Assembly (NCBI RefSeq): GCF_001646655.1
Contig: NZ_LPZN01000016.1
Coordinates: 1-64,000 of the forward strand
Direction of reading: 5' to 3'
DNA: 64,000 nucleotides
From: Rhodococcus gordoniae
GTDB taxonomy: Bacteria; Actinomycetota; Actinomycetes; Mycobacteriales; Mycobacteriaceae
Position 1 is the stretch's first letter. Every line of letters starts with the position of its first letter. This document shows positions 1 through 64,000 of this stretch, in pieces. The notes beneath the pieces were generated by a model. It was not told the DNA's origin, did no database searches, and saw nothing but the letters and a program-made list of their open reading frames with translations. Both the position numbers and the translations under genes were made by a program.

Positions 1-121
1 AAACTAGCTATACAACACTGACCATCCCAGACGGAAGAATGAGACGATCAGCAAATACCCACCCCATCGAAACGATGGAGCGGAGTACCAAATAATATTG
101 GCACTGACATTCATCGGCACA

Positions 122-142
122 CTGTTGAGTTCTCAAAGAACA
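122..142 (-). promoter_or_regulatory. rrn BoxA-like antitermination element
   Basis: The minus strand reads TGTTCTTTGAGAACTCAACAG, split here as TGTTCTTTGAG plus AACTCAACAG. Sequences of this form occur in the leaders and spacers of actinobacterial rRNA operons, where the NusB/NusE antitermination complex loads. Its position, upstream of the expected 16S start and downstream of two promoter-like elements, fits that role. Confidence 0.7.
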
Positions 143-235
143 CGCACACACCATCGATCCCGAACCTTCCGGTTCGTTCACTCCGGGGTGAGAAGTTCCA
201 TCCGGAAGTCTTTTCAACTTCCGGGGCGGCCACCG

Positions 236-265
236 ACCTTACCAGAAGAATCGGGGACTCGTAAA
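236..265 (-). promoter_or_regulatory. putative proximal rrn promoter
   Basis: On the minus strand a TAAGGT -10 (236-241) follows a TTTACG -35-like hexamer (260-265) with an 18-bp spacer. It lies between the distal promoter and the BoxA element, as in multi-promoter rrn leaders. The -35 match is weak. Confidence 0.45.
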
Positions 266-346
266 CACGTTCAGGCGCCTTCGTCCAACCTCGTTGTCCC
301 GTTCCTTTCGGCCCGGGTCGGTGTCCGTGTCGCTCTGACCTGGATT

Positions 347-376
347 AAGTTACGCGAGGATCAACTGCCCGCCAAA
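347..376 (-). promoter_or_regulatory. putative distal rrn promoter
   Basis: On the minus strand a TAACTT -10 (347-352) lies 18 bp after TTTGGC (371-376). It is about 120 bp past the murA stop, where a distal rrn promoter is expected. Start sites have not been mapped, so this is sequence inference only. Confidence 0.4.
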
Positions 377-497
377 TCGCCTGGTCAGAGTGGGTGAGTC
401 GCGAGGAATCCCCAGGTGGGCAGGTCCGAGAACCGTCTGCCGGCCCGACATCCCTTCTCGTGACGCCCGCCACAGGCGTTCGAACAGGGATGTACGC

Positions 498-1778
498 CTA
501 GCGCGACAGGAGCCGGTCTTCGTCGACACCCACCCGCTCGATGGTTCCCCCGAGCTCCTGGAGGATCTCGACGAATCGCGGATAACCACGATCGATGTGG
601 TACACGTCGTGCACTTCCGTGACCCCGTCGGCGCACAGGCCGGCGAGCACCAATCCGGCGCCCGCACGGATGTCCGACGCCCACACAGGAGCACTCGACA
701 ACTGCTCCACTCCGCGCACGACCGCGTGGTGTCCGTCGGTGCGGGCGTCCGCTCCGAGACGCACCATCTCCTCGACGAATCGGAATCTGGCTTCGAAGAC
801 GTTCTCGGTGATCATCGATGTCCCGTCCGCGACGGCAGCGAGACCGATGGCCATGGGCTGCAGGTCGGTCGGAAATCCCGGGTACGGCAACGTCGCGAAG
901 TTGACGGCACGGGGGCGTTCCTTCTGCACGACGTGGAACCCGTCGGCCAGGGGCGTGACCTCGGCACCGGCGCTGCGCAACTTGTCCAGCACCAACGCCA
1001 GGTGCTTCGGGTTCACCCCATGAACGCTGAGCTCGCCTCGCGTCATCACTGCCGCGATCCCCCACGTCGCCGCGACGATCCGGTCGCCGATGCAGCGGTG
1101 TTCGGTGGGCCGGAGCGAGGCGACGCCCGAGACCCGGAGCGTCGTACTACCCGCCCCGGTGATCCGCGCGCCCATCCGGACGAGCATGGTGCACAGGTCG
1201 ACGATCTCGGGTTCGCGGGCAGCGTTGTCGATCGTTGTGTCGCCCTTCGCGAGGACTGCTGCCATCAGGATGTTCTCCGTCGCTCCCACCGAGGGGAACG
1301 CCAGGCGGATGGTGGCGCCGTGCAGATCGTCCGCTTCGGCGACGACGCATCCGTGTTCGATCGTCGAATGCGCGCCGAGCAGACGCAGACCCGCCTGGTG
1401 CATGTCGAGGGGGCGAGAACCGATGGCGTCACCCCCGGGCAGGGCCACGATCGCCTTGCGGCATCGGGCAACCAGCGGACCCAGCACGCAGACCGATGCC
1501 CGGAACTGGCGCACGGCCGCGAAGTCGGCGCGGTACTCCGGTTCGGCAGGTGTCGTGATGCGGACCGCGTCGCCGTCGAGTTCGACCTCGCACCCGAGTC
1601 CGCGCAGGACGTCGGCCATCAAGGGCACGTCGAGGATGTCGGGGCAGTTGGTGATCGTGGTCGTGCCTTCGGCCAGCAGAGCTGCGGCCATCAACTTGAG
1701 GACACTGTTCTTGGCACCCCCGACGACGACGTCGCCGGAAAGGCGGCTCCCACCTGTGACAAGAAAGCGTTCACTCAC
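498..1778 (-). CDS. murA: UDP-N-acetylglucosamine 1-carboxyvinyltransferase MurA
   Basis: MurA transfers enolpyruvate from PEP to UDP-GlcNAc, the first committed step of peptidoglycan synthesis in the cytoplasm. At 426 residues it has the family length. The GTG start ([10 protein letters not shown]) matches the N-terminus of mycobacterial MurA; the open frame continues upstream but without homology. The conserved PEP-binding loop reads [11 protein letters not shown] with Asp at residue 117, where fosfomycin-sensitive enzymes have the alkylated Cys. This Asp is known from mycobacteria and predicts intrinsic fosfomycin resistance. It is divergent from the adenosyltransferase gene (57 bp) and followed by the rrn leader. 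Confidence 0.97.
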
Positions 1779-1835
1779 AACGACACAGCGTAACGGCGTG
1801 TCCGCCGGAAGAGCAGAGCCGGTACCGTGACGCCC

Positions 1836-2408
1836 ATGGCAGTCCACCTCACACGGATCTATACGCGCACCGGAGACGACGGAACGACGGGGCTCAGCGA
1901 CTTCTCCCGCGTCTCGAAGAACGACCCTCGTCTGATCGCCTACGCCGATTGCGACGAGACCAACGCGGCGATCGGTGTGGCGCTCGCACTGGGCGCGCTG
2001 CCGGAACGGCTCGTCTCGGTCCTTCGGCAGATCCAGAACGATCTCTTCGATGCCGGCGCCGACCTGTCGACTCCCGTTGTGGAGAACCCGAAGTACCCGC
2101 CGCTGCGCATCACGCAGCAGTACATCGATCGACTCGAGGGCTGGTGCGACGAGTTCAACGAAGAGCTGGAACCGCTCGATTCGTTCATTCTTCCGGGTGG
2201 CACGCCGGGCGCTGCTCTGCTGCACACCGCCAGGACGGTCGCGCGACGCGCCGAACGGTCGGCGTGGGCGGCGGTGGATGCTGCTCCGGACGACACCGAC
2301 GTCTTGCCGGCGAAGTACCTGAACCGGCTCTCGGATCTTCTCTTCATCCTGTGCCGGATCGCGAACCCGGACGGAGACGTGCTGTGGAAGCCCGGAGCAG
2401 GAGCGTGA
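1836..2408 (+). CDS. PduO-type cob(I)alamin adenosyltransferase
   Basis: This 190-residue protein would adenosylate cob(I)alamin with ATP to make coenzyme B12. It carries the PduO-family signature: N-terminal [14 protein letters not shown] (ATP-binding), a central [12 protein letters not shown] segment and C-terminal [14 protein letters not shown] at 1836 was chosen over GTG at 1827 because [13 protein letters not shown] is the start seen in the mycobacterial orthologue (Rv1314c, from memory). The gene is the only plus-strand gene in the first 13 kb and converges with the DUF2550 gene, ten bases away. Confidence 0.93.
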
Positions 2409-2418
2409 CGAAGTCTCT

Positions 2419-2853
2419 CTAGAGGGGGCGGCGGCGCTGCGACCGGCCGTCGGGCCTGGATTCGACCCAGGACATGAAGGCCATCAAAGCGCCGCTGTCG
2501 AGCGCGATCTCGTACGAGTCGTCGCGGTCGACCACATCGAGGATCACGATGTCCTCGGTCATGATGTCGAATTCGGTGTTCTTCGGCGACCGCCGCGACC
2601 GCACGTCGATGCCCTGACGGGCCAAGCGCAGGTCGGGTCCGGGCCGAAGGCTCGAAAGCCTGTAGAACGCGAGTGTCTCGTCGCCGTAACGGACGATTCC
2701 GTGCCTCCAGCCGGAACCCTCGTTCTGAGGCATCACTCGCAGGATCGCGGCAGTACCCCCGCCGCGCAGGGTGAACAGTCGGTACAACAAAGCCGCGACG
2801 GAGACCGCGAGCAGCACCACAAGGATAGTGAGAATCAGAAATCCGAGTGACAC
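2419..2853 (-). CDS. DUF2550 single-pass membrane protein
   Basis: A 144-residue protein with one N-terminal transmembrane helix (about residues 4-26, hydrophobic [18 protein letters not shown]) and a cytoplasmic-looking basic/acidic domain ending in RRRP. It corresponds to the DUF2550 protein that follows atpC in mycobacteria (Rv1312, from memory). Function unknown. It lies 39 bp after atpC with no terminator between them, so it is probably the last gene of the ATP synthase transcript. Start GTG 2853. Confidence 0.85.
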
Positions 2854-2892
2854 TGCTCGTCGGCTCCGTCGCGGCTTCTCGTTGTTCGACGA

Positions 2893-3261
2893 TCAGGCTC
2901 GTTCGACAGCCCGCAGGCGGCCTCGGGCCGCTGCGATCTCCGACTCGTCGCGATTCTCATCGTTCAGAGCCGACTTGGCTGCCTCGACGTCGATGTCCTC
3001 CACGCGGTCGGCGGCTTCGGCGAGCACCGTCACCGTCGTCGCGGTCACCGAGAGGAATCCGCCGTGGACGGCCATGACGATCCGCTGACCGTCCGCGGTC
3101 CTGACGGACACGACGCCACCCTCGACGAGCTGGCCGAGCACGGGCTCGTGACCGGGCATGATGCCGATCTCGCCCTCGGTGGTCTGGGCGGTGACGAGAG
3201 TCGCCGATCCGGACCACACACGCTCCTCGACGGCAACGATGTCCACGCTCATCTCAGCCAC
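2893..3261 (-). CDS. atpC: ATP synthase F1 epsilon subunit
   Basis: Epsilon subunit of the central stalk, 122 residues. The N-terminal beta-sandwich is recognisable ([16 protein letters not shown]), followed by a short two-helix C-terminal part rich in Glu/Ala. It couples c-ring rotation to F1 and can restrain ATP hydrolysis. GTG at 3261 lies 6 bp after atpD; an in-frame ATG at 3252 is an alternative start. Confidence 0.95.
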
Positions 3262-3267
3262 GGTGGC

Positions 3268-4722
<1,455 letters not shown>

Positions 4723-5706
4723 TCAGTCACTTCCTGCACTCGAGGCGAGCGCACCGGCACCGCCGACGATCTCGCTGATTTCCTGGGTGATCTGGGCCTG
4801 GCGGGCCTGGTTCGCCTGACGGCTGAGGGTGTTCACCAGTTCCGTGGCATTGTCCGTCGCGGCCTTCATGGCGGTACGACGGGCCGCCGACTCGGAGGCC
4901 GCCGCGTCCAGCAGCGACGCGTAGATACGCGTGCTGATGTACTTCGGCAGGAGAGCTTCGAGCAGGACTCCGGCCTCGGGCTCGAAGTTGTACACCGCCT
5001 GAGGCCCCTCGGTGCCCGTGCCACGGTGCCCGTCGGTGAGCATGTCCTCGCCGAGGTCGATCTCGTCCTCGGTGATGCTCACCTCGAGCGGAGCCATTCT
5101 GCGGACCTGGGGGGTCTGCGTCAGCATCGACACGAAGCGGGTGTAGACGATGTGCAGTTCGTCGACGCCCTCGACGGTGCCTTCGCCGTTCGGGGCGGGC
5201 ACCTCGGTGCCCGAACCCGCCATGAACAGCTCGACCAGGTGGCGGCTCGCCTTCGCGGCGTCCGTGTAACGAGGATCCTGCGAGAAGCCCGTCCAGGCAG
5301 CGACCACTTCACGCTCACGGAACGTGTAGTAACCGAGGCCCTTGCCGCCCATCACGTACAGCACAGGCTCCTTGCCCTCGCTGAGGAGCAGCTGACGCAG
5401 CTCCTCGGCTTCCTTGAGGACGTTGGAGTTGTAACCGCCGGCCATACCGCGGTCGCTGGTCACGACCAGCACTGCGGCACGCTTGGGGTTCTCACGCTCG
5501 TTGAGCAGGGGGTGATCCAACGAGGCCGACGCACTCGCCAGCTCGGAGAGCACCTTGGTGATCTCCTCGGCGTACGGCTTGGACGCTGCCACTCGGGCCT
5601 GGGCCTTCGTGATACGCGACGTCGCGATCAGTTCCTGCGCCTTGGTGATCTTCTTGGTCGAGTTGACCGACTTGATCCGCGAGCGCAGTTCGCGCAAGTT
5701 CGCCAT
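4723..5706 (-). CDS. atpG: ATP synthase F1 gamma subunit
   Basis: Rotor shaft subunit, 327 residues. Conserved N-terminal ([27 protein letters not shown]) and C-terminal ([17 protein letters not shown]) coiled-coil helices are split here for length but both are seen. At residues 200-240 there is an extra loop ([11 protein letters not shown] region) in the Rossmann-like domain; mycobacterial gamma also has an insertion in this part. It sits between atpA and atpD in the standard F1 order. Confidence 0.97.
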
Positions 5707-5754
5707 TCGTCGATCACACTCCCTTCACTGGACGCTGGGTCATGGACTCCCCGC

Positions 5755-7398
5755 TCACTTGCGAACGGTGGTGCGCTTGACGGAGACCTGCTCCTGCTCG
5801 ACCTCGTCGGCACCGAGAGCCTCGGCCTCCGCCTCGTTCACGACACGGCTGCCGTCGGAGGCGATGAAACCCTCCTTGAACTTGGCGGTCGCGGCGTGGA
5901 GAGCCTCGATCGACTCGTCGGACAGGGCCTTGCCACCGGCGATCTGCTCGTAGACGCCTGAGGCGTTGCGGTGCAGATCCTCGAGGAGCTCGGCCTCGAA
6001 GCGACGCACGTCTCCGACCGGAACCGAGTCGAAGACACCTTCGCCGGCGAGGTAGATCGACACGATCTGGTCCTCGACCGCGATGGGAGCGTACTGGTCC
6101 TGCTTGAGCAGCTCGACGAGACGCTGACCGCGCTCGAGCTGAGCCTTCGACGCGGCGTCGAGGTCGGAGGCGAAAGCGGCGAAGCCTTCGAGCTCACGGA
6201 ACTGGGCGAGCTCCAGACGCAGCGAGCCGGACACCTTCTTCATGCCCTTGGTCTGGGCGGCGCCACCGACTCGGGAAACCGAGATACCCACGTTGATGGC
6301 GGGGCGGACACCCTTGTTGAACAGGTCGGACTCGAGGAAGACCTGGCCGTCGGTGATGGAGATGACGTTGGTCGGGATGTACGCCGACACGTCGTTCGCC
6401 TTGGTCTCGATGATCGGCAGGGCCGTCAGCGAACCGCCACCGAGCTCGTCGGAGAGCTTGGCGGAGCGCTCCAGCAGACGCGAGTGCAGGTAGAAGACGT
6501 CGCCGGGGTATGCCTCGCGGCCCGGCGGACGACGCAGCAGCAGGGAGATGGCGCGGTACGCCTCGGCCTGCTTGGTGAGGTCGTCGAACACGATGAGGAC
6601 GTGCTTGCCCTGGTACATCCAGTGCTGGCCGAGGGCCGAACCGGTGTAGGGGGCGAGCCACTTGAAGCCGGCGGAGTCGGAGGCGGGAGCCGCGACGATG
6701 GTGGTGTACTCCATCGCGCCGTTCTCCTCGAGTGCCTGCTTGACACCCGCGATGGTCGAGCCCTTCTGGCCGATCGCGACGTAGATGCAGCGGACCTGCT
6801 GCTTCGGGTCGCCGGTCTCCCAGTTCGCCTTCTGGTTCAGGATCGCGTCGATGCAGACCGCGGTCTTGCCGGTCTTGCGGTCGCCGATCACGAGCTGACG
6901 CTGGCCACGGCCGATCGGGGTCATCGCGTCGATGGCCTTGATGCCGGTCTGCAGCGGCTCCTCGACCGGCTGGCGCTCCAGCACGGTCGCGGCCTGCAGC
7001 TCGAGGGCGCGGGTCTCACCGGCTTCGATGTCGCCGAGACCGTCGATCGGCTGACCGAGCGGGTTCACGACGCGGCCCAGGAAGTTGTCGCTCACCGGCA
7101 CCGACAGAACGTCGCCGGTCCGCTTGACTTCCTGGCCCTCCTCGATGGTCTGGAAGTCGCCCAGGATAACGGCACCGATCTCGGTGGCCTCGAGGTTGAG
7201 GGCCACGCCGAGGACGCCGCCGGGGAACTCCAGCAGCTCGTTGGCCATCGCCGACGGCAGACCGCTGATGTGCGCGATGCCGTCACTGGTGTCGACGACC
7301 ACGCCGACCTCCTCGCGGGAGGCCTCCGGGGAGTAGCTCGCGGTGTAATTGTCAATCGCGCTACGGATCTCGTCGGAGGAGATCGTCAGCTCCGCCAT
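5755..7398 (-). CDS. atpA: ATP synthase F1 alpha subunit
   Basis: Non-catalytic nucleotide-binding alpha subunit, 547 residues. Walker A is GDRKTGKT (172-179); [10 protein letters not shown] and the [13 protein letters not shown] segment are typical. The protein is about 35 residues longer than E. coli AtpA because of a C-terminal tail (about 515-547) ending VKRTTVRK. In mycobacteria a comparable tail suppresses ATP hydrolysis; the same role here is inferred. ATG 7398 is 60 bp after atpH. Confidence 0.98.
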
Positions 7399-7458
7399 GT
7401 TCTTCCTGCTCTCGGTATCTGGTCTTCGAAAAGATCTATGTGTGTGTTCGGTAGTGGA

Positions 7459-8274
7459 CTACGTGAGGCTCTTGCGCACTGCAGCGAGTCGACCCGCGGC
7501 ACTACCGTCGATGACCTCGTCGCCCACCCGGACGACCAATCCACTGAGAAGCTCGGGATCGACCTCGACGTGCACCGTCACAGGCTTCCCGTAGATGCGG
7601 GTCAGGGTCGCGGAGAGCCGCTCCTCCTGCCGCGCATCGAGCGGTGCCGCGCTACGGACATGCGCAACGGCACGGTCCCGCTGGGCTGCTGCGAGTGCCG
7701 ACAACTCGTCGAACGTGCCGGCCGGAGACTCGCTCAGCCGACCGACCGCATGGACGGCCAGCGTTTCGGTGACCGCGGTCACCTTCCCGTAGAGCAGGCG
7801 CGTCAGCAGATCGCGCTTGGCCGAAGCCGGCGTGCCGCGATCGGAGAGCGTCTGCTCGAGGTCGGGGTTGCCGGCCACGATGCGACCGAGGCGGAACAGT
7901 TCGTCCTCGACGGTGTCGAGCTGGTCCTGGTCCGCTGCAGCCTTCAGCAGCGCCTCCCGACCGAGCTGGACGAGAGAGTTCGTCAGATCGGACTGGGCCG
8001 ACCAGTCCTGCCCCGCTGCTGCCTTGACGGTCGCGAGGGTCTGAGCCGAAACCTTGCCGCCGAAGACCTGCTCGGCCAGCCGCTCACGAACGGCAGCCGG
8101 GGCCGAGGCGTCGGCCAGCGCGGTCCGAAGAGCCCGCTGGCTGTCGAGCGCCTCGACCACCGAGAAGAGTTCGGAACCGGCCTGAGCCGCAGCGGCAGTC
8201 GCGGCACCCGAGCCCAGGGCGGACTGCAACGCGGAACGCGTATGAGCGAGTGCCTCACGGCTTGCTGCGTACAT
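7459..8274 (-). CDS. atpH: ATP synthase F1 delta subunit
   Basis: Peripheral-stalk delta subunit, 271 residues, with a helical N-terminal domain and the C-terminal [20 protein letters not shown] strand region that contacts subunit b. Mycobacterial AtpH is a b-delta fusion of about 446 residues; here there is no fused b domain. ATG 8274 is preferred because GGAAAG lies 8 nt upstream. GTG 8283, which overlaps the atpF stop, is the alternative and adds three residues. Confidence 0.95.
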
Positions 8275-8279
8275 GGTGC

Positions 8280-8843
8280 TCACTTTCCGGATGCAGAGTC
8301 AGCGCTGAGGGAGTCGAGTTCGTCGAGGAATCGATCGATCGAGCCGGCACGCTTCACGTCGTCCGCGAGCGCTTCGCCGAGGATCTTCTCGGCGAGATCC
8401 ACGGAGCTGCGTCCGAGATCGCTACGCAGCTCGGCCACGATCTGCTGGCGCTGGGCCTGCAGCTGGTTGTGACCGGCGGAGACGATACGGTCGCTCTCCT
8501 CCTGGGCCTGCGCCTTCATGTCGGCGATGATCTGCTGGCCCTGTGCACGGGCCTCTTCACGGATCTGCGCCGCCTCGGTGCGGGCCTCGGCGAGCTGGCT
8601 ACGGTACTGCTCGAGCGCGGCCGCAGCCTCCGCCTGAGCTTCCTCTGCCTTCTTGATGCCGCCTTCGATCAGCTCCGAACGCTCGTCGAGCACCTTCTGG
8701 AACATCGGAAGCACGAACTTCCAGAAGACGAATCCGACGAGAATCAGGGCGACCAGCGACCAGACGATGTCGTATGTCGCGGGAAGGAGGGGGTTGGGAG
8801 TCTCCCCTTCCTCGGCCGCGAGAATCAGGATGCTGTCAGCCAT
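8280..8843 (-). CDS. atpF: ATP synthase Fo subunit b
   Basis: Stator subunit b, 187 residues: one N-terminal transmembrane helix (about 27-47, [19 protein letters not shown]), then a long Ala/Glu/Gln-rich coiled coil (about 55-160) that reaches up to F1. It lies between atpE and atpH. It is a complete, canonical b subunit, consistent with the non-fused delta encoded next. Confidence 0.97.
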
Positions 8844-8856
8844 GGTGATCGTCGGA

Positions 8857-9156
<300 letters not shown>

Positions 9157-9195
9157 TCAGTCTGTGTGTAGATGTGGGTCGTGCCGTTCGTCGAG

Positions 9196-9990
9196 CTAGT
9201 GCTCTTCGGCGTGCAGCGCCAGATCGATGTACACCGCGGTGAGCAGCGCGAAGATGTAGGCCTGCAGGACGATCACCAGGAGCTCGAAGAAGGTGAACGC
9301 GATTCCGCCGATGAGAGAACCGATGCCGAACACCTTCATGAAGCCGTCGGAATCGAAGAAGAAGAACTGGGTGGCACTGAAGAACAGCACGAGCATGATG
9401 TGACCGGCCAGCATGTTGGCCATGAGACGAATGGTCAGCGTGAACGGCCGCAGAATGAACGTCGAGACGAACTCGATCGGGATCACCAGCACGTGGAGAG
9501 CGGGCGGCAGGTTCGGAATGACGATGCTGCTCTTGACGTAGCGGAAGAATCCGTACTTCTTGATGCCCACATAGTTGAAGACGATGTAGGCGAGTGCCGC
9601 GAGCACGATCGGCATACCGATTCGTGCGTTGGACGAGATGTTGAGGAACGGGATGACCGATGTGAGGTTCAGACCGACCACCAGGAAGAAGATGGTGACG
9701 ATCACCGGAAGGAACCGGCGTCCCTGTTCCTTACCGAGGATGTCCTCGGCGATATGGATCCGGACGAAGTCGAGCATGATCTCGGCGACGTTCTGCACAC
9801 CCCGCGGCACGATCTTCGGACTCCGCAGCGCGAAGAAGAAGAACAGAGCGACGATCAGGGCGACGGCGACGCGGATGAGCATCAACCGGTCCATCTCGAA
9901 GGGGGTGCCTTCGAACAGGACTGCCGGTGGGAAAAAATCAGCTAGTGACGGCGCGTGGAATTCTCCGGCTGCCAAGGTGGTGACGCTCAG
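9196..9990 (-). CDS. atpB: ATP synthase Fo subunit a
   Basis: Membrane subunit a, about 264 residues, forms the two proton half-channels against the c-ring. The essential Arg is in FILRPFTLTIRLMANM, and five to six transmembrane helices are visible. No ATG or GTG begins the frame near the expected N-terminus. TTG 9975 has no good ribosome site, whereas CTG 9990 gives MSVTTLAAGEFHAP and has GGGAGA about 5 nt upstream, so CTG is my chosen start. The unusual initiator is inference; the gene identity is secure. Confidence 0.93.
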   Translation of the reverse strand: MSVTTLAAGEFHAPSLADFFPPAVLFEGTPFEMDRLMLIRVAVALIVALFFFFALRSPKIVPRGVQNVAEIMLDFVRIHIAEDILGKEQGRRFLPVIVTIFFLVVGLNLTSVIPFLNISSNARIGMPIVLAALAYIVFNYVGIKKYGFFRYVKSSIVIPNLPPALHVLVIPIEFVSTFILRPFTLTIRLMANMLAGHIMLVLFFSATQFFFFDSDGFMKVFGIGSLIGGIAFTFFELLVIVLQAYIFALLTAVYIDLALHAEEH

Positions 9991-10303
9991 CGCTCTCTCC
10001 CGTAGTCGGCCGCAGGCATGCCGTCTGCGGTTCGATCGGACATTGACGATCCAGAAGTCGACCAGGTCGGCTCGCGTATTCGCCAGTGTTCCGAACCGCG
10101 TGAACGGTCCTGCTTCCTGCCGGTGTCGGCGACTCTCGTCGACTCGGCGGCCATTTGAACACGGCCGCCTACGAAGTCACAACTGCGCACCGTTTCCAAA
10201 CCGGATGCGGCCAGTGTCACTCTCGCAGAACTCACCCTACCAACTGCTCTACGACAGCGCGTAGGTGGGTTCCTACGTGGGGGGTTATGGACATCCGGCG
10301 CTA
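9991..10303 (-). other. atpI-atpB intergenic region
   Basis: No convincing gene lies in these 313 bp. A short dyad (CGTAGG/CCTACG, 10260-10277) follows the atpI stop and lacks a T-run, so it is a doubtful terminator. The size suggests a promoter for atpBEFHAGDC, but I could not pick a credible -35/-10 pair. Confidence 0.5.
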
Positions 10304-10783
10304 CTACCGATCGTCGTTGTTCACCTCGGGCGACGGGCGGGGATCGACGTACAGGGCGCGCTGCGAGAGCACCCCGTAGGTCTCCGCTCCCAGAACGATG
10401 ACCAGCGCGAAAACGATCGTGAGCACCAGCGCGTTGCGGTTGTAGAAGTCGAGCGAGTCGAGCGAACCCATCACGACGATGGCGAGGATCAACTTCAGCA
10501 ACCAGGTGCCGAGAAGAACGGCACCGGCGGTCATCGCCGGCATCTTCGACGTCAGGAGCACACCGAGCGCGGTGAAAAGGATGAATCCTCCGCCGACGGC
10601 CGCGCCGATCAGCGCGCCCCACAGTCCCGGCATCCCGGCGACGAGCACCGAGACCACCGATGCCACCACGGCGAGCGCGAGAAGACCGAGGACGCCGTAG
10701 CGCACCGCCGCGCGCATGGGTGCGATCGGGTCGGGCAGCGAGGGCAGACCGTGGTCGGGTTCGGGATGATCCGGGTTCGTCAC
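10304..10783 (-). CDS. AtpI-like membrane protein
   Basis: A 159-residue protein with four hydrophobic helices (VLGLLALAVVASVVSVLV; LWGALIGAAVGGGFILFTAL; AGAVLLGTWLLKLILAIVV; ALVLTIVFALVIVLGAETYGV). It occupies the atpI position between wecA and atpB, as Rv1303 does in M. tuberculosis. AtpI proteins have been linked to c-ring assembly and Mg transport in other bacteria; that is not shown here. GTG 10783 was chosen because it begins the soluble TNPDHPEPDHG N-terminus 11 bp after wecA. Confidence 0.85.
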   Translation of the reverse strand: MTNPDHPEPDHGLPSLPDPIAPMRAAVRYGVLGLLALAVVASVVSVLVAGMPGLWGALIGAAVGGGFILFTALGVLLTSKMPAMTAGAVLLGTWLLKLILAIVVMGSLDSLDFYNRNALVLTIVFALVIVLGAETYGVLSQRALYVDPRPSPEVNNDDR

Positions 10784-10794
10784 GATATCCGAGC

Positions 10795-12000
10795 CTAACC
10801 GACCTCTCGGGAGTGCTCCGGTGGTGTCTCCCCCGACTCGTCGTGCCGCCGCAGCGACGGCACCGCGGTCACGACGAGAGCGAACACGAGACCGCCCGCG
10901 AGAATCAGCACCACGGCCCTCCGATCGAGCAGCGAGGAACCGACGGCCCCGAACGCGAGGATGCCGACCCACAGGTAGAGCAGGAGCACCACGCGACGGT
11001 GGGAGTGCCCGATCTGCAGGAGGCGGTGATGGAGGTGCATCTTGTCCGGGCTGAACGGGCTGACACCGGCCCGCGTGCGGCGCACGATCGCGAGGAGCAG
11101 GTCGAGGATCGGGATGAACATCACCGCACCCATCAGAATGAGCGGTGAGAGCAGACCCAGCAGGTCGCGCGAGCCGTATGCGCTCAACGGGATGAGCCCC
11201 GAGGCGCTCGTGGAGATCGCGGCGAGCATCAGGCCGATGAGCATCGATCCGGAGTCGCCCATGAAGATCTTGGCGGGCTGGAAGTTGTGCGGCAGGAAGC
11301 CGAGGCACGCACCCGCGAGGGCCGCAGCCATGAGGGCCGGCGGGTAGGCGGAGACGTCGCCACCCTGATCGAGCAGCAGGCCGACGGAGAACGCACAGAT
11401 CGCCAGCGCGGCGATGAGACCCAGCCCGGCCGCGAGTCCGTCGAGCCCGTCGACGAAGTTCATCGCGTTGATCATCACGGCGGCGACGACGACGGTGATG
11501 AGCCCGCCCTGAAGTTGGTCGAGCACGAGCGTCGACGCGCTGAAGGGGTCGTAGATGACGATCCAGCTCACGCCCATGACCACGAGCACGCCGGCCGCGG
11601 TGACCTGCCCGACGAACTTGGTGAGCGCGTCGAGACCCCACCGGTCGTCGACGATCCCGACGACGACGATGATCGAAGCTGCGACGAGCGCCGCTCCCAT
11701 GTCCGGGGTGTATTCGAAACCCCTTGTCAGAGCTGGCAACTGCTGAGCGAAGATGATCCCCGCAACGAGACCGATGTACATGCCGACCCCACCCATCCGG
11801 GGTGTCGGTGTCACGTGCACGTCGCGATCACGGGGCACCGCGACCGCCCCGAACTTCAGTGCGAGGATCCGCACCACGCCGGTCGCGAGGAAGGTCACCA
11901 CCGCGGAGGTGAGCAGGACGAGGAGAAGCTCCCGGATGGGAACGCCGGCGCCGCGCCCGGCCTGAGCGAGCAGTACGGCGGTGGTGTCGGCTGCAGTCAC
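10795..12000 (-). CDS. wecA: decaprenyl-phosphate GlcNAc-1-phosphate transferase
   Basis: Polyprenyl-phosphate sugar-1-phosphate transferase, 401 residues with about 11 transmembrane helices. In mycobacteria the orthologue (Rfe/WecA) attaches GlcNAc-1-P to decaprenyl phosphate, starting the linker that joins arabinogalactan to peptidoglycan. Family motifs are NAMNFVDGLDGLAAG (catalytic Asp region) and IFMGDSGSMLIG, plus the HLHHR cytoplasmic loop near residue 320. Conservation beside sua5 and the atp operon supports the assignment. Confidence 0.94.
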   Translation of the reverse strand: MTAADTTAVLLAQAGRGAGVPIRELLLVLLTSAVVTFLATGVVRILALKFGAVAVPRDRDVHVTPTPRMGGVGMYIGLVAGIIFAQQLPALTRGFEYTPDMGAALVAASIIVVVGIVDDRWGLDALTKFVGQVTAAGVLVVMGVSWIVIYDPFSASTLVLDQLQGGLITVVVAAVMINAMNFVDGLDGLAAGLGLIAALAICAFSVGLLLDQGGDVSAYPPALMAAALAGACLGFLPHNFQPAKIFMGDSGSMLIGLMLAAISTSASGLIPLSAYGSRDLLGLLSPLILMGAVMFIPILDLLLAIVRRTRAGVSPFSPDKMHLHHRLLQIGHSHRRVVLLLYLWVGILAFGAVGSSLLDRRAVVLILAGGLVFALVVTAVPSLRRHDESGETPPEHSREVG

Positions 12001-12019
12001 GTGCTCCGTTCCTCCGCCG

Positions 12020-12682
12020 CTACTCCCCGCCGGAACGAAGACGCTCGGGATCGTCGCCGAGCACCTCCGCGAGCGCTTCGGCCGTCACGGCGCCTTCGCG
12101 CAGGATGCGCGGACGGTCACCCGTGAGATCGACGATCGTCGAGGCGATGCCGTGTTCGGCGGGACCACCGTCGAGATAGACACTCGCCGACGCTCCGAGT
12201 TGCTCGCGCGCCTCGGTGACGTTCGTCGCCGGCGGCCGGCCGGAGACGTTCGCGCTGGACACCGCGAGCGGGCCGACCTCGCGCAGCAGTTCCAGGATCA
12301 CGGGGTGCAGCGGCATGCGGAGCATGACCGTGCCGCGCGTGTCCCCGAGGTCCCAGGCCAGGGAGGGTGCCTGATGCACCACGAGGCTGAGCCCACCCGG
12401 CCAGAAGGCACGGATCAATTCCCGCGCCTCGGGACGTACCGAGGCGACGAGGCCGTCGATGGTCGTCCAGGAGCCGACGAGGACCGGCACCGGCATGTCG
12501 CGTCCGCGGCCCTTCGCGCGCAGGAGCGAGGTCACGGCGTCGGAGTCGAACGCATCTGCCGCGATGCCGTACACCGTGTCGGTAGGTACGACGACGAGTC
12601 GTCCGGCCTTGAGTGCACCACGCGCCGCGTTGAGTCCGGCGGCGCGCGAAGCTTCGTTGTTGCAGTCGTACACGGTGCTCAC
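12020..12682 (-). CDS. L-threonylcarbamoyladenylate synthase (Sua5/YrdC)
   Basis: This 220-residue YrdC-domain protein makes threonylcarbamoyl-AMP from Thr, bicarbonate and ATP for the t6A37 modification of ANN-decoding tRNAs. Visible motifs are the N-terminal VVPTDTVYGIAADA, the KGRGRDMPVPVLV segment and PLAVSSANVSGRPPATN. GTG 12682 is the start. It follows prmC by 51 bp and precedes wecA by 19 bp, the same pairing as in mycobacteria. Confidence 0.94.
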   Translation of the reverse strand: MSTVYDCNNEASRAAGLNAARGALKAGRLVVVPTDTVYGIAADAFDSDAVTSLLRAKGRGRDMPVPVLVGSWTTIDGLVASVRPEARELIRAFWPGGLSLVVHQAPSLAWDLGDTRGTVMLRMPLHPVILELLREVGPLAVSSANVSGRPPATNVTEAREQLGASASVYLDGGPAEHGIASTIVDLTGDRPRILREGAVTAEALAEVLGDDPERLRSGGE

Positions 12683-12733
12683 GCGCTCATCCTTCCACTT
12701 CGGCCGGAGTCGGCACCGGACGGGTCCTGCCCG

Positions 12734-13657
12734 TCAGCCGTCCGCAGCAGACCGTACCGACTTCATGCGGTCGGCCTCCACCGCGGTGGGAACCCGGTGG
12801 GCGGTGACGAACCGGGCCTTACCGGCGAGGTCGGGGTGCCGGACGACATCGCCGAAGACGCGACGCTGTTCGAACAGTTCGGCGACGAGCAGACTGTGTG
12901 TGTCGTCGTGCTCGACCGCGGCCGCTCCCCCGATCCGCAGCCATCGCGCGATGTTCGACACCATCGGGCGGATGACGGACAGACCGTCGACCCCTCCGAA
13001 GAGCGCCGAGTGCGGGTCGTGCTCGATCACCTCGGGTTCCAGTTCGGCGCCTTCCGGGATGTAGGGCGGATTGGCGACCACCAGGTCGACGGTGCCTTCG
13101 AGGTTGCTGAGCAGGGTGCGGTCGGTGACATCGCCCTGATACAGCCGGATCGGGGTGTCGCCTTCCTGCGCGCGGGTCTCGGCGTTGCGTCGGGCCCACC
13201 CGAGGGCCTTCGCTTCGAGTTCGACGGCGTGGACCTCGGCGTCGGGCCGGGCGTGCGCGATCGCCAGTGCGAGTGCGCCGGATCCGGTGCACAGATCGAG
13301 CACGATCGGATTGCGGCTTCCGTGACGTTCGAGGAAGGCCAGGGCCCATCCGAGAAGCAGTTCGGTCTCGGGTCGGGGCACGAAGACACCCGGTCCCACC
13401 GCGAGGTCGATCTCCCCCATCGGCGAGGTGCCGGTGATGTACTGCAGCGGTATCCGTTTCGCTCGCTGTTCGACCATGGATCGATAGGCGTCGATGGTCG
13501 CCGCGTCGACGAGCGGGACCAGGCCGAGTCGGCCGCGCTCGATGCCGAGCAGGTGCGCGGCGAGAAGTTCGGCGTCGACCCGGGGACTCGGGACTCCTGC
13601 TTCCTCGAGGACCGATGCCGCTTCGATGACGGCCAGGCGCAGAGGTTGACGGCTCAC
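12734..13657 (-). CDS. prmC: release factor glutamine methyltransferase PrmC
   Basis: PrmC methylates the glutamine of the GGQ motif in release factors, here presumably the product of prfA encoded just upstream. It is 307 residues, with an N-terminal helical bundle (1-75) and a SAM-dependent Rossmann domain carrying DLCTGSGALAL (121-131) and the substrate-binding NPPY (196-199). GTG 13657 is the start. Between it and prfA lies a divergently oriented secreted-protein gene, so the two are not directly cotranscribed. Confidence 0.95.
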   Translation of the reverse strand: MSRQPLRLAVIEAASVLEEAGVPSPRVDAELLAAHLLGIERGRLGLVPLVDAATIDAYRSMVEQRAKRIPLQYITGTSPMGEIDLAVGPGVFVPRPETELLLGWALAFLERHGSRNPIVLDLCTGSGALALAIAHARPDAEVHAVELEAKALGWARRNAETRAQEGDTPIRLYQGDVTDRTLLSNLEGTVDLVVANPPYIPEGAELEPEVIEHDPHSALFGGVDGLSVIRPMVSNIARWLRIGGAAAVEHDDTHSLLVAELFEQRRVFGDVVRHPDLAGKARFVTAHRVPTAVEADRMKSVRSAADG

Positions 13658-13840
13658 GCCTTACAGCGTGCCACGACTCCGGTCCTGCGCTACGCGGAGG
13701 TAGCCCTCACATTGCACGCATACGCCGCGGACCGGACATCCGATGTGTTTCCGGCGACGTGATTGACGGCACGGTGGGGCGGGCACCCGAACAGGGACCG
13801 ATACCTTGCGGTCGGTTTCATCGACAGAAAGGGATTGCCC

Positions 13841-14311
13841 ATGAAGTCACGGACTGTGCGTGGAATCACCGTTCTCGCCGCAGCGGGCGCGGCCGCTTTC
13901 GCGGCCCCCGCCCTCGCGAGCGCGGACCCTATCGATTTCCAGCCGATCCCCGTCGGATGCCCGGCGGGGATCGGTCCGGTCGATACGGAGACCGCCGTCG
14001 CCGAGGAGGATGCGGAACCCGGCTCGATCGAGTACGAGATCGAGCAGGAGGGCAGCGGCGGAGGCCGGATCGGCTGGGTGAACCTGAGGACGCTCCAGCT
14101 GGGGACGGGTGCGCTGCCGGGACCGCTGGAAGGTGAGGAGCCCGCGGTGGTCCTCGAGACCGGTGAGGGCCTCGTCGTCAGCGCAGTCTGGGGTGCCCAT
14201 GAGAACTCCGACGGTCAGGGTTGCTTCCTGCTGCCGGGCGTCGATCTCACCGACGTCCCGCCGGCCGATCCGGAGGTACCCGCAGTAACCGACCCTGCAG
14301 GCAACGAGTAG
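13841..14311 (+). CDS. small secreted protein of unknown function
   Basis: A 156-residue protein with a clear Sec signal peptide (basic MKSRTVRG, hydrophobic core to about residue 26, predicted cleavage after ASA, residue 28). The mature part is acidic and contains two Cys in GCPAGIGP and GQGCFLLPG that could form a disulphide. I do not recognise a family. ATG 13841 has AAAGGGA 7 nt upstream, better than the upstream in-frame GTG/ATG at 13763. It is inserted on the opposite strand between prmC and prfA. Confidence 0.8.
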   Translation: MKSRTVRGITVLAAAGAAAFAAPALASADPIDFQPIPVGCPAGIGPVDTETAVAEEDAEPGSIEYEIEQEGSGGGRIGWVNLRTLQLGTGALPGPLEGEEPAVVLETGEGLVVSAVWGAHENSDGQGCFLLPGVDLTDVPPADPEVPAVTDPAGNE

Positions 14312-14329
14312 CCCTGCTCCCCCGTCGAG

Positions 14330-14365
14330 GCCCGGCTCCTGCGGTTACTCGGCCGCGAGCCGGGC
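14330..14365 (+). terminator. possible terminator for the secreted-protein gene
   Basis: GCCCGGCTC (14330-14338) pairs with GAGCCGGGC (14357-14365) around an 18-base loop that spans the prfA stop codon. No strong T-run follows, so it may be coincidental. Confidence 0.35.
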
Positions 14366-15424
14366 TTCTCGGTCTGCAGCGCCCAGGGCGTCGAGCAACG
14401 CATCGAGTTCGCCGTCGAGCACCGCGTCGAGGTTGTGGGCCTTGAAACCGATGCGGTGATCGGTGATCCGGTTCTCCGGGAAGTTGTAGGTGCGGATGCG
14501 CTCCGACCGGTCGACGGTGCGCACCTGGCTGGCCCGACCTGCCGATGCTTCCGCGTCGGCTGCCTCTTCGGCCGCCGCCTGCAGGCGCGCCGCGAGCACC
14601 TGCATCGCGCGGGCCTTGTTCTGCAGCTGGGAGCGTTCGTTCTGGCAGGTCACCACGATGCCGGTGGGAAGGTGTGTGATGCGCACGGCCGAGTCGGTGG
14701 TGTTGACGCCCTGACCGCCCTTGCCGGACGACCGGTAGACGTCGATGCGCAGGTCGCTCTCGTCGATCTGCACCTGCTCGACCTCGTCGGGCTCGGGGTA
14801 GACGAAGACGCCGGCCGCGGAGGTGTGCACGCGGCCCTGCGATTCGGTGACGGGCACCCGCTGGACGCGGTGCACGCCACCCTCGAACTTGAGGCGGGAC
14901 CACACGCCGTCGCGCACATCGGTCTTCGACTTGACCGACAGGGTGATGTCCTTGTAACCGCCGAGATCGGAGTAGGTGGCGCCGAGAACTTCGACGCGCC
15001 ACCCGGCGCGTTCGGCATAGCGGGTGTACATCCTGGCGAGGTCGGAGGCGAACAGAGCGGACTCCTCACCGCCCTCACCGGACTTGACCTCGAGGACCAC
15101 GTCGTCGCTGTCGTGCGGATCACGAGGAGCGAGCAGGTCGGTGAGGGACCGGTCGAGCTCGGCGACCTGCGATTCGAGGTCGTCGACCTCCGACGCGAAC
15201 GACGAGTCGTCGGTGGCGAGTTCGCGCGCCGCTTCGAGATCGTCGCGGGCCTGCTTCAGAGCGTTGTAGGTCGACATCACCGGGGCGAGTTCGGCGAACC
15301 GCTTGCCCACCCGGCGGGCCGCCGCGGGATCGTCGTGCAGCGACGGGTCGGACAACTGCTGCTCCAGACCCGCGTATTCGGCCAGGATGTCGTCGATGGC
15401 CGACGGCTTGGTCTGCCCCGCCAT
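14345..15424 (-). CDS. prfA: peptide chain release factor RF1
   Basis: RF1 recognises UAA/UAG and triggers peptide release. At 359 residues it has the family length. The tripeptide anticodon region reads [14 protein letters not shown] with PVT at 191-193 (class RF1, not the SPF of RF2), and the catalytic GGQ is at 236-238. ATG 15424 follows a GGAG about 6 nt upstream; the open frame continues upstream without homology. It is separated from rpmE by a terminator hairpin. Confidence 0.97.
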
Positions 15425-15462
15425 GATGTGCTCCGCTCTGATTCGGTCCGTGCAACGAAAAT

Positions 15463-15503
15463 GCCGACGCCCGGCCTGCACGGGGGCAGTACCGGGCGTC
15501 GGC
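15463..15503 (-). terminator. intrinsic terminator after rpmE
   Basis: On the minus strand GCCGACGCCCGG (15492-15503) and CCGGGCGTCGGC (15463-15474) form a 12-bp stem around a 17-base loop, followed by ATTTTCG. It lies directly after the rpmE stop and before prfA. Confidence 0.75.
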
Positions 15504-15510
15504 GTGACAG

Positions 15511-15744
15511 CTAGCTGTCGGAATCGGCCTTCTTCGATGCACGCTTGCCGTAGCGAGCCTCGAAGCGCGCGACACGACCGCCGGTGTCGAGGATCTTCTG
15601 CTTGCCGGTGTAGAACGGGTGGCAGTTGGAGCAGACTTCGACGGTGATCCGTCCGGCCTCCGACGTGCTGCGGGTCTCGAACGTGTTGCCGCAACCGCAG
15701 ACGACGGTCGTCGTCACGTAGTTGGGGTGGATTCCTGCCTTCAT
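15511..15744 (-). CDS. rpmE: 50S ribosomal protein L31 (zinc-binding form)
   Basis: L31 bridges the large subunit head region, 77 residues. It is the C+ form with a zinc-ribbon made by Cys16, Cys18, Cys38 and Cys41 (VCGCGN and [11 protein letters not shown]). In actinobacteria, C+ ribosomal proteins are exchanged for Cys-less paralogues under zinc limitation by Zur, so a C- copy may exist elsewhere. ATG 15744; flanked by terminators on both sides. Confidence 0.97.
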
Positions 15745-15834
15745 GGTGTCCCTTTCGTGGCCGCCGGGTCGCCTTCGCGGATCGAAGACGTGAACCGGAG
15801 CCGGACTGAGCCTGTCGATTATGCCAAACGTAGG

Positions 15835-15858
15835 GCCCCGGGAAGAAATTCCCGGGGC
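15835..15858 (-). terminator. intrinsic terminator after rho
   Basis: On the minus strand GCCCCGGGAA (15849-15858) pairs with TTCCCGGGGC (15835-15844) around a TTTC loop, 7 bp after the rho stop. Just beyond it the sequence TTTGGCATAAT includes a CATAAT -10-like hexamer that could serve rpmE. Confidence 0.7.
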
Positions 15859-15865
15859 GCCGACG

Positions 15866-17935
15866 TCAGTCGTCGAGTGCCCCCGGTGCGGTCTTCGCCA
15901 CATTCATGAGGAACTCGATGTTCGTCTTGGACTTCTTGAGCCGGTCGATGAGCAGATCGATCGCCTGGTGCGAATCGAGACCCGAGAGCACGCGGCGCAG
16001 CTTGTGCACCACGGCGAACTCGTCCGGGCTCATGAGCAGCTCGTCCTTGCGCGTACCGGACGGGTTGACGTCGACCGCCGGGAACACGCGACGCTCGGCG
16101 ATCTTCCGGTCGAGCTTGAGCTCGGCGTTGCCGGTGCCCTTGAACTCCTCGAAGATGACGGTGTCGCCGGTGGAGCCGGTCTCGACCATCGCGGTGGCGA
16201 TGATCGTGAGCGACCCGCCGTTCTCGATGTTGCGGGCAGCACCGAGGAAACGCTTCGGCGGGTACAGCGCGGTCGAGTCGACACCACCGGAGAGGATGCG
16301 TCCGGATGCCGGCGACGAGTTGTTGTACGCGCGGCCGAGACGGGTGATGGAGTCGAGGAGCACCACGACGTCCTGGCCCATCTCCACGAGACGCTTGGCA
16401 CGCTCGATGGCGAGCTCGGCGACCGAGGTGTGGTCTGACGGCGGCCGGTCGAAGGTCGAGGCGATGACCTCGCCCTTCACCGAACGCTGCATGTCGGTGA
16501 CCTCTTCGGGACGCTCGTCGACGAGCACGACCATGAGGTAGCACTCGGGGTTGTTGACGGCGATCGCGTTCGCGATGTCCTGGAGGACCGTGGTCTTGCC
16601 GGCCTTCGGCGGCGACACGATGAGCGCGCGCTGCCCCTTACCGATCGGCATGACCAGGTCGATCACGCGCGTGGTGAGGATGTTCGGCTGGGTCTCGAGC
16701 CGCAGACGCTGGTTCGGGTACAGCGGCGTGAGCTTGTTGAACTCGGGGCGGCGCTTGGCCGAGTCGACGTCGCGGCCGTTGACCGTGTCGAGGCGGACCA
16801 GCGGGTTGAACTTCTGGCGCTGGTTGCTCTGCTCGCCCTCGCGGGGAACCCGCACGGCACCGGTGATGGCGTCGCCGCGGCGCAGGCCGTTCTTACGCAC
16901 CATGTTCATCGACACGTAGACGTCGTTCGGGCCGGCGAGGTAGCCGGACGTGCGCACGAACGCGTAGTTGTCGAGGACGTCGAGGATGCCGGCGACCGGC
17001 TGCAGGACGTCGTCCTCGCGGATCTCGGGCTCGCGCGAGTCCGAACCGCCTTCGTTGCGGTCACGTCCACGGCGACGCTCACGGAAGCGACGGCCCCGGC
17101 GGCCGCGGCCGCCTTCCTCGTCGTCTCCCCCACGGCTGTCCTGGCTCTGACGCGGGCCCTGGTTTCCGCCGTCACGATCGCCGCCGTCCTGACCGCGATC
17201 ACCCTGGTTACGGTCACCCTGGTTGCGGTCACCCTGGTTGCGATCGCGCCGCGAGGAGCCGTCGCCGGAGTTGCGGTCCTGGCCCTTCTCGCGCTGCGAG
17301 TCGCGGTCCTGGCGGCCGTCCTCGGACGACTCGGCACCTTCGGTCTGCTGGTTCTGGTCGGCGTTGTCGCCACCACGACGTCCGCGACGGCCACGGCCGC
17401 GACGGTTTCCGTCGGATTCGTTGTCGCCGCTGGGGGTCTGGCCACCCTGCTGCTTCTCCTGCGAGCCGTCCACGGCCGACTTCGCGTCGGCCTTCTGCTC
17501 GGCCGACTTCGCGTCGGCCGGGTTCGCGTCGGCCTTCTGCTCGGGCGCGGCGGTCTCGTCGGAGGCGGCACGGCCACGGCGACCGCGGGTGCCACGCGAG
17601 GGCGCTCCCTCGGGCTTGTCTGCCGTCTCGGTCTTCGCTGCCGCTTCGGCCTTCTCGGCGGACGCGGTCTTGTCGGCGCCGGTGTCCGACGCGGCTGCAG
17701 GCTGCTCGGTGGCAGGTGCGGCGCCGCCGCCTCCCTGCCGCTCCTTGATGGCAGCGATGAGATCGCCCTTGCGCATCCCGGAGGTGCCCTTGATTCCGAG
17801 CTCGGCGGCAAGTGTCCGCAACTCGGCAAGCACCATGCCCGAAAGGCCTGCTCCGCGGCGACCGCGCGTGGTCGTCCGGCTACCGGCCTCGGGAATGTCG
17901 AGCGCAGGTGTAGCGATCAGGTCCGTATCTGTCAC
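15866..17935 (-). CDS. rho: transcription termination factor Rho
   Basis: Hexameric RNA-dependent ATPase/translocase, 689 residues, far longer than the 419 of E. coli Rho. Order: Rho_N helical domain (about 30-67), a low-complexity Arg/Asp/Asn/Gly-rich insertion (about 68-305), the RNA-binding cold-shock-like domain (about 308-385), and the ATPase core with Walker A PPKAGKTT (442-449), [15 protein letters not shown] and the Q/R-loop region. GTG 17935 was chosen for its AGGAAGGA ribosome site and because upstream codons lack homology. The insertion contains NQGDR repeats. Confidence 0.97.
17201..17245 (-). repeat. 15-bp tandem repeats coding NQGDR in Rho
   Basis: Three near-identical 15-bp units (17201-17215, 17216-17230, 17231-17245) encode successive NQGDR pentapeptides in the disordered insertion of Rho; a degenerate fourth unit (GDRGQ) abuts at about 17189. 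The next residues (NQGP, SQDS) look like decayed copies. Confidence 0.85.
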
Positions 17936-18308
17936 GGAGATCCTTCCTTCCCTCGCTCGCTTCATGCGCAGCAGAGGGTTCGTCCCGCAGATCAGTTCGT
18001 CCACTGAGCTGGGATTTGCCGTACGAGTTCAGGGAAAACGAACGGTCGGCACGTCCGCCACCACACCGAAATCCGGTAGGTGCGGTCTGTCCCCCTCCCG
18101 GATCCGGGAGCAGGTGAGGATCGATCCAGGTTCGACGCCCCGATGGAGCTGGAGTGATTGCCCTGGAGAATCCGGCGACTGATACGCACGACGTGCGGAC
18201 ACCCCACAGAATAGCGACGATCTGTACGTAGGGCAAGAATCGCCGTGCCGGACGGGACGTGTGTGTTGCACCACCGTCCACTCCCGCATCCGGCACCGCG
18301 CGCCGGTC
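17936..18308 (-). other. thrB-rho intergenic region / rho leader
   Basis: No protein gene is supported in these 373 bp. They hold a good promoter at 18208-18236 and, after it, a leader of about 265 nt before the rho start. Long leaders allow Rho to autoregulate in other bacteria; here that is inference. A GTGCCGGA/TCCGGCAC inverted repeat with a long loop follows thrB but has no T-run. Confidence 0.6.
18208..18236 (-). promoter_or_regulatory. rho promoter
   Basis: On the minus strand TTGCCC (18231-18236) and TATTCT (18208-18213) are separated by exactly 17 bp, a good sigma-A-type match. Transcription would begin near 18200. Confidence 0.65.
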
Positions 18309-20363
<2,055 letters not shown>

Positions 20364-20367
<4 letters not shown>

Positions 20368-21692
20368 TCGGCGGATCCCTCCAGTCTCAGGACGCTGGTC
20401 ACAGCGATCACGGATTCGAGTTTGTCGAGCGCTGCGACGGTATCCGCCAGCGCACGGTCGGTGGCCTGGTGGGTGAGTACCACCAGACGGGCAGCGTCGC
20501 CGGCGCCTTCCTGGCGGACCGCTGCGATGCTCACGTCCCGCGTGGCGAACTCGGCGGCGACCGCCGAGAGCACACCGGCGCGATCGGCGACCTTGAGGTT
20601 GACGTAGTAGCGCGTGAGGATGTCGCTCATGGGTGCGATCTCCAGTTGCGCATACTTCGACTCGCGCGGACCACGCCCACCCTGAACCCGGTTGCGGGCG
20701 GCCATCACGAGGTCGCCCATCACCGCGGAGGCGGTGGGGGCGCCACCTGCACCCTGGCCGTAGAACATGAGCCGGCCCGAGGATTCCGCTTCGACGACGA
20801 CGGCGTTGAACGCGCCGTTGACCGAAGCCAGCGGATGCTCGCGGGGCACGAGCGCCGGGTAGACGCGGGCGGACACACGGTCCTTGCCGTCGGCGGACGG
20901 GACGCGCTCGCACAGCGCGAGCAACTTGATCGTGCAGTTGAGCGCACGCGCCGAGGTGAGATCGGCGGCGGTGATCGAGGAGATGCCCTCGCGGTAGACG
21001 TCGGCCGCCGTCACACGGGTGTGGAAGGCGATCGACGCGAGGATCGCCGCCTTGGAGGCGGCGTCGAAGCCTTCGACGTCGGCGGTGGGATCGGCTTCGG
21101 CGTACCCGAGGCGACTCGCCTCGGCGAGCGTCTCGTCGTAGTCGGCGCCCGTCTCGTCCATGGCCGAAAGGATGTAGTTCGTGGTGCCGTTGACGATGCC
21201 GACGACCCGGTTGACCTTGTCGCCCGCGAGCGACTGGGTGAGCGGGCGGATCACCGGAATCGCGCCGGCCACAGAGGCCTCGAAGTACAGGTCGACGTTG
21301 CGGGACTCTGCGGCCTCGGCCAGTTCACCGGTGTAGGCGGCGAGCAGCGCCTTGTTCGCGGTGACGACGGACTTGCCTGCGTCGAGCGCCGTACGCACGA
21401 GCTTGCGGGGCAGTTCGATGCCACCGATGAGCTCGACGACGATGTCGACGTCGTCACGACGGATCAGCGCCTCGGCGTTCGTCGTGAGCAACTCCGCGGG
21501 AAGTCCCCTGTCGCGGGAGACGTCGCGGACCGCGACCCCCCGCAACTCGAGGGGCGCACCGATGCGCGCCTCGAGATCCGCGGCGTCCTCGCGGATGATC
21601 CGCGCGACCTCGGCACCGACGGTGCCGTGCCCGAGAACCGCCACACCCACCGGACGCCGGCCCGAAGCATCGGTCGCCGTTGCACTGGTCAC
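20364..21692 (-). CDS. hom: homoserine dehydrogenase
   Basis: NAD(P)H-dependent reduction of aspartate semialdehyde to homoserine, 442 residues. The Rossmann motif is GHGTVGAEV (21-29), the catalytic region includes [11 protein letters not shown], and the C-terminal ACT domain (about 355-442, [17 protein letters not shown]) would bind threonine as feedback inhibitor. GTG 21692 overlaps the lysA stop (GTGA). Central to the operon: it draws on the lysA branch precursor and supplies thrB/thrC. Confidence 0.97.
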
Positions 21693-23110
21693 TCCGAAAC
21701 CTCCAAGTTGAGCAGATCTTCCACGGTCTCGCGGCGCAGCAGAACGCGCGAGACACCGTCCTTGACCGCCACGACGGCGGGGCGAGGCAGCAGGTTGTAC
21801 CTGCTCGACATCGAGTAGCAGTATGCACCCGTCGCCGCGACCGCCAGTAAATCACCGGGTGCGACGTCGGCGGGCATCCAGGCGTCGCGGATGACGATGT
21901 CGCCGCTCTCGCAGTGCTTGCCGACGACCCGCGAGACCACCGGTTCGGCCTCGCTCACGCGGGAGACGAGGCGCGATTCGTACTCCGCCTGGTACAGCGA
22001 TGTGCGGATGTTGTCGCTCATGCCGCCGTCGACGCTGATGTAGCGGCGGACGTGTCCGGAGCCGACCTCGACGTCCTTGAGGGTTCCCACCTCGTAGAGG
22101 GTGACGGTGCCCGGTCCGGCGATGGCCCGCCCGGGTTCGACCGCGAGGGTCGGAGCCGGGAGCCCGGCGAGTGCGGACTCGTTCCGGACGATGTCGCCCA
22201 GCTTGGCGGCGAGATCGGCGACCGGCGGCGGATCGTCGCTCGGCACGTACGAGATGCCCAGGCCACCGCCGAGGTCGACGATGCTCATCTGCGCGGTCTT
22301 GTCGACACCGAACTCGGCGACGATGTCGCGCAGCAGACCGATGACGCGGTGCGCGGCGAGTTCGAAGCCGTCGACGTCGAAGATCTGCGAGCCGATGTGG
22401 CTGTGCAGGCCGACGAGTCGGAGGTTGTCGGCGCCGAAGACCCGGCGCACGGCCTGCATGGCATGGCCACCGGCGAGTGAGAGCCCGAACTTCTGGTCCT
22501 CGTGCGCGGTGGAGATGAACTCGTGGGTGTGGGCCTCGACGCCCACGGTCACCCGGATCAGCACGTCCTGGACGACACCGGCCTCACCGGCGACCGCATC
22601 GAGCCGGTCGATCTCGGCGAGCGAGTCGAGCACGATGTGCCCGACCCCGGCGCTCACGGCGGCCTGCAGTTCGCGGACGGACTTGTTGTTGCCGTGCATC
22701 GCGATCTTCTCGGCGGGGAAGCCGGCGTGCAGGGCGACGGCGAGCTCACCGCCGGACGCGACGTCGAGCGAGAGTCCCTCCTGGTGGACCCACCGCGCGA
22801 TCTCGCTGCACAGGAACGCCTTCGACGCGTAGTGCACCTTCGCCGTCGGACCGAAGGCTTCCGCGATCTCCCGGCAGCGGGAGCGGAAGTCGTCCTCGTC
22901 GACGACGAACAGCGGCGTGCCGTACTTCTCGGCGAGCTCGGTCACCGGGATACCGGCGATGCGCATGACGCCGTCCTCGCCGCGCGCGGCGTTGCGGGGC
23001 CACACGTGCGGGGCCAGCGTGTTGAGCGCCGCGGTGTCGGCCGGACGGTCGGGCAGGTTCGGGGCGTGCGGGATCTGGGCGTGACGCGGTCCCGCGGGGT
23101 GCGCGTTCAC
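21689..23110 (-). CDS. lysA: diaminopimelate decarboxylase
   Basis: PLP-dependent decarboxylation of meso-diaminopimelate to lysine, 473 residues. Lys97 in VHYASKAFL is the PLP lysine; GGGLGISY and the C-terminal [11 protein letters not shown] active-site segment are present. GTG 23110 overlaps the argS stop (GTGA). It has an N-terminal extension of about 20 residues rich in Pro/His/Ala before the conserved part, as in mycobacteria. Confidence 0.97.
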
Positions 23111-24759
23111 ATCCGCTCCGGAGCGCCGACGCCGAGCAGGCCGAGGCCGTTGGCGAGGACCTGCCGTGCGGCCGCGCACAGCGCGAGTCGCGCGGTGTGC
23201 AGCGGGCCGGCCTCCTCGTCGCCCTGCGGCAGGATCCGGCAGGCGTCGTAGAAGCGGTGGTAAGTGCCCGCGAGTTCCTCGAGGTAGCGGGCGACGCGGT
23301 GCGGTTCGCGCAGTTCGGCCGCCTTCGCGAGCACCCGGGGGTACTCGCCGAGGGTGCGGATCAGGTCGCCCTCGCGCTCATGGGTGAGCAGCGAGAAGTC
23401 GGCGCCCTCGGTGCTCAGACCGAGATCGGCGGCGTTGCGCGCGATCGACGACAGTCGCGCGTGGGCGTACTGCACGTAGTAGACCGGGTTCTCGTTCGTG
23501 GTGCTCGCCCACAGTTCGAGATCGATGTCGATGCTCTGGTCGACCGAGGACCTCACGAGCGAGTAGCGCGCGGCGTCGACGCCGATCGCCTCGACGAGGT
23601 CGTCGAGGGTGATCACGGTACCGGCCCGCTTGCTCATCTTCACGGCCTCGCCGCCGCGGACGAGGTTGACCATCTGGCCGATCATCACCTCGACGGTGTC
23701 GGGATCGTCGCCGAACGCCGCTGCGGCGGCCTTCAGGCGCGCGATATATCCGTGGTGGTCGGCTCCGAGCATGTAGATGCACAGGTCGAAGCCGCGCGAG
23801 CGCTTGTCCTGGAAGTAGGCGATGTCGCCGGCGATGTAGGCGGCGTTGCCGTCGGATTTGATGACGACGCGGTCCTTGTCGTCGCCGTAGTCGGTGCTCT
23901 TGAGCCACCAGGCGCCGTCTTCGAAGTACAGATTGCCGGACGCCTTCAGGGTCTCGACGGCCTTCTCGACGGCTCCGCTCTCGAAGAGGGAGTTCTCGTG
24001 GAAGTACACGTCGAAGTCGACACCGAACTCGTGGAGGGTGCGCGTGATGTGCGCGAACATCAGCTCCACGCCGATCGAGCGGAACGTCTCGTTCCGCTCG
24101 TCCTCGGGGAGTTCGAGAGCGTCGGGGCGCTGCTCGAGCACGGAGGAGGCGATGTCGACGATGTAGGCGCCGGCGTAGCCGTCCTCGGGGGCGGGCTGTC
24201 CGAGCGCGGAGGCGATGAGCGACCGGGTGAAGCGGTCGATCTGCGCGCCGTGGTCGTTGAAGTAGTACTCGCGGGTGACCTCACCGCCCTGAGCGGTGAG
24301 GATGCGTCCGAGCGCATCGCCGACCGCGGCCCAGCGGGTGCCACCGAGGTGGATCGGACCGGTGGGGTTGGCGGAGACGAACTCGAGGTTGATCCTCGTG
24401 TTCGCGAGATCGGTGCCGTTGCCGTAGGCGTCGCCCTCGGCGAGCACCTTCGCCACGATCGCTCCCTGGGCGTCGGCGGCGAGCCGGATGTTCAGGAAGC
24501 CGGGACCTGCGACCTCGGCCGAGTCGATGCCCTCGGCAGCGGTCAGGGCCTCGGCGAGCCAGGTGGCGAGTGCGCGGGGATCGGCACCGACCTTCTTCGC
24601 GACCTGCATCGCGACGTTGGTCGCATAATCGCCGTGCTCCGGGTTGCGCGGGCGCTCGACGGTGAGGGTCTCGGGAAGAACGGACGCGTCGAGACCACGG
24701 TCGGTGAGGACACCGGCGGCGGTTCCGCGGAGCAGCTGAGCAAGGTCGGAGGGAGTCAC
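23107..24759 (-). CDS. argS: arginyl-tRNA synthetase
   Basis: Class I aminoacyl-tRNA synthetase, 550 residues. The N-terminal Add1 domain begins the protein, the HIGH-like signature is [14 protein letters not shown], the KMSKS signature is VKMSKRAGT, and the C-terminal DALR anticodon-binding domain ends in [15 protein letters not shown] 24759 ([11 protein letters not shown]) is the start. It is the first gene of the argS-lysA-hom-thrC-thrB operon, all joined by overlaps or short gaps. Confidence 0.97.
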
Positions 24760-24915
24760 AGGTATCCATCCTATTGGCTGGTCGATCGTGGCGCCGACGC
24801 TCCCCCTACCGGCAGCTCCCACCGCCGCGCGCGGGCACGCCCGTAAAGTTGTGGGTGTTTGTGCGCCCGATGGGCGCGCGTCCGCCTGTCCACCCCGTCG
24901 AAAGAGCACACAGCG

Positions 24916-25737
24916 ATGCCCAGCGGTTCGGTTAGTGGCGGCTCCGGTAACAAGAAGACCGGAGCCAAGTCGTCGAAGGCCATCCAGGCCGCCAAGAAGA
25001 AGAGCGGCGGCGCTCGCGGGGTCCCCTCCCGGCGCCAGATCCCGTGGCTCACGATCGGCGGCGTGGCCCTGGTCGTCGTCCTGGTCGCCGTGATCGCTGT
25101 GAGCCTGATCCCCAAGTATCAGAACCAGCAGGAGCTGTCGGCGTGGACGCCGTCGGAGTCCAACCAGGATCCGTCGGACGACATCGAGGGTGTCCTGAAG
25201 CTCGAGTACCCCGCCGGTGTGCACGTCGCAGCGAACCAGCGTGTCGCCTACGACCAGTCGCCGCCGTTCGGTGGCCCTCACGACTCCGTCTGGGCGACCT
25301 GCACCGGAACGGTGTACGAGCAGCCGGTGCGGAACGAGAACATGGTGCATTCGCTCGAGCACGGTGCGGTGTGGGTGGCCTACAACCCCGATCTGCTCGA
25401 CGACGCCGGGGTCGACACGCTCCGCGCGAAGGTCGACGGCCGCACCTACATGGTGATGTCACCCTATCCGGGACTCGAGGCTCCCGTCTCACTGCAGTCG
25501 TGGGGTCACCGGCTCGAGGTCGACAGCGTCGACGACGAACGCATCGACCAGTTCATCAGTGCGCTGCGCCTGAACCAGTACACCTATCCCGAGGTGGGTG
25601 CGAGCTGCTCGACGATCCCCGGCTCGTTCGATCCGGCGAACCCGCCGCCCTTCGACGCCTCCGAGCCCGGCCCCGACGCGGTGCCGATGAACGGGGAATC
25701 CATCGGCGACATGCAGCAGGCACCGGCCGGGAGCTGA
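24916..25737 (+). CDS. DUF3105 membrane-anchored protein
   Basis: A 273-residue protein with a Lys/Ser/Gly-rich cytoplasmic N-terminus (residues 1-40), one transmembrane helix (about 42-66) and an extracytoplasmic DUF3105 domain with conserved [23 protein letters not shown] and SWGHRLEV segments. The paired His (HSLEHG) might bind metal. Function unknown. It is cotranscribed, 2 bp apart, with a DUF305 gene and divergent from argS. ATG 24916 chosen; upstream residues do not look like protein. Confidence 0.87.
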
Positions 25738-25739
25738 CG

Positions 25740-26447
25740 ATGAGCGAAACCTCCCCCACCATCTCCACCTCCGAGCGCGGTGGGCACAACCGGCTGCTGC
25801 TGGTGCTGCTCACCGCCACCGCGGTCGCGGTCGGCTTCCTCGCGGGGTTCCTGTCCCGGATCCCGTTCGAGGATTCCGCCCCGGCCGCGCCGGGCGCAGG
25901 CTCGGTCGATGTCGGATTCGCGCAGGACATGATCGTGCACCACGACCAGGCCGTCGAGATGGCCGCCGTCGTGGTCTCCAATTCGGAGGACGATCGGATC
26001 CGCAACCTCGCGTACGACATCCTCACCACCCAGCAGAACCAGATCGGTCGGATGCAGGGCTGGTTGTCGCTGTGGGGACAGCCGGCGCTGCCGGCAGGTG
26101 ACTACATGGCGTGGATGACCGAACCGGGTCACGGCCACGGTGATCACGGCACGACCGCGAACTCCGCGGATTCCGGTGGTTCACATCTGATGCCGGGTAT
26201 GGCGACCTCCGAGGATCTCGCGAATCTCCGAGCCGCTCGTGGTCCCGCCCTGGACGTGCTCTTCCTCCAGCTGATGCTGCGCCATCACGAGGGTGGCCTG
26301 CCGATGATGGAGTACGGCGAGCAGTACGCGAGCACCTCGGCGGTCCGCAACCTGGCGGGCACCATGGTCGCAACGCAGCAGGGAGAATCGGATCTGATGA
26401 GGTCTCTGCTCGCCGAGCGCGGCGCCGAAGCCCTGCCTCCGAACTGA
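25740..26447 (+). CDS. DUF305 membrane-anchored protein
   Basis: A 235-residue protein: short N-terminal tail, one transmembrane or signal-anchor helix (about 18-40) and two DUF305 halves with HHDQ (67-70) and RHHEGG (181-186). A His-rich linker (HGHGDHG) joins them. DUF305 proteins are ferritin-like and some bind copper or silver; metal handling at the cell surface is a reasonable guess only. Start ATG is 2 bp after the DUF3105 stop, indicating coupling. Confidence 0.88.
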   Translation: MSETSPTISTSERGGHNRLLLVLLTATAVAVGFLAGFLSRIPFEDSAPAAPGAGSVDVGFAQDMIVHHDQAVEMAAVVVSNSEDDRIRNLAYDILTTQQNQIGRMQGWLSLWGQPALPAGDYMAWMTEPGHGHGDHGTTANSADSGGSHLMPGMATSEDLANLRAARGPALDVLFLQLMLRHHEGGLPMMEYGEQYASTSAVRNLAGTMVATQQGESDLMRSLLAERGAEALPPN

Positions 26448-26569
26448 GCCATTCGCTCGGGCCGACCCCCGATTTCGGGCCGAGAACCGGCTCTGACCTG
26501 GCGATGTGGAGTTGAGCGCTCGATGCGCTAGGCTAACTCCCGCGCCTCCGGTCATCCGGTGGTCCGGAT

Positions 26570-26645
26570 GCCCTCGTAGCTCAGGGGATAGAGCGCTTGC
26601 CTCCGGAGCAAGAAGTCGCAGGTTCGAATCCTGCCGAGGGCACCA
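26570..26645 (+). tRNA. tRNA-Arg (anticodon CCG)
   Basis: A complete cloverleaf: acceptor stem GCCCTCG/CGAGGGC, D-arm around AGCTCAGGGGATAGAGC, anticodon stem CTTGC/GCAAG with loop CTCCGGA (anticodon CCG, reading CGG), T-arm GCAGGTTCGAATCCTGC. Discriminator A 26642, and CCA is encoded (26643-26645). It stands alone and is followed at once by a strong terminator. Confidence 0.97.
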
Positions 26646-26679
26646 CGAAGGCCCCGCTTCTCACGAAGCGGGGCCTTCG
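26646..26679. terminator. bidirectional terminator between tRNA-Arg and the LEH-like gene
   Basis: A perfect 15-bp stem (26646-26660 with 26665-26679) closes a TCAC loop. It starts one base after the tRNA CCA and lies 34 bp past the stop of the convergent gene, so it can serve both. Confidence 0.8.
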
Positions 26680-26713
26680 GTGTTCGTCCGGTCGGTTCGG
26701 TGTCCGGTGTCGG

Positions 26714-27073
26714 TCAGGTGCCGGTGAACGACGTGGGGTCGAAGTAGTCCCGGCAGGCCGCGATCTTCCCGTCGACGATCTCGAACACGCCCGTGACGGG
26801 AAGTTCGATCGTCCGGCCGTTCATGGTGAACACGTCGGTGCGTTCGTTGAGCACGACGGTGCCGGAGACCGCCTGGTGGTGGATGCGGTAGTCGATGGCA
26901 CCGAAGGACGTCACGAAACCCGCGATGTACTCCTCGATCGCCGCGCGGCCGCGGATCGGTTCCATCGGGATGTTGTGGAAGACAGCATCGTCGGTGAAGA
27001 AGGCCGCGAGCTCGGCCGGGTCGGGATCGGCCCACCGCCGGCAGAAGTCGGTGACGATCTCGTCGGGCCTCAT
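26714..27073 (-). CDS. limonene-1,2-epoxide hydrolase-like protein
   Basis: A 119-residue single-domain protein of the NTF2-like fold. It keeps the LEH catalytic signature: Arg78 and Asp80 (NERTDVF) and Asp109 (CRDYFD), corresponding to Arg99/Asp101/Asp132 of Rhodococcus LEH. Epoxide hydrolysis is therefore plausible, substrate unknown. It is shorter than LEH (149 residues) at both ends. Its ATG overlaps the stop of the upstream metallo-beta-lactamase-fold gene (ATGA), suggesting consecutive steps of one pathway. Confidence 0.82.
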   Translation of the reverse strand: MRPDEIVTDFCRRWADPDPAELAAFFTDDAVFHNIPMEPIRGRAAIEEYIAGFVTSFGAIDYRIHHQAVSGTVVLNERTDVFTMNGRTIELPVTGVFEIVDGKIAACRDYFDPTSFTGT

Positions 27074-28071
27074 TCGTTCACCGCGATACGCGCGAAGCGG
27101 GCAGGTTCGGTGCCCGGCACGCGACGGACCCGTCCTCGTTCGATGAGCTGGCGCACGTGCGCAGACCCTTCCGCGAGCGCCATCCTCTTACCGTGCACGG
27201 GAGTCTCGGTCCACGGCCGGTACCAGCGCATGCGAGCGGTGGCCTCCCACAAGGTGAGTTCCTCGTCGCCGAACGCGTCGTAGAGATCGTCGAGGCGCCG
27301 GTCGTGGTGGGCGATCAGTTCGCCCGCGCGATGCGGCAGGTCGTCGATCTGCTGTCGGTGTGCGGGAAGAGCTCGTCGCACGGGCAGATCCGCGACCGCG
27401 CGCAGTGAGTCGAAGTACTCGCCGAGCGCATCACGTTGCGGCAGGGGAAAATCGAACTCTCCGACATGCGGAGTCGTGGTGGCCAGGACGTGGTCGCCGG
27501 TGAACAGCACACCGTGTTCTTCGAGAAGGAAACAGGCGTGGCCGGGCGTGTGACCCGGGGTGAGCACGGTGCGCAGGGAACGCCCCGACAGCGGGATCGT
27601 CTCGTCGGCGCCGAGTTTGCGGTCGGGGAGCACGTCGGGACGACCGACGGCCGGCACGGCGGTGGTGAGCACTTCGTCGATCGCATCCTCCGGCGCTCCG
27701 GCGCGGCGCAGCAGTTCGGCCTCCCGGGGACGTCGATCGACATCGGAGAGCATGACTTCGAGGTGGGCGAAGTCGGCCTCGTTCATCGCCACCCAGCATC
27801 CGGAGGCTTCCTGGATCCGCCCGGTCAGACCGACATGATCGGGGTGGAAATGGGTGACGACCACTCCTTCGACGTCGGTGACCGACAGACCCGCCGTGGC
27901 CAGGCCGTTCTGCAACGCCGCCCACGACCGGTCGTCGTTCCAGCCGACGTCGACGAGGACGACGCCGCGTGGGGATTCCATCACGTAGACCTGAGTATCG
28001 CCGACGGGCAGGTCCCCCACCGGGACAGGGACGACATGGATGCCGTCCCCGATATCACGCGCTTCGGCCAT
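27070..28071 (-). CDS. metallo-beta-lactamase-fold hydrolase
   Basis: A 333-residue MBL-fold enzyme. The zinc motif HFHPDH (74-79) with further ligands in TPGHTPGHAC and FTGDHVL is complete, and a C-terminal helical segment (about 255-333) is typical of hydrolases resembling glyoxalase II or alkyl sulfatase-linked MBLs. Substrate unknown. It is cotranscribed with the LEH-like gene. A CTTTCG-TT-CGAAAG dyad lies 25 bp upstream of its ATG. Confidence 0.85.
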   Translation of the reverse strand: MAEARDIGDGIHVVPVPVGDLPVGDTQVYVMESPRGVVLVDVGWNDDRSWAALQNGLATAGLSVTDVEGVVVTHFHPDHVGLTGRIQEASGCWVAMNEADFAHLEVMLSDVDRRPREAELLRRAGAPEDAIDEVLTTAVPAVGRPDVLPDRKLGADETIPLSGRSLRTVLTPGHTPGHACFLLEEHGVLFTGDHVLATTTPHVGEFDFPLPQRDALGEYFDSLRAVADLPVRRALPAHRQQIDDLPHRAGELIAHHDRRLDDLYDAFGDEELTLWEATARMRWYRPWTETPVHGKRMALAEGSAHVRQLIERGRVRRVPGTEPARFARIAVNE

Positions 28072-28095
28072 GGTGATGCCTCTCGATCATGGTTA

Positions 28096-28109
28096 CTTTC
28101 GTTCGAAAG
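28096..28109. promoter_or_regulatory. candidate operator upstream of the MBL-fold gene
   Basis: CTTTCG-TT-CGAAAG, perfect 6-bp arms in an AT-richer patch between the MBL gene start and the cysQ stop. No regulator gene is adjacent. Confidence 0.4.
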
Positions 28110-28123
28110 CTACAACAATGACT

Positions 28124-29359
28124 TCAACTATTACCCTGCACGGGCTCGATGATCGCGACGATCGACCTGATCTCCCCCGCCGGGATGTCGAAGTGCTCCG
28201 TCACCACGACCGATGTCTCGGCGCTCGGACCCGCTGCGATGTCCAGGACGAACCGCGCGACGACGCTGTGGTGCCATTCACGGAACTGCAGGTCGCGGAT
28301 GCGGCGGATGGGCCGGTACTCGGGGCCGTTCTCGAGGCGATCGCGGATCTCGATGCCGCTGTCGCCGGTGCGCTCCCCGTTCTCGACCCGCCAGGCGTCC
28401 TCGGCGAGCCGCACATGAGACGCGTCGTGGCTGACCAGGGACCGGATGTACGCGCGTGCCATCGCGACGCGGGGGCTGTCGGTCGGTCCCGTGGCGTACA
28501 CGGCCAGCGCGGACATCACGTCCGGTGCCCAATCGGCACGGCAGATCACCAGGTCGGGCAGATACGGATGCGGCCGGTTGTATTCGAGTTCGCTGCCGTC
28601 GATCCGGGCGCAGTGCAGACCCGCGGCACGCGCGACCGCGACCGGCGCCGCCGAATCCCACTCCCACTGACCGCCGGCGTGGATGTAGGCGTCGGCCTCC
28701 CCGCGCACCACCGCCATCGCCTTGGCACCGGCCGAACCCATCCGGATCAGATCGGCACCGAGATCGCGGGCCAGATCGAACACGAAGGCGGGCGGCCTGC
28801 TCCCGCTGATGACGATGCGGGGGCGGCGCCGGGCCGGTTGCGGTGCCGGAACCGGATCGGCGGTGCTGTGAACGACGCCGATCGCCGGTTGCGCGACCGC
28901 GGCGGCGGTGAGTCCTCGTCCTGCCTCCCAGAGCGCGATGTGGACCGCCCAGTCGACGTGGTCGGGCATCCCGTACTCCTTCGACCCGTCGAGGGGGTCG
29001 ATGATCCAGACGCGGTCTGCGCCGACCCGGGCCGGATCGTCCGCGGATTCCTCCGAGAGCACCGCGTCACCGGGTCGTGCGGCCGCCAGCCGTTCGAGGA
29101 TGTACGTGTTGGCGGCGTGGTCGCCGCGCCGGCCCAGCTCGCGCCCGGTGAGAGCATCCGATTCGATGGCACGGACCGTGAGCAGCAGTTCACCTGCGCC
29201 GGAGGCCGTCTCGGCTGCGAGTCGGGCGTCGTCGCCCTCGGCTGCGAGCCGGGCCGTGTCGCCCTCGGCTGCGAGCCGGGCCGTGTCACCCTCGGCCGCG
29301 AGCCGGGCCGTGTCACCCTCGGCCGCGAGCCGGGCCGTGTCACCGTTGTCGTGCGTCAT
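28124..29359 (-). CDS. cysQ: CysQ-type 3'(2'),5'-bisphosphate nucleotidase fused to an NTF2-like domain
   Basis: The first part (about 50-286) is an inositol-monophosphatase-fold enzyme with the metal motif DPLDGSKEY (121-129) and WEWDSAAPV (232-240), as in CysQ, which dephosphorylates PAP to AMP. The second part (about 296-411: ARAYIRSLVSHDASHV, WRVENGERTGDSG) is an extra SnoaL/NTF2-like domain, reminiscent of DUF8021. CysQ alone is about 265 residues. The N-terminus is expanded by five copies of G-D-T-A-R-L-A-A-E. Its ATG overlaps the cysNC stop, so it is the third gene of the PAPS operon. Confidence 0.87.
   Translation of the reverse strand: MTHDNGDTARLAAEGDTARLAAEGDTARLAAEGDTARLAAEGDDARLAAETASGAGELLLTVRAIESDALTGRELGRRGDHAANTYILERLAAARPGDAVLSEESADDPARVGADRVWIIDPLDGSKEYGMPDHVDWAVHIALWEAGRGLTAAAVAQPAIGVVHSTADPVPAPQPARRRPRIVISGSRPPAFVFDLARDLGADLIRMGSAGAKAMAVVRGEADAYIHAGGQWEWDSAAPVAVARAAGLHCARIDGSELEYNRPHPYLPDLVICRADWAPDVMSALAVYATGPTDSPRVAMARAYIRSLVSHDASHVRLAEDAWRVENGERTGDSGIEIRDRLENGPEYRPIRRIRDLQFREWHHSVVARFVLDIAAGPSAETSVVVTEHFDIPAGEIRSIVAIIEPVQGNS
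29214..29345 (-). repeat. 27-bp minisatellite in the cysQ 5' end
   Basis: Five tandem 27-bp units (29214-29240, 29241-29267, 29268-29294, 29295-29321 and 29322-29345, the last shortened) encode GDTARLAAE repeats, residues 6-50. The copy nearest the enzyme domain (GDDARLAAE) is the most diverged and is probably the ancestral N-terminus. Confidence 0.92.
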
Positions 29360-31191
29360 GTTCTCAACAATTCCACGACAAGGCCGGCCTGCACGGCAGG
29401 CGTGCCGTCGTGGGGGCGCACGACCAGGTCGGGATCGGACGGTGGTTCGTAGGGATCGTCGACGCCGGTGAAGCCGGTGATCTCACCGGCCCGTGCCCGC
29501 GCGTACATGCCTTTCGGATCGCGGGCCTCGCAGTCGGCGAGCGGAGTATCGACGAAGACCTCGACAAAGCGGATCCCGGCCTCCTCGTGTTGCCGGCGGA
29601 TGCGGTCGCGGTCCTGTCGGTAGGGACTGATGAGCGCGCAGATCGCGACGAGTCCGGCGTCGGCCATCAAGTGTGCGACCGCGCCGACGCGGCGGACGTT
29701 CTCCGCGCGGTCCTCCGGACCGAATCCGAGATCGGCGTTGAGTCCGTGCCTGAGGTTGTCGCCGTCGAGGCGGTAGGCGGGGATGCCCTCGGCGAGCAGC
29801 CGTCGTTCGAGTTCGACGGCGAGGGTGGACTTGCCGGAGGCGGACAGCCCGGTGAGCCACACCGTCGTCCCGGCCCTTCCCCGCTCGGCCCGCGAGACCG
29901 CCGCCGAGTGCCAGACCACCCGGCTGTCCGCCAGTGTCGGCCCGGTGATCATTCCGGCCGCGACGGTGTTGCCGGTGCGTTCGTCGACGAGCACGAAGCT
30001 TCCGGTGGTGCGGTTGCGCCGATAGGGATCGAACAGCAGCGGCTGTTGTGTGCGCAGGTGCACGCGGCCGATCTCGTTGAGACCGAGCGTCGTCGCGGCC
30101 TCGTCGCGGTGCAGGGTGTTGACGTCGAGACGGTAGTCCAGGCGTGCCACCCGCGCGGTGGTCGAGCGCGTGGTGTGCAGGAGGGCGTAGCGGGCGTCGG
30201 GGTCGAGTGCGGAGCGTTCGTCGAACCAGCACACCATGGCGTCGATCTCGTGCCCGACGAGAGGACGATTGTTGGGTCGGCACAGCATGTCGCCGCGTCC
30301 GACGTCGAGGTCGTCCTCGAGTTCGACGCACACCGCCGCACCGGCGAAGGCGTGCTCGAGTTCCGTTCCACCCGGCCCCCACAACGTCCGCACCCGCGTT
30401 CCGAAACCGGAAGGGAGAACGACCACGTCGTCGCCGGGCGCGAATCCGCCGGCCGCGACCGTTCCGGCGTAGCCGCGGAAGTCGCGGTGCTCACCCTCGC
30501 CGGGCCGGATGACGTACTGCACGGGCAGTCGCGCGTCGATGAGGTTGACGTCCGAGGCGATGTGCACCTGTTCGAGATGGTGCAGCAGCGAAGTGCCCTC
30601 GTACCACGGCATGTTCGCGGTGCGGGAGACGACGTTGTCGCCGTGCAGCGCGGAGACGGGAACGAAGGCGAGGTCGGGCATGTCGAGTTTCGCCGCGAAA
30701 TTCCGGAATTCGTCGCAGATCTCGTCGAAGCGGCACTGTGACCAGTCCACCAGGTCCATCTTGTTGATGCACAGCACCACGTGCCGCACCCCGAGCAGCG
30801 ACGCGAGGAAGGCGTGCCGGCGGGTCTGTTCGACGATGCCCTTGCGGGCGTCGACGAGGACGAGCGCCAGGTCGGCGGTGGACGCCCCGGTGACCATGTT
30901 GCGCGTGTACTGCTCGTGACCGGGAGTGTCGGCGATGACGAATGTTCTGTGCGCCGTAGCGAAATAACGATAGGCGACGTCGATCGTGATGCCCTGCTCA
31001 CGTTCGGCGCGCAGGCCGTCGGTGAGCAGCGCGAGGTCGGCGCGGTCGGACCCGCGGTCGAGGCTCGTGCGGGTCACCGCCTCGAGCTGGTCCTCGAAGA
31101 CCGCCTTCGAGTCGAACAACAGCCGGCCGATGAGCGTGGACTTGCCGTCGTCGACGCTGCCGGCGGTCGCGATGCGCAGGAGGCGGGACAT
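29356..31191 (-). CDS. cysNC: bifunctional sulfate adenylyltransferase subunit 1 / adenylylsulfate kinase
   Basis: A 611-residue fusion. CysN (about 1-425) is a GTPase that drives ATP sulfurylase: G1 GSVDDGKST (11-19), DTPGH (88-92), NKMD (143-146), then EF-Tu-like beta-barrels. CysC (about 440-611) is APS kinase with P-loop GLSASGKST (448-456). With CysD it converts sulfate plus ATP to PAPS. ATG 31191 overlaps the cysD stop by one base. The open frame starts further upstream but without homology. Confidence 0.97.
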   Translation of the reverse strand: MSRLLRIATAGSVDDGKSTLIGRLLFDSKAVFEDQLEAVTRTSLDRGSDRADLALLTDGLRAEREQGITIDVAYRYFATAHRTFVIADTPGHEQYTRNMVTGASTADLALVLVDARKGIVEQTRRHAFLASLLGVRHVVLCINKMDLVDWSQCRFDEICDEFRNFAAKLDMPDLAFVPVSALHGDNVVSRTANMPWYEGTSLLHHLEQVHIASDVNLIDARLPVQYVIRPGEGEHRDFRGYAGTVAAGGFAPGDDVVVLPSGFGTRVRTLWGPGGTELEHAFAGAAVCVELEDDLDVGRGDMLCRPNNRPLVGHEIDAMVCWFDERSALDPDARYALLHTTRSTTARVARLDYRLDVNTLHRDEAATTLGLNEIGRVHLRTQQPLLFDPYRRNRTTGSFVLVDERTGNTVAAGMITGPTLADSRVVWHSAAVSRAERGRAGTTVWLTGLSASGKSTLAVELERRLLAEGIPAYRLDGDNLRHGLNADLGFGPEDRAENVRRVGAVAHLMADAGLVAICALISPYRQDRDRIRRQHEEAGIRFVEVFVDTPLADCEARDPKGMYARARAGEITGFTGVDDPYEPPSDPDLVVRPHDGTPAVQAGLVVELLRT

Positions 31192-32123
31192 CAGAAATAT
31201 CCTTCCTTTTTGCGGTCTTCCATTCCGGCGTCGGAGATCCGGTCGTCCGCCCGGGTAGCGCCGCGCTCGGTGACACGGCTCGCGGCGACCTCGGCGACCA
31301 CCTCGTCCGCGGTGGCGGCGGCAGATTCGACGCAGCCGGTACACGTCGCGTCGCCGACCGTGCGGAAGCGCACGAGACTTTCGCGCGGCACCTCTCCGCC
31401 GTGCAGGGTGAGAAACGGGTTGTGCGCGAGCAGCATTCCGTCACGTTCGACGACGGAACGCCGGTGGGCGTAGTACAGGGAGGGGAGCTCGACGCCCTCG
31501 TCGCGGATGTAGCGCCAGATGTCGAGTTCGGTCCAGTTGGACAGCGGGAAGACCCGCATGTGCTCGCCGCGGCGGTGCCGGCCGTTGTACAGGTGCCACA
31601 GTTCGGGGCGCTGTGCCTTCGGGTCCCACTGCCCGAATTCGTCGCGCAGGCTGAAGATTCGTTCCTTGGCGCGAGCCTTCTCCTCGTCGCGACGGGCGCC
31701 ACCGAAGACGGCGTCGAATCCCCCTTCCCGCAGAGCGCGCAGGAGGGTACCGGTCTGCAGCCGGTTGCGGGTGGCGTGCGGCCCGTCGTCCTCGACGGCA
31801 CGCCCGGCGTCGAGGTCGTCCTGCACCGAGGCGACGATCAGCCGGAGCCCGAGGCGTTCGACGGTGTGGTCGCGGAAGTCGATCACCTCGTCGAAGTTGT
31901 GTCCGGTGTCGATGTGCAACACGGGGAACGGAAGCGGCGCGGGCCAGAACGCCTTGGTGGCCACGTGCAGCATCACCGCGGAGTCCTTACCGCCGGAGAA
32001 CAGCAGGACGGGCCGCGAGAAGGTCGCGGCGACCTCGCGGAAGATGTGCACGGACTCGGCCTCGAGCGCACCGAGCAGCGGCAGTTCGTAGATCGGTGGT
32101 CGTTGCGGCGGCACCGTGGTCAC
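31191..32123 (-). CDS. cysD: sulfate adenylyltransferase subunit 2
   Basis: Catalytic subunit of ATP sulfurylase, 310 residues, PP-loop family: LLFSGGKDSAVML is the nucleotide-binding loop, and GGARRDEEKARAKERIFS and FPLSNWTELDIWRYI are conserved CysD segments. GTG 32123 (TTVPPQRPPIYELP) was chosen; the frame continues to 32282 only through regulatory DNA. First gene of cysD-cysNC-cysQ, under the promoter at 32186-32215. Confidence 0.96.
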   Translation of the reverse strand: MTTVPPQRPPIYELPLLGALEAESVHIFREVAATFSRPVLLFSGGKDSAVMLHVATKAFWPAPLPFPVLHIDTGHNFDEVIDFRDHTVERLGLRLIVASVQDDLDAGRAVEDDGPHATRNRLQTGTLLRALREGGFDAVFGGARRDEEKARAKERIFSLRDEFGQWDPKAQRPELWHLYNGRHRRGEHMRVFPLSNWTELDIWRYIRDEGVELPSLYYAHRRSVVERDGMLLAHNPFLTLHGGEVPRESLVRFRTVGDATCTGCVESAAATADEVVAEVAASRVTERGATRADDRISDAGMEDRKKEGYF

Positions 32124-32145
32124 TCGCGCCCCTCTCACCCGGTGC

Positions 32146-32161
32146 GGTACACATGTGTACC
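32146..32161. promoter_or_regulatory. 16-bp perfect palindrome in the cysD 5' UTR
   Basis: GGTACACATGTGTACC is fully self-complementary and lies 22 bp upstream of the cysD start, just downstream of the predicted transcription start. A related dyad (13 of 16 bases the same) is at 33234-33249 in the other operon. Confidence 0.75.
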
Positions 32162-32185
32162 GACGCGGTCGAAGATTACCCCGCA

Positions 32186-32215
32186 ACAGTAGAACGAGTT
32201 TCAATTCCAGGTCAA
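32186..32215 (-). promoter_or_regulatory. cysD-cysNC-cysQ promoter
   Basis: On the minus strand TTGACC (32210-32215), an 18-bp spacer and TACTGT (32186-32191). Transcription would start near 32179, giving a 5' UTR of about 56 nt that contains the palindrome. The KstR-like box overlaps the spacer and -10. Confidence 0.65.
32190..32203 (-). promoter_or_regulatory. KstR-like operator in the cysD promoter
   Basis: TGAAACTCGTTCTA on the minus strand (TAGAACGAGTTTCA on plus) fits TNNAACNNGTTNNA, the published KstR consensus for cholesterol-regulon repression. It overlaps the first two bases of the -10, a position suited to repression. The IclR-type regulator next door is an alternative binder. Confidence 0.5.
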
Positions 32216-32238
32216 CGGGTGACCGCGGTGACCGTCCG

Positions 32239-33180
32239 TCAGCGCCCCGGCCGGCGTCCACCGAGATCGACGGTGATCGCATCGGCGACCGCCACCAGCG
32301 CCGCGCCGCACCGCTCGATCCCGGCGGCGTCCACCTCCCGCTCGAGGTGGAGTGTGAGCACGAGCGACTGGTGACCGTCCGGATCGTAGGCGGGGGCCGC
32401 CACGAGGTTGACCGCCCGCTTCTCCCCCGCGGCGAAGGCGTCGGGCGTCAGCACGCGCTCACCGGGACTGGTCACGAGTTCCGCCAGCATCTCCCGCATC
32501 TCGGGTGCCAGGTCGTGCGAGACCACCCCCGCCATGAGCGCATACAGGCGGCGACCTCCGGGCGTGAGGGATTCGGCGAGATAGCCCGCGCGGCGACAGT
32601 CGGTGACGATCCGCCACAGGTCGTCGCGGTCGACGGACACGGGCAGGGTCGGCTCCCGCCGCAGCCACTGCTCGATGCGCTCGTCGGTGTCCCACAACAC
32701 GTACATCAACCCCACCGGCGGTGCGAAGGGATACACCTCCCCCACCCGCGCCGCCGCAGCCGTGCCGTGCCCACCGACGACGTCGAGCACCGCGATGCGG
32801 TCGCCGACGACCGCCGACGCGGAGCACATCACGCCGAACTCCTCGACGAGTGCGGCGAGATGCCGGCGCGCGACCGGCCCGGACGCGAATCCGCGCTGCG
32901 CGGCGCGTCCCGCGACGATCAGCGCCGGCCCGAGCCCGTAGGTCTTGTCGACGGGGTCGCGGATCAGATAACCGGCGTCGGTGAGCGCCGTGAGGATGCC
33001 CAGGCAGGTGGGCTTGCTCAGGTCGAGTTCGCGCGCCAGTTCCGACAATCCGAACCGGACGCCGGGTCGCGCGACGAGGTGGTCGAGGACCTGTACGACG
33101 CGCTCCGTGGGCGGCGACCGGCGGGCGGTCCCCGCCCCGGCAGCCGACTCCGCGAGCGCCTCGGTCTCGCGACGACCCAT
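32239..33180 (-). CDS. IclR-family transcriptional regulator
   Basis: A 313-residue regulator: N-terminal winged helix (about 22-85, ERVVQVLDHLVARPGVRFGLSELA region and the recognition helix SKPTCLGILTALTDAGYL) and a C-terminal effector-binding domain. ATG 33180 is preferred over GTG 33198 since it has GGAGGG just upstream and the longer start would begin inside an operator. It lies between the PAPS operon and the sulfotransferase operon, whose promoters share elements, so it is the first candidate to control both. Confidence 0.88.
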   Translation of the reverse strand: MGRRETEALAESAAGAGTARRSPPTERVVQVLDHLVARPGVRFGLSELARELDLSKPTCLGILTALTDAGYLIRDPVDKTYGLGPALIVAGRAAQRGFASGPVARRHLAALVEEFGVMCSASAVVGDRIAVLDVVGGHGTAAAARVGEVYPFAPPVGLMYVLWDTDERIEQWLRREPTLPVSVDRDDLWRIVTDCRRAGYLAESLTPGGRRLYALMAGVVSHDLAPEMREMLAELVTSPGERVLTPDAFAAGEKRAVNLVAAPAYDPDGHQSLVLTLHLEREVDAAGIERCGAALVAVADAITVDLGGRRPGR

Positions 33181-33208
33181 TGACCCTCCCTGGAACACGT
33201 TCTACTCT
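33180..33208 (+). promoter_or_regulatory. promoter of the DUF1214-SDR-sulfotransferase operon
   Basis: TTGACC (33180-33185), a 17-bp spacer and TACTCT (33203-33208) on the plus strand. The -35 begins in the first base of the divergent IclR start codon. Layout matches the cysD promoter. Confidence 0.65.
33191..33204 (+). promoter_or_regulatory. KstR-like operator in the sulfotransferase-operon promoter
   Basis: TGGAACACGTTCTA matches TNNAACNNGTTNNA with the core palindrome GAAC-AC-GTTC. It sits between -35 and -10 and overlaps the -10 by two bases. Confidence 0.6.
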
Positions 33209-33233
33209 CGGCGCAACGGAAGACTACCGCAGC

Positions 33234-33249
33234 GGTACATATTTGGACC
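33234..33249. promoter_or_regulatory. second operator-like dyad of the sulfotransferase operon
   Basis: GGTACATATTTGGACC is an imperfect dyad, identical at 13 of 16 positions to the perfect palindrome at 32146-32161, and begins 54 bp from the start of the -35 in both promoters. A TACCGC-A-GCGGTA inverted repeat (33225-33237) overlaps its left arm, so the exact site is uncertain. Confidence 0.6.
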
Positions 33250-33262
33250 ACAGGAGTTCGCA

Positions 33263-34429
33263 GTGCTCACCGATCCGCTCACCGCGGCGATAGCCGAGGC
33301 CGAGAAACTCGTCGCCACCGCCCCCCACATCCGCACCGAGCAGGACCTCGTCGAGGGATACGGCTATCTGGCCGGTGGGATCTCCGCGTGCGTCCACGCC
33401 ACGTTCGCGTACAGCCGCTCCCATCCGGTCTTCGTCACCGGCACCGGCCCCTACACGAAGATGGGCCTCGACAATCCCGACACCCTGTACTGGGGCGCGT
33501 CGATCCGAGACGACGCCGAGTACGTCGTCACCGGGCGCCGCGGCACGACCTGCGACCTCAGCTTCCAGGTGCTGGCCGGCAACTACACGGACGCCGAGGT
33601 ACCCGGCAACGTCACGGCCTTCGACGACCGCGCACTGACCATCGCCGACGACGGCACCTTCGAGGTGCGGTTCGGTCCCGGCCCCCGCGACCCGGATCGG
33701 AACTACTTCCCGCTCGCGCCCGGCTCGTCGCAGCTCGTCGTCCGCGAGGTCTACAGCGACTGGACGCAACGCCGCGGCACGCTGGGCATCCACCGGCTCG
33801 ACAGCCTCGGCGTCCCGGCCCCCGAACCCACCCACCAGGACGTGGTCACCCGTTACGAACGTGCCGGTCGCGCGCTGGTCTCGCGGGTGAAGACCTGGCT
33901 GCAGTTCCCCGAGTGGTTCTACCTGAAGCTGCCGGTGAACACGGTGACGGAACCACGCCGCACCCCCGGCGGTCTGGACACGCAGTACTCGTCCGTCGGG
34001 CACTACGAACTCGGCGACGACGAGGCGATGGTCCTGACCCTCCCCGCGAGCGACGCGCCCTATCTGGGCTTCCAGATCGGCAGCCTCTGGTACATCTCCC
34101 TGGACTACATCCATCACCAGACCTCCCTGAACAACAGCCAGGCGCAGGTCGATCCCGACGGGATGGTCCGGATCGTGGTCTCGGCCCGCAATCCGGGACT
34201 GACGAACTGGGTCGAGACCCTCGGCCGCAGCCGCGGGATCCTGCAGTTCCGCTGGCAGCGCCTCGATCGCGAACTGACCGCGGCCGACGGCCCGACCGCC
34301 GAGGTGGTGCCGGTCGATCGGCTCTCCGAGGTCCTGCCCTTCCACGAGTCGAACCGCATCACCCCCGACGCCTGGGCGCAGCGCATCGCGGACCGCCAGC
34401 GGGGCGTCGCCGATCGGATGCTCGGATGA
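33263..34429 (+). CDS. DUF1214-type protein, first gene of the sulfotransferase operon
   Basis: A 388-residue protein without signal peptide or membrane helices. The C-terminal part (LTLPASDAPYLGFQIGSLWYIS, NNSQAQVDPDGMVRIVVSARNPG, WVETLGRSRGILQFRWQR) is of the DUF1214 type. GTG 33263 has CAGGAG 6 nt upstream. The gene set DUF1214-like, SDR and sulfotransferase-like resembles Rv3531c-Rv3530c-Rv3529c of M. tuberculosis, which I recall as part of the cholesterol-responsive regulon; biochemical function unknown. Its stop overlaps the next start (ATGA). Confidence 0.8.
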   Translation: MLTDPLTAAIAEAEKLVATAPHIRTEQDLVEGYGYLAGGISACVHATFAYSRSHPVFVTGTGPYTKMGLDNPDTLYWGASIRDDAEYVVTGRRGTTCDLSFQVLAGNYTDAEVPGNVTAFDDRALTIADDGTFEVRFGPGPRDPDRNYFPLAPGSSQLVVREVYSDWTQRRGTLGIHRLDSLGVPAPEPTHQDVVTRYERAGRALVSRVKTWLQFPEWFYLKLPVNTVTEPRRTPGGLDTQYSSVGHYELGDDEAMVLTLPASDAPYLGFQIGSLWYISLDYIHHQTSLNNSQAQVDPDGMVRIVVSARNPGLTNWVETLGRSRGILQFRWQRLDRELTAADGPTAEVVPVDRLSEVLPFHESNRITPDAWAQRIADRQRGVADRMLG

Positions 34430-35217
34430 GCGCGACAGCGGGACTGCTCCGCGACCGAGTCGTCGTGATCTCCGGGGTCGGCCCGGGACTGGGACGCACG
34501 CTCGCGCTGCGGTGCGCCGAGCACGGCGCCGACGTGGTGCTCGCCGCCCGGACCCGGGAGCGGCTCGAGAAGGTTGCAGCGGAAGTCGAGGGCACGGGCC
34601 GCCGGGCACTGGTCGTACCCACCGACATCACCGACGACGAATCCGCCGCCGCACTCGTCGAGAGGGTGGTCTCGGAATTCGGACGGGCCGACGTGCTCGT
34701 GAACAACGCTTTCTCCGTTCCGTCGATGAAGCCGTTGGCTCGCACCGATTTCCAGCAGATCCGGGACAGTGTGGAGCTCACCGTCCTCGGCGCATTGCGA
34801 CTCACCCAGTTGTTCGCCCCCGCCCTCGCCGAATCGGCCGGTGCGGTGATCAACATCAATTCGATGGTGCTGCGGCACTCCCAGGAACGTTACGGCAGTT
34901 ACAAACTCGCGAAGTCGGCACTGCTGGCGATGTCCCGATCCCTCGCGACCGAACTCGGAGTCCAGGGCATCCGGGTGAACTCTGTTGCGCCGGGCTATAT
35001 CTGGGGTCCGATCCTGCAAGGGTACTTCGAACACCAGGCGGACAAATACGGTACCACCGTCGAACAGATCTACGAGCACACCGCCGCCGCCTCCGATCTG
35101 AAGCGTCTCCCGACCACCGAGGAGATCGCGGATGCGGTGATCTTCCTGGCCTCGCCGATGGCGTCGGCGATCACCGGCCAGTGCCTCGACGTCAACTGCG
35201 GCGAATACCACCACTGA
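34426..35217 (+). CDS. short-chain dehydrogenase/reductase
   Basis: Classical SDR, 263 residues. Cofactor motif GVGPGLG (17-23), NNAF (93-96), and the catalytic Ser146, Tyr159 and Lys163, with Ser-Tyr spacing of 13 and YxxxK as expected. Arg residues after the second strand (AARTRERL) suggest NADP preference, weakly. It presumably oxidises a hydroxyl or reduces a ketone on the same substrate that the downstream enzyme sulfonates. Translationally coupled to the upstream gene. Confidence 0.9.
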   Translation: MSATAGLLRDRVVVISGVGPGLGRTLALRCAEHGADVVLAARTRERLEKVAAEVEGTGRRALVVPTDITDDESAAALVERVVSEFGRADVLVNNAFSVPSMKPLARTDFQQIRDSVELTVLGALRLTQLFAPALAESAGAVININSMVLRHSQERYGSYKLAKSALLAMSRSLATELGVQGIRVNSVAPGYIWGPILQGYFEHQADKYGTTVEQIYEHTAAASDLKRLPTTEEIADAVIFLASPMASAITGQCLDVNCGEYHH

Positions 35218-35229
35218 ACGGGACAGCAC

Positions 35230-36378
35230 ATGAGCGAACGCACCACCGTCGGCACCGCCCCGGATCTGCATGCCTCCGCGACCCGCCTGACGGGCCTGAC
35301 CGATTTCGGCGACGACGCCTACCTCGACGGACTCGAGGTGCTGCTCGAATCGTATGCGCGGGACGAGAAGCTCACCCCGCTCGGCAGCAAGATGTCGCGG
35401 GTCTTCCTGCGCGGCGCCCTCGTGGCGCGGTTGCTGTCGGAATCTGCCTGGGCCGCCCATCCCGAGCACACGGACGTCCCGATCACCCGGCCGATCTTCG
35501 TCACCGGCCTGCCCCGCACCGGAACGACGGCACTGCACCGCCTGCTCGCCGCGGATCCCGCCCACCAGGGGCTCGAGATGTGGCTGACGGAGATGCCGCA
35601 GCCCCGGCCGCCCCGCGAGACCTGGGCGGAGAACCCGGTGTTCGCCGGTATCGAGGCCGGATTCGCGCAGCACCACGTCGAGCACCCCGAGTTCATGGGT
35701 GTGCACTACATGTCCGCCGCCGAGGTCGAGGAATGCTGGCAGTTGCTGCGCCAGTCGTTCCGGTCGATCTCCTACGAGTGCCTGGCCCACCTGCCCACCT
35801 ACTCGCAATGGCTTGCCGGGCAGGACTGGACCGCGGCGTATGCCCGGCATCGGAGGAACCTGCAGCTCATCGGGCTTCCCGATGCCGGCAAGCGGTGGGT
35901 GCTGAAGAATCCCAGTCACCTGTTCGCACTGGACGAACTGCTCGAGGTGTACCCGGACGCGCTCGTCGTCGTCACCCATCGCGATCCGCGTACCGTCATC
36001 CCGTCGGTGTGCAGCCTCGCGGCGCAGGCCACAGAGGGGTGGTCCGAGGCGTTCGTCGGAGAGACGATCGGTCGCAGTCAGCTCGATCTCTGGGCACGGG
36101 GTTTCGACGATTTCACCGAGGCGCGCCGCCGACACGATCCTGCCCGTTTCGTCGACGTGGACTACCGGGATTTCGTCGCCGATCCGCTCGGCACCGTCGG
36201 GGGCCTGTACGACCGGTTCGGTCTGCCGTTCACTGCGGAGGCCGAACACGCGATGACCGCACTGCACGAAGAAAGCCGCAGCGGGGCAAGGAAACCCGCA
36301 CACCGGTACACCCTCGAGGAGTTCGGGCTGAGTGTGGGCGAGGTCGACGAGCGTTTCCGCGACTACGCATACCGCTGA
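35230..36378 (+). CDS. PAPS-dependent sulfotransferase family protein
   Basis: A 382-residue protein with the 5'-phosphosulfate-binding loop GLPRTGTT (93-100) and the 3'-phosphate motif THRDPRTVIPS (249-259), the two PAPS-contact regions of sulfotransferases. It would transfer sulfate from PAPS to an alcohol or amine, leaving PAP. It is 12 bp after the SDR gene, and the operon making PAPS and removing PAP is 3 kb away under a look-alike promoter. Acceptor unknown. Similar in length to Rv3529c (384, from memory). Confidence 0.87.
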   Translation: MSERTTVGTAPDLHASATRLTGLTDFGDDAYLDGLEVLLESYARDEKLTPLGSKMSRVFLRGALVARLLSESAWAAHPEHTDVPITRPIFVTGLPRTGTTALHRLLAADPAHQGLEMWLTEMPQPRPPRETWAENPVFAGIEAGFAQHHVEHPEFMGVHYMSAAEVEECWQLLRQSFRSISYECLAHLPTYSQWLAGQDWTAAYARHRRNLQLIGLPDAGKRWVLKNPSHLFALDELLEVYPDALVVVTHRDPRTVIPSVCSLAAQATEGWSEAFVGETIGRSQLDLWARGFDDFTEARRRHDPARFVDVDYRDFVADPLGTVGGLYDRFGLPFTAEAEHAMTALHEESRSGARKPAHRYTLEEFGLSVGEVDERFRDYAYR

Positions 36379-36393
36379 ACCCGGCAGGAACGG

Positions 36394-36408
36394 CACCGGA
36401 AACCGGTG
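36394..36408. promoter_or_regulatory. CACCGG-AAA-CCGGTG dyad before the MarR gene
   Basis: A perfect 6-bp inverted repeat 16 bp after the sulfotransferase stop and 42 bp before the MarR start. It could be a MarR operator or part of a weak terminator; no T-run follows. Confidence 0.35.
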
Positions 36409-36450
36409 TGCCCTGGCTACCTGCGCGTTCGTCCGTGGGATGATGGAGAC

Positions 36451-36978
36451 ATGCCCGCACCACTCCCCCTCGACCCCATCGCCGAAGCCCACCGCCAGTG
36501 GACCGCCCACGGCTGGGGCGAAGTCGCCGACGGCATGGCCGCGGTCACCTCGGTGATGCGGGCGCAGCAGATCATGATGGCGCGGGTCGAGGAGGTGCTC
36601 AAACCCTTCGGCCTGACCTTCGCCCGTTACGAACTGCTCACGCTGCTGCATTTCACCAGGTCCGGAGCGTTGCCGATGGCGAAGGCCAGCGCGCGCCTGC
36701 AGGTGCACCCCACCAGCGTCACCAACGCCGTCGACCGCCTCGAGAAGGCCGGGCTGGTCCGGCGCACCCCGCATCCGAGCGATCGACGGGCCACTCTCAT
36801 CGAACTCACCGACGAGGGACGGGCATCGGCGATCCAGGCGACCGAGAAGCTCAACACGGAGGTCTTCGCCCGGCCCGGCATTCCCGAGGGGCACATCGAC
36901 ACGTTGTTGCGCATCCTCGCGACGATGCGGCACGACGCCGGCGACTTCGACACCGGCGGTGCGCCTTCCAAGTGGTGA
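36451..36978 (+). CDS. MarR-family transcriptional regulator
   Basis: A 175-residue winged-helix regulator. The recognition region is KASARLQVHPTSVTNAVDRLEKAGLV (about 76-101), followed by the wing RRTPHPSDRRATLIELT, both typical of MarR. Its ligand and targets are unknown. ATG 36451 has GGAG close upstream. It converges on the valine operon across a shared terminator and could regulate that operon or the sulfotransferase cluster; the sequence does not decide. Confidence 0.9.
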   Translation: MPAPLPLDPIAEAHRQWTAHGWGEVADGMAAVTSVMRAQQIMMARVEEVLKPFGLTFARYELLTLLHFTRSGALPMAKASARLQVHPTSVTNAVDRLEKAGLVRRTPHPSDRRATLIELTDEGRASAIQATEKLNTEVFARPGIPEGHIDTLLRILATMRHDAGDFDTGGAPSKW

Positions 36979-37008
36979 GGCGCGAGAACGGTCGAATGCC
37001 GAAAACGA

Positions 37009-37038
37009 GAAGGGCCGCCCCGTTCGGGGCGGCCCTTC
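37009..37038. terminator. bidirectional terminator between MarR and the valine operon
   Basis: A perfect 13-bp stem (37009-37021 with 37026-37038) with a GTTC loop between two convergent genes; AAAAC precedes it on one side. Confidence 0.8.
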
Positions 37039-37060
37039 GTCGCATGCGGGGTGATGCCTG

Positions 37061-37837
37061 TCAGGCGTGCTTGAACTCCGGCGCGCGCTTCTCGACGAAG
37101 GCCGCCATGCCTTCCTTCTGGTCGGCGGTGGCGAACGTCGAATGGAACACGCGGCGCTCGAACTTCACGCCCTCGGCCAGCGTCGTCTCGAAGGACCGGT
37201 TGACGGCCTCCTTCGCCATGATCGCGACAGGCAGCGACATCGACGCGATGGTCGTCGCCGTCTCGAGAGCCACGTCGAACAGTTCCGCGGCGGGAACGAT
37301 GCGCGAGACGAGTCCGGCGCGCTCGGCCTCCTCGGCGTCCATGTTGCGTCCGGTCAGACACATGTCCATGGCTTTGGCCTTGCCCACCGCGCGGGTGAGG
37401 CGCTGCGATCCGCCGATACCGGGGATGACGCCGAGCTTGATCTCGGGCTGACCGAACTTGGCGGTGTCGGACGCGATGATGAAGTCGCACAGCATCGCCA
37501 GCTCGCAGCCGCCGCCGAGCGCGTAACCCGACACCGCGGCGACGATCGGCTTGCGGACGGACGAGAGCCGATCCCACTGCGAGAACAGATCTTCCGCGTA
37601 CGCCTCGGCAAAGGTCTTCGGCGCCATCTCCTTGATGTCGGCGCCGGCGGCGAACGCCTTCTCCGACCCGGTGAGCAGGATCGCACCGATCTCGCTGTCC
37701 GCGTCGAGTTCCTCGACGGCAGCAACGACCTCGCGCATCAACTGGCTGTTGAGCGCGTTGAGCGCCTTCGGCCGGTTGAGGGTGACGATGCCGACGCGGC
37801 CCTTGCGGTCGAGCAGGATGGTCTCGAAATCTGTCAC
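37061..37837 (-). CDS. enoyl-CoA hydratase of the valine operon
   Basis: Crotonase-fold enzyme, 258 residues, with the oxyanion-hole segments [11 protein letters not shown] and [14 protein letters not shown] and the catalytic-Glu region [16 protein letters not shown]. In this operon it most likely hydrates methacrylyl-CoA to 3-hydroxyisobutyryl-CoA. GTG 37837 overlaps the mmsB stop (GTGA). Last gene of the operon. Confidence 0.92.
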
Positions 37838-38742
37838 TTGCTGTCCTTCGCGGTCGAGCGGTCTCGGATATCGGTGATGATGGCGGAGAAGTCGAGTCCT
37901 CCACCACCCTCGGTATTGAAACGATGGTAGAGCTCGGCTGCCCGCAACCCGAGTTCGGCTTCGACACCGTTGGACCGCACCGCGTTCGCGGCCAGTCCGA
38001 GATCCTTGTCCATGAGCGCGGCCGCGAAACCCGGCTGGTAGTCGTTGTTCGCGGGCGTGGTCGGGACCGGCCCCGGCACCGGGCAGTTGCTCGTCAGCGC
38101 CCAGCACTGCCCGGACGCGTTGGACGCGACGTCGAACAGTGCCTGGTTGTCGAGGCCGAGCTTCTCGCCGAGGACGAAGGCCTCGCTGATGGCGATCATC
38201 GAGATGCCCAGGATCATGTTGTTGCAGATCTTCGCGGCCTGGCCGTTGCCCGATCCACCGCAGTGGACGATCTTGCGTCCCATCGCCTCGAGCAGGGGTT
38301 GCGCGGTGGCGAAGTCGTCCTCGCTGCCGCCGACCATGAAGGCGAGCGTCCCTGCCGTGGCTCCGGCGACACCCCCGGAGACCGGTGCGTCGACGGCGCG
38401 GTGGCCGGCCTCGTGCGCCTTTTCCGCGGCGGCGCGGGCGTCGGCGACGTCGATGGTCGAGCTGTCGACGAACAGCGTGTCCGGCTCGGCGGCGGGCAGG
38501 ATCTCGTCGTACAGGTCGAGGACGAGTTTGCCGTTCGGCAGCATGGTGATCACGACCTCGGCGCCACGCACCGCGTCGACAGCGGCCTCGGCGACGGTGA
38601 TGCCGTTCTTCGTGGCCTCTTCCTGCGCAGCGGGAACCGGGTCGTAACCCGTGACGGTGTACCCGGCGCGGACCAGGTTCGCGGCCATCGGTCCGCCCAT
38701 GTGTCCGAGGCCGAGGAAGGCGACGGCGGGAAGTGCACTCAT
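37834..38742 (-). CDS. mmsB: 3-hydroxyisobutyrate dehydrogenase
   Basis: NAD-dependent beta-hydroxyacid dehydrogenase, 302 residues. The N-terminal [15 protein letters not shown] is the Rossmann/signature motif; [16 protein letters not shown] is the substrate-binding signature; the catalytic Lys lies in [12 protein letters not shown]. It oxidises 3-hydroxyisobutyrate to methylmalonate semialdehyde. ATG 38742 overlaps the hydrolase stop (ATGA). Confidence 0.95.
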
Positions 38743-39803
38743 CGGTCGTTCTCCTTGGGAGCGGCGAGCCCGAGTTCGAGATCGCCGAGCGGCTGGAAGT
38801 AGGCGTCGACGTCGGCCTCGGTGACATCGGCGAGGGTGGCCGGCGACCACTGCGGGTTGCGGTCCTTGTCGACGACCTGCGCGCGGATGCCCTCGACGAG
38901 GTCGTGCGACTTCAGCGAGGCGGCCGAGACCCGGAACTCCTCGTTCAGCACCTCTTCGAGGCTGCCGAGCTGCCGGGCGTGCCGCAGCGACCGCAGGGTC
39001 ACCTTCAGCGCGACAGGCGATTTCGAGAGCACCTGATCGGCGGTCTCGCGTGCCTCCGGCACGTCCGAGGCCCGGAGGCGCTCGACGATCTCGTCGACGG
39101 TGTCGGCGGAGTACGCCGCGTCGATCCACTCACGCTGAGCGAGCAGCGCCGATTCGGGTGCGGGCTGCGAGTATTCGGCGAGTGCGTCCTCCACCGAGCC
39201 GGACTCGAGTGCGGCGACGAACTTGTCGAGCGCCTCGGACGGCAGGTAGTGGTCGGCGAAACCCAGGGCGATGGCGTCGCCGGCCTTCATCCGCCCGGTG
39301 GTCAGCGCGATGTGGGTACCGATCTCGCCGGGTGTGCGCGAGAGCAGGTAGGTGCCGCCGACGTCGGGGACGAATCCGATTCCGGTCTCGGGCATGGCGA
39401 TGCTCGAACGTTCGGTGACGATCCGGACGTTGCCGTGCGCCGAGATCCCGACGCCGCCGCCCATGACGATGCCGTCCATGATCGCGATGTACGGCTTCGG
39501 GTAGCGGCCGATGGCGGCGTTGAGGATGTACTCGTCGCGCCAGAAGTCCTGCGATCCCGTGCCGCCGTCCTTGGCGTCGTGGTAGATCGAGACGATGTCG
39601 CCGCCGGCGCACAGGCCGCGTTCACCGGCACCGCGTACCAGCACGGCACGCACCGAGTCGTCGTTCTCCCAGGCGTTCAGGGCCTTCGACATCTCGAGGA
39701 CCATGGCGTGGTTGAGGGCGTTGATGGCCTTGGGCCGGTTGAGCGTGATACGGCCGATGCCGTCCTTCACGTCGATGAGGATCTCGGGTTCCTGCCCGGT
39801 CAT
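38739..39803 (-). CDS. 3-hydroxyisobutyryl-CoA hydrolase
   Basis: Crotonase-fold thioesterase, 354 residues, about 100 longer than a hydratase, with the HIBCH-specific C-terminal half ([26 protein letters not shown], split here). Motifs include [24 protein letters not shown] and [15 protein letters not shown]. It releases 3-hydroxyisobutyrate from CoA in valine catabolism. ATG 39803 overlaps the acyl-CoA dehydrogenase stop. Confidence 0.93.
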
Positions 39804-40954
39804 GCCGCTCCGTTCTGCGCTGCGGCCACCACGCTCCGCGCGACGACCACCCGCATGATCTCGTTGGTTCCTTCCAGGATCTGATGCACGCGCAGATCGC
39901 GCACGATCTTCTCGATCCCGTACTCGGCAAGGTAACCGTAGCCACCGTGCAACTGCAGCGCCTCGTTCGCGACCTCGAAGCCGGTATCGGTCGCGAACCG
40001 TTTCGCCATCGCGCACAGCTCCACGACGTCGTCGGCGCCGCGGTCGAGCGCGTCGGCGGCGCGCCACAGCAGCGTGCGCGCGGCCTCGAGTTCGATCCGC
40101 ATGTCGGCGAGGCGGAACTGCAGGGCCTGCGAGTCGAGCAGACGCTCCCCGAAGGCCTTGCGCTCGGCGAGATAGGCGACCGCCCGGTCGAGAGCGGTCT
40201 GACCGCCACCGACGGAGCACGCGGCGATGTTGATGCGACCGCCGTTGAGCCCCTGCATGGCGATTCGGAAGCCGCCGCCCTCGGTACCGAGGAGGTTTTC
40301 GGCGGGCACCCGGGCACCGTCGAGGATGACCTGCCGGGTGGGCTGGGCGTTCCAGCCCATCTTCTTCTCGTTGGCGCCGAAGGAGAGTCCGGGGGTGTCC
40401 TTCGGGACGATGAACGCGGAGATGCCGCGGGCGCCGGTGTCGCCGGTGCGGGCCATGACCACGTACACGTCGGACGTGCCGGCTCCCGAGATGAACTGTT
40501 TGACCCCGGTGAGCACGTACTCGTCACCGTCACGAACGGCCTTGGTGCTCAGGGCCGCCGCATCGGAGCCGGCACCCGGCTCGGTGAGGCAGTAGCTGCC
40601 CAGATGCTCCATCGAGCACAGCTTCGGCACCCACTGGTGACGCTGTTCGTCGTTGCCGAACTTGTCGATCATCCACGTGACCATGTTGTGGATGGAGATG
40701 TACGCCGCGACGGACGGGCAGCCCTTCGCCAGCTCCTCGAAGATCCGGACGGAATCGAGGCGGCGCAGCCCCGATCCGCCCACGTCCTCGCGGACGTAGA
40801 TGCCGCCCATGCCCAGCTCGGCCGCCTTGCGCAGTACGTCCACGGGAAAGTGCTTGTTCTGGTCCCAGTCGACCGCGTTCGGGGCCAGATACTCGGTGGC
40901 GAAGTCCCGGGCGGTGTCGCGGATCGCCCGGTCGTCGTCGGTGAGGAGAAACAT
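39800..40954 (-). CDS. acyl-CoA dehydrogenase (probable isobutyryl-CoA dehydrogenase)
   Basis: FAD acyl-CoA dehydrogenase, 384 residues. CLTEPGAGSDAAAL and the C-terminal LHGGYGYLAEYGIEKIVRD are family signatures; the catalytic base is Glu361 in ILEGTNEIMR. Position between mmsA and HIBCH makes isobutyryl-CoA the likely substrate. Starts 9 bp after mmsA. Confidence 0.92.
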   Translation of the reverse strand: MFLLTDDDRAIRDTARDFATEYLAPNAVDWDQNKHFPVDVLRKAAELGMGGIYVREDVGGSGLRRLDSVRIFEELAKGCPSVAAYISIHNMVTWMIDKFGNDEQRHQWVPKLCSMEHLGSYCLTEPGAGSDAAALSTKAVRDGDEYVLTGVKQFISGAGTSDVYVVMARTGDTGARGISAFIVPKDTPGLSFGANEKKMGWNAQPTRQVILDGARVPAENLLGTEGGGFRIAMQGLNGGRINIAACSVGGGQTALDRAVAYLAERKAFGERLLDSQALQFRLADMRIELEAARTLLWRAADALDRGADDVVELCAMAKRFATDTGFEVANEALQLHGGYGYLAEYGIEKIVRDLRVHQILEGTNEIMRVVVARSVVAAAQNGAA

Positions 40955-40963
40955 GCCGGCCGC

Positions 40964-42496
40964 CTAGTCCATCGTCGGGATGACGAAGTGGTCGGTGTCG
41001 GCGACGTGAGCACCCTCGATGTCGCCTTCCTTGACACCGGAAGGCCAGCGCTGCGTGACCGTCTTCGTCTTGGTGTAGAAGCGGAAGGCGTCGGGGCCGT
41101 GCTGGTTGAGGTCGCCGAAGCCGGAGGCCTTCCAGCCGCCGAAGGTGTAGTAGGCGATCGGCACCGGGATCGGGACGTTGACGCCCACCATGCCGACCTG
41201 GACGCGGTTGGTGAAGTCGCGGGCGGTGTCGCCGTCGCGGGTGAAGATCGCCACGCCGTTGCCGTACTCGTGCTCGGTGGGCAGGGCCAGGGCGTGCTCG
41301 TAGTCACGGGCACGCACGACCGTGAGCACCGGTCCGAAGATCTCTTCCTTGTAGATCGACATGTCGGTGGTGACCTTGTCGAACAGGGTCGCACCGGAGA
41401 AGAAACCGTTCTCGTGGCCCTCGAGAACGAAATCACGCCCGTCGACGACGAGTTCGGCACCTTCGTCCACGCCCTGGGCGATGTAACCGTGGACGCGCTC
41501 GCGGGCGGCGGCGGTCACGAGCGGACCGAAGTCGGCCTTCTCGTCGAAGCTGGTACCGATCCGCAGGTCGGCGATGCGCTCGGTGAGCTTGGCGACGAGC
41601 CGGTCGGCGGTCTCCTCACCGACGGGAACGGCCACCGACAGTGCCATGCAGCGCTCGCCGGCCGATCCGTAGGCGGCACCGACGAGTGCGTCGGCGACCT
41701 GGTCGAGGTCGGCGTCGGGCATGATGATCGCGTGGTTCTTCGCGCCGCCGAAGCACTGTGCGCGCTTGCCGTTCTTGGCGGCCGTCTCGTAGATGTACTG
41801 CGCGATCGGGGTGGAGCCGACGAAGCCGACGGCCTTGATGCGCTTGTCGTTCAGCAGGACGTCGACGGCTTCCTTGTCGCCGTTGACGACGTTGAACACC
41901 CCGGCGGGCAGGCCTGCTTCGAGGAACAGCTCGGCCAGGCGCAGCGGCACCGAGGGGTCGCGCTCGGAGGGCTTGAGCACGAAGGCGTTGCCGGAGACGA
42001 GGGCGGGAGCGGCCTTCCACAGCGGGATCATGGCCGGGAAGTTGAACGGGGTGATGCCCGCGACGACACCGAGGGGCTGACGCATCGAGTACACGTCGAT
42101 GCCGGTGCCGGCGGATTCGGTGTATTCGCCCTTGAGCAGGTGGGGAGCGCCGAGCGCGACCTCGACGACCTCGAGTCCGCGCTGGATGTCGCCCTTCGCG
42201 TCGGGAATCGTCTTACCGTGCTCGCTCGAGAGCATGCGGGCGAGTTCGTCCATGTTGTCCTGGGCGAGCTGGAGGAACCTCATGAGCACGCGGGCCCGCT
42301 TCTGCGGGTTCCACGCCGCCCATTCCTTCTGGGCCACTTCGGCATCGGCGATCGCAGCCTCGACCTCGCTCACGGCGGCGAGGGGTACGCGTGCCTGGAC
42401 GTCGCCGGTGTTGGGGTCGAAGACGTCGGCGTAGCGGCCGGAGGTGCCGCTGACGTGCTGTCCGCCGACGAAGTGGGTCAGTTCTCGAACGCTCAT
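40964..42496 (-). CDS. mmsA: methylmalonate-semialdehyde dehydrogenase (CoA-acylating)
   Basis: Aldehyde dehydrogenase superfamily, 510 residues. It oxidises methylmalonate semialdehyde to propionyl-CoA, CO2 and NADH. Nucleophile Cys283 is in GSAGERCMALS; ITPFNFPAMIPLW and FVGSTPIAQYIYETAA are MmsA-specific segments. First gene of the valine operon; 163 bp of non-coding DNA precede it. Confidence 0.96.
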   Translation of the reverse strand: MSVRELTHFVGGQHVSGTSGRYADVFDPNTGDVQARVPLAAVSEVEAAIADAEVAQKEWAAWNPQKRARVLMRFLQLAQDNMDELARMLSSEHGKTIPDAKGDIQRGLEVVEVALGAPHLLKGEYTESAGTGIDVYSMRQPLGVVAGITPFNFPAMIPLWKAAPALVSGNAFVLKPSERDPSVPLRLAELFLEAGLPAGVFNVVNGDKEAVDVLLNDKRIKAVGFVGSTPIAQYIYETAAKNGKRAQCFGGAKNHAIIMPDADLDQVADALVGAAYGSAGERCMALSVAVPVGEETADRLVAKLTERIADLRIGTSFDEKADFGPLVTAAARERVHGYIAQGVDEGAELVVDGRDFVLEGHENGFFSGATLFDKVTTDMSIYKEEIFGPVLTVVRARDYEHALALPTEHEYGNGVAIFTRDGDTARDFTNRVQVGMVGVNVPIPVPIAYYTFGGWKASGFGDLNQHGPDAFRFYTKTKTVTQRWPSGVKEGDIEGAHVADTDHFVIPTMD

Positions 42497-42583
42497 GTCC
42501 GATCCCGTCCTTTACTGGTGTGCGATGACGTGGGATGTGCGATTTTCGGCGCGAACGGGCTCAGGCCCGAAGTCTTCGCCCAT

Positions 42584-42589
42584 CCTATA
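42584..42589 (-). promoter_or_regulatory. possible -10 of the mmsA operon
   Basis: TATAGG on the minus strand, 88 bp before the mmsA ATG, in the gap 42497-42659. No convincing -35 lies 16-18 bp upstream, so this is tentative. Confidence 0.3.
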
Positions 42590-42659
42590 GTTGGAAGTCC
42601 ACGTATGTCTACCGTCACACCGCACCGGAGCGGCCGGCGCACTTCATGGGGGCTGTATG

Positions 42660-43208
42660 TTAGCCTTCTGCGATCTGCTGTGCCTTCGCGTAGGCGAGAT
42701 GCAGGAAATCCGCACCGGTGAGCGCAGCGAACGACCCCGCCACCAGACGCGTGAAACCCGGAGCATAGACCCGGCCGACGACGAGGGCCGTCACCGTCCA
42801 CAGGTCCAGGCAGAACGGGCACGCCAGCAGTTCCCCGACCGCGTGACGGACCCGCGACGACGTACGGGGCTGCTCCATCACCTCGGCCGGACCACCCGGC
42901 CCGTCGAACTTCGTGAACGGCGCCCGGACCGGGCTGGTCACCGCCGCCTTGCTCACGATCCGGGAGATCTTGTGGCCGGCCAGCGCAGTGACGACGAGGT
43001 CACCGGCATCGGGCCTGGGCAGCGGTCGGCCCCTCTTCGCCGCGACCGCCGAGAGTGCGCCGACGAGGGTGAGATAGATCGACATCAGGACCGCGTAGCC
43101 CCCGAGCGGACGATCCTCGTCGCCCCGATAGGTCTCGACTTCCTCCTTCACGGCATGAACCGCGCGTTCCGCGTGCTCCTTGGCCGACGGCTTCTCGGAT
43201 GTTCCCAT
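42660..43208 (-). CDS. DUF1360 membrane protein
   Basis: A 182-residue protein: polar N-terminus, then hydrophobic segments (YAVLMSIYLTLVGALSAVA; VVTALAGHKISRIVSKAAVTSP; CPFCLDLWTVTALVVGRVY; LVAGSFAALTGADFLHLAYA). The CPFC motif with neighbouring H/D residues is typical of DUF1360. Function unknown. ATG 43208 has GGAGGA 5 nt upstream; upstream in-frame codons are not conserved-looking. Follows the SWIM gene by 112 bp on the same strand. Confidence 0.82.
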   Translation of the reverse strand: MGTSEKPSAKEHAERAVHAVKEEVETYRGDEDRPLGGYAVLMSIYLTLVGALSAVAAKRGRPLPRPDAGDLVVTALAGHKISRIVSKAAVTSPVRAPFTKFDGPGGPAEVMEQPRTSSRVRHAVGELLACPFCLDLWTVTALVVGRVYAPGFTRLVAGSFAALTGADFLHLAYAKAQQIAEG

Positions 43209-43320
43209 GAATCCTCCACTCGAGCGGTTCGCGTGCCGGTGCACGAAGGCCACCCGCATCCTCACCCGGGCAGGCATACCCCCGCGCCCCCTGTCGCAAC
43301 CCGGATCGGAGGGCCGAGGG

Positions 43321-44091
43321 TCAGCGCATGCGGCGGTACAGGTCCCCGAGATCGGTGATACCGCGGATCACCACGGCTTCGTCCGTTCCGCCGGCCCGCA
43401 ACGCGCGGCGCAGGAGCATCGGGTCGAGATCCTCGAGCGCGGGCCGGAACCGCTCCGCCGGCAGGTCGGGCAGCTCGGTGTCGTCGCCGTAGAAGTCCTG
43501 CACCGCGGCCGCGTCGTCGTCGGGCTCGGCCTCGTCGATGCCGCCGATCAGCGTCGCGAGGTCGACCCCCCGAAGCGTCAGCACGGCGAGCGGTTGATCG
43601 TCGACGTGCTCCGCGAGCAGATAGCCGACGGCCGCGGCGTGCTTGCAGGGCCACCCGTCGTCGGGGCACGTGCACTCGAAGTCGAGCTCACCCGCGCGTC
43701 GCGGAAGGAGGGAGGATCCGAGTTCCTCGGGGAGGATGCCCGCGGCCAGCCGGGCCAGCATGCCCGGCGACGAGCGGACCAGCGTCACGAGTTCGCGCAC
43801 CGCATCCTCGTCGAGCGTGCGCACACGTACCACCGAGGTGAACGGGGTGAGCCGACTGCCCTGCACGTCTCCCACGGCCGCGCCCGGTTCGAGTCGCATG
43901 GAGATCACCTGACCGGCGCGCGCGTACGCGCGTCCCCGTGTCAGGCGTCCCTTCTCGGCGAGCTCCTCCATGACGGAGATCAGTTCCTTCGACCACCAGC
44001 TCCGGCCGATCGCGCCACGCTTGGTGCGTGCCTCGATGCCACCGTCGATCCGACGTGCCGTGCCGTAGCGGCGTACATCGCCCCGCGCCAT
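43321..44091 (-). CDS. SWIM zinc-finger protein
   Basis: A 256-residue protein with a SWIM zinc finger of form CxCx6CKH: Cys140, Cys142, Cys149 and His151 (CTCPDDGWPCKH). The N-terminus is basic and contains GRSWWSKELI. SWIM proteins paired with SNF2 helicases are common in actinobacteria and suggest DNA binding. Its ATG directly follows the SNF2 stop (TAG-ATG on adjacent bases here in reverse order of reading), implying coupling. Confidence 0.88.
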   Translation of the reverse strand: MARGDVRRYGTARRIDGGIEARTKRGAIGRSWWSKELISVMEELAEKGRLTRGRAYARAGQVISMRLEPGAAVGDVQGSRLTPFTSVVRVRTLDEDAVRELVTLVRSSPGMLARLAAGILPEELGSSLLPRRAGELDFECTCPDDGWPCKHAAAVGYLLAEHVDDQPLAVLTLRGVDLATLIGGIDEAEPDDDAAAVQDFYGDDTELPDLPAERFRPALEDLDPMLLRRALRAGGTDEAVVIRGITDLGDLYRRMR

Positions 44092-46899
<2,808 letters not shown>

Positions 46900-46948
46900 G
46901 CCCACTATCGTGCCAGCCGCACCCGACCCCGATGGCAGGCTGGGTCCC

Positions 46949-47872
46949 ATGGCACGCGCATACGGCTTCGTGGAGTACGGCGGTCCGGAGACACAGCAGC
47001 TGTTCGACACTCCCGTCCCCTCACCCGGCCCGGGGCAACTCCTCGTGGCGGTCCGGGCCGCGGGTGTGAATCCCGCCGACTGGAAGGTGCGGTCCGGACA
47101 GCGCAGGAACAGTGTCACGGTGCGCTTTCCGGCCGTGCTCGGCCGGGAGGTCGCGGGCGTGGTGGAGGCGGCCGGTCCGGACGCCGGCTTCACGGCGGGC
47201 GACGCCGTCTTCGGAGCCACCGCGGAGGGTCATGGCGGCTACGCCGAGTACACACTCGTCGATGCGCGCGCTGCCGCGCACAAGCCCGGGTCCGTGCCGT
47301 TCGAGGTGGCGGCCACTCTTCCGGTCGCGGCCGGAACGGCCTTCGACATCGTCGAGCACCTCGACATCGTGGACGCGGACACCGTGCTCGTCCTCGGTGC
47401 CGGTGGCGGTGTGGGAACGGCGACCACGCAACTCGCGCACGCCGCGGGCGCCGCCGTGCTCGGCGTGGCGAGTGCGGGGAAACGCGATCTCGTCGAATCG
47501 TGCGGCGGGCTGTGGATCGAATCCGGTGCGGGCTTCGGCGAGCGGGTCGCGGCCGCCGCGGAGCGGTGCGGGGCGGTGACCGCGGTCGTCGATCTCGTCG
47601 GCGGCGACGTGCTGGAACGGGCGGTCGCGCTGACCCGGGCGCCGGAACGGGTCGTGAGTGTCGCCGATCCTTCCCGCGCACAGGTCCTGGGCGGTTCGGG
47701 GATCACCCGGCGACGGACCCGGGCAGTGTTCGAGCAGGTCGCGGAGCTCGTCGAGCGTGGCGTCCTCACGCCTCGCATCGAGCGGACCTTCCCTCTCGGC
47801 GAAGCCGGTCGCGCGCTCGAACTCGTCGAATCCGGGCATGCGGACGGGAAGGTCGTCGTCACTGTGCCCTGA
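46949..47872 (+). CDS. zinc-less MDR quinone oxidoreductase
   Basis: Medium-chain dehydrogenase/reductase, 307 residues, with GroES-like N-terminal domain (NPADWKVRSGQ) and NADPH-binding VLVLGAGGGVGTATTQLA. No structural zinc lobe, so it is of the quinone-oxidoreductase class. Electron acceptor unknown. ATG 46949 starts MARAYGFVEYGGPE; divergent from the SNF2 gene by 49 bp. Confidence 0.9.
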   Translation: MARAYGFVEYGGPETQQLFDTPVPSPGPGQLLVAVRAAGVNPADWKVRSGQRRNSVTVRFPAVLGREVAGVVEAAGPDAGFTAGDAVFGATAEGHGGYAEYTLVDARAAAHKPGSVPFEVAATLPVAAGTAFDIVEHLDIVDADTVLVLGAGGGVGTATTQLAHAAGAAVLGVASAGKRDLVESCGGLWIESGAGFGERVAAAAERCGAVTAVVDLVGGDVLERAVALTRAPERVVSVADPSRAQVLGGSGITRRRTRAVFEQVAELVERGVLTPRIERTFPLGEAGRALELVESGHADGKVVVTVP

Positions 47873-47939
47873 ATCGCTCTGCCGCGAGCGCCCTGTCGGC
47901 GCGGTATGCCAGGATCGCCGCGTGCGTGGGGGGAACGCG

Positions 47940-48629
47940 ATGTGGTGGGTGGTGGCCGTGATCGTCGCGGTGGTGCTGTCCTGGCTGTGGGATCGCACCG
48001 GACCGGGATCCGGGACGGTGCCGGGCAGCCCCGCCCGAGCCGAGGTGCACGCCCTGCTGGCGCAGGTGACGGTGGTCGAGGAGCGGCAGAAGGTGCCCGG
48101 TTATCAGCGGGGATGCGGCGCCGGGGAGCGATGCGTGTTCGGGCCGGCCTGGTCCGACGACCATCCCGGCGCCGGCGGGCACGACGGATGCGACACTCGC
48201 AACAACGTCCTCGCCCGCGACCTCGTCTCACCCACCTTCCGGGCGGGCAGCGACGACTGTGTCGTGATGTCCGGGGTCCTGAACGATCCGTACACCGGGG
48301 CGCGCGTGGAGTTCCGGCGTGCCGAGGCGAACGCCGTGCACATCGACCACATCTATCCTCTCGCCGCGGCATGGGATCTCGGTGCCGCCGGATGGCCCGC
48401 CGACCGCCGGCGCCAGTTCGCGAACGACATCACCTACAACCTCGTCGCCGTCGACGGGCAGGCGAACCTCGACAAGCGCGACGGCACGCCGGCGCGGTGG
48501 TTACCGCCGGCGCCGGGTTACCGCTGCTGGTTCGCGGGACGGTACCTGACCGTGGCGGTGCGCTACGCACTACCGATCACGATCGGCGACCACCGCGCCC
48601 TGATGGGCGCGGCGGAATCGTGCCCGTGA
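47940..48629 (+). CDS. exported or membrane-anchored HNH endonuclease (DUF1524)
   Basis: A 229-residue protein with an N-terminal hydrophobic signal/anchor (MWWVVAVIVAVVLSWLW) and a DUF1524-type HNH domain; the key motif is HIDHIYPL (His134, Asp136, His137) followed by NDITYNLVAVDGQANLDKRD. Several Cys in the N-terminal half (59, 65, 84, 107) suggest disulphides outside the cytoplasm. A nuclease for extracellular DNA is plausible. ATG 47940 has GGGGGGAA upstream; GTG 47925 is an alternative. Confidence 0.87.
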   Translation: MWWVVAVIVAVVLSWLWDRTGPGSGTVPGSPARAEVHALLAQVTVVEERQKVPGYQRGCGAGERCVFGPAWSDDHPGAGGHDGCDTRNNVLARDLVSPTFRAGSDDCVVMSGVLNDPYTGARVEFRRAEANAVHIDHIYPLAAAWDLGAAGWPADRRRQFANDITYNLVAVDGQANLDKRDGTPARWLPPAPGYRCWFAGRYLTVAVRYALPITIGDHRALMGAAESCP

Positions 48630-48741
48630 CCTCTCGCGCGGTTCGCCAGGCCTGTCGGGCAGGAAGGTCGCGCGGGATCCGGTCGGGATGCTCGAGCGAG
48701 AACATCGATGTCTTCGTATGCCGTGGGGCTACGGTGAGGAA

Positions 48742-49560
48742 ATGCTCGAGCGCATCTCCAAGGACACCCGGCTGTGCATCTCGATGTCCGGCCGCCCCAG
48801 CAACATCGGCACCCGCTTCCACAACTACCTCTACGAGGAACTCGATCTCGACTTCGTCTACAAGGCGTTCGCGCCCGTGAACATCGAGGACGCGGTGGCC
48901 GGGATTCGCGGCCTGGGTATTCGCGGAGCCGGTGTATCCATGCCGTTCAAGGAAGCGGTGTTGCCCCTCGTCGACGTGCTGCACGATTCCGCGCGCGCCA
49001 TCGAGTCCGTGAACACGATCGTCAACGACGACGGAGTCCTGCACGCCTACAACACCGACTACCAGGCGGTGAGCGATCTGCTCGTCGAGCACGGTGCCGA
49101 TTCCGCCCTGCCGGTCACGGTGGTGGGCAGCGGTGGAATGGCGAAGGCCGTGACAGCGGCGCTGCGCCACAACGGATTCACCGACGGAACGATCGTCGCC
49201 CGCAACGAGGACACCGGACGGCCCCTCGCGCGCAAGTACGGCTACGAGTGGCGCGCCGACACACGCGACGTCGCGCCCGGTCTGATCGTCAACGCAACCC
49301 CGATCGGGATGGCCGGCGGGGCCGAATCGGGCGACCTGCCCCTCCCCCACGATTTCGTCGCGGCGGCGTCCACGGTCTTCGACGTCGTGGCCGTCCCGCC
49401 GGACACCCCGCTCGTCCGGTTCGCCCGCGAGCACGGCATCCCGGTGATCACGGGCGACGAGGTCATCGCGTTGCAGGCCGCGCTCCAGTTCGAGCTCTAC
49501 ACGGGCGTGACCCCGACGCGCGAGCAGGTGCGCCGCGCGTCGGAGTACTCCCGCTCCTGA
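48742..49560 (+). CDS. shikimate dehydrogenase-like protein
   Basis: A 272-residue AroE-family protein. The catalytic pair Lys70 (GVSMPFKEAV) and Asp106 (NTDYQAV) and Asn91 (SVNTIV) align with shikimate dehydrogenase. The nucleotide loop VVGSGGMAKAV is the AroE form. However, the substrate-binding N-terminus (SMSGRPSNIGTRFHNYLY) differs from the usual NPIGHSKSP, so it may use a shikimate analogue. ATG 48742 with GAGGA 2-6 nt upstream. Single gene. Confidence 0.85.
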   Translation: MLERISKDTRLCISMSGRPSNIGTRFHNYLYEELDLDFVYKAFAPVNIEDAVAGIRGLGIRGAGVSMPFKEAVLPLVDVLHDSARAIESVNTIVNDDGVLHAYNTDYQAVSDLLVEHGADSALPVTVVGSGGMAKAVTAALRHNGFTDGTIVARNEDTGRPLARKYGYEWRADTRDVAPGLIVNATPIGMAGGAESGDLPLPHDFVAAASTVFDVVAVPPDTPLVRFAREHGIPVITGDEVIALQAALQFELYTGVTPTREQVRRASEYSRS

Positions 49561-49682
49561 TCGATCGGTGCCCCGGGGACGGCCCGTCGTCGGACGATCC
49601 CACTCTGTTCGAGGCCGTCGAGCACGACCGTGGTCTCTTCTCCGGAACACGTCTGCGCGTCCCGTTTCCGGCCGGACACCGG

Positions 49683-50522
49683 TCAGCCGCCGGTGGCGAC
49701 CTCCCGTGCCGGATCGGCCGACCACTGCGACCACGAGCCCGGATACAGGGCGGCGTCGATGCCCGCGATCCCGAGTGCGGCGATCTCGTGTGCGGCGTTG
49801 ATACCCGACCCGCAGTACACGGCGACGTCGGTGCGCTTCACGCCGAGCTTCGAGAAGCGGTGCGCGAGCTGATCCGCAGGCAGGAACGAGCCGTCCTGCC
49901 GAAGGTTCTCACCGGTCGGCGCACTGACCGCACCGGGAATGTGGCCCGCGCGGCGGTCCACCGGTTCCTCGGCGCCGCTGTAGCGCGCGTAGGCCCGCGC
50001 GTCGAGCAGAACCCCGTGAGTGGCGAAGGCCGCGGCCTCGTCCGGGCCGATCGTCGGCATGTGACCGGGACTCAACGTCACGTGGCCCGGCTTCCGCTCA
50101 CCGCCCGGGCCCGCGGCGAGCGGGTGTCCGCCGGCGATCCACGCCTGCAGCCCGCCGTCGAGCAACCGCACCTCGGAATGCCCGGCCCAGCGCAACAACC
50201 ACCACGCGCGGGCAGCGGCGAGATCACCGGTGTCGTCGTACGCGACGACGGGCGTTCCGTCGTCGATCCCCCATCGGCGCGCGGCGGCCTGGAAGCGATC
50301 GATGTCGGGCAGCGGATGACGGCCGAGCTCGGGTGCGGGCGGGGCGGCGAGTTCCTCGTCCAGGTCGACGTAGACCGCGCCGCTGATGTGACCTTCGTGG
50401 AATCGGTCCCGTCCGTGCTTGTCGCCGAGTGCCCAGCGGACGTCGAGTATCACCGGAGATCGACCCTGCTCGATCATCTGGGCGAGCTCGACGGTGGTGA
50501 GGAGAACGGCGGTATCGGACAT
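49683..50522 (-). CDS. thiosulfate/3-mercaptopyruvate sulfurtransferase
   Basis: Two rhodanese domains in 279 residues: an inactive N-terminal domain (LDVRWALGDKHGRDRFHEGHI) and an active C-terminal one with Cys237 in VYCGSGINA. The loop CGSGI is typical of mercaptopyruvate sulfurtransferases (CGSGVTA in others). It would move sulfane sulfur to cyanide or a thiol. Converges with the shikimate-dehydrogenase-like gene; the 122 bp between them contain no supported gene. Confidence 0.92.
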   Translation of the reverse strand: MSDTAVLLTTVELAQMIEQGRSPVILDVRWALGDKHGRDRFHEGHISGAVYVDLDEELAAPPAPELGRHPLPDIDRFQAAARRWGIDDGTPVVAYDDTGDLAAARAWWLLRWAGHSEVRLLDGGLQAWIAGGHPLAAGPGGERKPGHVTLSPGHMPTIGPDEAAAFATHGVLLDARAYARYSGAEEPVDRRAGHIPGAVSAPTGENLRQDGSFLPADQLAHRFSKLGVKRTDVAVYCGSGINAAHEIAALGIAGIDAALYPGSWSQWSADPAREVATGG

Positions 50523-50693
50523 GACCCGATCCTGACACGAACCGCAGACGGCGTTCCGGCTTTGGGGCGACACGCCGTGCATGCTGCGACGACCCCCTCG
50601 GCGAACACGCCCCGTACACGTCCGATTCGAGGGTTTTGCGTCTCGGTTCGGGATTGTCGTGAGGGTTGGTCTGATTTGCCGTGCCGAGAGCAC

Positions 50694-50699
50694 TATCGT
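50694..50699 (+). promoter_or_regulatory. -10 element for a probable leaderless transcript
   Basis: TATCGT ends 6 bases before the GTG start of the thioesterase gene, so transcription would begin at the G of the start codon. No ribosome site precedes that GTG. Leaderless mRNAs are common in actinobacteria. Confidence 0.5.
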
Positions 50700-50705
50700 C
50701 GAGAC

Positions 50706-51179
50706 GTGAGCAACCGCCAACCGACGAGCCCAGCCGCCCCGCCTGAGCCGGAGCAGTTCCCGGTGTTGTGGCCCATGCAGACACGTTGGGCCGACAACGA
50801 CCATTACGGCCACGTCAACAACGTCACGTACTACTCGTACTTCGACTCGGCGGTCAACGGGTGGCTCATCTCCACCACCGGTGTCGACATCCGCGAACTC
50901 GACGCGATCGGGGTCGTGGCCGAGACCTCCTGCCGATATCTCGCCGAACTGTCCTTCCCCGACCGCCTCCAGGTCGGATTGGCGGTCGAACGTCTGGGGA
51001 CACAGTCGATCACGTATTCGCTCGCAATCTTCCGGGAATCCGACGACGCGCTGATCGCCGCCGCGACCGGCCGTTTCGTCCACGTCTACGTCGATCCGCA
51101 GACGCGCCGTCCCGTCCCCGTCCCTGACCAGATCCGCAAGGCCGCCGCTCAGCTGGCCACCCCGAGCGCCGGCCGGTAG
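50706..51179 (+). CDS. hot-dog-fold acyl-CoA thioesterase
   Basis: A 157-residue 4HBT-type thioesterase: WADNDHYGHVNNVTYYSYF carries the Asp and His of the active site and is close to that of YbgC/4-hydroxybenzoyl-CoA thioesterases. Acyl substrate unknown. GTG 50706 appears to be leaderless (TATCGT -10 six bases upstream). Converges on the Lrp gene with a 4-bp gap. Confidence 0.88.
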   Translation: MSNRQPTSPAAPPEPEQFPVLWPMQTRWADNDHYGHVNNVTYYSYFDSAVNGWLISTTGVDIRELDAIGVVAETSCRYLAELSFPDRLQVGLAVERLGTQSITYSLAIFRESDDALIAAATGRFVHVYVDPQTRRPVPVPDQIRKAAAQLATPSAGR

Positions 51180-51183
51180 CGGT

Positions 51184-51672
51184 CTAGTCCGTCTCGCCTC
51201 CGCTGCGTCCGGCGGCCCGGGCCAGCAGCGGAGCCGTGCGCTGCGGGACGAGTTCCTGCATGACCAGCGACATGTCCGTGCGCTCGACGCCGCGGATCCT
51301 CAGGATCCGGCCGGCCAGCCGATACAGGTCGTCGGCGTCGCGAGCGACCACCTTGACCGACAGGTCGATCTGCCCGGTCAAACCGTAGACCTCGGTGACC
51401 TCGGGGATCTGGGCGAGCTCGTCGACGACCTCGTCGAGACGGTGCTGATCGACGCGGGTGGCCACGTAGGCGGCGAGCGGGTAGCCCAGGCTCACGGGAT
51501 CGACCCGCCGCTCGAACGATGCGAGCACACCTTCGGCTTCCCATCGGGCCAGGCGCGCCTGGACGGTGTTGCGCGACAGCCCGAGACGATGCGCCAACTC
51601 CACGCCCGTGGCCCGGGGTGTGCGTGCGAGTTCGAGCAGCAGACGCGCGTCGGTCGCATCCAGACTGGTCAT
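51184..51672 (-). CDS. Lrp/AsnC-family regulator, divergent from bkdABC
   Basis: A 162-residue feast/famine regulator: N-terminal HTH (RLGLSRNTVQARLARWEAEGV) and C-terminal RAM/AsnC ligand domain (VYGLTGQIDLSVKVVARD). It is encoded back to back with bkdABC, the arrangement of BkdR-type regulators that sense branched-chain amino acids and activate the bkd operon. The 166-bp divergent region holds two strong dyads. ATG 51672. Confidence 0.92.
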   Translation of the reverse strand: MTSLDATDARLLLELARTPRATGVELAHRLGLSRNTVQARLARWEAEGVLASFERRVDPVSLGYPLAAYVATRVDQHRLDEVVDELAQIPEVTEVYGLTGQIDLSVKVVARDADDLYRLAGRILRIRGVERTDMSLVMQELVPQRTAPLLARAAGRSGGETD

Positions 51673-51705
51673 TCTTCGCAGTCTGCCAGCATCGGGCACC
51701 CGAAA

Positions 51706-51724
51706 ACCGTGCTTTCTGCACGGT
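51706..51724. promoter_or_regulatory. ACCGTGC-N5-GCACGGT dyad (putative Lrp site)
   Basis: A perfect 7-bp inverted repeat, 19 bp long, starts 34 bp from the Lrp start codon in the divergent Lrp-bkdA region. Size suits an Lrp/AsnC dimer. Confidence 0.55.
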
Positions 51725-51758
51725 CCCGGCCGAATCGATTGCGCATACGCGACGCACC

Positions 51759-51790
51759 CGGATGATGTGAGGTACGGCACACATCATCCG
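51759..51790. promoter_or_regulatory. 11-bp inverted repeat before bkdA
   Basis: CGGATGATGTG and CACATCATCCG are exact reverse complements separated by 10 bp; the centre is about 65 bp before the bkdA start. It could be a regulator site with half-sites two turns apart or a leader hairpin. Confidence 0.55.
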
Positions 51791-51838
51791 TTCGTGCCTC
51801 ACGAGGGCACGCCGGATCCGCACCGACGAGGTGATCCG

Positions 51839-52939
51839 ATGGATGTACCGACCGCCTATCCGGTCCAGTTGATCCAGCCCGACGGGCGACGCGTCCTCGA
51901 CACCGAGTACGGCCCACTCGTCGCCGACATCGGCCCCGACGAACTGCGCGGGCTCTATCGCGACATGGTCGTCGCACGACGCCTCGACTCGGAGGCGACG
52001 GCCCTGCAGCGACAGGGTGAGCTCGGCCTCTGGGCACCGCTCCAGGGCCAGGAAGCCGCGCAGGTCGGCTCCGCCCGGGCCCTCGCGCCCGACGATTACG
52101 TCTTCACCAGCTACCGCGAGCACGCCGTCGCGTGGTGTCGCGGCGTCGATCCCGCCGACATGACCCGCCTGTGGCGCGGGTGCGGGTTGTCCGGTTGGGA
52201 TCCGCACTCGGTGGCCACCACCAACCCGGCCATCGTCGTCGGCGCCCAGGGCCTGCATGCCACCGGGTACGCGATGGGCGCGAAACTCGACGGAGCCGAG
52301 ATCGCCACCGTCGTGTACTTCGGCGACGGTGCCACGAGCCAGGGCGATCTCTCGGAGGCCCTCGTGTTCTCCGTCAGCTGGGGAGTCGGCGTGGTGTTCA
52401 TCTGCCAGAACAACCATTGGGCGATCAGCGTGCCCACCCGAGTGCAGAGTCCTGTGCCCCTGGCCCGGCGCGCCGCCGGATTCGGGATGCCGGCCGTGCA
52501 GGTCGACGGTAACGACGTCCTTGCAGTCCTCGCGGTGACCCGTCGCGCCGTCCGCCATGCCCGCGACGGAGCCGGACCGTTCTTCGTCGAAGCCCTCACC
52601 TACCGCATGGGTCCCCACACGACCTCCGACGACCCCACTCGCTACCGCACGCCCGCCGATCTCGAGGAATGGAAGGCGCGCGACCCCATCGACCGGTTGC
52701 GCCGGTTGCTCGAACGCGAAGAGCTCGTCGACGAGACCTTCTTCGACGAGGTCCGGACGGTCGCCGACGAGACCGCTGTGCGGCTGCGGCGGGGAACACT
52801 CGGGATGCCCGACCCCGAACCCGCCGCACTGTTCGACCACGTCTACGCGACCGAGCATCCGCTCATCGAGCAGGAACGTGCCGATCACGCCCGGTATCTG
52901 GCGAGTTTCGGTACCACGGACGAGGAGGCGCGACGATGA
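51839..52939 (+). CDS. bkdA: branched-chain 2-oxoacid dehydrogenase E1 alpha
   Basis: E1 alpha of a 2-oxoacid dehydrogenase, 366 residues. ThDP/Mg motif YFGDGATSQGDLSEALVF, then NNHWAISVPT, and FVEALTYRMGPHTTSDDPTRY including the phosphorylation-loop region. It decarboxylates the oxoacid on ThDP with the beta subunit. ATG 51839 has GAGGTG 6 nt before it. Stop overlaps the beta start (ATGA). Lrp neighbour and separate E1 alpha/beta point to the branched-chain, not pyruvate, complex. Confidence 0.93.
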   Translation: MDVPTAYPVQLIQPDGRRVLDTEYGPLVADIGPDELRGLYRDMVVARRLDSEATALQRQGELGLWAPLQGQEAAQVGSARALAPDDYVFTSYREHAVAWCRGVDPADMTRLWRGCGLSGWDPHSVATTNPAIVVGAQGLHATGYAMGAKLDGAEIATVVYFGDGATSQGDLSEALVFSVSWGVGVVFICQNNHWAISVPTRVQSPVPLARRAAGFGMPAVQVDGNDVLAVLAVTRRAVRHARDGAGPFFVEALTYRMGPHTTSDDPTRYRTPADLEEWKARDPIDRLRRLLEREELVDETFFDEVRTVADETAVRLRRGTLGMPDPEPAALFDHVYATEHPLIEQERADHARYLASFGTTDEEARR

Positions 52940-53919
52940 CCACCACGACGATGACACTCGGCGGTGCCCTCAACGCCGGACTCCGCCGCGCGCTCGAACA
53001 CGATCCCAAGGTCGTCGTCATGGGCGAGGACGTCGGCACCCTCGGTGGCGTCTTCCGCATCACCGACACCTTGCAGAAGGATTTCGGTGAGGGACGCGTG
53101 ATCGACACGCCCCTCGCCGAATCCGGGATCGTGGGAACGGCCTTCGGGATGGCGCTGCGCGGCTACCGGCCGGTGTGCGAGATCCAGTTCGACGGTTTCG
53201 TCTACCCCGCCTTCGACCAGATCGTCTCGCAGGTCGCGAAGATCCACTACCGCACGGCGGGCACCGTGACGGCGCCGCTGACCGTCCGTATCCCCTACGG
53301 CGGCGGTATCGGTGCGGTCGAACACCACTCGGAGTCACCGGAGGTGTACTTCACCCATACCGCGGGTCTGCGTGTCGTGAGTCCGAGCACTCCGTCCGAT
53401 GCGTACTGGATGATCCAGCAGGCCGTCGCCCTCGACGACCCGGTGATCTTCCTCGAGCCCAAACACCGTTACTGGGAACGCGGAGAGGTGGATACGAACA
53501 CCGCACCCGACCTCGCCCTCACCTCCGCGCGGGTCACCCGGTCCGGCACCGAAGCAACGATCGTGACCTTCGGTGCGTTGGTCGCCACCGCGCTCCGTGC
53601 GGCGGAGATCGCGGAGGCGGAAGGACATTCGCTCGAGGTCGTCGATCTGAGGTCGCTGTCCCCCATCGACTTCGACACGATCGAGGCCTCGGTACGACGG
53701 ACCGGTCGGCTCGTCGTCGTGCAGGAAGCGCCGGTCTTCTGCGGTATCGGCGCGGAGATCGCCGCCCGCACGAGCGAGCGGTGCTTCTATCAACTCGAGG
53801 CGCCGGTGCTGCGGGTCGGCGGATTCGACATCCCCTATCCGCCCGCCAAACTCGAATCCCATCACCGTCCCGATCCGGATCGCATCCTCGACGCGGTCGA
53901 CCGCGCACTCGCGGCGTGA
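52936..53919 (+). CDS. bkdB: branched-chain 2-oxoacid dehydrogenase E1 beta
   Basis: E1 beta, 327 residues, transketolase-like with VVVMGEDVGTLGGVFR, the FDGFVYPAFDQI loop and EHHSESPEVYF, plus the C-terminal FDIPYPPAKLESHHRPD. It forms the alpha2beta2 ThDP site with BkdA. It is 9 bp before the E2 gene. ATG 52936. Confidence 0.94.
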   Translation: MTTTTMTLGGALNAGLRRALEHDPKVVVMGEDVGTLGGVFRITDTLQKDFGEGRVIDTPLAESGIVGTAFGMALRGYRPVCEIQFDGFVYPAFDQIVSQVAKIHYRTAGTVTAPLTVRIPYGGGIGAVEHHSESPEVYFTHTAGLRVVSPSTPSDAYWMIQQAVALDDPVIFLEPKHRYWERGEVDTNTAPDLALTSARVTRSGTEATIVTFGALVATALRAAEIAEAEGHSLEVVDLRSLSPIDFDTIEASVRRTGRLVVVQEAPVFCGIGAEIAARTSERCFYQLEAPVLRVGGFDIPYPPAKLESHHRPDPDRILDAVDRALAA

Positions 53920-53928
53920 GGTGCACCG

Positions 53929-55245
53929 ATGACGAATCCCACACGCGTAGTACAGGAATTCCGGCTCCCCGATCTGGGTGAGGGACTCACCGAAGCGGAT
54001 TGGGTGCAGTGGGCGGTCGAGGTCGGCGACCGGATCGAACTCAACCAGACCATCGGGGAGGTCGAGACCGCCAAGGCCACGGTGGAACTGCCCTCTCCGT
54101 ATGCGGGCATCGTCACCGAACTGCTGGTCGAACCGGGGCAGACGGTTCCGGTCGGGGCACCGTTGCTGCGGATCGCCACGGAGGACGGACCCGCCGAGGC
54201 GTCCGGGGGCGGCAGCGCGTCCCGTCCGTCGGTGCTGGTGGGCTACGGACCCGGCGATGCCCCGCAGAGCAGGCGCGCGGCCCGCCGCGCATCGGCCGAC
54301 ACCGCTCGTGCCCGTGAAGTCGATCCACCGACCGCACGACCCGACGCGAAGCCCGGTGCACGCAAACTCGCAGCCCTTCTCGAGATCGACCTGGACACGG
54401 TGACGGGCACCGGACGGGGTGGCGTGATCACGCGTGACGACGTGAGACGCACCGCCGCTCACGGCGAGGGGCCGGCTGCCGGTCCCGGCGACGAACCCGC
54501 GGCGGCGTCTCCGCTTCCGCGCACACCCGGGCCCTCCGTCGAGCGGACCACGCGAATACCTGTCGGAGGAGTCCGCAAGCGGACCGCCGAGGCCGTCTCA
54601 CGCAGCGCCTTCACCGCGCCGCACGCCACGGTCTTCCTCACGTGCGACGCGACCGCCACCGTCGCTCTCGTATCCACACTGCGCGCGTCGCCGGCCTTCG
54701 AGGGTGTCCACCCGACCGCACTGAGCATCGTCTCGCGCGCACTGCTGTGCGCGATCGCCGACGAACCGTCGCTCAATGCGCACTGGGACGACGATGCGGA
54801 CGAGATCGTCCTCCACCACGACGTGCACCTCGGCATCGCCACCGCGACGTCCGACGGCCTGAAGGTCCCCGTCGTCCGTGAGGCCCAGCGACTGTCGTTA
54901 CCGCGATTGGCGAGCTCGATCGCCGAGGTCGCCGACCGTGCGCGGACGGGCCGGGTAACGCCGGCCGAGCTGACCGGTTCGACGGTCTCGGTGACGAACG
55001 TAGGGGTGTTCGGGGTGGATGCGGGAACCCCGATCCTCAATCCCGGCGAGTCGGCCATCCTCGCCGTGGGAGCGATCTCCGACCGCCCGTGGGTGGTCGA
55101 CGGCGCCCTCGCGATCCGGAAGATCGTCACGTTGTCGCTGTCGTTCGACCATCGGCTCGTCGACGGGGAGCAGGCAGGACGGGCCCTCGCGACGATCGGT
55201 GCCGTCCTCGGCGATCCCGTGCCCGCACTGCTCGCCGGCATGTGA
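53929..55245 (+). CDS. bkdC: branched-chain 2-oxoacid dehydrogenase E2 (dihydrolipoamide acyltransferase)
   Basis: A 438-residue E2 with one lipoyl domain (1-80, lipoyl Lys49 in VETAKATVE), a Pro/Ala/Arg-rich linker, a peripheral-subunit-binding domain (about 143-176, GTGRGGVITRDDVRR) and the CoA-acyltransferase domain with catalytic His in FDHRLVDGEQAG. No E3 gene follows, so lipoamide dehydrogenase must come from elsewhere. Last gene of the bkd operon. Confidence 0.95.
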   Translation: MTNPTRVVQEFRLPDLGEGLTEADWVQWAVEVGDRIELNQTIGEVETAKATVELPSPYAGIVTELLVEPGQTVPVGAPLLRIATEDGPAEASGGGSASRPSVLVGYGPGDAPQSRRAARRASADTARAREVDPPTARPDAKPGARKLAALLEIDLDTVTGTGRGGVITRDDVRRTAAHGEGPAAGPGDEPAAASPLPRTPGPSVERTTRIPVGGVRKRTAEAVSRSAFTAPHATVFLTCDATATVALVSTLRASPAFEGVHPTALSIVSRALLCAIADEPSLNAHWDDDADEIVLHHDVHLGIATATSDGLKVPVVREAQRLSLPRLASSIAEVADRARTGRVTPAELTGSTVSVTNVGVFGVDAGTPILNPGESAILAVGAISDRPWVVDGALAIRKIVTLSLSFDHRLVDGEQAGRALATIGAVLGDPVPALLAGM

Positions 55246-55276
55246 GAGCTGTGCGGCCTCGGTAGCGTGCATCCAC

Positions 55277-56446
55277 GTGGTGGATACACGACGGACGGCG
55301 GACCGGCTCACGCACGCCCGGGCCGCGGTGTTCGCGATCTTCGGGCTCAACGGTTTCCTGCTCGCCCTGTGGGTCGTCCACATCCCGACGATCCGGGAGC
55401 GAGTGGGAGTCGATCATGCAGCGCTCGGATCGTTGCTGTTGCTGCTCGCCCTCGGGGCGCTCGGCGGCATGCACGTGACGGGCAGACTCGCCGATCTCCT
55501 CGGCAGCCACCGCACCACCGTCGTCTTCGCCGTGGCGCTGGCATTGACGGTGGTGGGACCGGGTCTGGCCACGGCGCCGTGGCAGCTCGGGCTCGCTCTC
55601 GCGCTGTTCGGTTTCGCGAACGGCGCCCTGGACGTGTCGATGAACTTCCAGGCGGTGGTGGTCGAACAGCGATACCGGCGACCGATCATGTCGGCTTTCC
55701 ACGGGTTGTTCTCCGCAGGTGGGATCGCGGGGTCGCTGGTCGGTGCGGCCGTCCTGGCCGCCGATGTCCACCCTGCGATGACGCTCGCGGCGGCCGGGGT
55801 CGTGGCGGCTGCGGCGACGTGCTGGGCGGCACCGCGCCTCGTCCGGACGGAAGCGCCGCCCCGCTCGTCGTCACCGGTCTCCCGGGGTGGCTACTCGCGG
55901 CGGGTGGTGCTGCTCGGAGGGGTGGCGTTCGCGCTGATGCTGTGCGAAGGGGTCGCGAACGACTGGAGTGCGCTGCAGGTGCAGGAACGTCTCGGCAGTC
56001 CGGAGTCTGTGGCCGCGCTCGCGTTCGGCGCGTTCTCGGCGACCATGACGATCGGGCGCTTCGTCGCCGACCGGGTCACCGCCCGATTCGGCAGTGCCGC
56101 CGTCATCCGGTACGGAACGCTGGTGGCCGCGGCCGGGATGGGCACGGTGGCACTGTCGCCGTGGCTGGTCCTCACTCTCGCCGGGTGGGCGTTGTTCGGC
56201 CTCGGCTTGTCCGGCGCCGTACCACAACTGTTCACCGCCGCGGGCAATCTCGGCACCGGATCCCCCGGGGCGAACATGTCTCGCGTCGTCGGGCTGGGCT
56301 ATCTGGGTTTCCTGGCCGGCCCGGCGTGCATCGGCTGGATCTCCGAAGCCACCTCGCTCACGACGGCGATGGCGGTCCCGCTCGCGTGTGTGCTCCTCGC
56401 TGCGCTTCTCGCCCCCACGCTGACGCCGACGGCGCCCACGCGGTGA
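55277..56446 (+). CDS. MFS transporter
   Basis: A 389-residue, 12-helix transporter. The loop GRLADLLGSHRTT and FGFANGALDVSMNFQAV are typical of the fucose-permease/YbjJ-like branch; substrate unknown. GTG 55277 begins VVDTRRTADRL; TAGCGT (55263-55268) ends 8 bases before it, so the transcript may be nearly leaderless. The stop codon sits in the loop of a terminator. Confidence 0.87.
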   Translation: MVDTRRTADRLTHARAAVFAIFGLNGFLLALWVVHIPTIRERVGVDHAALGSLLLLLALGALGGMHVTGRLADLLGSHRTTVVFAVALALTVVGPGLATAPWQLGLALALFGFANGALDVSMNFQAVVVEQRYRRPIMSAFHGLFSAGGIAGSLVGAAVLAADVHPAMTLAAAGVVAAAATCWAAPRLVRTEAPPRSSSPVSRGGYSRRVVLLGGVAFALMLCEGVANDWSALQVQERLGSPESVAALAFGAFSATMTIGRFVADRVTARFGSAAVIRYGTLVAAAGMGTVALSPWLVLTLAGWALFGLGLSGAVPQLFTAAGNLGTGSPGANMSRVVGLGYLGFLAGPACIGWISEATSLTTAMAVPLACVLLAALLAPTLTPTAPTR

Positions 56447-56462
56447 TCCGCGTGGGCGCCGT
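56429..56462. terminator. bidirectional terminator enclosing the MFS stop codon
   Basis: A perfect 15-bp stem (56429-56443 with 56448-56462) has the loop TGAT; the MFS stop TGA (56444-56446) is inside the loop. The last five MFS codons form the left arm. It also lies 25 bp past the pntB stop on the other strand. Confidence 0.8.
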
Positions 56463-56487
56463 GACGGGCAGCGACGGTCCCGAGGGC

Positions 56488-57912
56488 CTACAGGGCCTTC
56501 AGTTCCTCGGTGACCTCCGAGACCATCTTCTTCGCGTCACCGAACAGCATCGACGTGTTGTCGGCGGTGAACAGCGGGTTGTCGATGCCGGCATAGCCGG
56601 AGCTCATCGAGCGCTTGAGCACGATGACCGACTTCGACTGGTCGACGTTGAGGATCGGCATGCCGTAGATCGGGCTCGTCGAGTCGAGGCGGGCCGCCGG
56701 GTTGGTGACGTCGTTGGCGCCGATGACGATGGTGACATCGGTGCGGCCGAACTCGCCGTTGATGTCGTCCATCTCCTTCATCGCGTCGTACTCGACGTCG
56801 GCTTCGGCGAGCAGGACGTTCATATGGCCGGGCATACGACCGGCGACCGGGTGGATCGCGTACTTGACCTCGACGCCGCGGTCCTCGAGCAGTGCCGCCA
56901 TCTCCTTGACGGCGTGCTGGGCCTGCGCGACGGCCAGGCCGTAGCCGGGCACGACGATGACCTGGTTGGCGTACGCCATCTGGATGGCGGCGTCGGAAGC
57001 CGAGGTGGCCTTGACCGTGCCACCGGAGGCCGAGGCCACGCCGCCGGCCGCTTCGCCGCCACCGAAGGCGCCGAAGACGATCGCGGGGATCGACCGGTTC
57101 ATGGCCTTGGCCATGAGGTTGGTCAGGATCGTGCCGGAGGCACCGACGATCATGCCCGCGACGATCATGGCCTGGTTGTTCAGCGCGAGACCTGCGGCGG
57201 CGGCCGACAGACCGGTCAGTGCGTTGAGCAGCGAGATGACGACGGGCATGTCGGCGCCGCCGATCGGGAACACCACGAACAGACCCATCAGGCCGGCCAC
57301 GACGAGCAGGGCGAGGATCCACCACGAGGCCAGCGGCTCACCGTCGGCACTGATGCCGATGTAGACGGCGATCGCGATCGATGCGAGCACCAGCACGATA
57401 TTGGCCAGCTGGAAGAGCTTCGCCGACGCGACCAGTTTGCGCTCGAGATTCTTGTTCAGCAGTTCCTGCAGCTTGGCGAAGGCGACGAGCGAACCCCAGA
57501 ACGAGATCGAACCGATGATCGCGGCGAACAGCGAACCGACGATCATGACCACGGTGGGCTGGTCGTCGAGTGTGGTGAAGCTGGTGGACTCGAGGTATTC
57601 GGCCCACGCGATGAGCGCGACGGTGCCACCACCGACGCCGTTGAACAGCGCGACCAGCTGCGGCATGGCCGTCATCTTGGTCTTCAGGGCCGGCGGGACG
57701 CCGAGGATGATGCCGACGGCCAGACCGCCGATGATCAGGCCCCAGTTCTCCGTGTCGCGGATGTCGATGAGCACGGCGACGACCGCCAGGGCCATACCGG
57801 CCGCAGCGATGTAGTTGCCGCGCACGGCGGTCTTCGGGCCGGTCAGACCCGACAGACCGTAGATGAACATCGCGAAGGCGATGATGTACAGGACCGAGAC
57901 GAGGTAGCTCAT
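56488..57912 (-). CDS. pntB: NAD(P) transhydrogenase beta subunit
   Basis: Proton-translocating transhydrogenase beta subunit, 474 residues: about nine membrane helices (domain II) then the NADP-binding domain III (about 295-474) with VVPGYGLAVAQAQHAV and IGANDVTNPAA. It couples proton entry to NADPH formation. ATG overlaps the pntAB stop by one base. Confidence 0.96.
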   Translation of the reverse strand: MSYLVSVLYIIAFAMFIYGLSGLTGPKTAVRGNYIAAAGMALAVVAVLIDIRDTENWGLIIGGLAVGIILGVPPALKTKMTAMPQLVALFNGVGGGTVALIAWAEYLESTSFTTLDDQPTVVMIVGSLFAAIIGSISFWGSLVAFAKLQELLNKNLERKLVASAKLFQLANIVLVLASIAIAVYIGISADGEPLASWWILALLVVAGLMGLFVVFPIGGADMPVVISLLNALTGLSAAAAGLALNNQAMIVAGMIVGASGTILTNLMAKAMNRSIPAIVFGAFGGGEAAGGVASASGGTVKATSASDAAIQMAYANQVIVVPGYGLAVAQAQHAVKEMAALLEDRGVEVKYAIHPVAGRMPGHMNVLLAEADVEYDAMKEMDDINGEFGRTDVTIVIGANDVTNPAARLDSTSPIYGMPILNVDQSKSVIVLKRSMSSGYAGIDNPLFTADNTSMLFGDAKKMVSEVTEELKAL

Positions 57913-58241
57913 CAGGCGTCAGCCCCCTTCTTCTGAGCAGCCGGGGAGTCCTTGCGCTGCTTGAACATCCCGAGCATGCGGTCGGTGACGACGAAGCCAC
58001 CGACGACGTTCAGGGTGCCGAAGACCAGAGCGACGAACAGGATGATCTTGATGCCCCAGTGGGCATCGCCGGGGAGGTGACCGAGCACGACGAGCGCGCC
58101 GAGCACGACGATGCCGTGGATCGCGTTGGTGCCCGACATCAGCGGCGTGTGCAGCGTGTTCGGCACCTTGGAGATGACGGCGAAACCGACGAATCCGGCC
58201 AGGACCAGAATCGCGATGTTCGCGAGTAGTTCGTTGTACAT
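57912..58241 (-). CDS. pntAB: NAD(P) transhydrogenase alpha subunit, membrane part
   Basis: A 109-residue subunit with three to four membrane helices (ANIAILVLAGFVGFAVISKV; THGIVV-like NAIHGIVVLGALVVLG; IILFVALVFGTLNVVGGFVV). This is the separate membrane segment of the alpha chain, as in mycobacteria and Rhodospirillum, whereas in E. coli it is fused to the NAD-binding part. Its start directly follows the pntAA stop. Confidence 0.94.
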   Translation of the reverse strand: MYNELLANIAILVLAGFVGFAVISKVPNTLHTPLMSGTNAIHGIVVLGALVVLGHLPGDAHWGIKIILFVALVFGTLNVVGGFVVTDRMLGMFKQRKDSPAAQKKGADA

Positions 58242-59369
58242 CTAGGAGTTCTCCTTCGACCGCGTCACGCAGGCAGCCGCGAGGATCTCGTCCGAGAAAT
58301 CCGGGGCCAGGGCACCGGACTCGTCGAGGAGCAGCTCGATCAGCGCGTACACGTTCTTCGAGTAGAGCTCGGAGGCATGCTCCGGCATCGTCGCGGGCAG
58401 GTTGAGCGGCGAGCAGATGGTGACGTCGTGCTTGACGACGGTCTGCCCCGGCTCGGTGAGTTCGCAGTTGCCACCGGTCTCGCCGGCGAGGTCGACGATC
58501 ACCGAACCCGGCTTCATCCCCTCGACTGCGGCGGCGGTCACCAGGCGCGGCGCCGGGCGACCCGGCACGAGCGCGGTGGTGATGACGACGTCGAAGCCCT
58601 TGATGGCGTCTTCGAGCGCCTGCTGCTGCTGGGCCCGCTCGGCCTCGGTGAGCTCGCGTGCGTAGCCGCCCTCACCGGCGGCGTCGATGCCGAGGTCGAG
58701 CCACTGGGCGCCGACCGAGCGCACCTGGTCGGCGACCTCGGGACGCACGTCGTATCCGGTGGTGCGGCCACCGAGACGCTTCGCCGTGGCCAGCGCCTGC
58801 AGACCCGCGACGCCCACGCCGAGCACCAGCACGGTCGCCGGCTTCACGGTGCCGGCGGCGGTGGTGAGCATCGGGAAGAAGCGTGTGGATTCGCTCGCCG
58901 CGACCAGCACGGCCTTGTAACCGGCGACGTTCGCCTGCGACGACAGGGCATCCATGACCTGCGCGCGGGAGATGCGCGGAATGGCCTCGACGGCGTACGC
59001 CTCGACTCCGGCCTGCGTCAGGGCGCCGATCTGATTGTCGGCGTTGCGCGGGGCGAGGAAACCGATCAGGCGCTGACCGGAGGTCAGGCGGGCGATCTCG
59101 GCGTCGCTCGGCGGGGCGACCTTGACGACGATGTCGGCGGACCAGGCGTCACCGACGGTCGCGCCGGTCTCCTTGTACGCCCCGTCCGGAATCAGCGCGC
59201 CCTGACCGGCACCGGATTCGACGATGACGTCGAGTCCCTTACCGATCAGCGAGGGCACGATCTTCGGTACGAGCGCGACCCGCCGTTCCCCGTCGTTCGT
59301 CTCACGGACCACGCCGACGGTCGGACGGCGGTGCGCTCCGCTCCCCGTGTTCGATCCTTCGGTACTCAA
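58242..59369 (-). CDS. pntAA: NAD(P) transhydrogenase alpha subunit, NAD-binding part
   Basis: Soluble NAD(H)-binding domain I, 375 residues, alanine-dehydrogenase-like, with GVVRETNDGERRVALVP, VLGVGVAGLQALATAKRLG and DLAGETGGNCELTEPG. TTG 59369 is the start: AGGAG lies 7 nt upstream. First gene of pntAA-pntAB-pntB. Confidence 0.95.
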   Translation of the reverse strand: MSTEGSNTGSGAHRRPTVGVVRETNDGERRVALVPKIVPSLIGKGLDVIVESGAGQGALIPDGAYKETGATVGDAWSADIVVKVAPPSDAEIARLTSGQRLIGFLAPRNADNQIGALTQAGVEAYAVEAIPRISRAQVMDALSSQANVAGYKAVLVAASESTRFFPMLTTAAGTVKPATVLVLGVGVAGLQALATAKRLGGRTTGYDVRPEVADQVRSVGAQWLDLGIDAAGEGGYARELTEAERAQQQQALEDAIKGFDVVITTALVPGRPAPRLVTAAAVEGMKPGSVIVDLAGETGGNCELTEPGQTVVKHDVTICSPLNLPATMPEHASELYSKNVYALIELLLDESGALAPDFSDEILAAACVTRSKENS

Positions 59370-59554
59370 TTCTTGACTCCTGCGTCGATGAAAGTGCGCG
59401 TCGTGCCGCGGTCGGCGGCGAAAGATGCGTTATCGAAGGCCATGTGACGGCCTGTCATGCACTGAAAGGCTTAAGCAGACCTACCGTGCCCTCCTGTGAG
59501 GCCGCAACCTGGTCGGATCATCTGAATCGAGTCCGAACAGCAAGATGACGAAAG

Positions 59555-59579
59555 TTTGTGAGGCAGCTCACCTCACAAA
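59555..59579. promoter_or_regulatory. TTTGTGAGG-N7-CCTCACAAA operator-like dyad
   Basis: A perfect 9-bp inverted repeat with 7-bp spacer (25 bp in total), about 185 bp from the pntAA start. The form suits a dimeric repressor such as TetR or GntR; no regulator gene is adjacent. Confidence 0.5.
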
Positions 59580-59629
59580 TGCCATTTTCCTCCGGTGAGC
59601 AAGACCGTGGAGGACTATCGGGGTCGAGC

Positions 59630-59646
59630 CCCGGAACAATTCCGGG
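59630..59646. promoter_or_regulatory. CCCGGAA-CAA-TTCCGGG dyad
   Basis: A perfect 7-bp inverted repeat with a 3-bp centre. It may be an operator or a small hairpin; no T-run follows in either direction. Confidence 0.4.
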
Positions 59647-59718
59647 AACGTCCTTCGGAGCGAAAGGGCACCGATTGCAAAAAGATTCGCTACACGCATA
59701 CCGAACGGAGCGGTGTAC

Positions 59719-59749
59719 CGATTCAGAATGCTTCGGAATCGATTCAGAA
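59719..59749. repeat. direct repeats CGATTCAGAA, 21 bp apart
   Basis: Two exact 10-bp copies (59719-59728 and 59740-59749) are exactly two helical turns apart. The outer bases also form a CGATTC/GAATCG inverted repeat. They lie 58 bp before the zinc-ribbon gene, consistent with a response-regulator-type site. Confidence 0.45.
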
Positions 59750-59806
59750 CCCGGTCGCCGGACCTCTGCTTTGCGCTCGTGCGACAGGAAGCGTAGGAGG
59801 CCGCGG

Positions 59807-59998
59807 ATGAGTCCCGGACCTGGAAAGAAACCCGCGAACGGGACCGCCGACGAGCGCACCACCGACGACACGGGCGGCGACCCGGTCTGCTGGCTCCACC
59901 TTCTGTGCCCCGACTGTGGAGCGATGCTCACCGCCACCGACGAGCCGTGCCCGCGGTGCGGCAGAGAGCACCCCGAGCCCGGTCCCTTCCCCACCTGA
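59807..59998 (+). CDS. small zinc-ribbon protein
   Basis: A 63-residue protein with two CxxC pairs, CPDCG and CPRCG, 14 residues apart, forming a treble-clef or ribbon zinc site, and a Pro/Gly/Thr-rich N-terminus. Function unknown. ATG 59807 has AGGAGG 6 nt upstream, an ideal ribosome site, which argues against the longer frame that begins at 59558. It precedes the sirtuin gene by 18 bp and may be cotranscribed with it. Confidence 0.75.
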   Translation: MSPGPGKKPANGTADERTTDDTGGDPVCWLHLLCPDCGAMLTATDEPCPRCGREHPEPGPFPT

Positions 59999-60016
59999 GC
60001 CTTTAGCCTGAGCCCC

Positions 60017-60781
60017 ATGAACGTGCCGGACCCCGTCCTCGACCTCGCCCGCTCGGCCCGCCGCGTCGCCGTCCTGACCGGCGCCGGGATGTCCGCCGAG
60101 AGCGGCGTGCCCACCTTCCGCGATGCGCAGACCGGACTGTGGGAGAAATTCGACGCGACCGCCCTCGCCACACCGGAGGCCTGGGCGGACGATCCCGCGA
60201 CGGTCTGGGCCTGGTACCAGTGGCGGGTCGCGCTCGTCCGGGGCGTGCAACCCAATGCCGGACATCGCGCCCTCGCCGACTGGGCACACTCCGTCCGCCT
60301 GCGGATCGTGACGCAGAACGTCGACGACCTCCACGAACGGGCGGGAAGCCGTGACGTCACCCATCTGCACGGAAGCCTGTTCACCCCACGGTGCAGCCGG
60401 TGCGAGCGGGCCGTCGATCTTCCCGATCCGCCGGAGGAGCCCGTCGCCCGTCTCGATCCGCCTGCGTGCCCCGCGTGTGGAGGCCCCGGGCGGCCCGGCG
60501 TCGTGTGGTTCGGTGAGATGCTGCCGCAGGAACCGTGGGAGACCGCGACCGAGTCCCTGCGAGACGCCGATCTGCTCCTGGTGGTCGGCACGTCGGGAGT
60601 CGTCCATCCGGCCGCCGGCCTGCCGTCGCTCGCGCGCAGCCACGGCGTGCCGGTGGTGGAGATCGATCCGCGCGAGACCGGCCTCAGCGATCAGGTCGAC
60701 CACACCTGGCGGACGACGGCAGCCGTGGGACTCCCGGCCCTCGTCGACGCGCTGAAGATCCGGACCCGCACACCGCGTTAA
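60017..60781 (+). CDS. sirtuin-type NAD-dependent protein deacylase
   Basis: A 254-residue sirtuin. GAGMSAESGVPTFRD, TQNVDDLHERAG and the catalytic His118 (LHGS) are conserved; zinc is bound by Cys126, Cys129, Cys151 and Cys154. Tyr67 and Arg70 (WYQWR) form the YxxR pair that in SIRT5 and E. coli CobB binds succinyl or malonyl groups, so desuccinylase activity is expected. Starts a run of tightly packed genes to 63.0 kb. Confidence 0.94.
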   Translation: MNVPDPVLDLARSARRVAVLTGAGMSAESGVPTFRDAQTGLWEKFDATALATPEAWADDPATVWAWYQWRVALVRGVQPNAGHRALADWAHSVRLRIVTQNVDDLHERAGSRDVTHLHGSLFTPRCSRCERAVDLPDPPEEPVARLDPPACPACGGPGRPGVVWFGEMLPQEPWETATESLRDADLLLVVGTSGVVHPAAGLPSLARSHGVPVVEIDPRETGLSDQVDHTWRTTAAVGLPALVDALKIRTRTPR

Positions 60782-60790
60782 GGTGAGCCG

Positions 60791-61231
60791 GTGAGTTCTT
60801 GTGTGTTCTGCGCCATAGCCGACGGCAGCGGCCCGGCAACACGGGTGTACGAGGACGACGAGGTCGTGGCCTTCCTCGACATCCGACCGATCGCGCGCGG
60901 ACACCTCCTCGTGGTCCCGCGCGTGCACGCGGCGCGGCTCGAGGATCTCGATCCGGTGTCGGGTGCGGCCGTCTTCCGCGCCGGACAGCGGATCGCCCGG
61001 GCGATGGCCCGTTCCGAACTTGCCACCGACGGAACCAATCTCGTCCTGAACGACGGACGAGCAGCCTTCCAGACCGTCTTCCACACGCATCTGCACGTGC
61101 TGCCCCGCTGGGACGGCGACCGTGTCCGGATGGGTATCGGTCTGGTTCGCCGTCGACTCCACGATCCGGAGACCACCGCGGCACTCGTCCGCGCCGGCCT
61201 CGAACGCCTGACCGCCGAGGAGCACCAGTGA
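60791..61231 (+). CDS. HIT-family hydrolase
   Basis: A 146-residue histidine-triad protein: His98, His100 and His102 in HTHLHVLPR, with a zinc pair near the N-terminus (Cys4, Cys7). Such proteins hydrolyse or transfer nucleotides from dinucleoside polyphosphates or nucleoside phosphoramidates. GTG 60791; stop overlaps the next start (GTGA). Confidence 0.92.
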   Translation: MSSCVFCAIADGSGPATRVYEDDEVVAFLDIRPIARGHLLVVPRVHAARLEDLDPVSGAAVFRAGQRIARAMARSELATDGTNLVLNDGRAAFQTVFHTHLHVLPRWDGDRVRMGIGLVRRRLHDPETTAALVRAGLERLTAEEHQ

Positions 61232-62082
61232 CATCGCAGCCCGACACCTCCCCCGACAGCTCCGCTGCCGAGTTCCCGATCGACACGATCCGGCCGCTGC
61301 TGCTCGAGCAGTTCGCCGCGCTCGACGAACTGCTCTCGGGAGCGACCGAGGACGCGTGGAACACCGCCACCTGCCTACCGGGATGGACCGTCAAGGACAT
61401 CGCCGCGCATCTCATCGGCACCGAGTCGATGCTCGCGGGCGTCGAGGCTCCGCGCGTCGAACGCGACGTGCGGTCGCTTCCCCACGTGCGCAACGACATC
61501 GCGGCCTTCAACGAGTTGTGGGTGGAGTCGCTGCGTCCCGTCCCCGGCGCGGACGTGCTCGAGCGTTACCGGCAGATCGTCGCCCGTCGCACGGACCAGC
61601 TCGACGCGATGACGCAGGAGGACTTCGGGAAGCAGTCGAACACCCCGGTCGGACCGGCGCCCTACGGGCGCTTCATGCGGATCCGCGTGTTCGACTGCTG
61701 GCTGCACGAACTCGACATCTGCGACGCGCTCGGCAGGACGGGCACCGAGGGCGGTCCGCGCGCCGAACTCGGGTCGGCGGAGGTCTTCGGCGCGGTTCCG
61801 TTCATCGTGGGCAAGCGCGGCAAGGCTCCGGAGGGAGCGCGGATCACGATCGAGCTCTCCGGTCCCCTCGCGCGCACCGTCCATATCGAGGTGCACGGCC
61901 GGGCCACCGAGGTACCGGCCCTCTCGGCTCCGGCCACGACGACGATCACGATGGACTCGGGACTGTTCGTGCGCCTCGCCGGCGGACGCGTGCGGGCGCA
62001 GGACCGGATCGACGAGATCTGCCTCGGCGGCGACGTCGAGGTCGGACGCCGCATCGTCGACAACCTCGCGTTCACGATCTGA
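61228..62082 (+). CDS. mycothiol-dependent maleylpyruvate isomerase-like protein
   Basis: A 284-residue DinB-like protein. N-terminal domain: W-KDIAAHLIGTE and later DCWLHELDICD supply the metal His residues; C-terminal domain resembles the SCP2-like MDMPI C-domain. Proteins of this TIGR03083 type are actinobacterial and linked to mycothiol; the substrate is unknown. GTG 61228 overlaps the HIT stop. Confidence 0.85.
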   Translation: MTSQPDTSPDSSAAEFPIDTIRPLLLEQFAALDELLSGATEDAWNTATCLPGWTVKDIAAHLIGTESMLAGVEAPRVERDVRSLPHVRNDIAAFNELWVESLRPVPGADVLERYRQIVARRTDQLDAMTQEDFGKQSNTPVGPAPYGRFMRIRVFDCWLHELDICDALGRTGTEGGPRAELGSAEVFGAVPFIVGKRGKAPEGARITIELSGPLARTVHIEVHGRATEVPALSAPATTTITMDSGLFVRLAGGRVRAQDRIDEICLGGDVEVGRRIVDNLAFTI

Positions 62083-62086
62083 CGTC

Positions 62087-62740
62087 GTGCGACTGTTCCT
62101 GTCCTCCTACCGGTTCGGTAGCGATCCCGCGCCCTTCGTCCGGCTGGTGGGCGAACCCGGACGCATCGCGGTCGTCGCGAACGCCGCCGACGCGTGGCCG
62201 TCCACGGCCCGGGCGGCGGCGGTCACGAGCGAGATGGGCCCGTTGCGCTCGCTCGGCTTCGCTCCGGAGGAGGTGGATCTGCGCGATCACCTCGACGACC
62301 CCGGCTCGTTGCGGCAGCGACTGTCGGGCTTCACGTCCGTGTGGGTGCGCGGCGGCAACACCTTCGTCCTGCGAGCGCAGTTGGCCCGCAGTGGCGGCGA
62401 CGCCGTGCTCACGGATCTGGTACGTAGCAACCGTCTCGTGTACGGCGGATACAGCGCCGGGGCCTGCGTCGCGACGCCGTCGCTGCGCGGCATCGAGTTC
62501 TCCGACGATCCCGGTGAGGTCGCCTCGACGTGCGGCATTCCGGTGATATGGGACGGTCTCGGCTGGGTCGGCCACGCGATCGTGCCGCACGCCGGAGAAT
62601 CGGCTCTCGCCGACGAGGGAATCCGGCAGTGCCTGAGCTACCTGCGCGAGCACAGAGTCGAGCATGTGGCATTGACCGACGACGACGCGATCGTCGTCGG
62701 CACCCCTCCCGGACGGTCCCCGAGTACGGTGACATCATGA
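62087..62740 (+). CDS. peptidase E-like (S51) serine peptidase
   Basis: A 217-residue S51-family protein. Nucleophile Ser123 is in GGYSAGACV, preceded by VRGGNTFVL, both typical of the dipeptidase E/cyanophycinase fold. It would cleave Asp-X dipeptides or a related substrate. GTG 62087; its stop overlaps the next start (ATGA). Confidence 0.88.
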   Translation: MRLFLSSYRFGSDPAPFVRLVGEPGRIAVVANAADAWPSTARAAAVTSEMGPLRSLGFAPEEVDLRDHLDDPGSLRQRLSGFTSVWVRGGNTFVLRAQLARSGGDAVLTDLVRSNRLVYGGYSAGACVATPSLRGIEFSDDPGEVASTCGIPVIWDGLGWVGHAIVPHAGESALADEGIRQCLSYLREHRVEHVALTDDDAIVVGTPPGRSPSTVTS

Positions 62741-63027
62741 CGCAGAACATCGACGGCACCGAACCCCGGATCGAGCACGACGCCGACAAGTCCCGGTTCG
62801 CGCTCTATCTCGGCGACGATCTCGCGGCGTACGCCGACTACACGCAGCACGGCGACCTGCGGGACTTCGACCACACCGTCACCGATCCGCAGTTCCGCGG
62901 CCGGGGTCTGGCCGGGATCGTGGTGAAGTACGCCCTCGACGAGACCGAGAAGCAGGGACTGAAGATCGGCACGTCCTGCTCGTACGTCGAGAAGTTCGTC
63001 TCCGAACATCCCGAATACCGCAACTGA
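62737..63027 (+). CDS. small GNAT-like N-acetyltransferase
   Basis: A 96-residue protein of the COG2388 type: TVTDPQFRGRGLAGIVVKYALDE is the acetyl-CoA-binding A-motif (RGRGLA), followed by CSYVEKFVSEHPEY. It is about half the size of a full GNAT. Substrate unknown. ATG 62737 overlaps the peptidase E stop. Confidence 0.88.
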   Translation: MTQNIDGTEPRIEHDADKSRFALYLGDDLAAYADYTQHGDLRDFDHTVTDPQFRGRGLAGIVVKYALDETEKQGLKIGTSCSYVEKFVSEHPEYRN

Positions 63028-63052
63028 GCCGGGTTCTCCCGAGCCGGGGTCC

Positions 63053-64000
63053 TCAGGTGAACGCCATCACCTCGGTGCCCCAGATCCGGCGCATCTCACC
63101 GTCCGGATCCGATTCCACCCTGTCCGGGGAGTCGATGAGCAGGGTCGAGCGTTCCTCCACCTCGTACTGCGGCCAGTGCTTCGAACCGTCCAGCGCCGCA
63201 GGCACGCCGTGATGCGCGAACGCCAGCCAGCGCCGCTGCACACGTCCGGAGACCTCGCCGGCAGCCTTGCGACCCCCGAGCCAGAAGCTCGGATCCCGGC
63301 CGAGCGTGCCGAAATTACCGAATACATACGGCAACTCGGTCGCGTGACCGGCACCGATCCGGGCGGCCTTCAGCATCGGGGTGGCGTGGTCGAAGCGGTA
63401 CACCCAGGTCGGCGAATGCGCGCTGTGCGCTTCGGCGACCCAGAGCACCGGCATGCGGAAACCGGCGTCGCGCGAGAGCGCCATCGCCCCGGCAGGCTTG
63501 GGCAGGTCGGGATACGCCGCGACGATCTCGGCGAGACGCTCGGGAAGCAGATCCGTCCGGTCGTCGGCCAGGGCGGCGAACATCGCCTGCACCGCCGTGT
63601 CGTCCACGGGCATCAACGGTGACTTCATGAAACGGAAGATCGACGGCTCGTCCTTGTTCGAGCCGATGATCAGCGGGATCCGATGCGACAGACCCTTCTT
63701 GAAGGCCGCGACCGGATATTTCGGCACGAGGTCGCGGTCGACGACCGGGGTCATGGCGAGTGTGCCCGGCACCTTCGTCGGAGTCTCGGCGACGAGTACC
63801 TCCGAGGCCTCGACCAGCCTGTCGGCCGGCATGGTGAGCAGTTCGGCGGCCCGGGACGGCGGCAGGGCGAGGATCTCGAGGAAACGCTCGGCGACCGTCG
63901 CGGCGCGTTCGCGGCCGTACACGGACGTCGCGGGCGGCGACTGGGCGATCGCGCGGTGGAACAGACCTTCGGCCCGCGGGACGGTCATGAGCGTGGTGAT
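63053..64000 (-). CDS. type B carboxylesterase (5' end beyond window)
   Basis: C-terminal 315 or so residues of a para-nitrobenzyl-esterase-like alpha/beta hydrolase. The reading frame is open through base 64000, so the nucleophile GESAG lies to the right. Seen here are the TTLMTVPRAEGLFHRAIAQS segment just after the nucleophile, PLIIGSNKDEPSIF and the catalytic-His region GAGHATELPYVFG. Substrate unknown. Confidence 0.88.
   Translation of the reverse strand: MTTLMTVPRAEGLFHRAIAQSPPATSVYGRERAATVAERFLEILALPPSRAAELLTMPADRLVEASEVLVAETPTKVPGTLAMTPVVDRDLVPKYPVAAFKKGLSHRIPLIIGSNKDEPSIFRFMKSPLMPVDDTAVQAMFAALADDRTDLLPERLAEIVAAYPDLPKPAGAMALSRDAGFRMPVLWVAEAHSAHSPTWVYRFDHATPMLKAARIGAGHATELPYVFGNFGTLGRDPSFWLGGRKAAGEVSGRVQRRWLAFAHHGVPAALDGSKHWPQYEVEERSTLLIDSPDRVESDPDGEMRRIWGTEVMAFT

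Follow-up and report, generated by a model that had tools for sequence, protein, structure and literature searches.

The ligands of KstR are steroid-derived CoA thioesters, and the mycobacterial cysD gene presumably carries the locus tag Rv1285. KstR bound probes with the motif considered here (Kendall 2007, PMC1995591), and that paper lists a DUF1214-SDR-sulfotransferase operon in the KstR regulon, with the Rv3531c/Rv3532 site positive by EMSA and the MSMEG_5932 site positive by RT-qPCR in its Table 3. The Rv3531c-Rv3530c-Rv3529c promoter resembles the one described below, with the same box over the -10 and an orthologous operon, whereas Table 3 gives neither a site at the mycobacterial cysD nor an IclR operator; in the locus described here the PAPS operon has the box as well, and a predicted local IclR operator is added. 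A second point of comparison is the three-box operators of the IclR-family regulators PcaU, PobR and HmgR (excerpt of PMC8222616), which are like the operator predicted here in their alternating half-sites and GKTYC/GRAMC-like halves; the two-box consensuses in that excerpt, as we read them, imply spacers of about 3-4 and 5-6, compared with N5 and N4 here, and the operator predicted here is, in addition, paired with a KstR box from which its distance is fixed. In Bacteroides, a cluster for cholesterol sulfation (BT_0411 to BT_0416), tied to sterols, likewise has a sulfotransferase beside putative PAPS synthesis genes, but belongs to a different phylum and is described without KstR/IclR control in the part of PMC9417993 available. 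Rv3529c itself is identified as Stf1 (PMC8882603) and listed as a conserved hypothetical (table in PMC6429209). Stretches around the relatives of Rv3529c in one other genus (g2) contained no cysD/cysNC, and a literature search, mainly of the open-access part, found no paper evidently on the present locus.

In the window (the whole stretch of 64,000 nucleotides analysed), the minus-strand operon comprises cysD, encoding the sulfate adenylyltransferase small subunit (31191..32123, GTG start; NCBIfam TIGR02039, 458.6 bits, over the cut-off), cysNC, encoding a sulfate adenylyltransferase GTPase and APS kinase fusion (29356..31191; NF004035, 942.5 bits), and a cysQ-like PAP(S) phosphatase candidate (28124..29359; PF00459; TIGR01331 CysQ at 87.1 bits, below the model cut-off). 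The plus-strand operon encodes an Rv3531c-type DUF1214 protein (33263..34429, GTG start; PF06742 at 24.5 bits, slightly under the cut-off of 25), an Rv3530c-type short-chain dehydrogenase (SDR; 34426..35217; NF005909, 423 bits) and an Stf1-type sulfotransferase (35230..36378; PF13469, 216.4 bits) whose close sequence relative is PDB 2zq5 (E 1.4e-161), which we take to be Stf1. Between the operons, in a position that is conserved in the locus comparison, lies the minus-strand gene of a local regulator, iclR (32239..33180; ATG at 33180, with an alternative upstream GTG at 33198 possible). In its product only the HTH domain was matched (PF09339 HTH_IclR, 32.1 bits, cut-off 22), with no Pfam match for a C-terminal IclR effector domain; residues 40-203 match the IclR-family structure 5tjj (E 1.7e-08).

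An earlier note had proposed that the two operons have the same promoter architecture, and we located every part of it: TTGACC, a KstR box over the -10 and a GGTACA-type dyad. The cysD promoter (32186..32215, minus strand) consists of TTGACC (32215-32210), N18 and TACTGT (32191-32186), and the DUF1214 promoter (33180..33208, plus strand) of TTGACC (33180-33185), N17 and TACTCT (33203-33208); the proposed hexamers are thus present, with spacers that differ by one base. Both promoters contain an exact match to the KstR palindrome TnnAACnnGTTnnA overlapping the -10, TGAAACTCGTTCTA at cysD (32190..32203, minus strand; motif as published in the available part of PMC1995591) and TGGAACACGTTCTA at the DUF1214 promoter (33191..33204, plus strand). 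The string proposed as shared around the -10 holds as AAC[A/T]CGTTCTACT, while the base preceding it is G in one promoter and A in the other. The predicted IclR operator dyad is a perfect palindrome at cysD, GGTACACATGTGTACC (32146..32161, minus strand; operator model score 19.6), and reads GGTACATATTTGGACC at the DUF1214 promoter (33234..33249, plus strand; found by pattern and operator model). As claimed, -35 and dyad are 54 bp apart in both cases, counted between their first bases, and 13 of the 16 dyad bases are identical. Each dyad is accompanied at 5 bp by a third half-site, TCGACC at cysD (32167..32172, minus strand, within the 28-bp operator match) and ACTACC upstream of the DUF1214-side dyad (33223..33228, plus strand; TACC is invariant in 25 unique DUF1214-side operators). 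Within the 64 kb window, TTGAC-N49-GGTACA occurs at these two promoters only. Genome-wide, GGTACANNNNTGKACC has three exact places, two of which are these promoters; with one mismatch allowed, its counts on the two strands (8 and 9) do not exceed those of its reversed control (9 and 9).

The KstR pattern is also enriched in the genome, with 31 exact palindromic places in 4.82 Mb, compared with 5 when the pattern is reversed as a control. A minus-strand ORF at L156 encodes a KstR orthologue (E near 1e-84 to 5aqc and 5cw8) and adjoins its own KstR box, and further boxes precede ORFs read from their translations as 3-ketosteroid dehydrogenase, KshA and CYP125. Surroundings were read for 20 of the 29 places outside the window; some of these (L145, L146 and L154) are inside coding sequence by this reading and may be chance matches.

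The dyad, by comparison, tracks the iclR gene. Searching 18 genomes of the genus gave 25 places for the dyad pattern, all in the 15 genomes with iclR and all within about 180 bp of that gene, a result on which a chance likeness of the promoters is rejected; none were found in the three genomes without iclR (one of which, G208, is only 75% complete) or in the reversed control of the 18. The 25 unique DUF1214-side operators mentioned above give the consensus TGTACC-N5-GGTACA-N4-TGGAAC, or about TGTACC-N5-GGTACA-N4-TGKAMC, a predicted operator of three half-sites in alternating direction. An operator model of 28 bp, for which Rhodococcus and Nocardia supplied the training loci, was applied to 200 genomes of the order, 50 of which have a DUF1214 homologue at E <= 1e-40. 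All 27 loci with IclR (lowest score 4.9) outscored all 24 DUF1214 loci without an adjacent IclR (highest -0.1), and the separation also holds within the single genus g2 (IclR in 15 genomes, none in 6). Of the 24 loci, 19 retain a KstR box that matches 7 or all 8 of the 8 positions. IclR was called present for a match at E <= 1e-40 (27 of the 200 genomes, G195 in two pieces), leaving out nine genomes with weaker matches, eight at 28-36% identity and the ninth, G147, a fragmented genome with a 121-residue piece at 50% identity and no DUF1214 match listed. Three test loci (L059, L067 and L069) belong to the training genera (g1; g3, taken for Nocardia) and 24 come from others; in shuffles the L080 score was reached by 1 of 60 and the scores of the other 26 loci by none. 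A simpler 14-position dyad score overlaps between loci with and without IclR at 11 to 12, and a wider dyad pattern, which was designed after viewing the dyad data and so is not independent, matched 27/27 loci with IclR and 0/27 rows without (three of which repeat a genome). As established by this sequence comparison, in which the related genomes are not independent, the dyad follows the neighbouring iclR and not the KstR box; the suggestion of the earlier note that one or two regulators control both operons is therefore supported, and two are indicated, KstR on the box and the local IclR on the three-half-site operator.

The layout is conserved across Rhodococcus, with both elements at 15/15 DUF1214 and 14/14 cysD promoters and 53-56 bp between -35 and dyad (one locus lacks cysD). 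TTGAC is found in position at the DUF1214 promoter in 11/12 Rhodococcus and 38/46 Nocardia loci and at the cysD promoter in 10/11 Rhodococcus loci having cysD; cysD-cysNC is absent from the locus in Rhodococcus L006, and G215 looks alike. The exact KstR box is present at the DUF1214 promoter in all 58 Rhodococcus/Nocardia loci, a count that is uninformative on genomes without IclR since these loci were found through IclR; the order sample covers such genomes. Exact boxes are absent from four loci with IclR (L069, L076, L081 and L085). Box and dyad were seen at the two promoters alike in Rhodococcus and in one related genus (L084, box 7/8). In Nocardia, box and dyad are both present at the DUF1214 promoter (46/46), and cysD has a KstR-like box (7 of 8 positions in 44/46) but no dyad (0/46). 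The f14 and g31 loci have no operator at cysD, and the g31 loci (L066, L070) no KstR box there either. Dual control of cysD is thus not general: several families have KstR-like boxes ahead of cysD, whereas a predicted IclR operator there is largely limited to Rhodococcus.

The sulfotransferase operon stands alongside the PAPS synthesis genes, cysNC carries the only full-length APS kinase domain (PF01583) of the genome, and the sulfotransferase is its only PF13469 match. A second cysD lies elsewhere, in a cluster read as assimilatory, with no exact KstR box within its 1.5 kb flanks. Among the genus genomes with IclR, an APS kinase is located about 2.4 kb from iclR in 14 of 15 and is the sole full one in 13 of those. 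What is new here, as read from the sequence, is that the PAPS operon cysD-cysNC-cysQ bears predicted KstR and IclR control sites like those of the DUF1214 operon.

We consider it likely that the locus is a doubly gated, steroid-inducible sulfation module of the KstR regulon, with the local IclR as the second gate. KstR would occupy the -10-overlapping box at each promoter, blocking RNA polymerase, until released by steroid-derived CoA thioesters. IclR, encoded between the operons, would bind the three-half-site operator at both promoters; in Rhodococcus this operator would lie just downstream of each predicted transcript start, making IclR most likely a second, local repressor (a roadblock) of both operons, and we infer that it senses some product of the pathway. 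With both gates open, CysD-CysNC would produce PAPS, CysQ would clear PAP, and the sulfotransferase, together with the SDR and the DUF1214 protein, would sulfonate a metabolite of steroid breakdown.

In a rival reading, IclR might bind the dyads mainly as an activator, like PcaU and PobR (activators according to the titles of references in the excerpt of PMC8222616), or as an autoregulator, leaving KstR as the sole repressor. Of the 15 g2 genomes with IclR, 7 have the operator on just one side of the DUF1214 promoter, upstream of its -35 and towards iclR (positions -65 to -67 for the dyad and -24 or -25 for the KstR box), and another 3 have it on either side; this fits activation or autoregulation as well as repression, and PcaU, PobR and HmgR all have three-box sites (PMC8222616, available part). 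In Rhodococcus, Nocardia and f14, however, the distance from KstR box to dyad, start to start, is 42-44 bp, which puts the dyad beyond the -10, a place suited to repression, and we regard this alternative as unlikely, if the strongest of the rivals. The same g2 genomes bear on a reading in which KstR alone matters, the dyad being the site of another factor or an RNA element in the 5´ leader, linked to iclR by shared ancestry. The Rhodococcus dyad does lie close to the ribosome-binding site, within what is predicted to be the 5´ leader, and relatedness among the genomes could favour such a link, but in those seven genomes the operator is outside the predicted DUF1214 transcript, so that an RNA element is rejected as the main reading. 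Given also that dyad presence follows iclR both across several families and within a single genus, and that in the 18 genus genomes the pattern occurs nowhere else, we find this reading the least probable of all.

The resemblance of the promoters could instead reflect the copying of one beside the other gene, without selection for joint control. The equal 54-bp spacing and the 13/16 dyad identity are what duplication would leave, and the spacer between box and dyad, third half-site included, is slightly more alike in the two promoters than in shuffles (P 0.0485, 2000 shuffles). Beyond the motifs, however, there is little identity, Nocardia approaches an outgroup pattern of one dyad only with unrelated spacers, and a KstR-like box is present in 11 of 12 loci having cysD but neither iclR nor dyad, so that the boxes probably predate the twin layout; duplication as the explanation is improbable. 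The cysD box could also be a KstR-lookalike -10 flank, with sulfate activation controlled by sulfur regulators and the sulfotransferase having no steroid tie. It is one base off the KstR pattern in nearly all Nocardia and in the f12 and f14 loci, a 7/8 match in a 160-base stretch is possible by chance, and M. tuberculosis cysD-cysNC respond to stress, cysteine and sulfate (available part of PMC3141025). Against this, the box is exact in 10/11 Rhodococcus loci of one set and 14/14 of another, stands at a constant place in Nocardia (-24, in 43/46 rows or nearly so) and is shared with a promoter whose genes are orthologous to known KstR targets; we give this explanation little weight, though slightly more than duplication.

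Joint control by KstR and IclR therefore remains our preferred reading, and the twin control sites suggest that sulfation is switched on within steroid breakdown. More tentatively, many actinobacteria may use sulfation in steroid breakdown, with PAPS supply under KstR and, in Rhodococcus, also under an IclR sensor, such that a steroid intermediate would be sulfonated only on both signals; we hold this broader view to be possible, at somewhat less than even odds. The portions of the KstR regulon literature available to us give no tested role for the DUF1214-SDR-sulfotransferase operon. With a PAPS operon that has the same predicted control and, in this genome, the only full-length APS kinase, the orphan operon becomes a pathway open to testing, with steroid as input and a sulfonated product as output, and the model, if true, would provide a biochemical role for the Rv3529c-3531c operon of the KstR regulon. 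The locus would also lend itself to studying how two unrelated regulators act together at a single promoter, and relatives that kept, lack or moved the second operator are available for comparison.

The double-control layout of the two promoters flanking the minus-strand iclR gene is real and conserved, and the regulator types and the operator class are already known. The earlier note had described a shared layout for the minus-strand operon (cysD, cysNC and a gene for a cysQ-like phosphatase) and the plus-strand operon (encoding a DUF1214 protein, a short-chain dehydrogenase and a PF13469 sulfotransferase), and this holds except that the spacers are 18 versus 17 bases and the shared -10 string starts at AAC. 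As it had also proposed, both promoters carry KstR-like boxes, each matching TnnAACnnGTTnnA exactly, and GGTACA-type dyads that start 54 bases from the first -35 base and are identical at 13 of 16 bases. Across the whole 4.82 Mb genome, the KstR box occurs at 31 places versus five for the reversed pattern. For GGTACANNNNTGKACC, the genome has three exact places, two of which are the window dyads; at one mismatch the motif was not commoner than the reversed control, and the case for the dyad therefore rests on comparison.

Through IclR, we found 58 loci (12 Rhodococcus and 46 Nocardia, by titles) in which the gene order is kept as far as the contigs extend. On the DUF1214 side, the KstR box is exact in all 58 and the dyad matches 9 to 12 of 12 positions, the two elements starting 43 bases apart in 46/46 Nocardia and 42-44 apart in 11/12 Rhodococcus loci; the twelfth (L007) has two boxes, of which the nearer was counted. 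On the cysD side, the Rhodococcus loci have a dyad at 42-44 together with a box in 11/11 (10 exact, one at 7 of 8), while for Nocardia the box matches at 7 of 8 in 44/46, at 6 in one and at 4 in one, and no dyad was found in any of the 46. Both elements are present at 15/15 DUF1214 and 14/14 cysD promoters in the 15 genomes of the window's genus with an IclR orthologue. The Rhodococcus locus L006 and genome G215 (both with IclR at 2090-3019) have neither cysD nor cysNC between iclR and cysQ and are natural examples of a lost PAPS part; the DUF1214 promoter retains both elements.

The dyad follows iclR in a sample of 200 genomes from the order. The DUF1214 gene was detected at E <= 1e-40 in 50 of these and an IclR orthologue at the same threshold in 27, each divergent from the DUF1214 gene; nine genomes with weaker IclR matches (28-36% identity; one 50% fragment) were left out of this count. 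An operator model spanning 28 bp, with 25 unique Rhodococcus and Nocardia operators as its training set, scored at least 4.9 in 27/27 loci with IclR and at most -0.1 in 24/24 DUF1214 loci without an adjacent IclR (23 genomes and, in addition, a second G095 copy). Of the former, 23 have an exact KstR box; the latter divide into 14 with an exact box, five with a match at 7 of 8 and five with a weaker one. In genus g2, IclR is present in 15 genomes and absent from six. The sampled genomes are related, such that these are not independent events, but a split inside one genus as well as across families f1, f2 and f14 is difficult to account for if the dyad does not serve IclR. The exact box-half/operator composite was found in 9/200 genomes, from three genera and two families, compared with one match for the reversed control. 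Among 18 genomes of the window's genus, all 25 dyad places adjoin iclR, in the 15 genomes where iclR was found; neither the other three genomes (one 75% complete) nor the reversed control yielded any. IclR thus appears to act on only two targets in this genus, the flanking operons.

The predicted operator has three half-sites, with the consensus TGTACC-N5-GGTACA-N4-TGGAAC in the 25 DUF1214-side training operators, among which TACC of the first half-site, GGTAC of the second and TG, A and C of the third are invariant. Three-box sites of alternating direction have been predicted for 32 orthologous groups of the IclR family, with PcaU, PobR and HmgR among the known cases (PMC8222616), and the present operator is thus of a known kind. 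The operator lies downstream of the -10 in the Rhodococcus, Nocardia and f14 genomes, a position that suits a second repressor, and IclR may act as such in Rhodococcus. This is our preferred but tentative reading, because in seven g2 loci (L068, L071, L072, L073, L074, L080 and L083) the dyad is only upstream of the promoter, towards iclR, where activation or autoregulation by IclR would fit as well. In three other g2 loci (L075, L077 and L078) the KstR box has a dyad on either side, one towards iclR and one towards DUF1214, and in five (L076, L079, L081, L082 and L085) the dyad is on the DUF1214 side. L076, L081 and L085 have IclR and a dyad and lack the exact KstR box, the reverse of the loci without IclR. 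A second IclR-DUF1214-cysD-cysNC copy (L069/L165, G060 contig C10) has IclR-type operators at both promoters and a KstR box at neither.

Published work already covers the KstR motif, the way it overlaps the -10, and KstR binding (PMC1995591), and the window's genome encodes a KstR orthologue adjoining a box. The Rv3531c/Rv3532 site was positive by EMSA and MSMEG_5932 by RT-qPCR (PMC1995591 Table 3); KstR control of the DUF1214 operon is therefore known in mycobacteria. No cysD site was found in that table, and neither the predicted KstR control of PAPS supply nor the dedicated IclR gate had a match in the open literature searched, which excludes most subscription papers. A KstR-like box is present upstream of cysD in 11/12 loci without iclR, as AAGAACNNGTTCTA (7 of 8) in L090, L094, L095, L099, L118, L133 and L135 and as exact boxes in L109, L112, L163 and L164; in L137, no box reaches 7 of 8. 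Among loci with IclR outside the 58, AAGAACNNGTTCTA is found at cysD in five f14 loci and a 7 of 8 box in L084, with none at 7 or more in L066, L069 and L070. Some of the matches at 7 of 8 may have arisen by chance. Given the boxes in most loci lacking iclR, the link of cysD to KstR seems to extend more widely than the added IclR control.

The cysNC gene encodes ATP sulfurylase fused to APS kinase, and chain 2zq5 is closely related to the window sulfotransferase (E 1.4e-161). APS kinase produces PAPS, from which sulfotransferases take their sulfate, and CysQ breaks down the by-product PAP (PMC3141025); the two operons therefore fit one reaction. The APS kinase domain in the window cysNC is the only full-length one in the genome, the other match covering positions 3-44 of 152 (20.8 to 21.3 bits; cut-off 21.1), and PF13469 has no match other than the window sulfotransferase. 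Elsewhere, a second cysD (65% identity) is part of a cluster with ORFs read as sulfite reductase, CysH and CysN and has no exact KstR box within its 1.5 kb flanks. Fourteen of the 15 genomes of the genus with IclR have an APS kinase ~2.4 kb from iclR, with no other full-length one in 13 of the 14 (G202 has a second); in the fifteenth, G215, it is on another contig. At the N-terminus of the cysQ-like gene, a 27-base unit encoding GDTARLAAE repeats occurs five times in tandem and in frame (window 29210-29344). A MarR-family gene 3´ of the sulfotransferase gene (window 36451-36978) was matched at this place in 11/12 Rhodococcus loci (the twelfth contig ends earlier) and in 0/46 Nocardia loci, some cut short. 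For comparison, cholesterol sulfate is made by BT_0416 of Bacteroides, whose neighbours BT_0411 to BT_0415 are putative PAPS genes (PMC9417993). The product of the present module may be a sulfonated steroid; in make-up the module resembles BT_0411 to BT_0416, and the predicted steroid control would be an addition.
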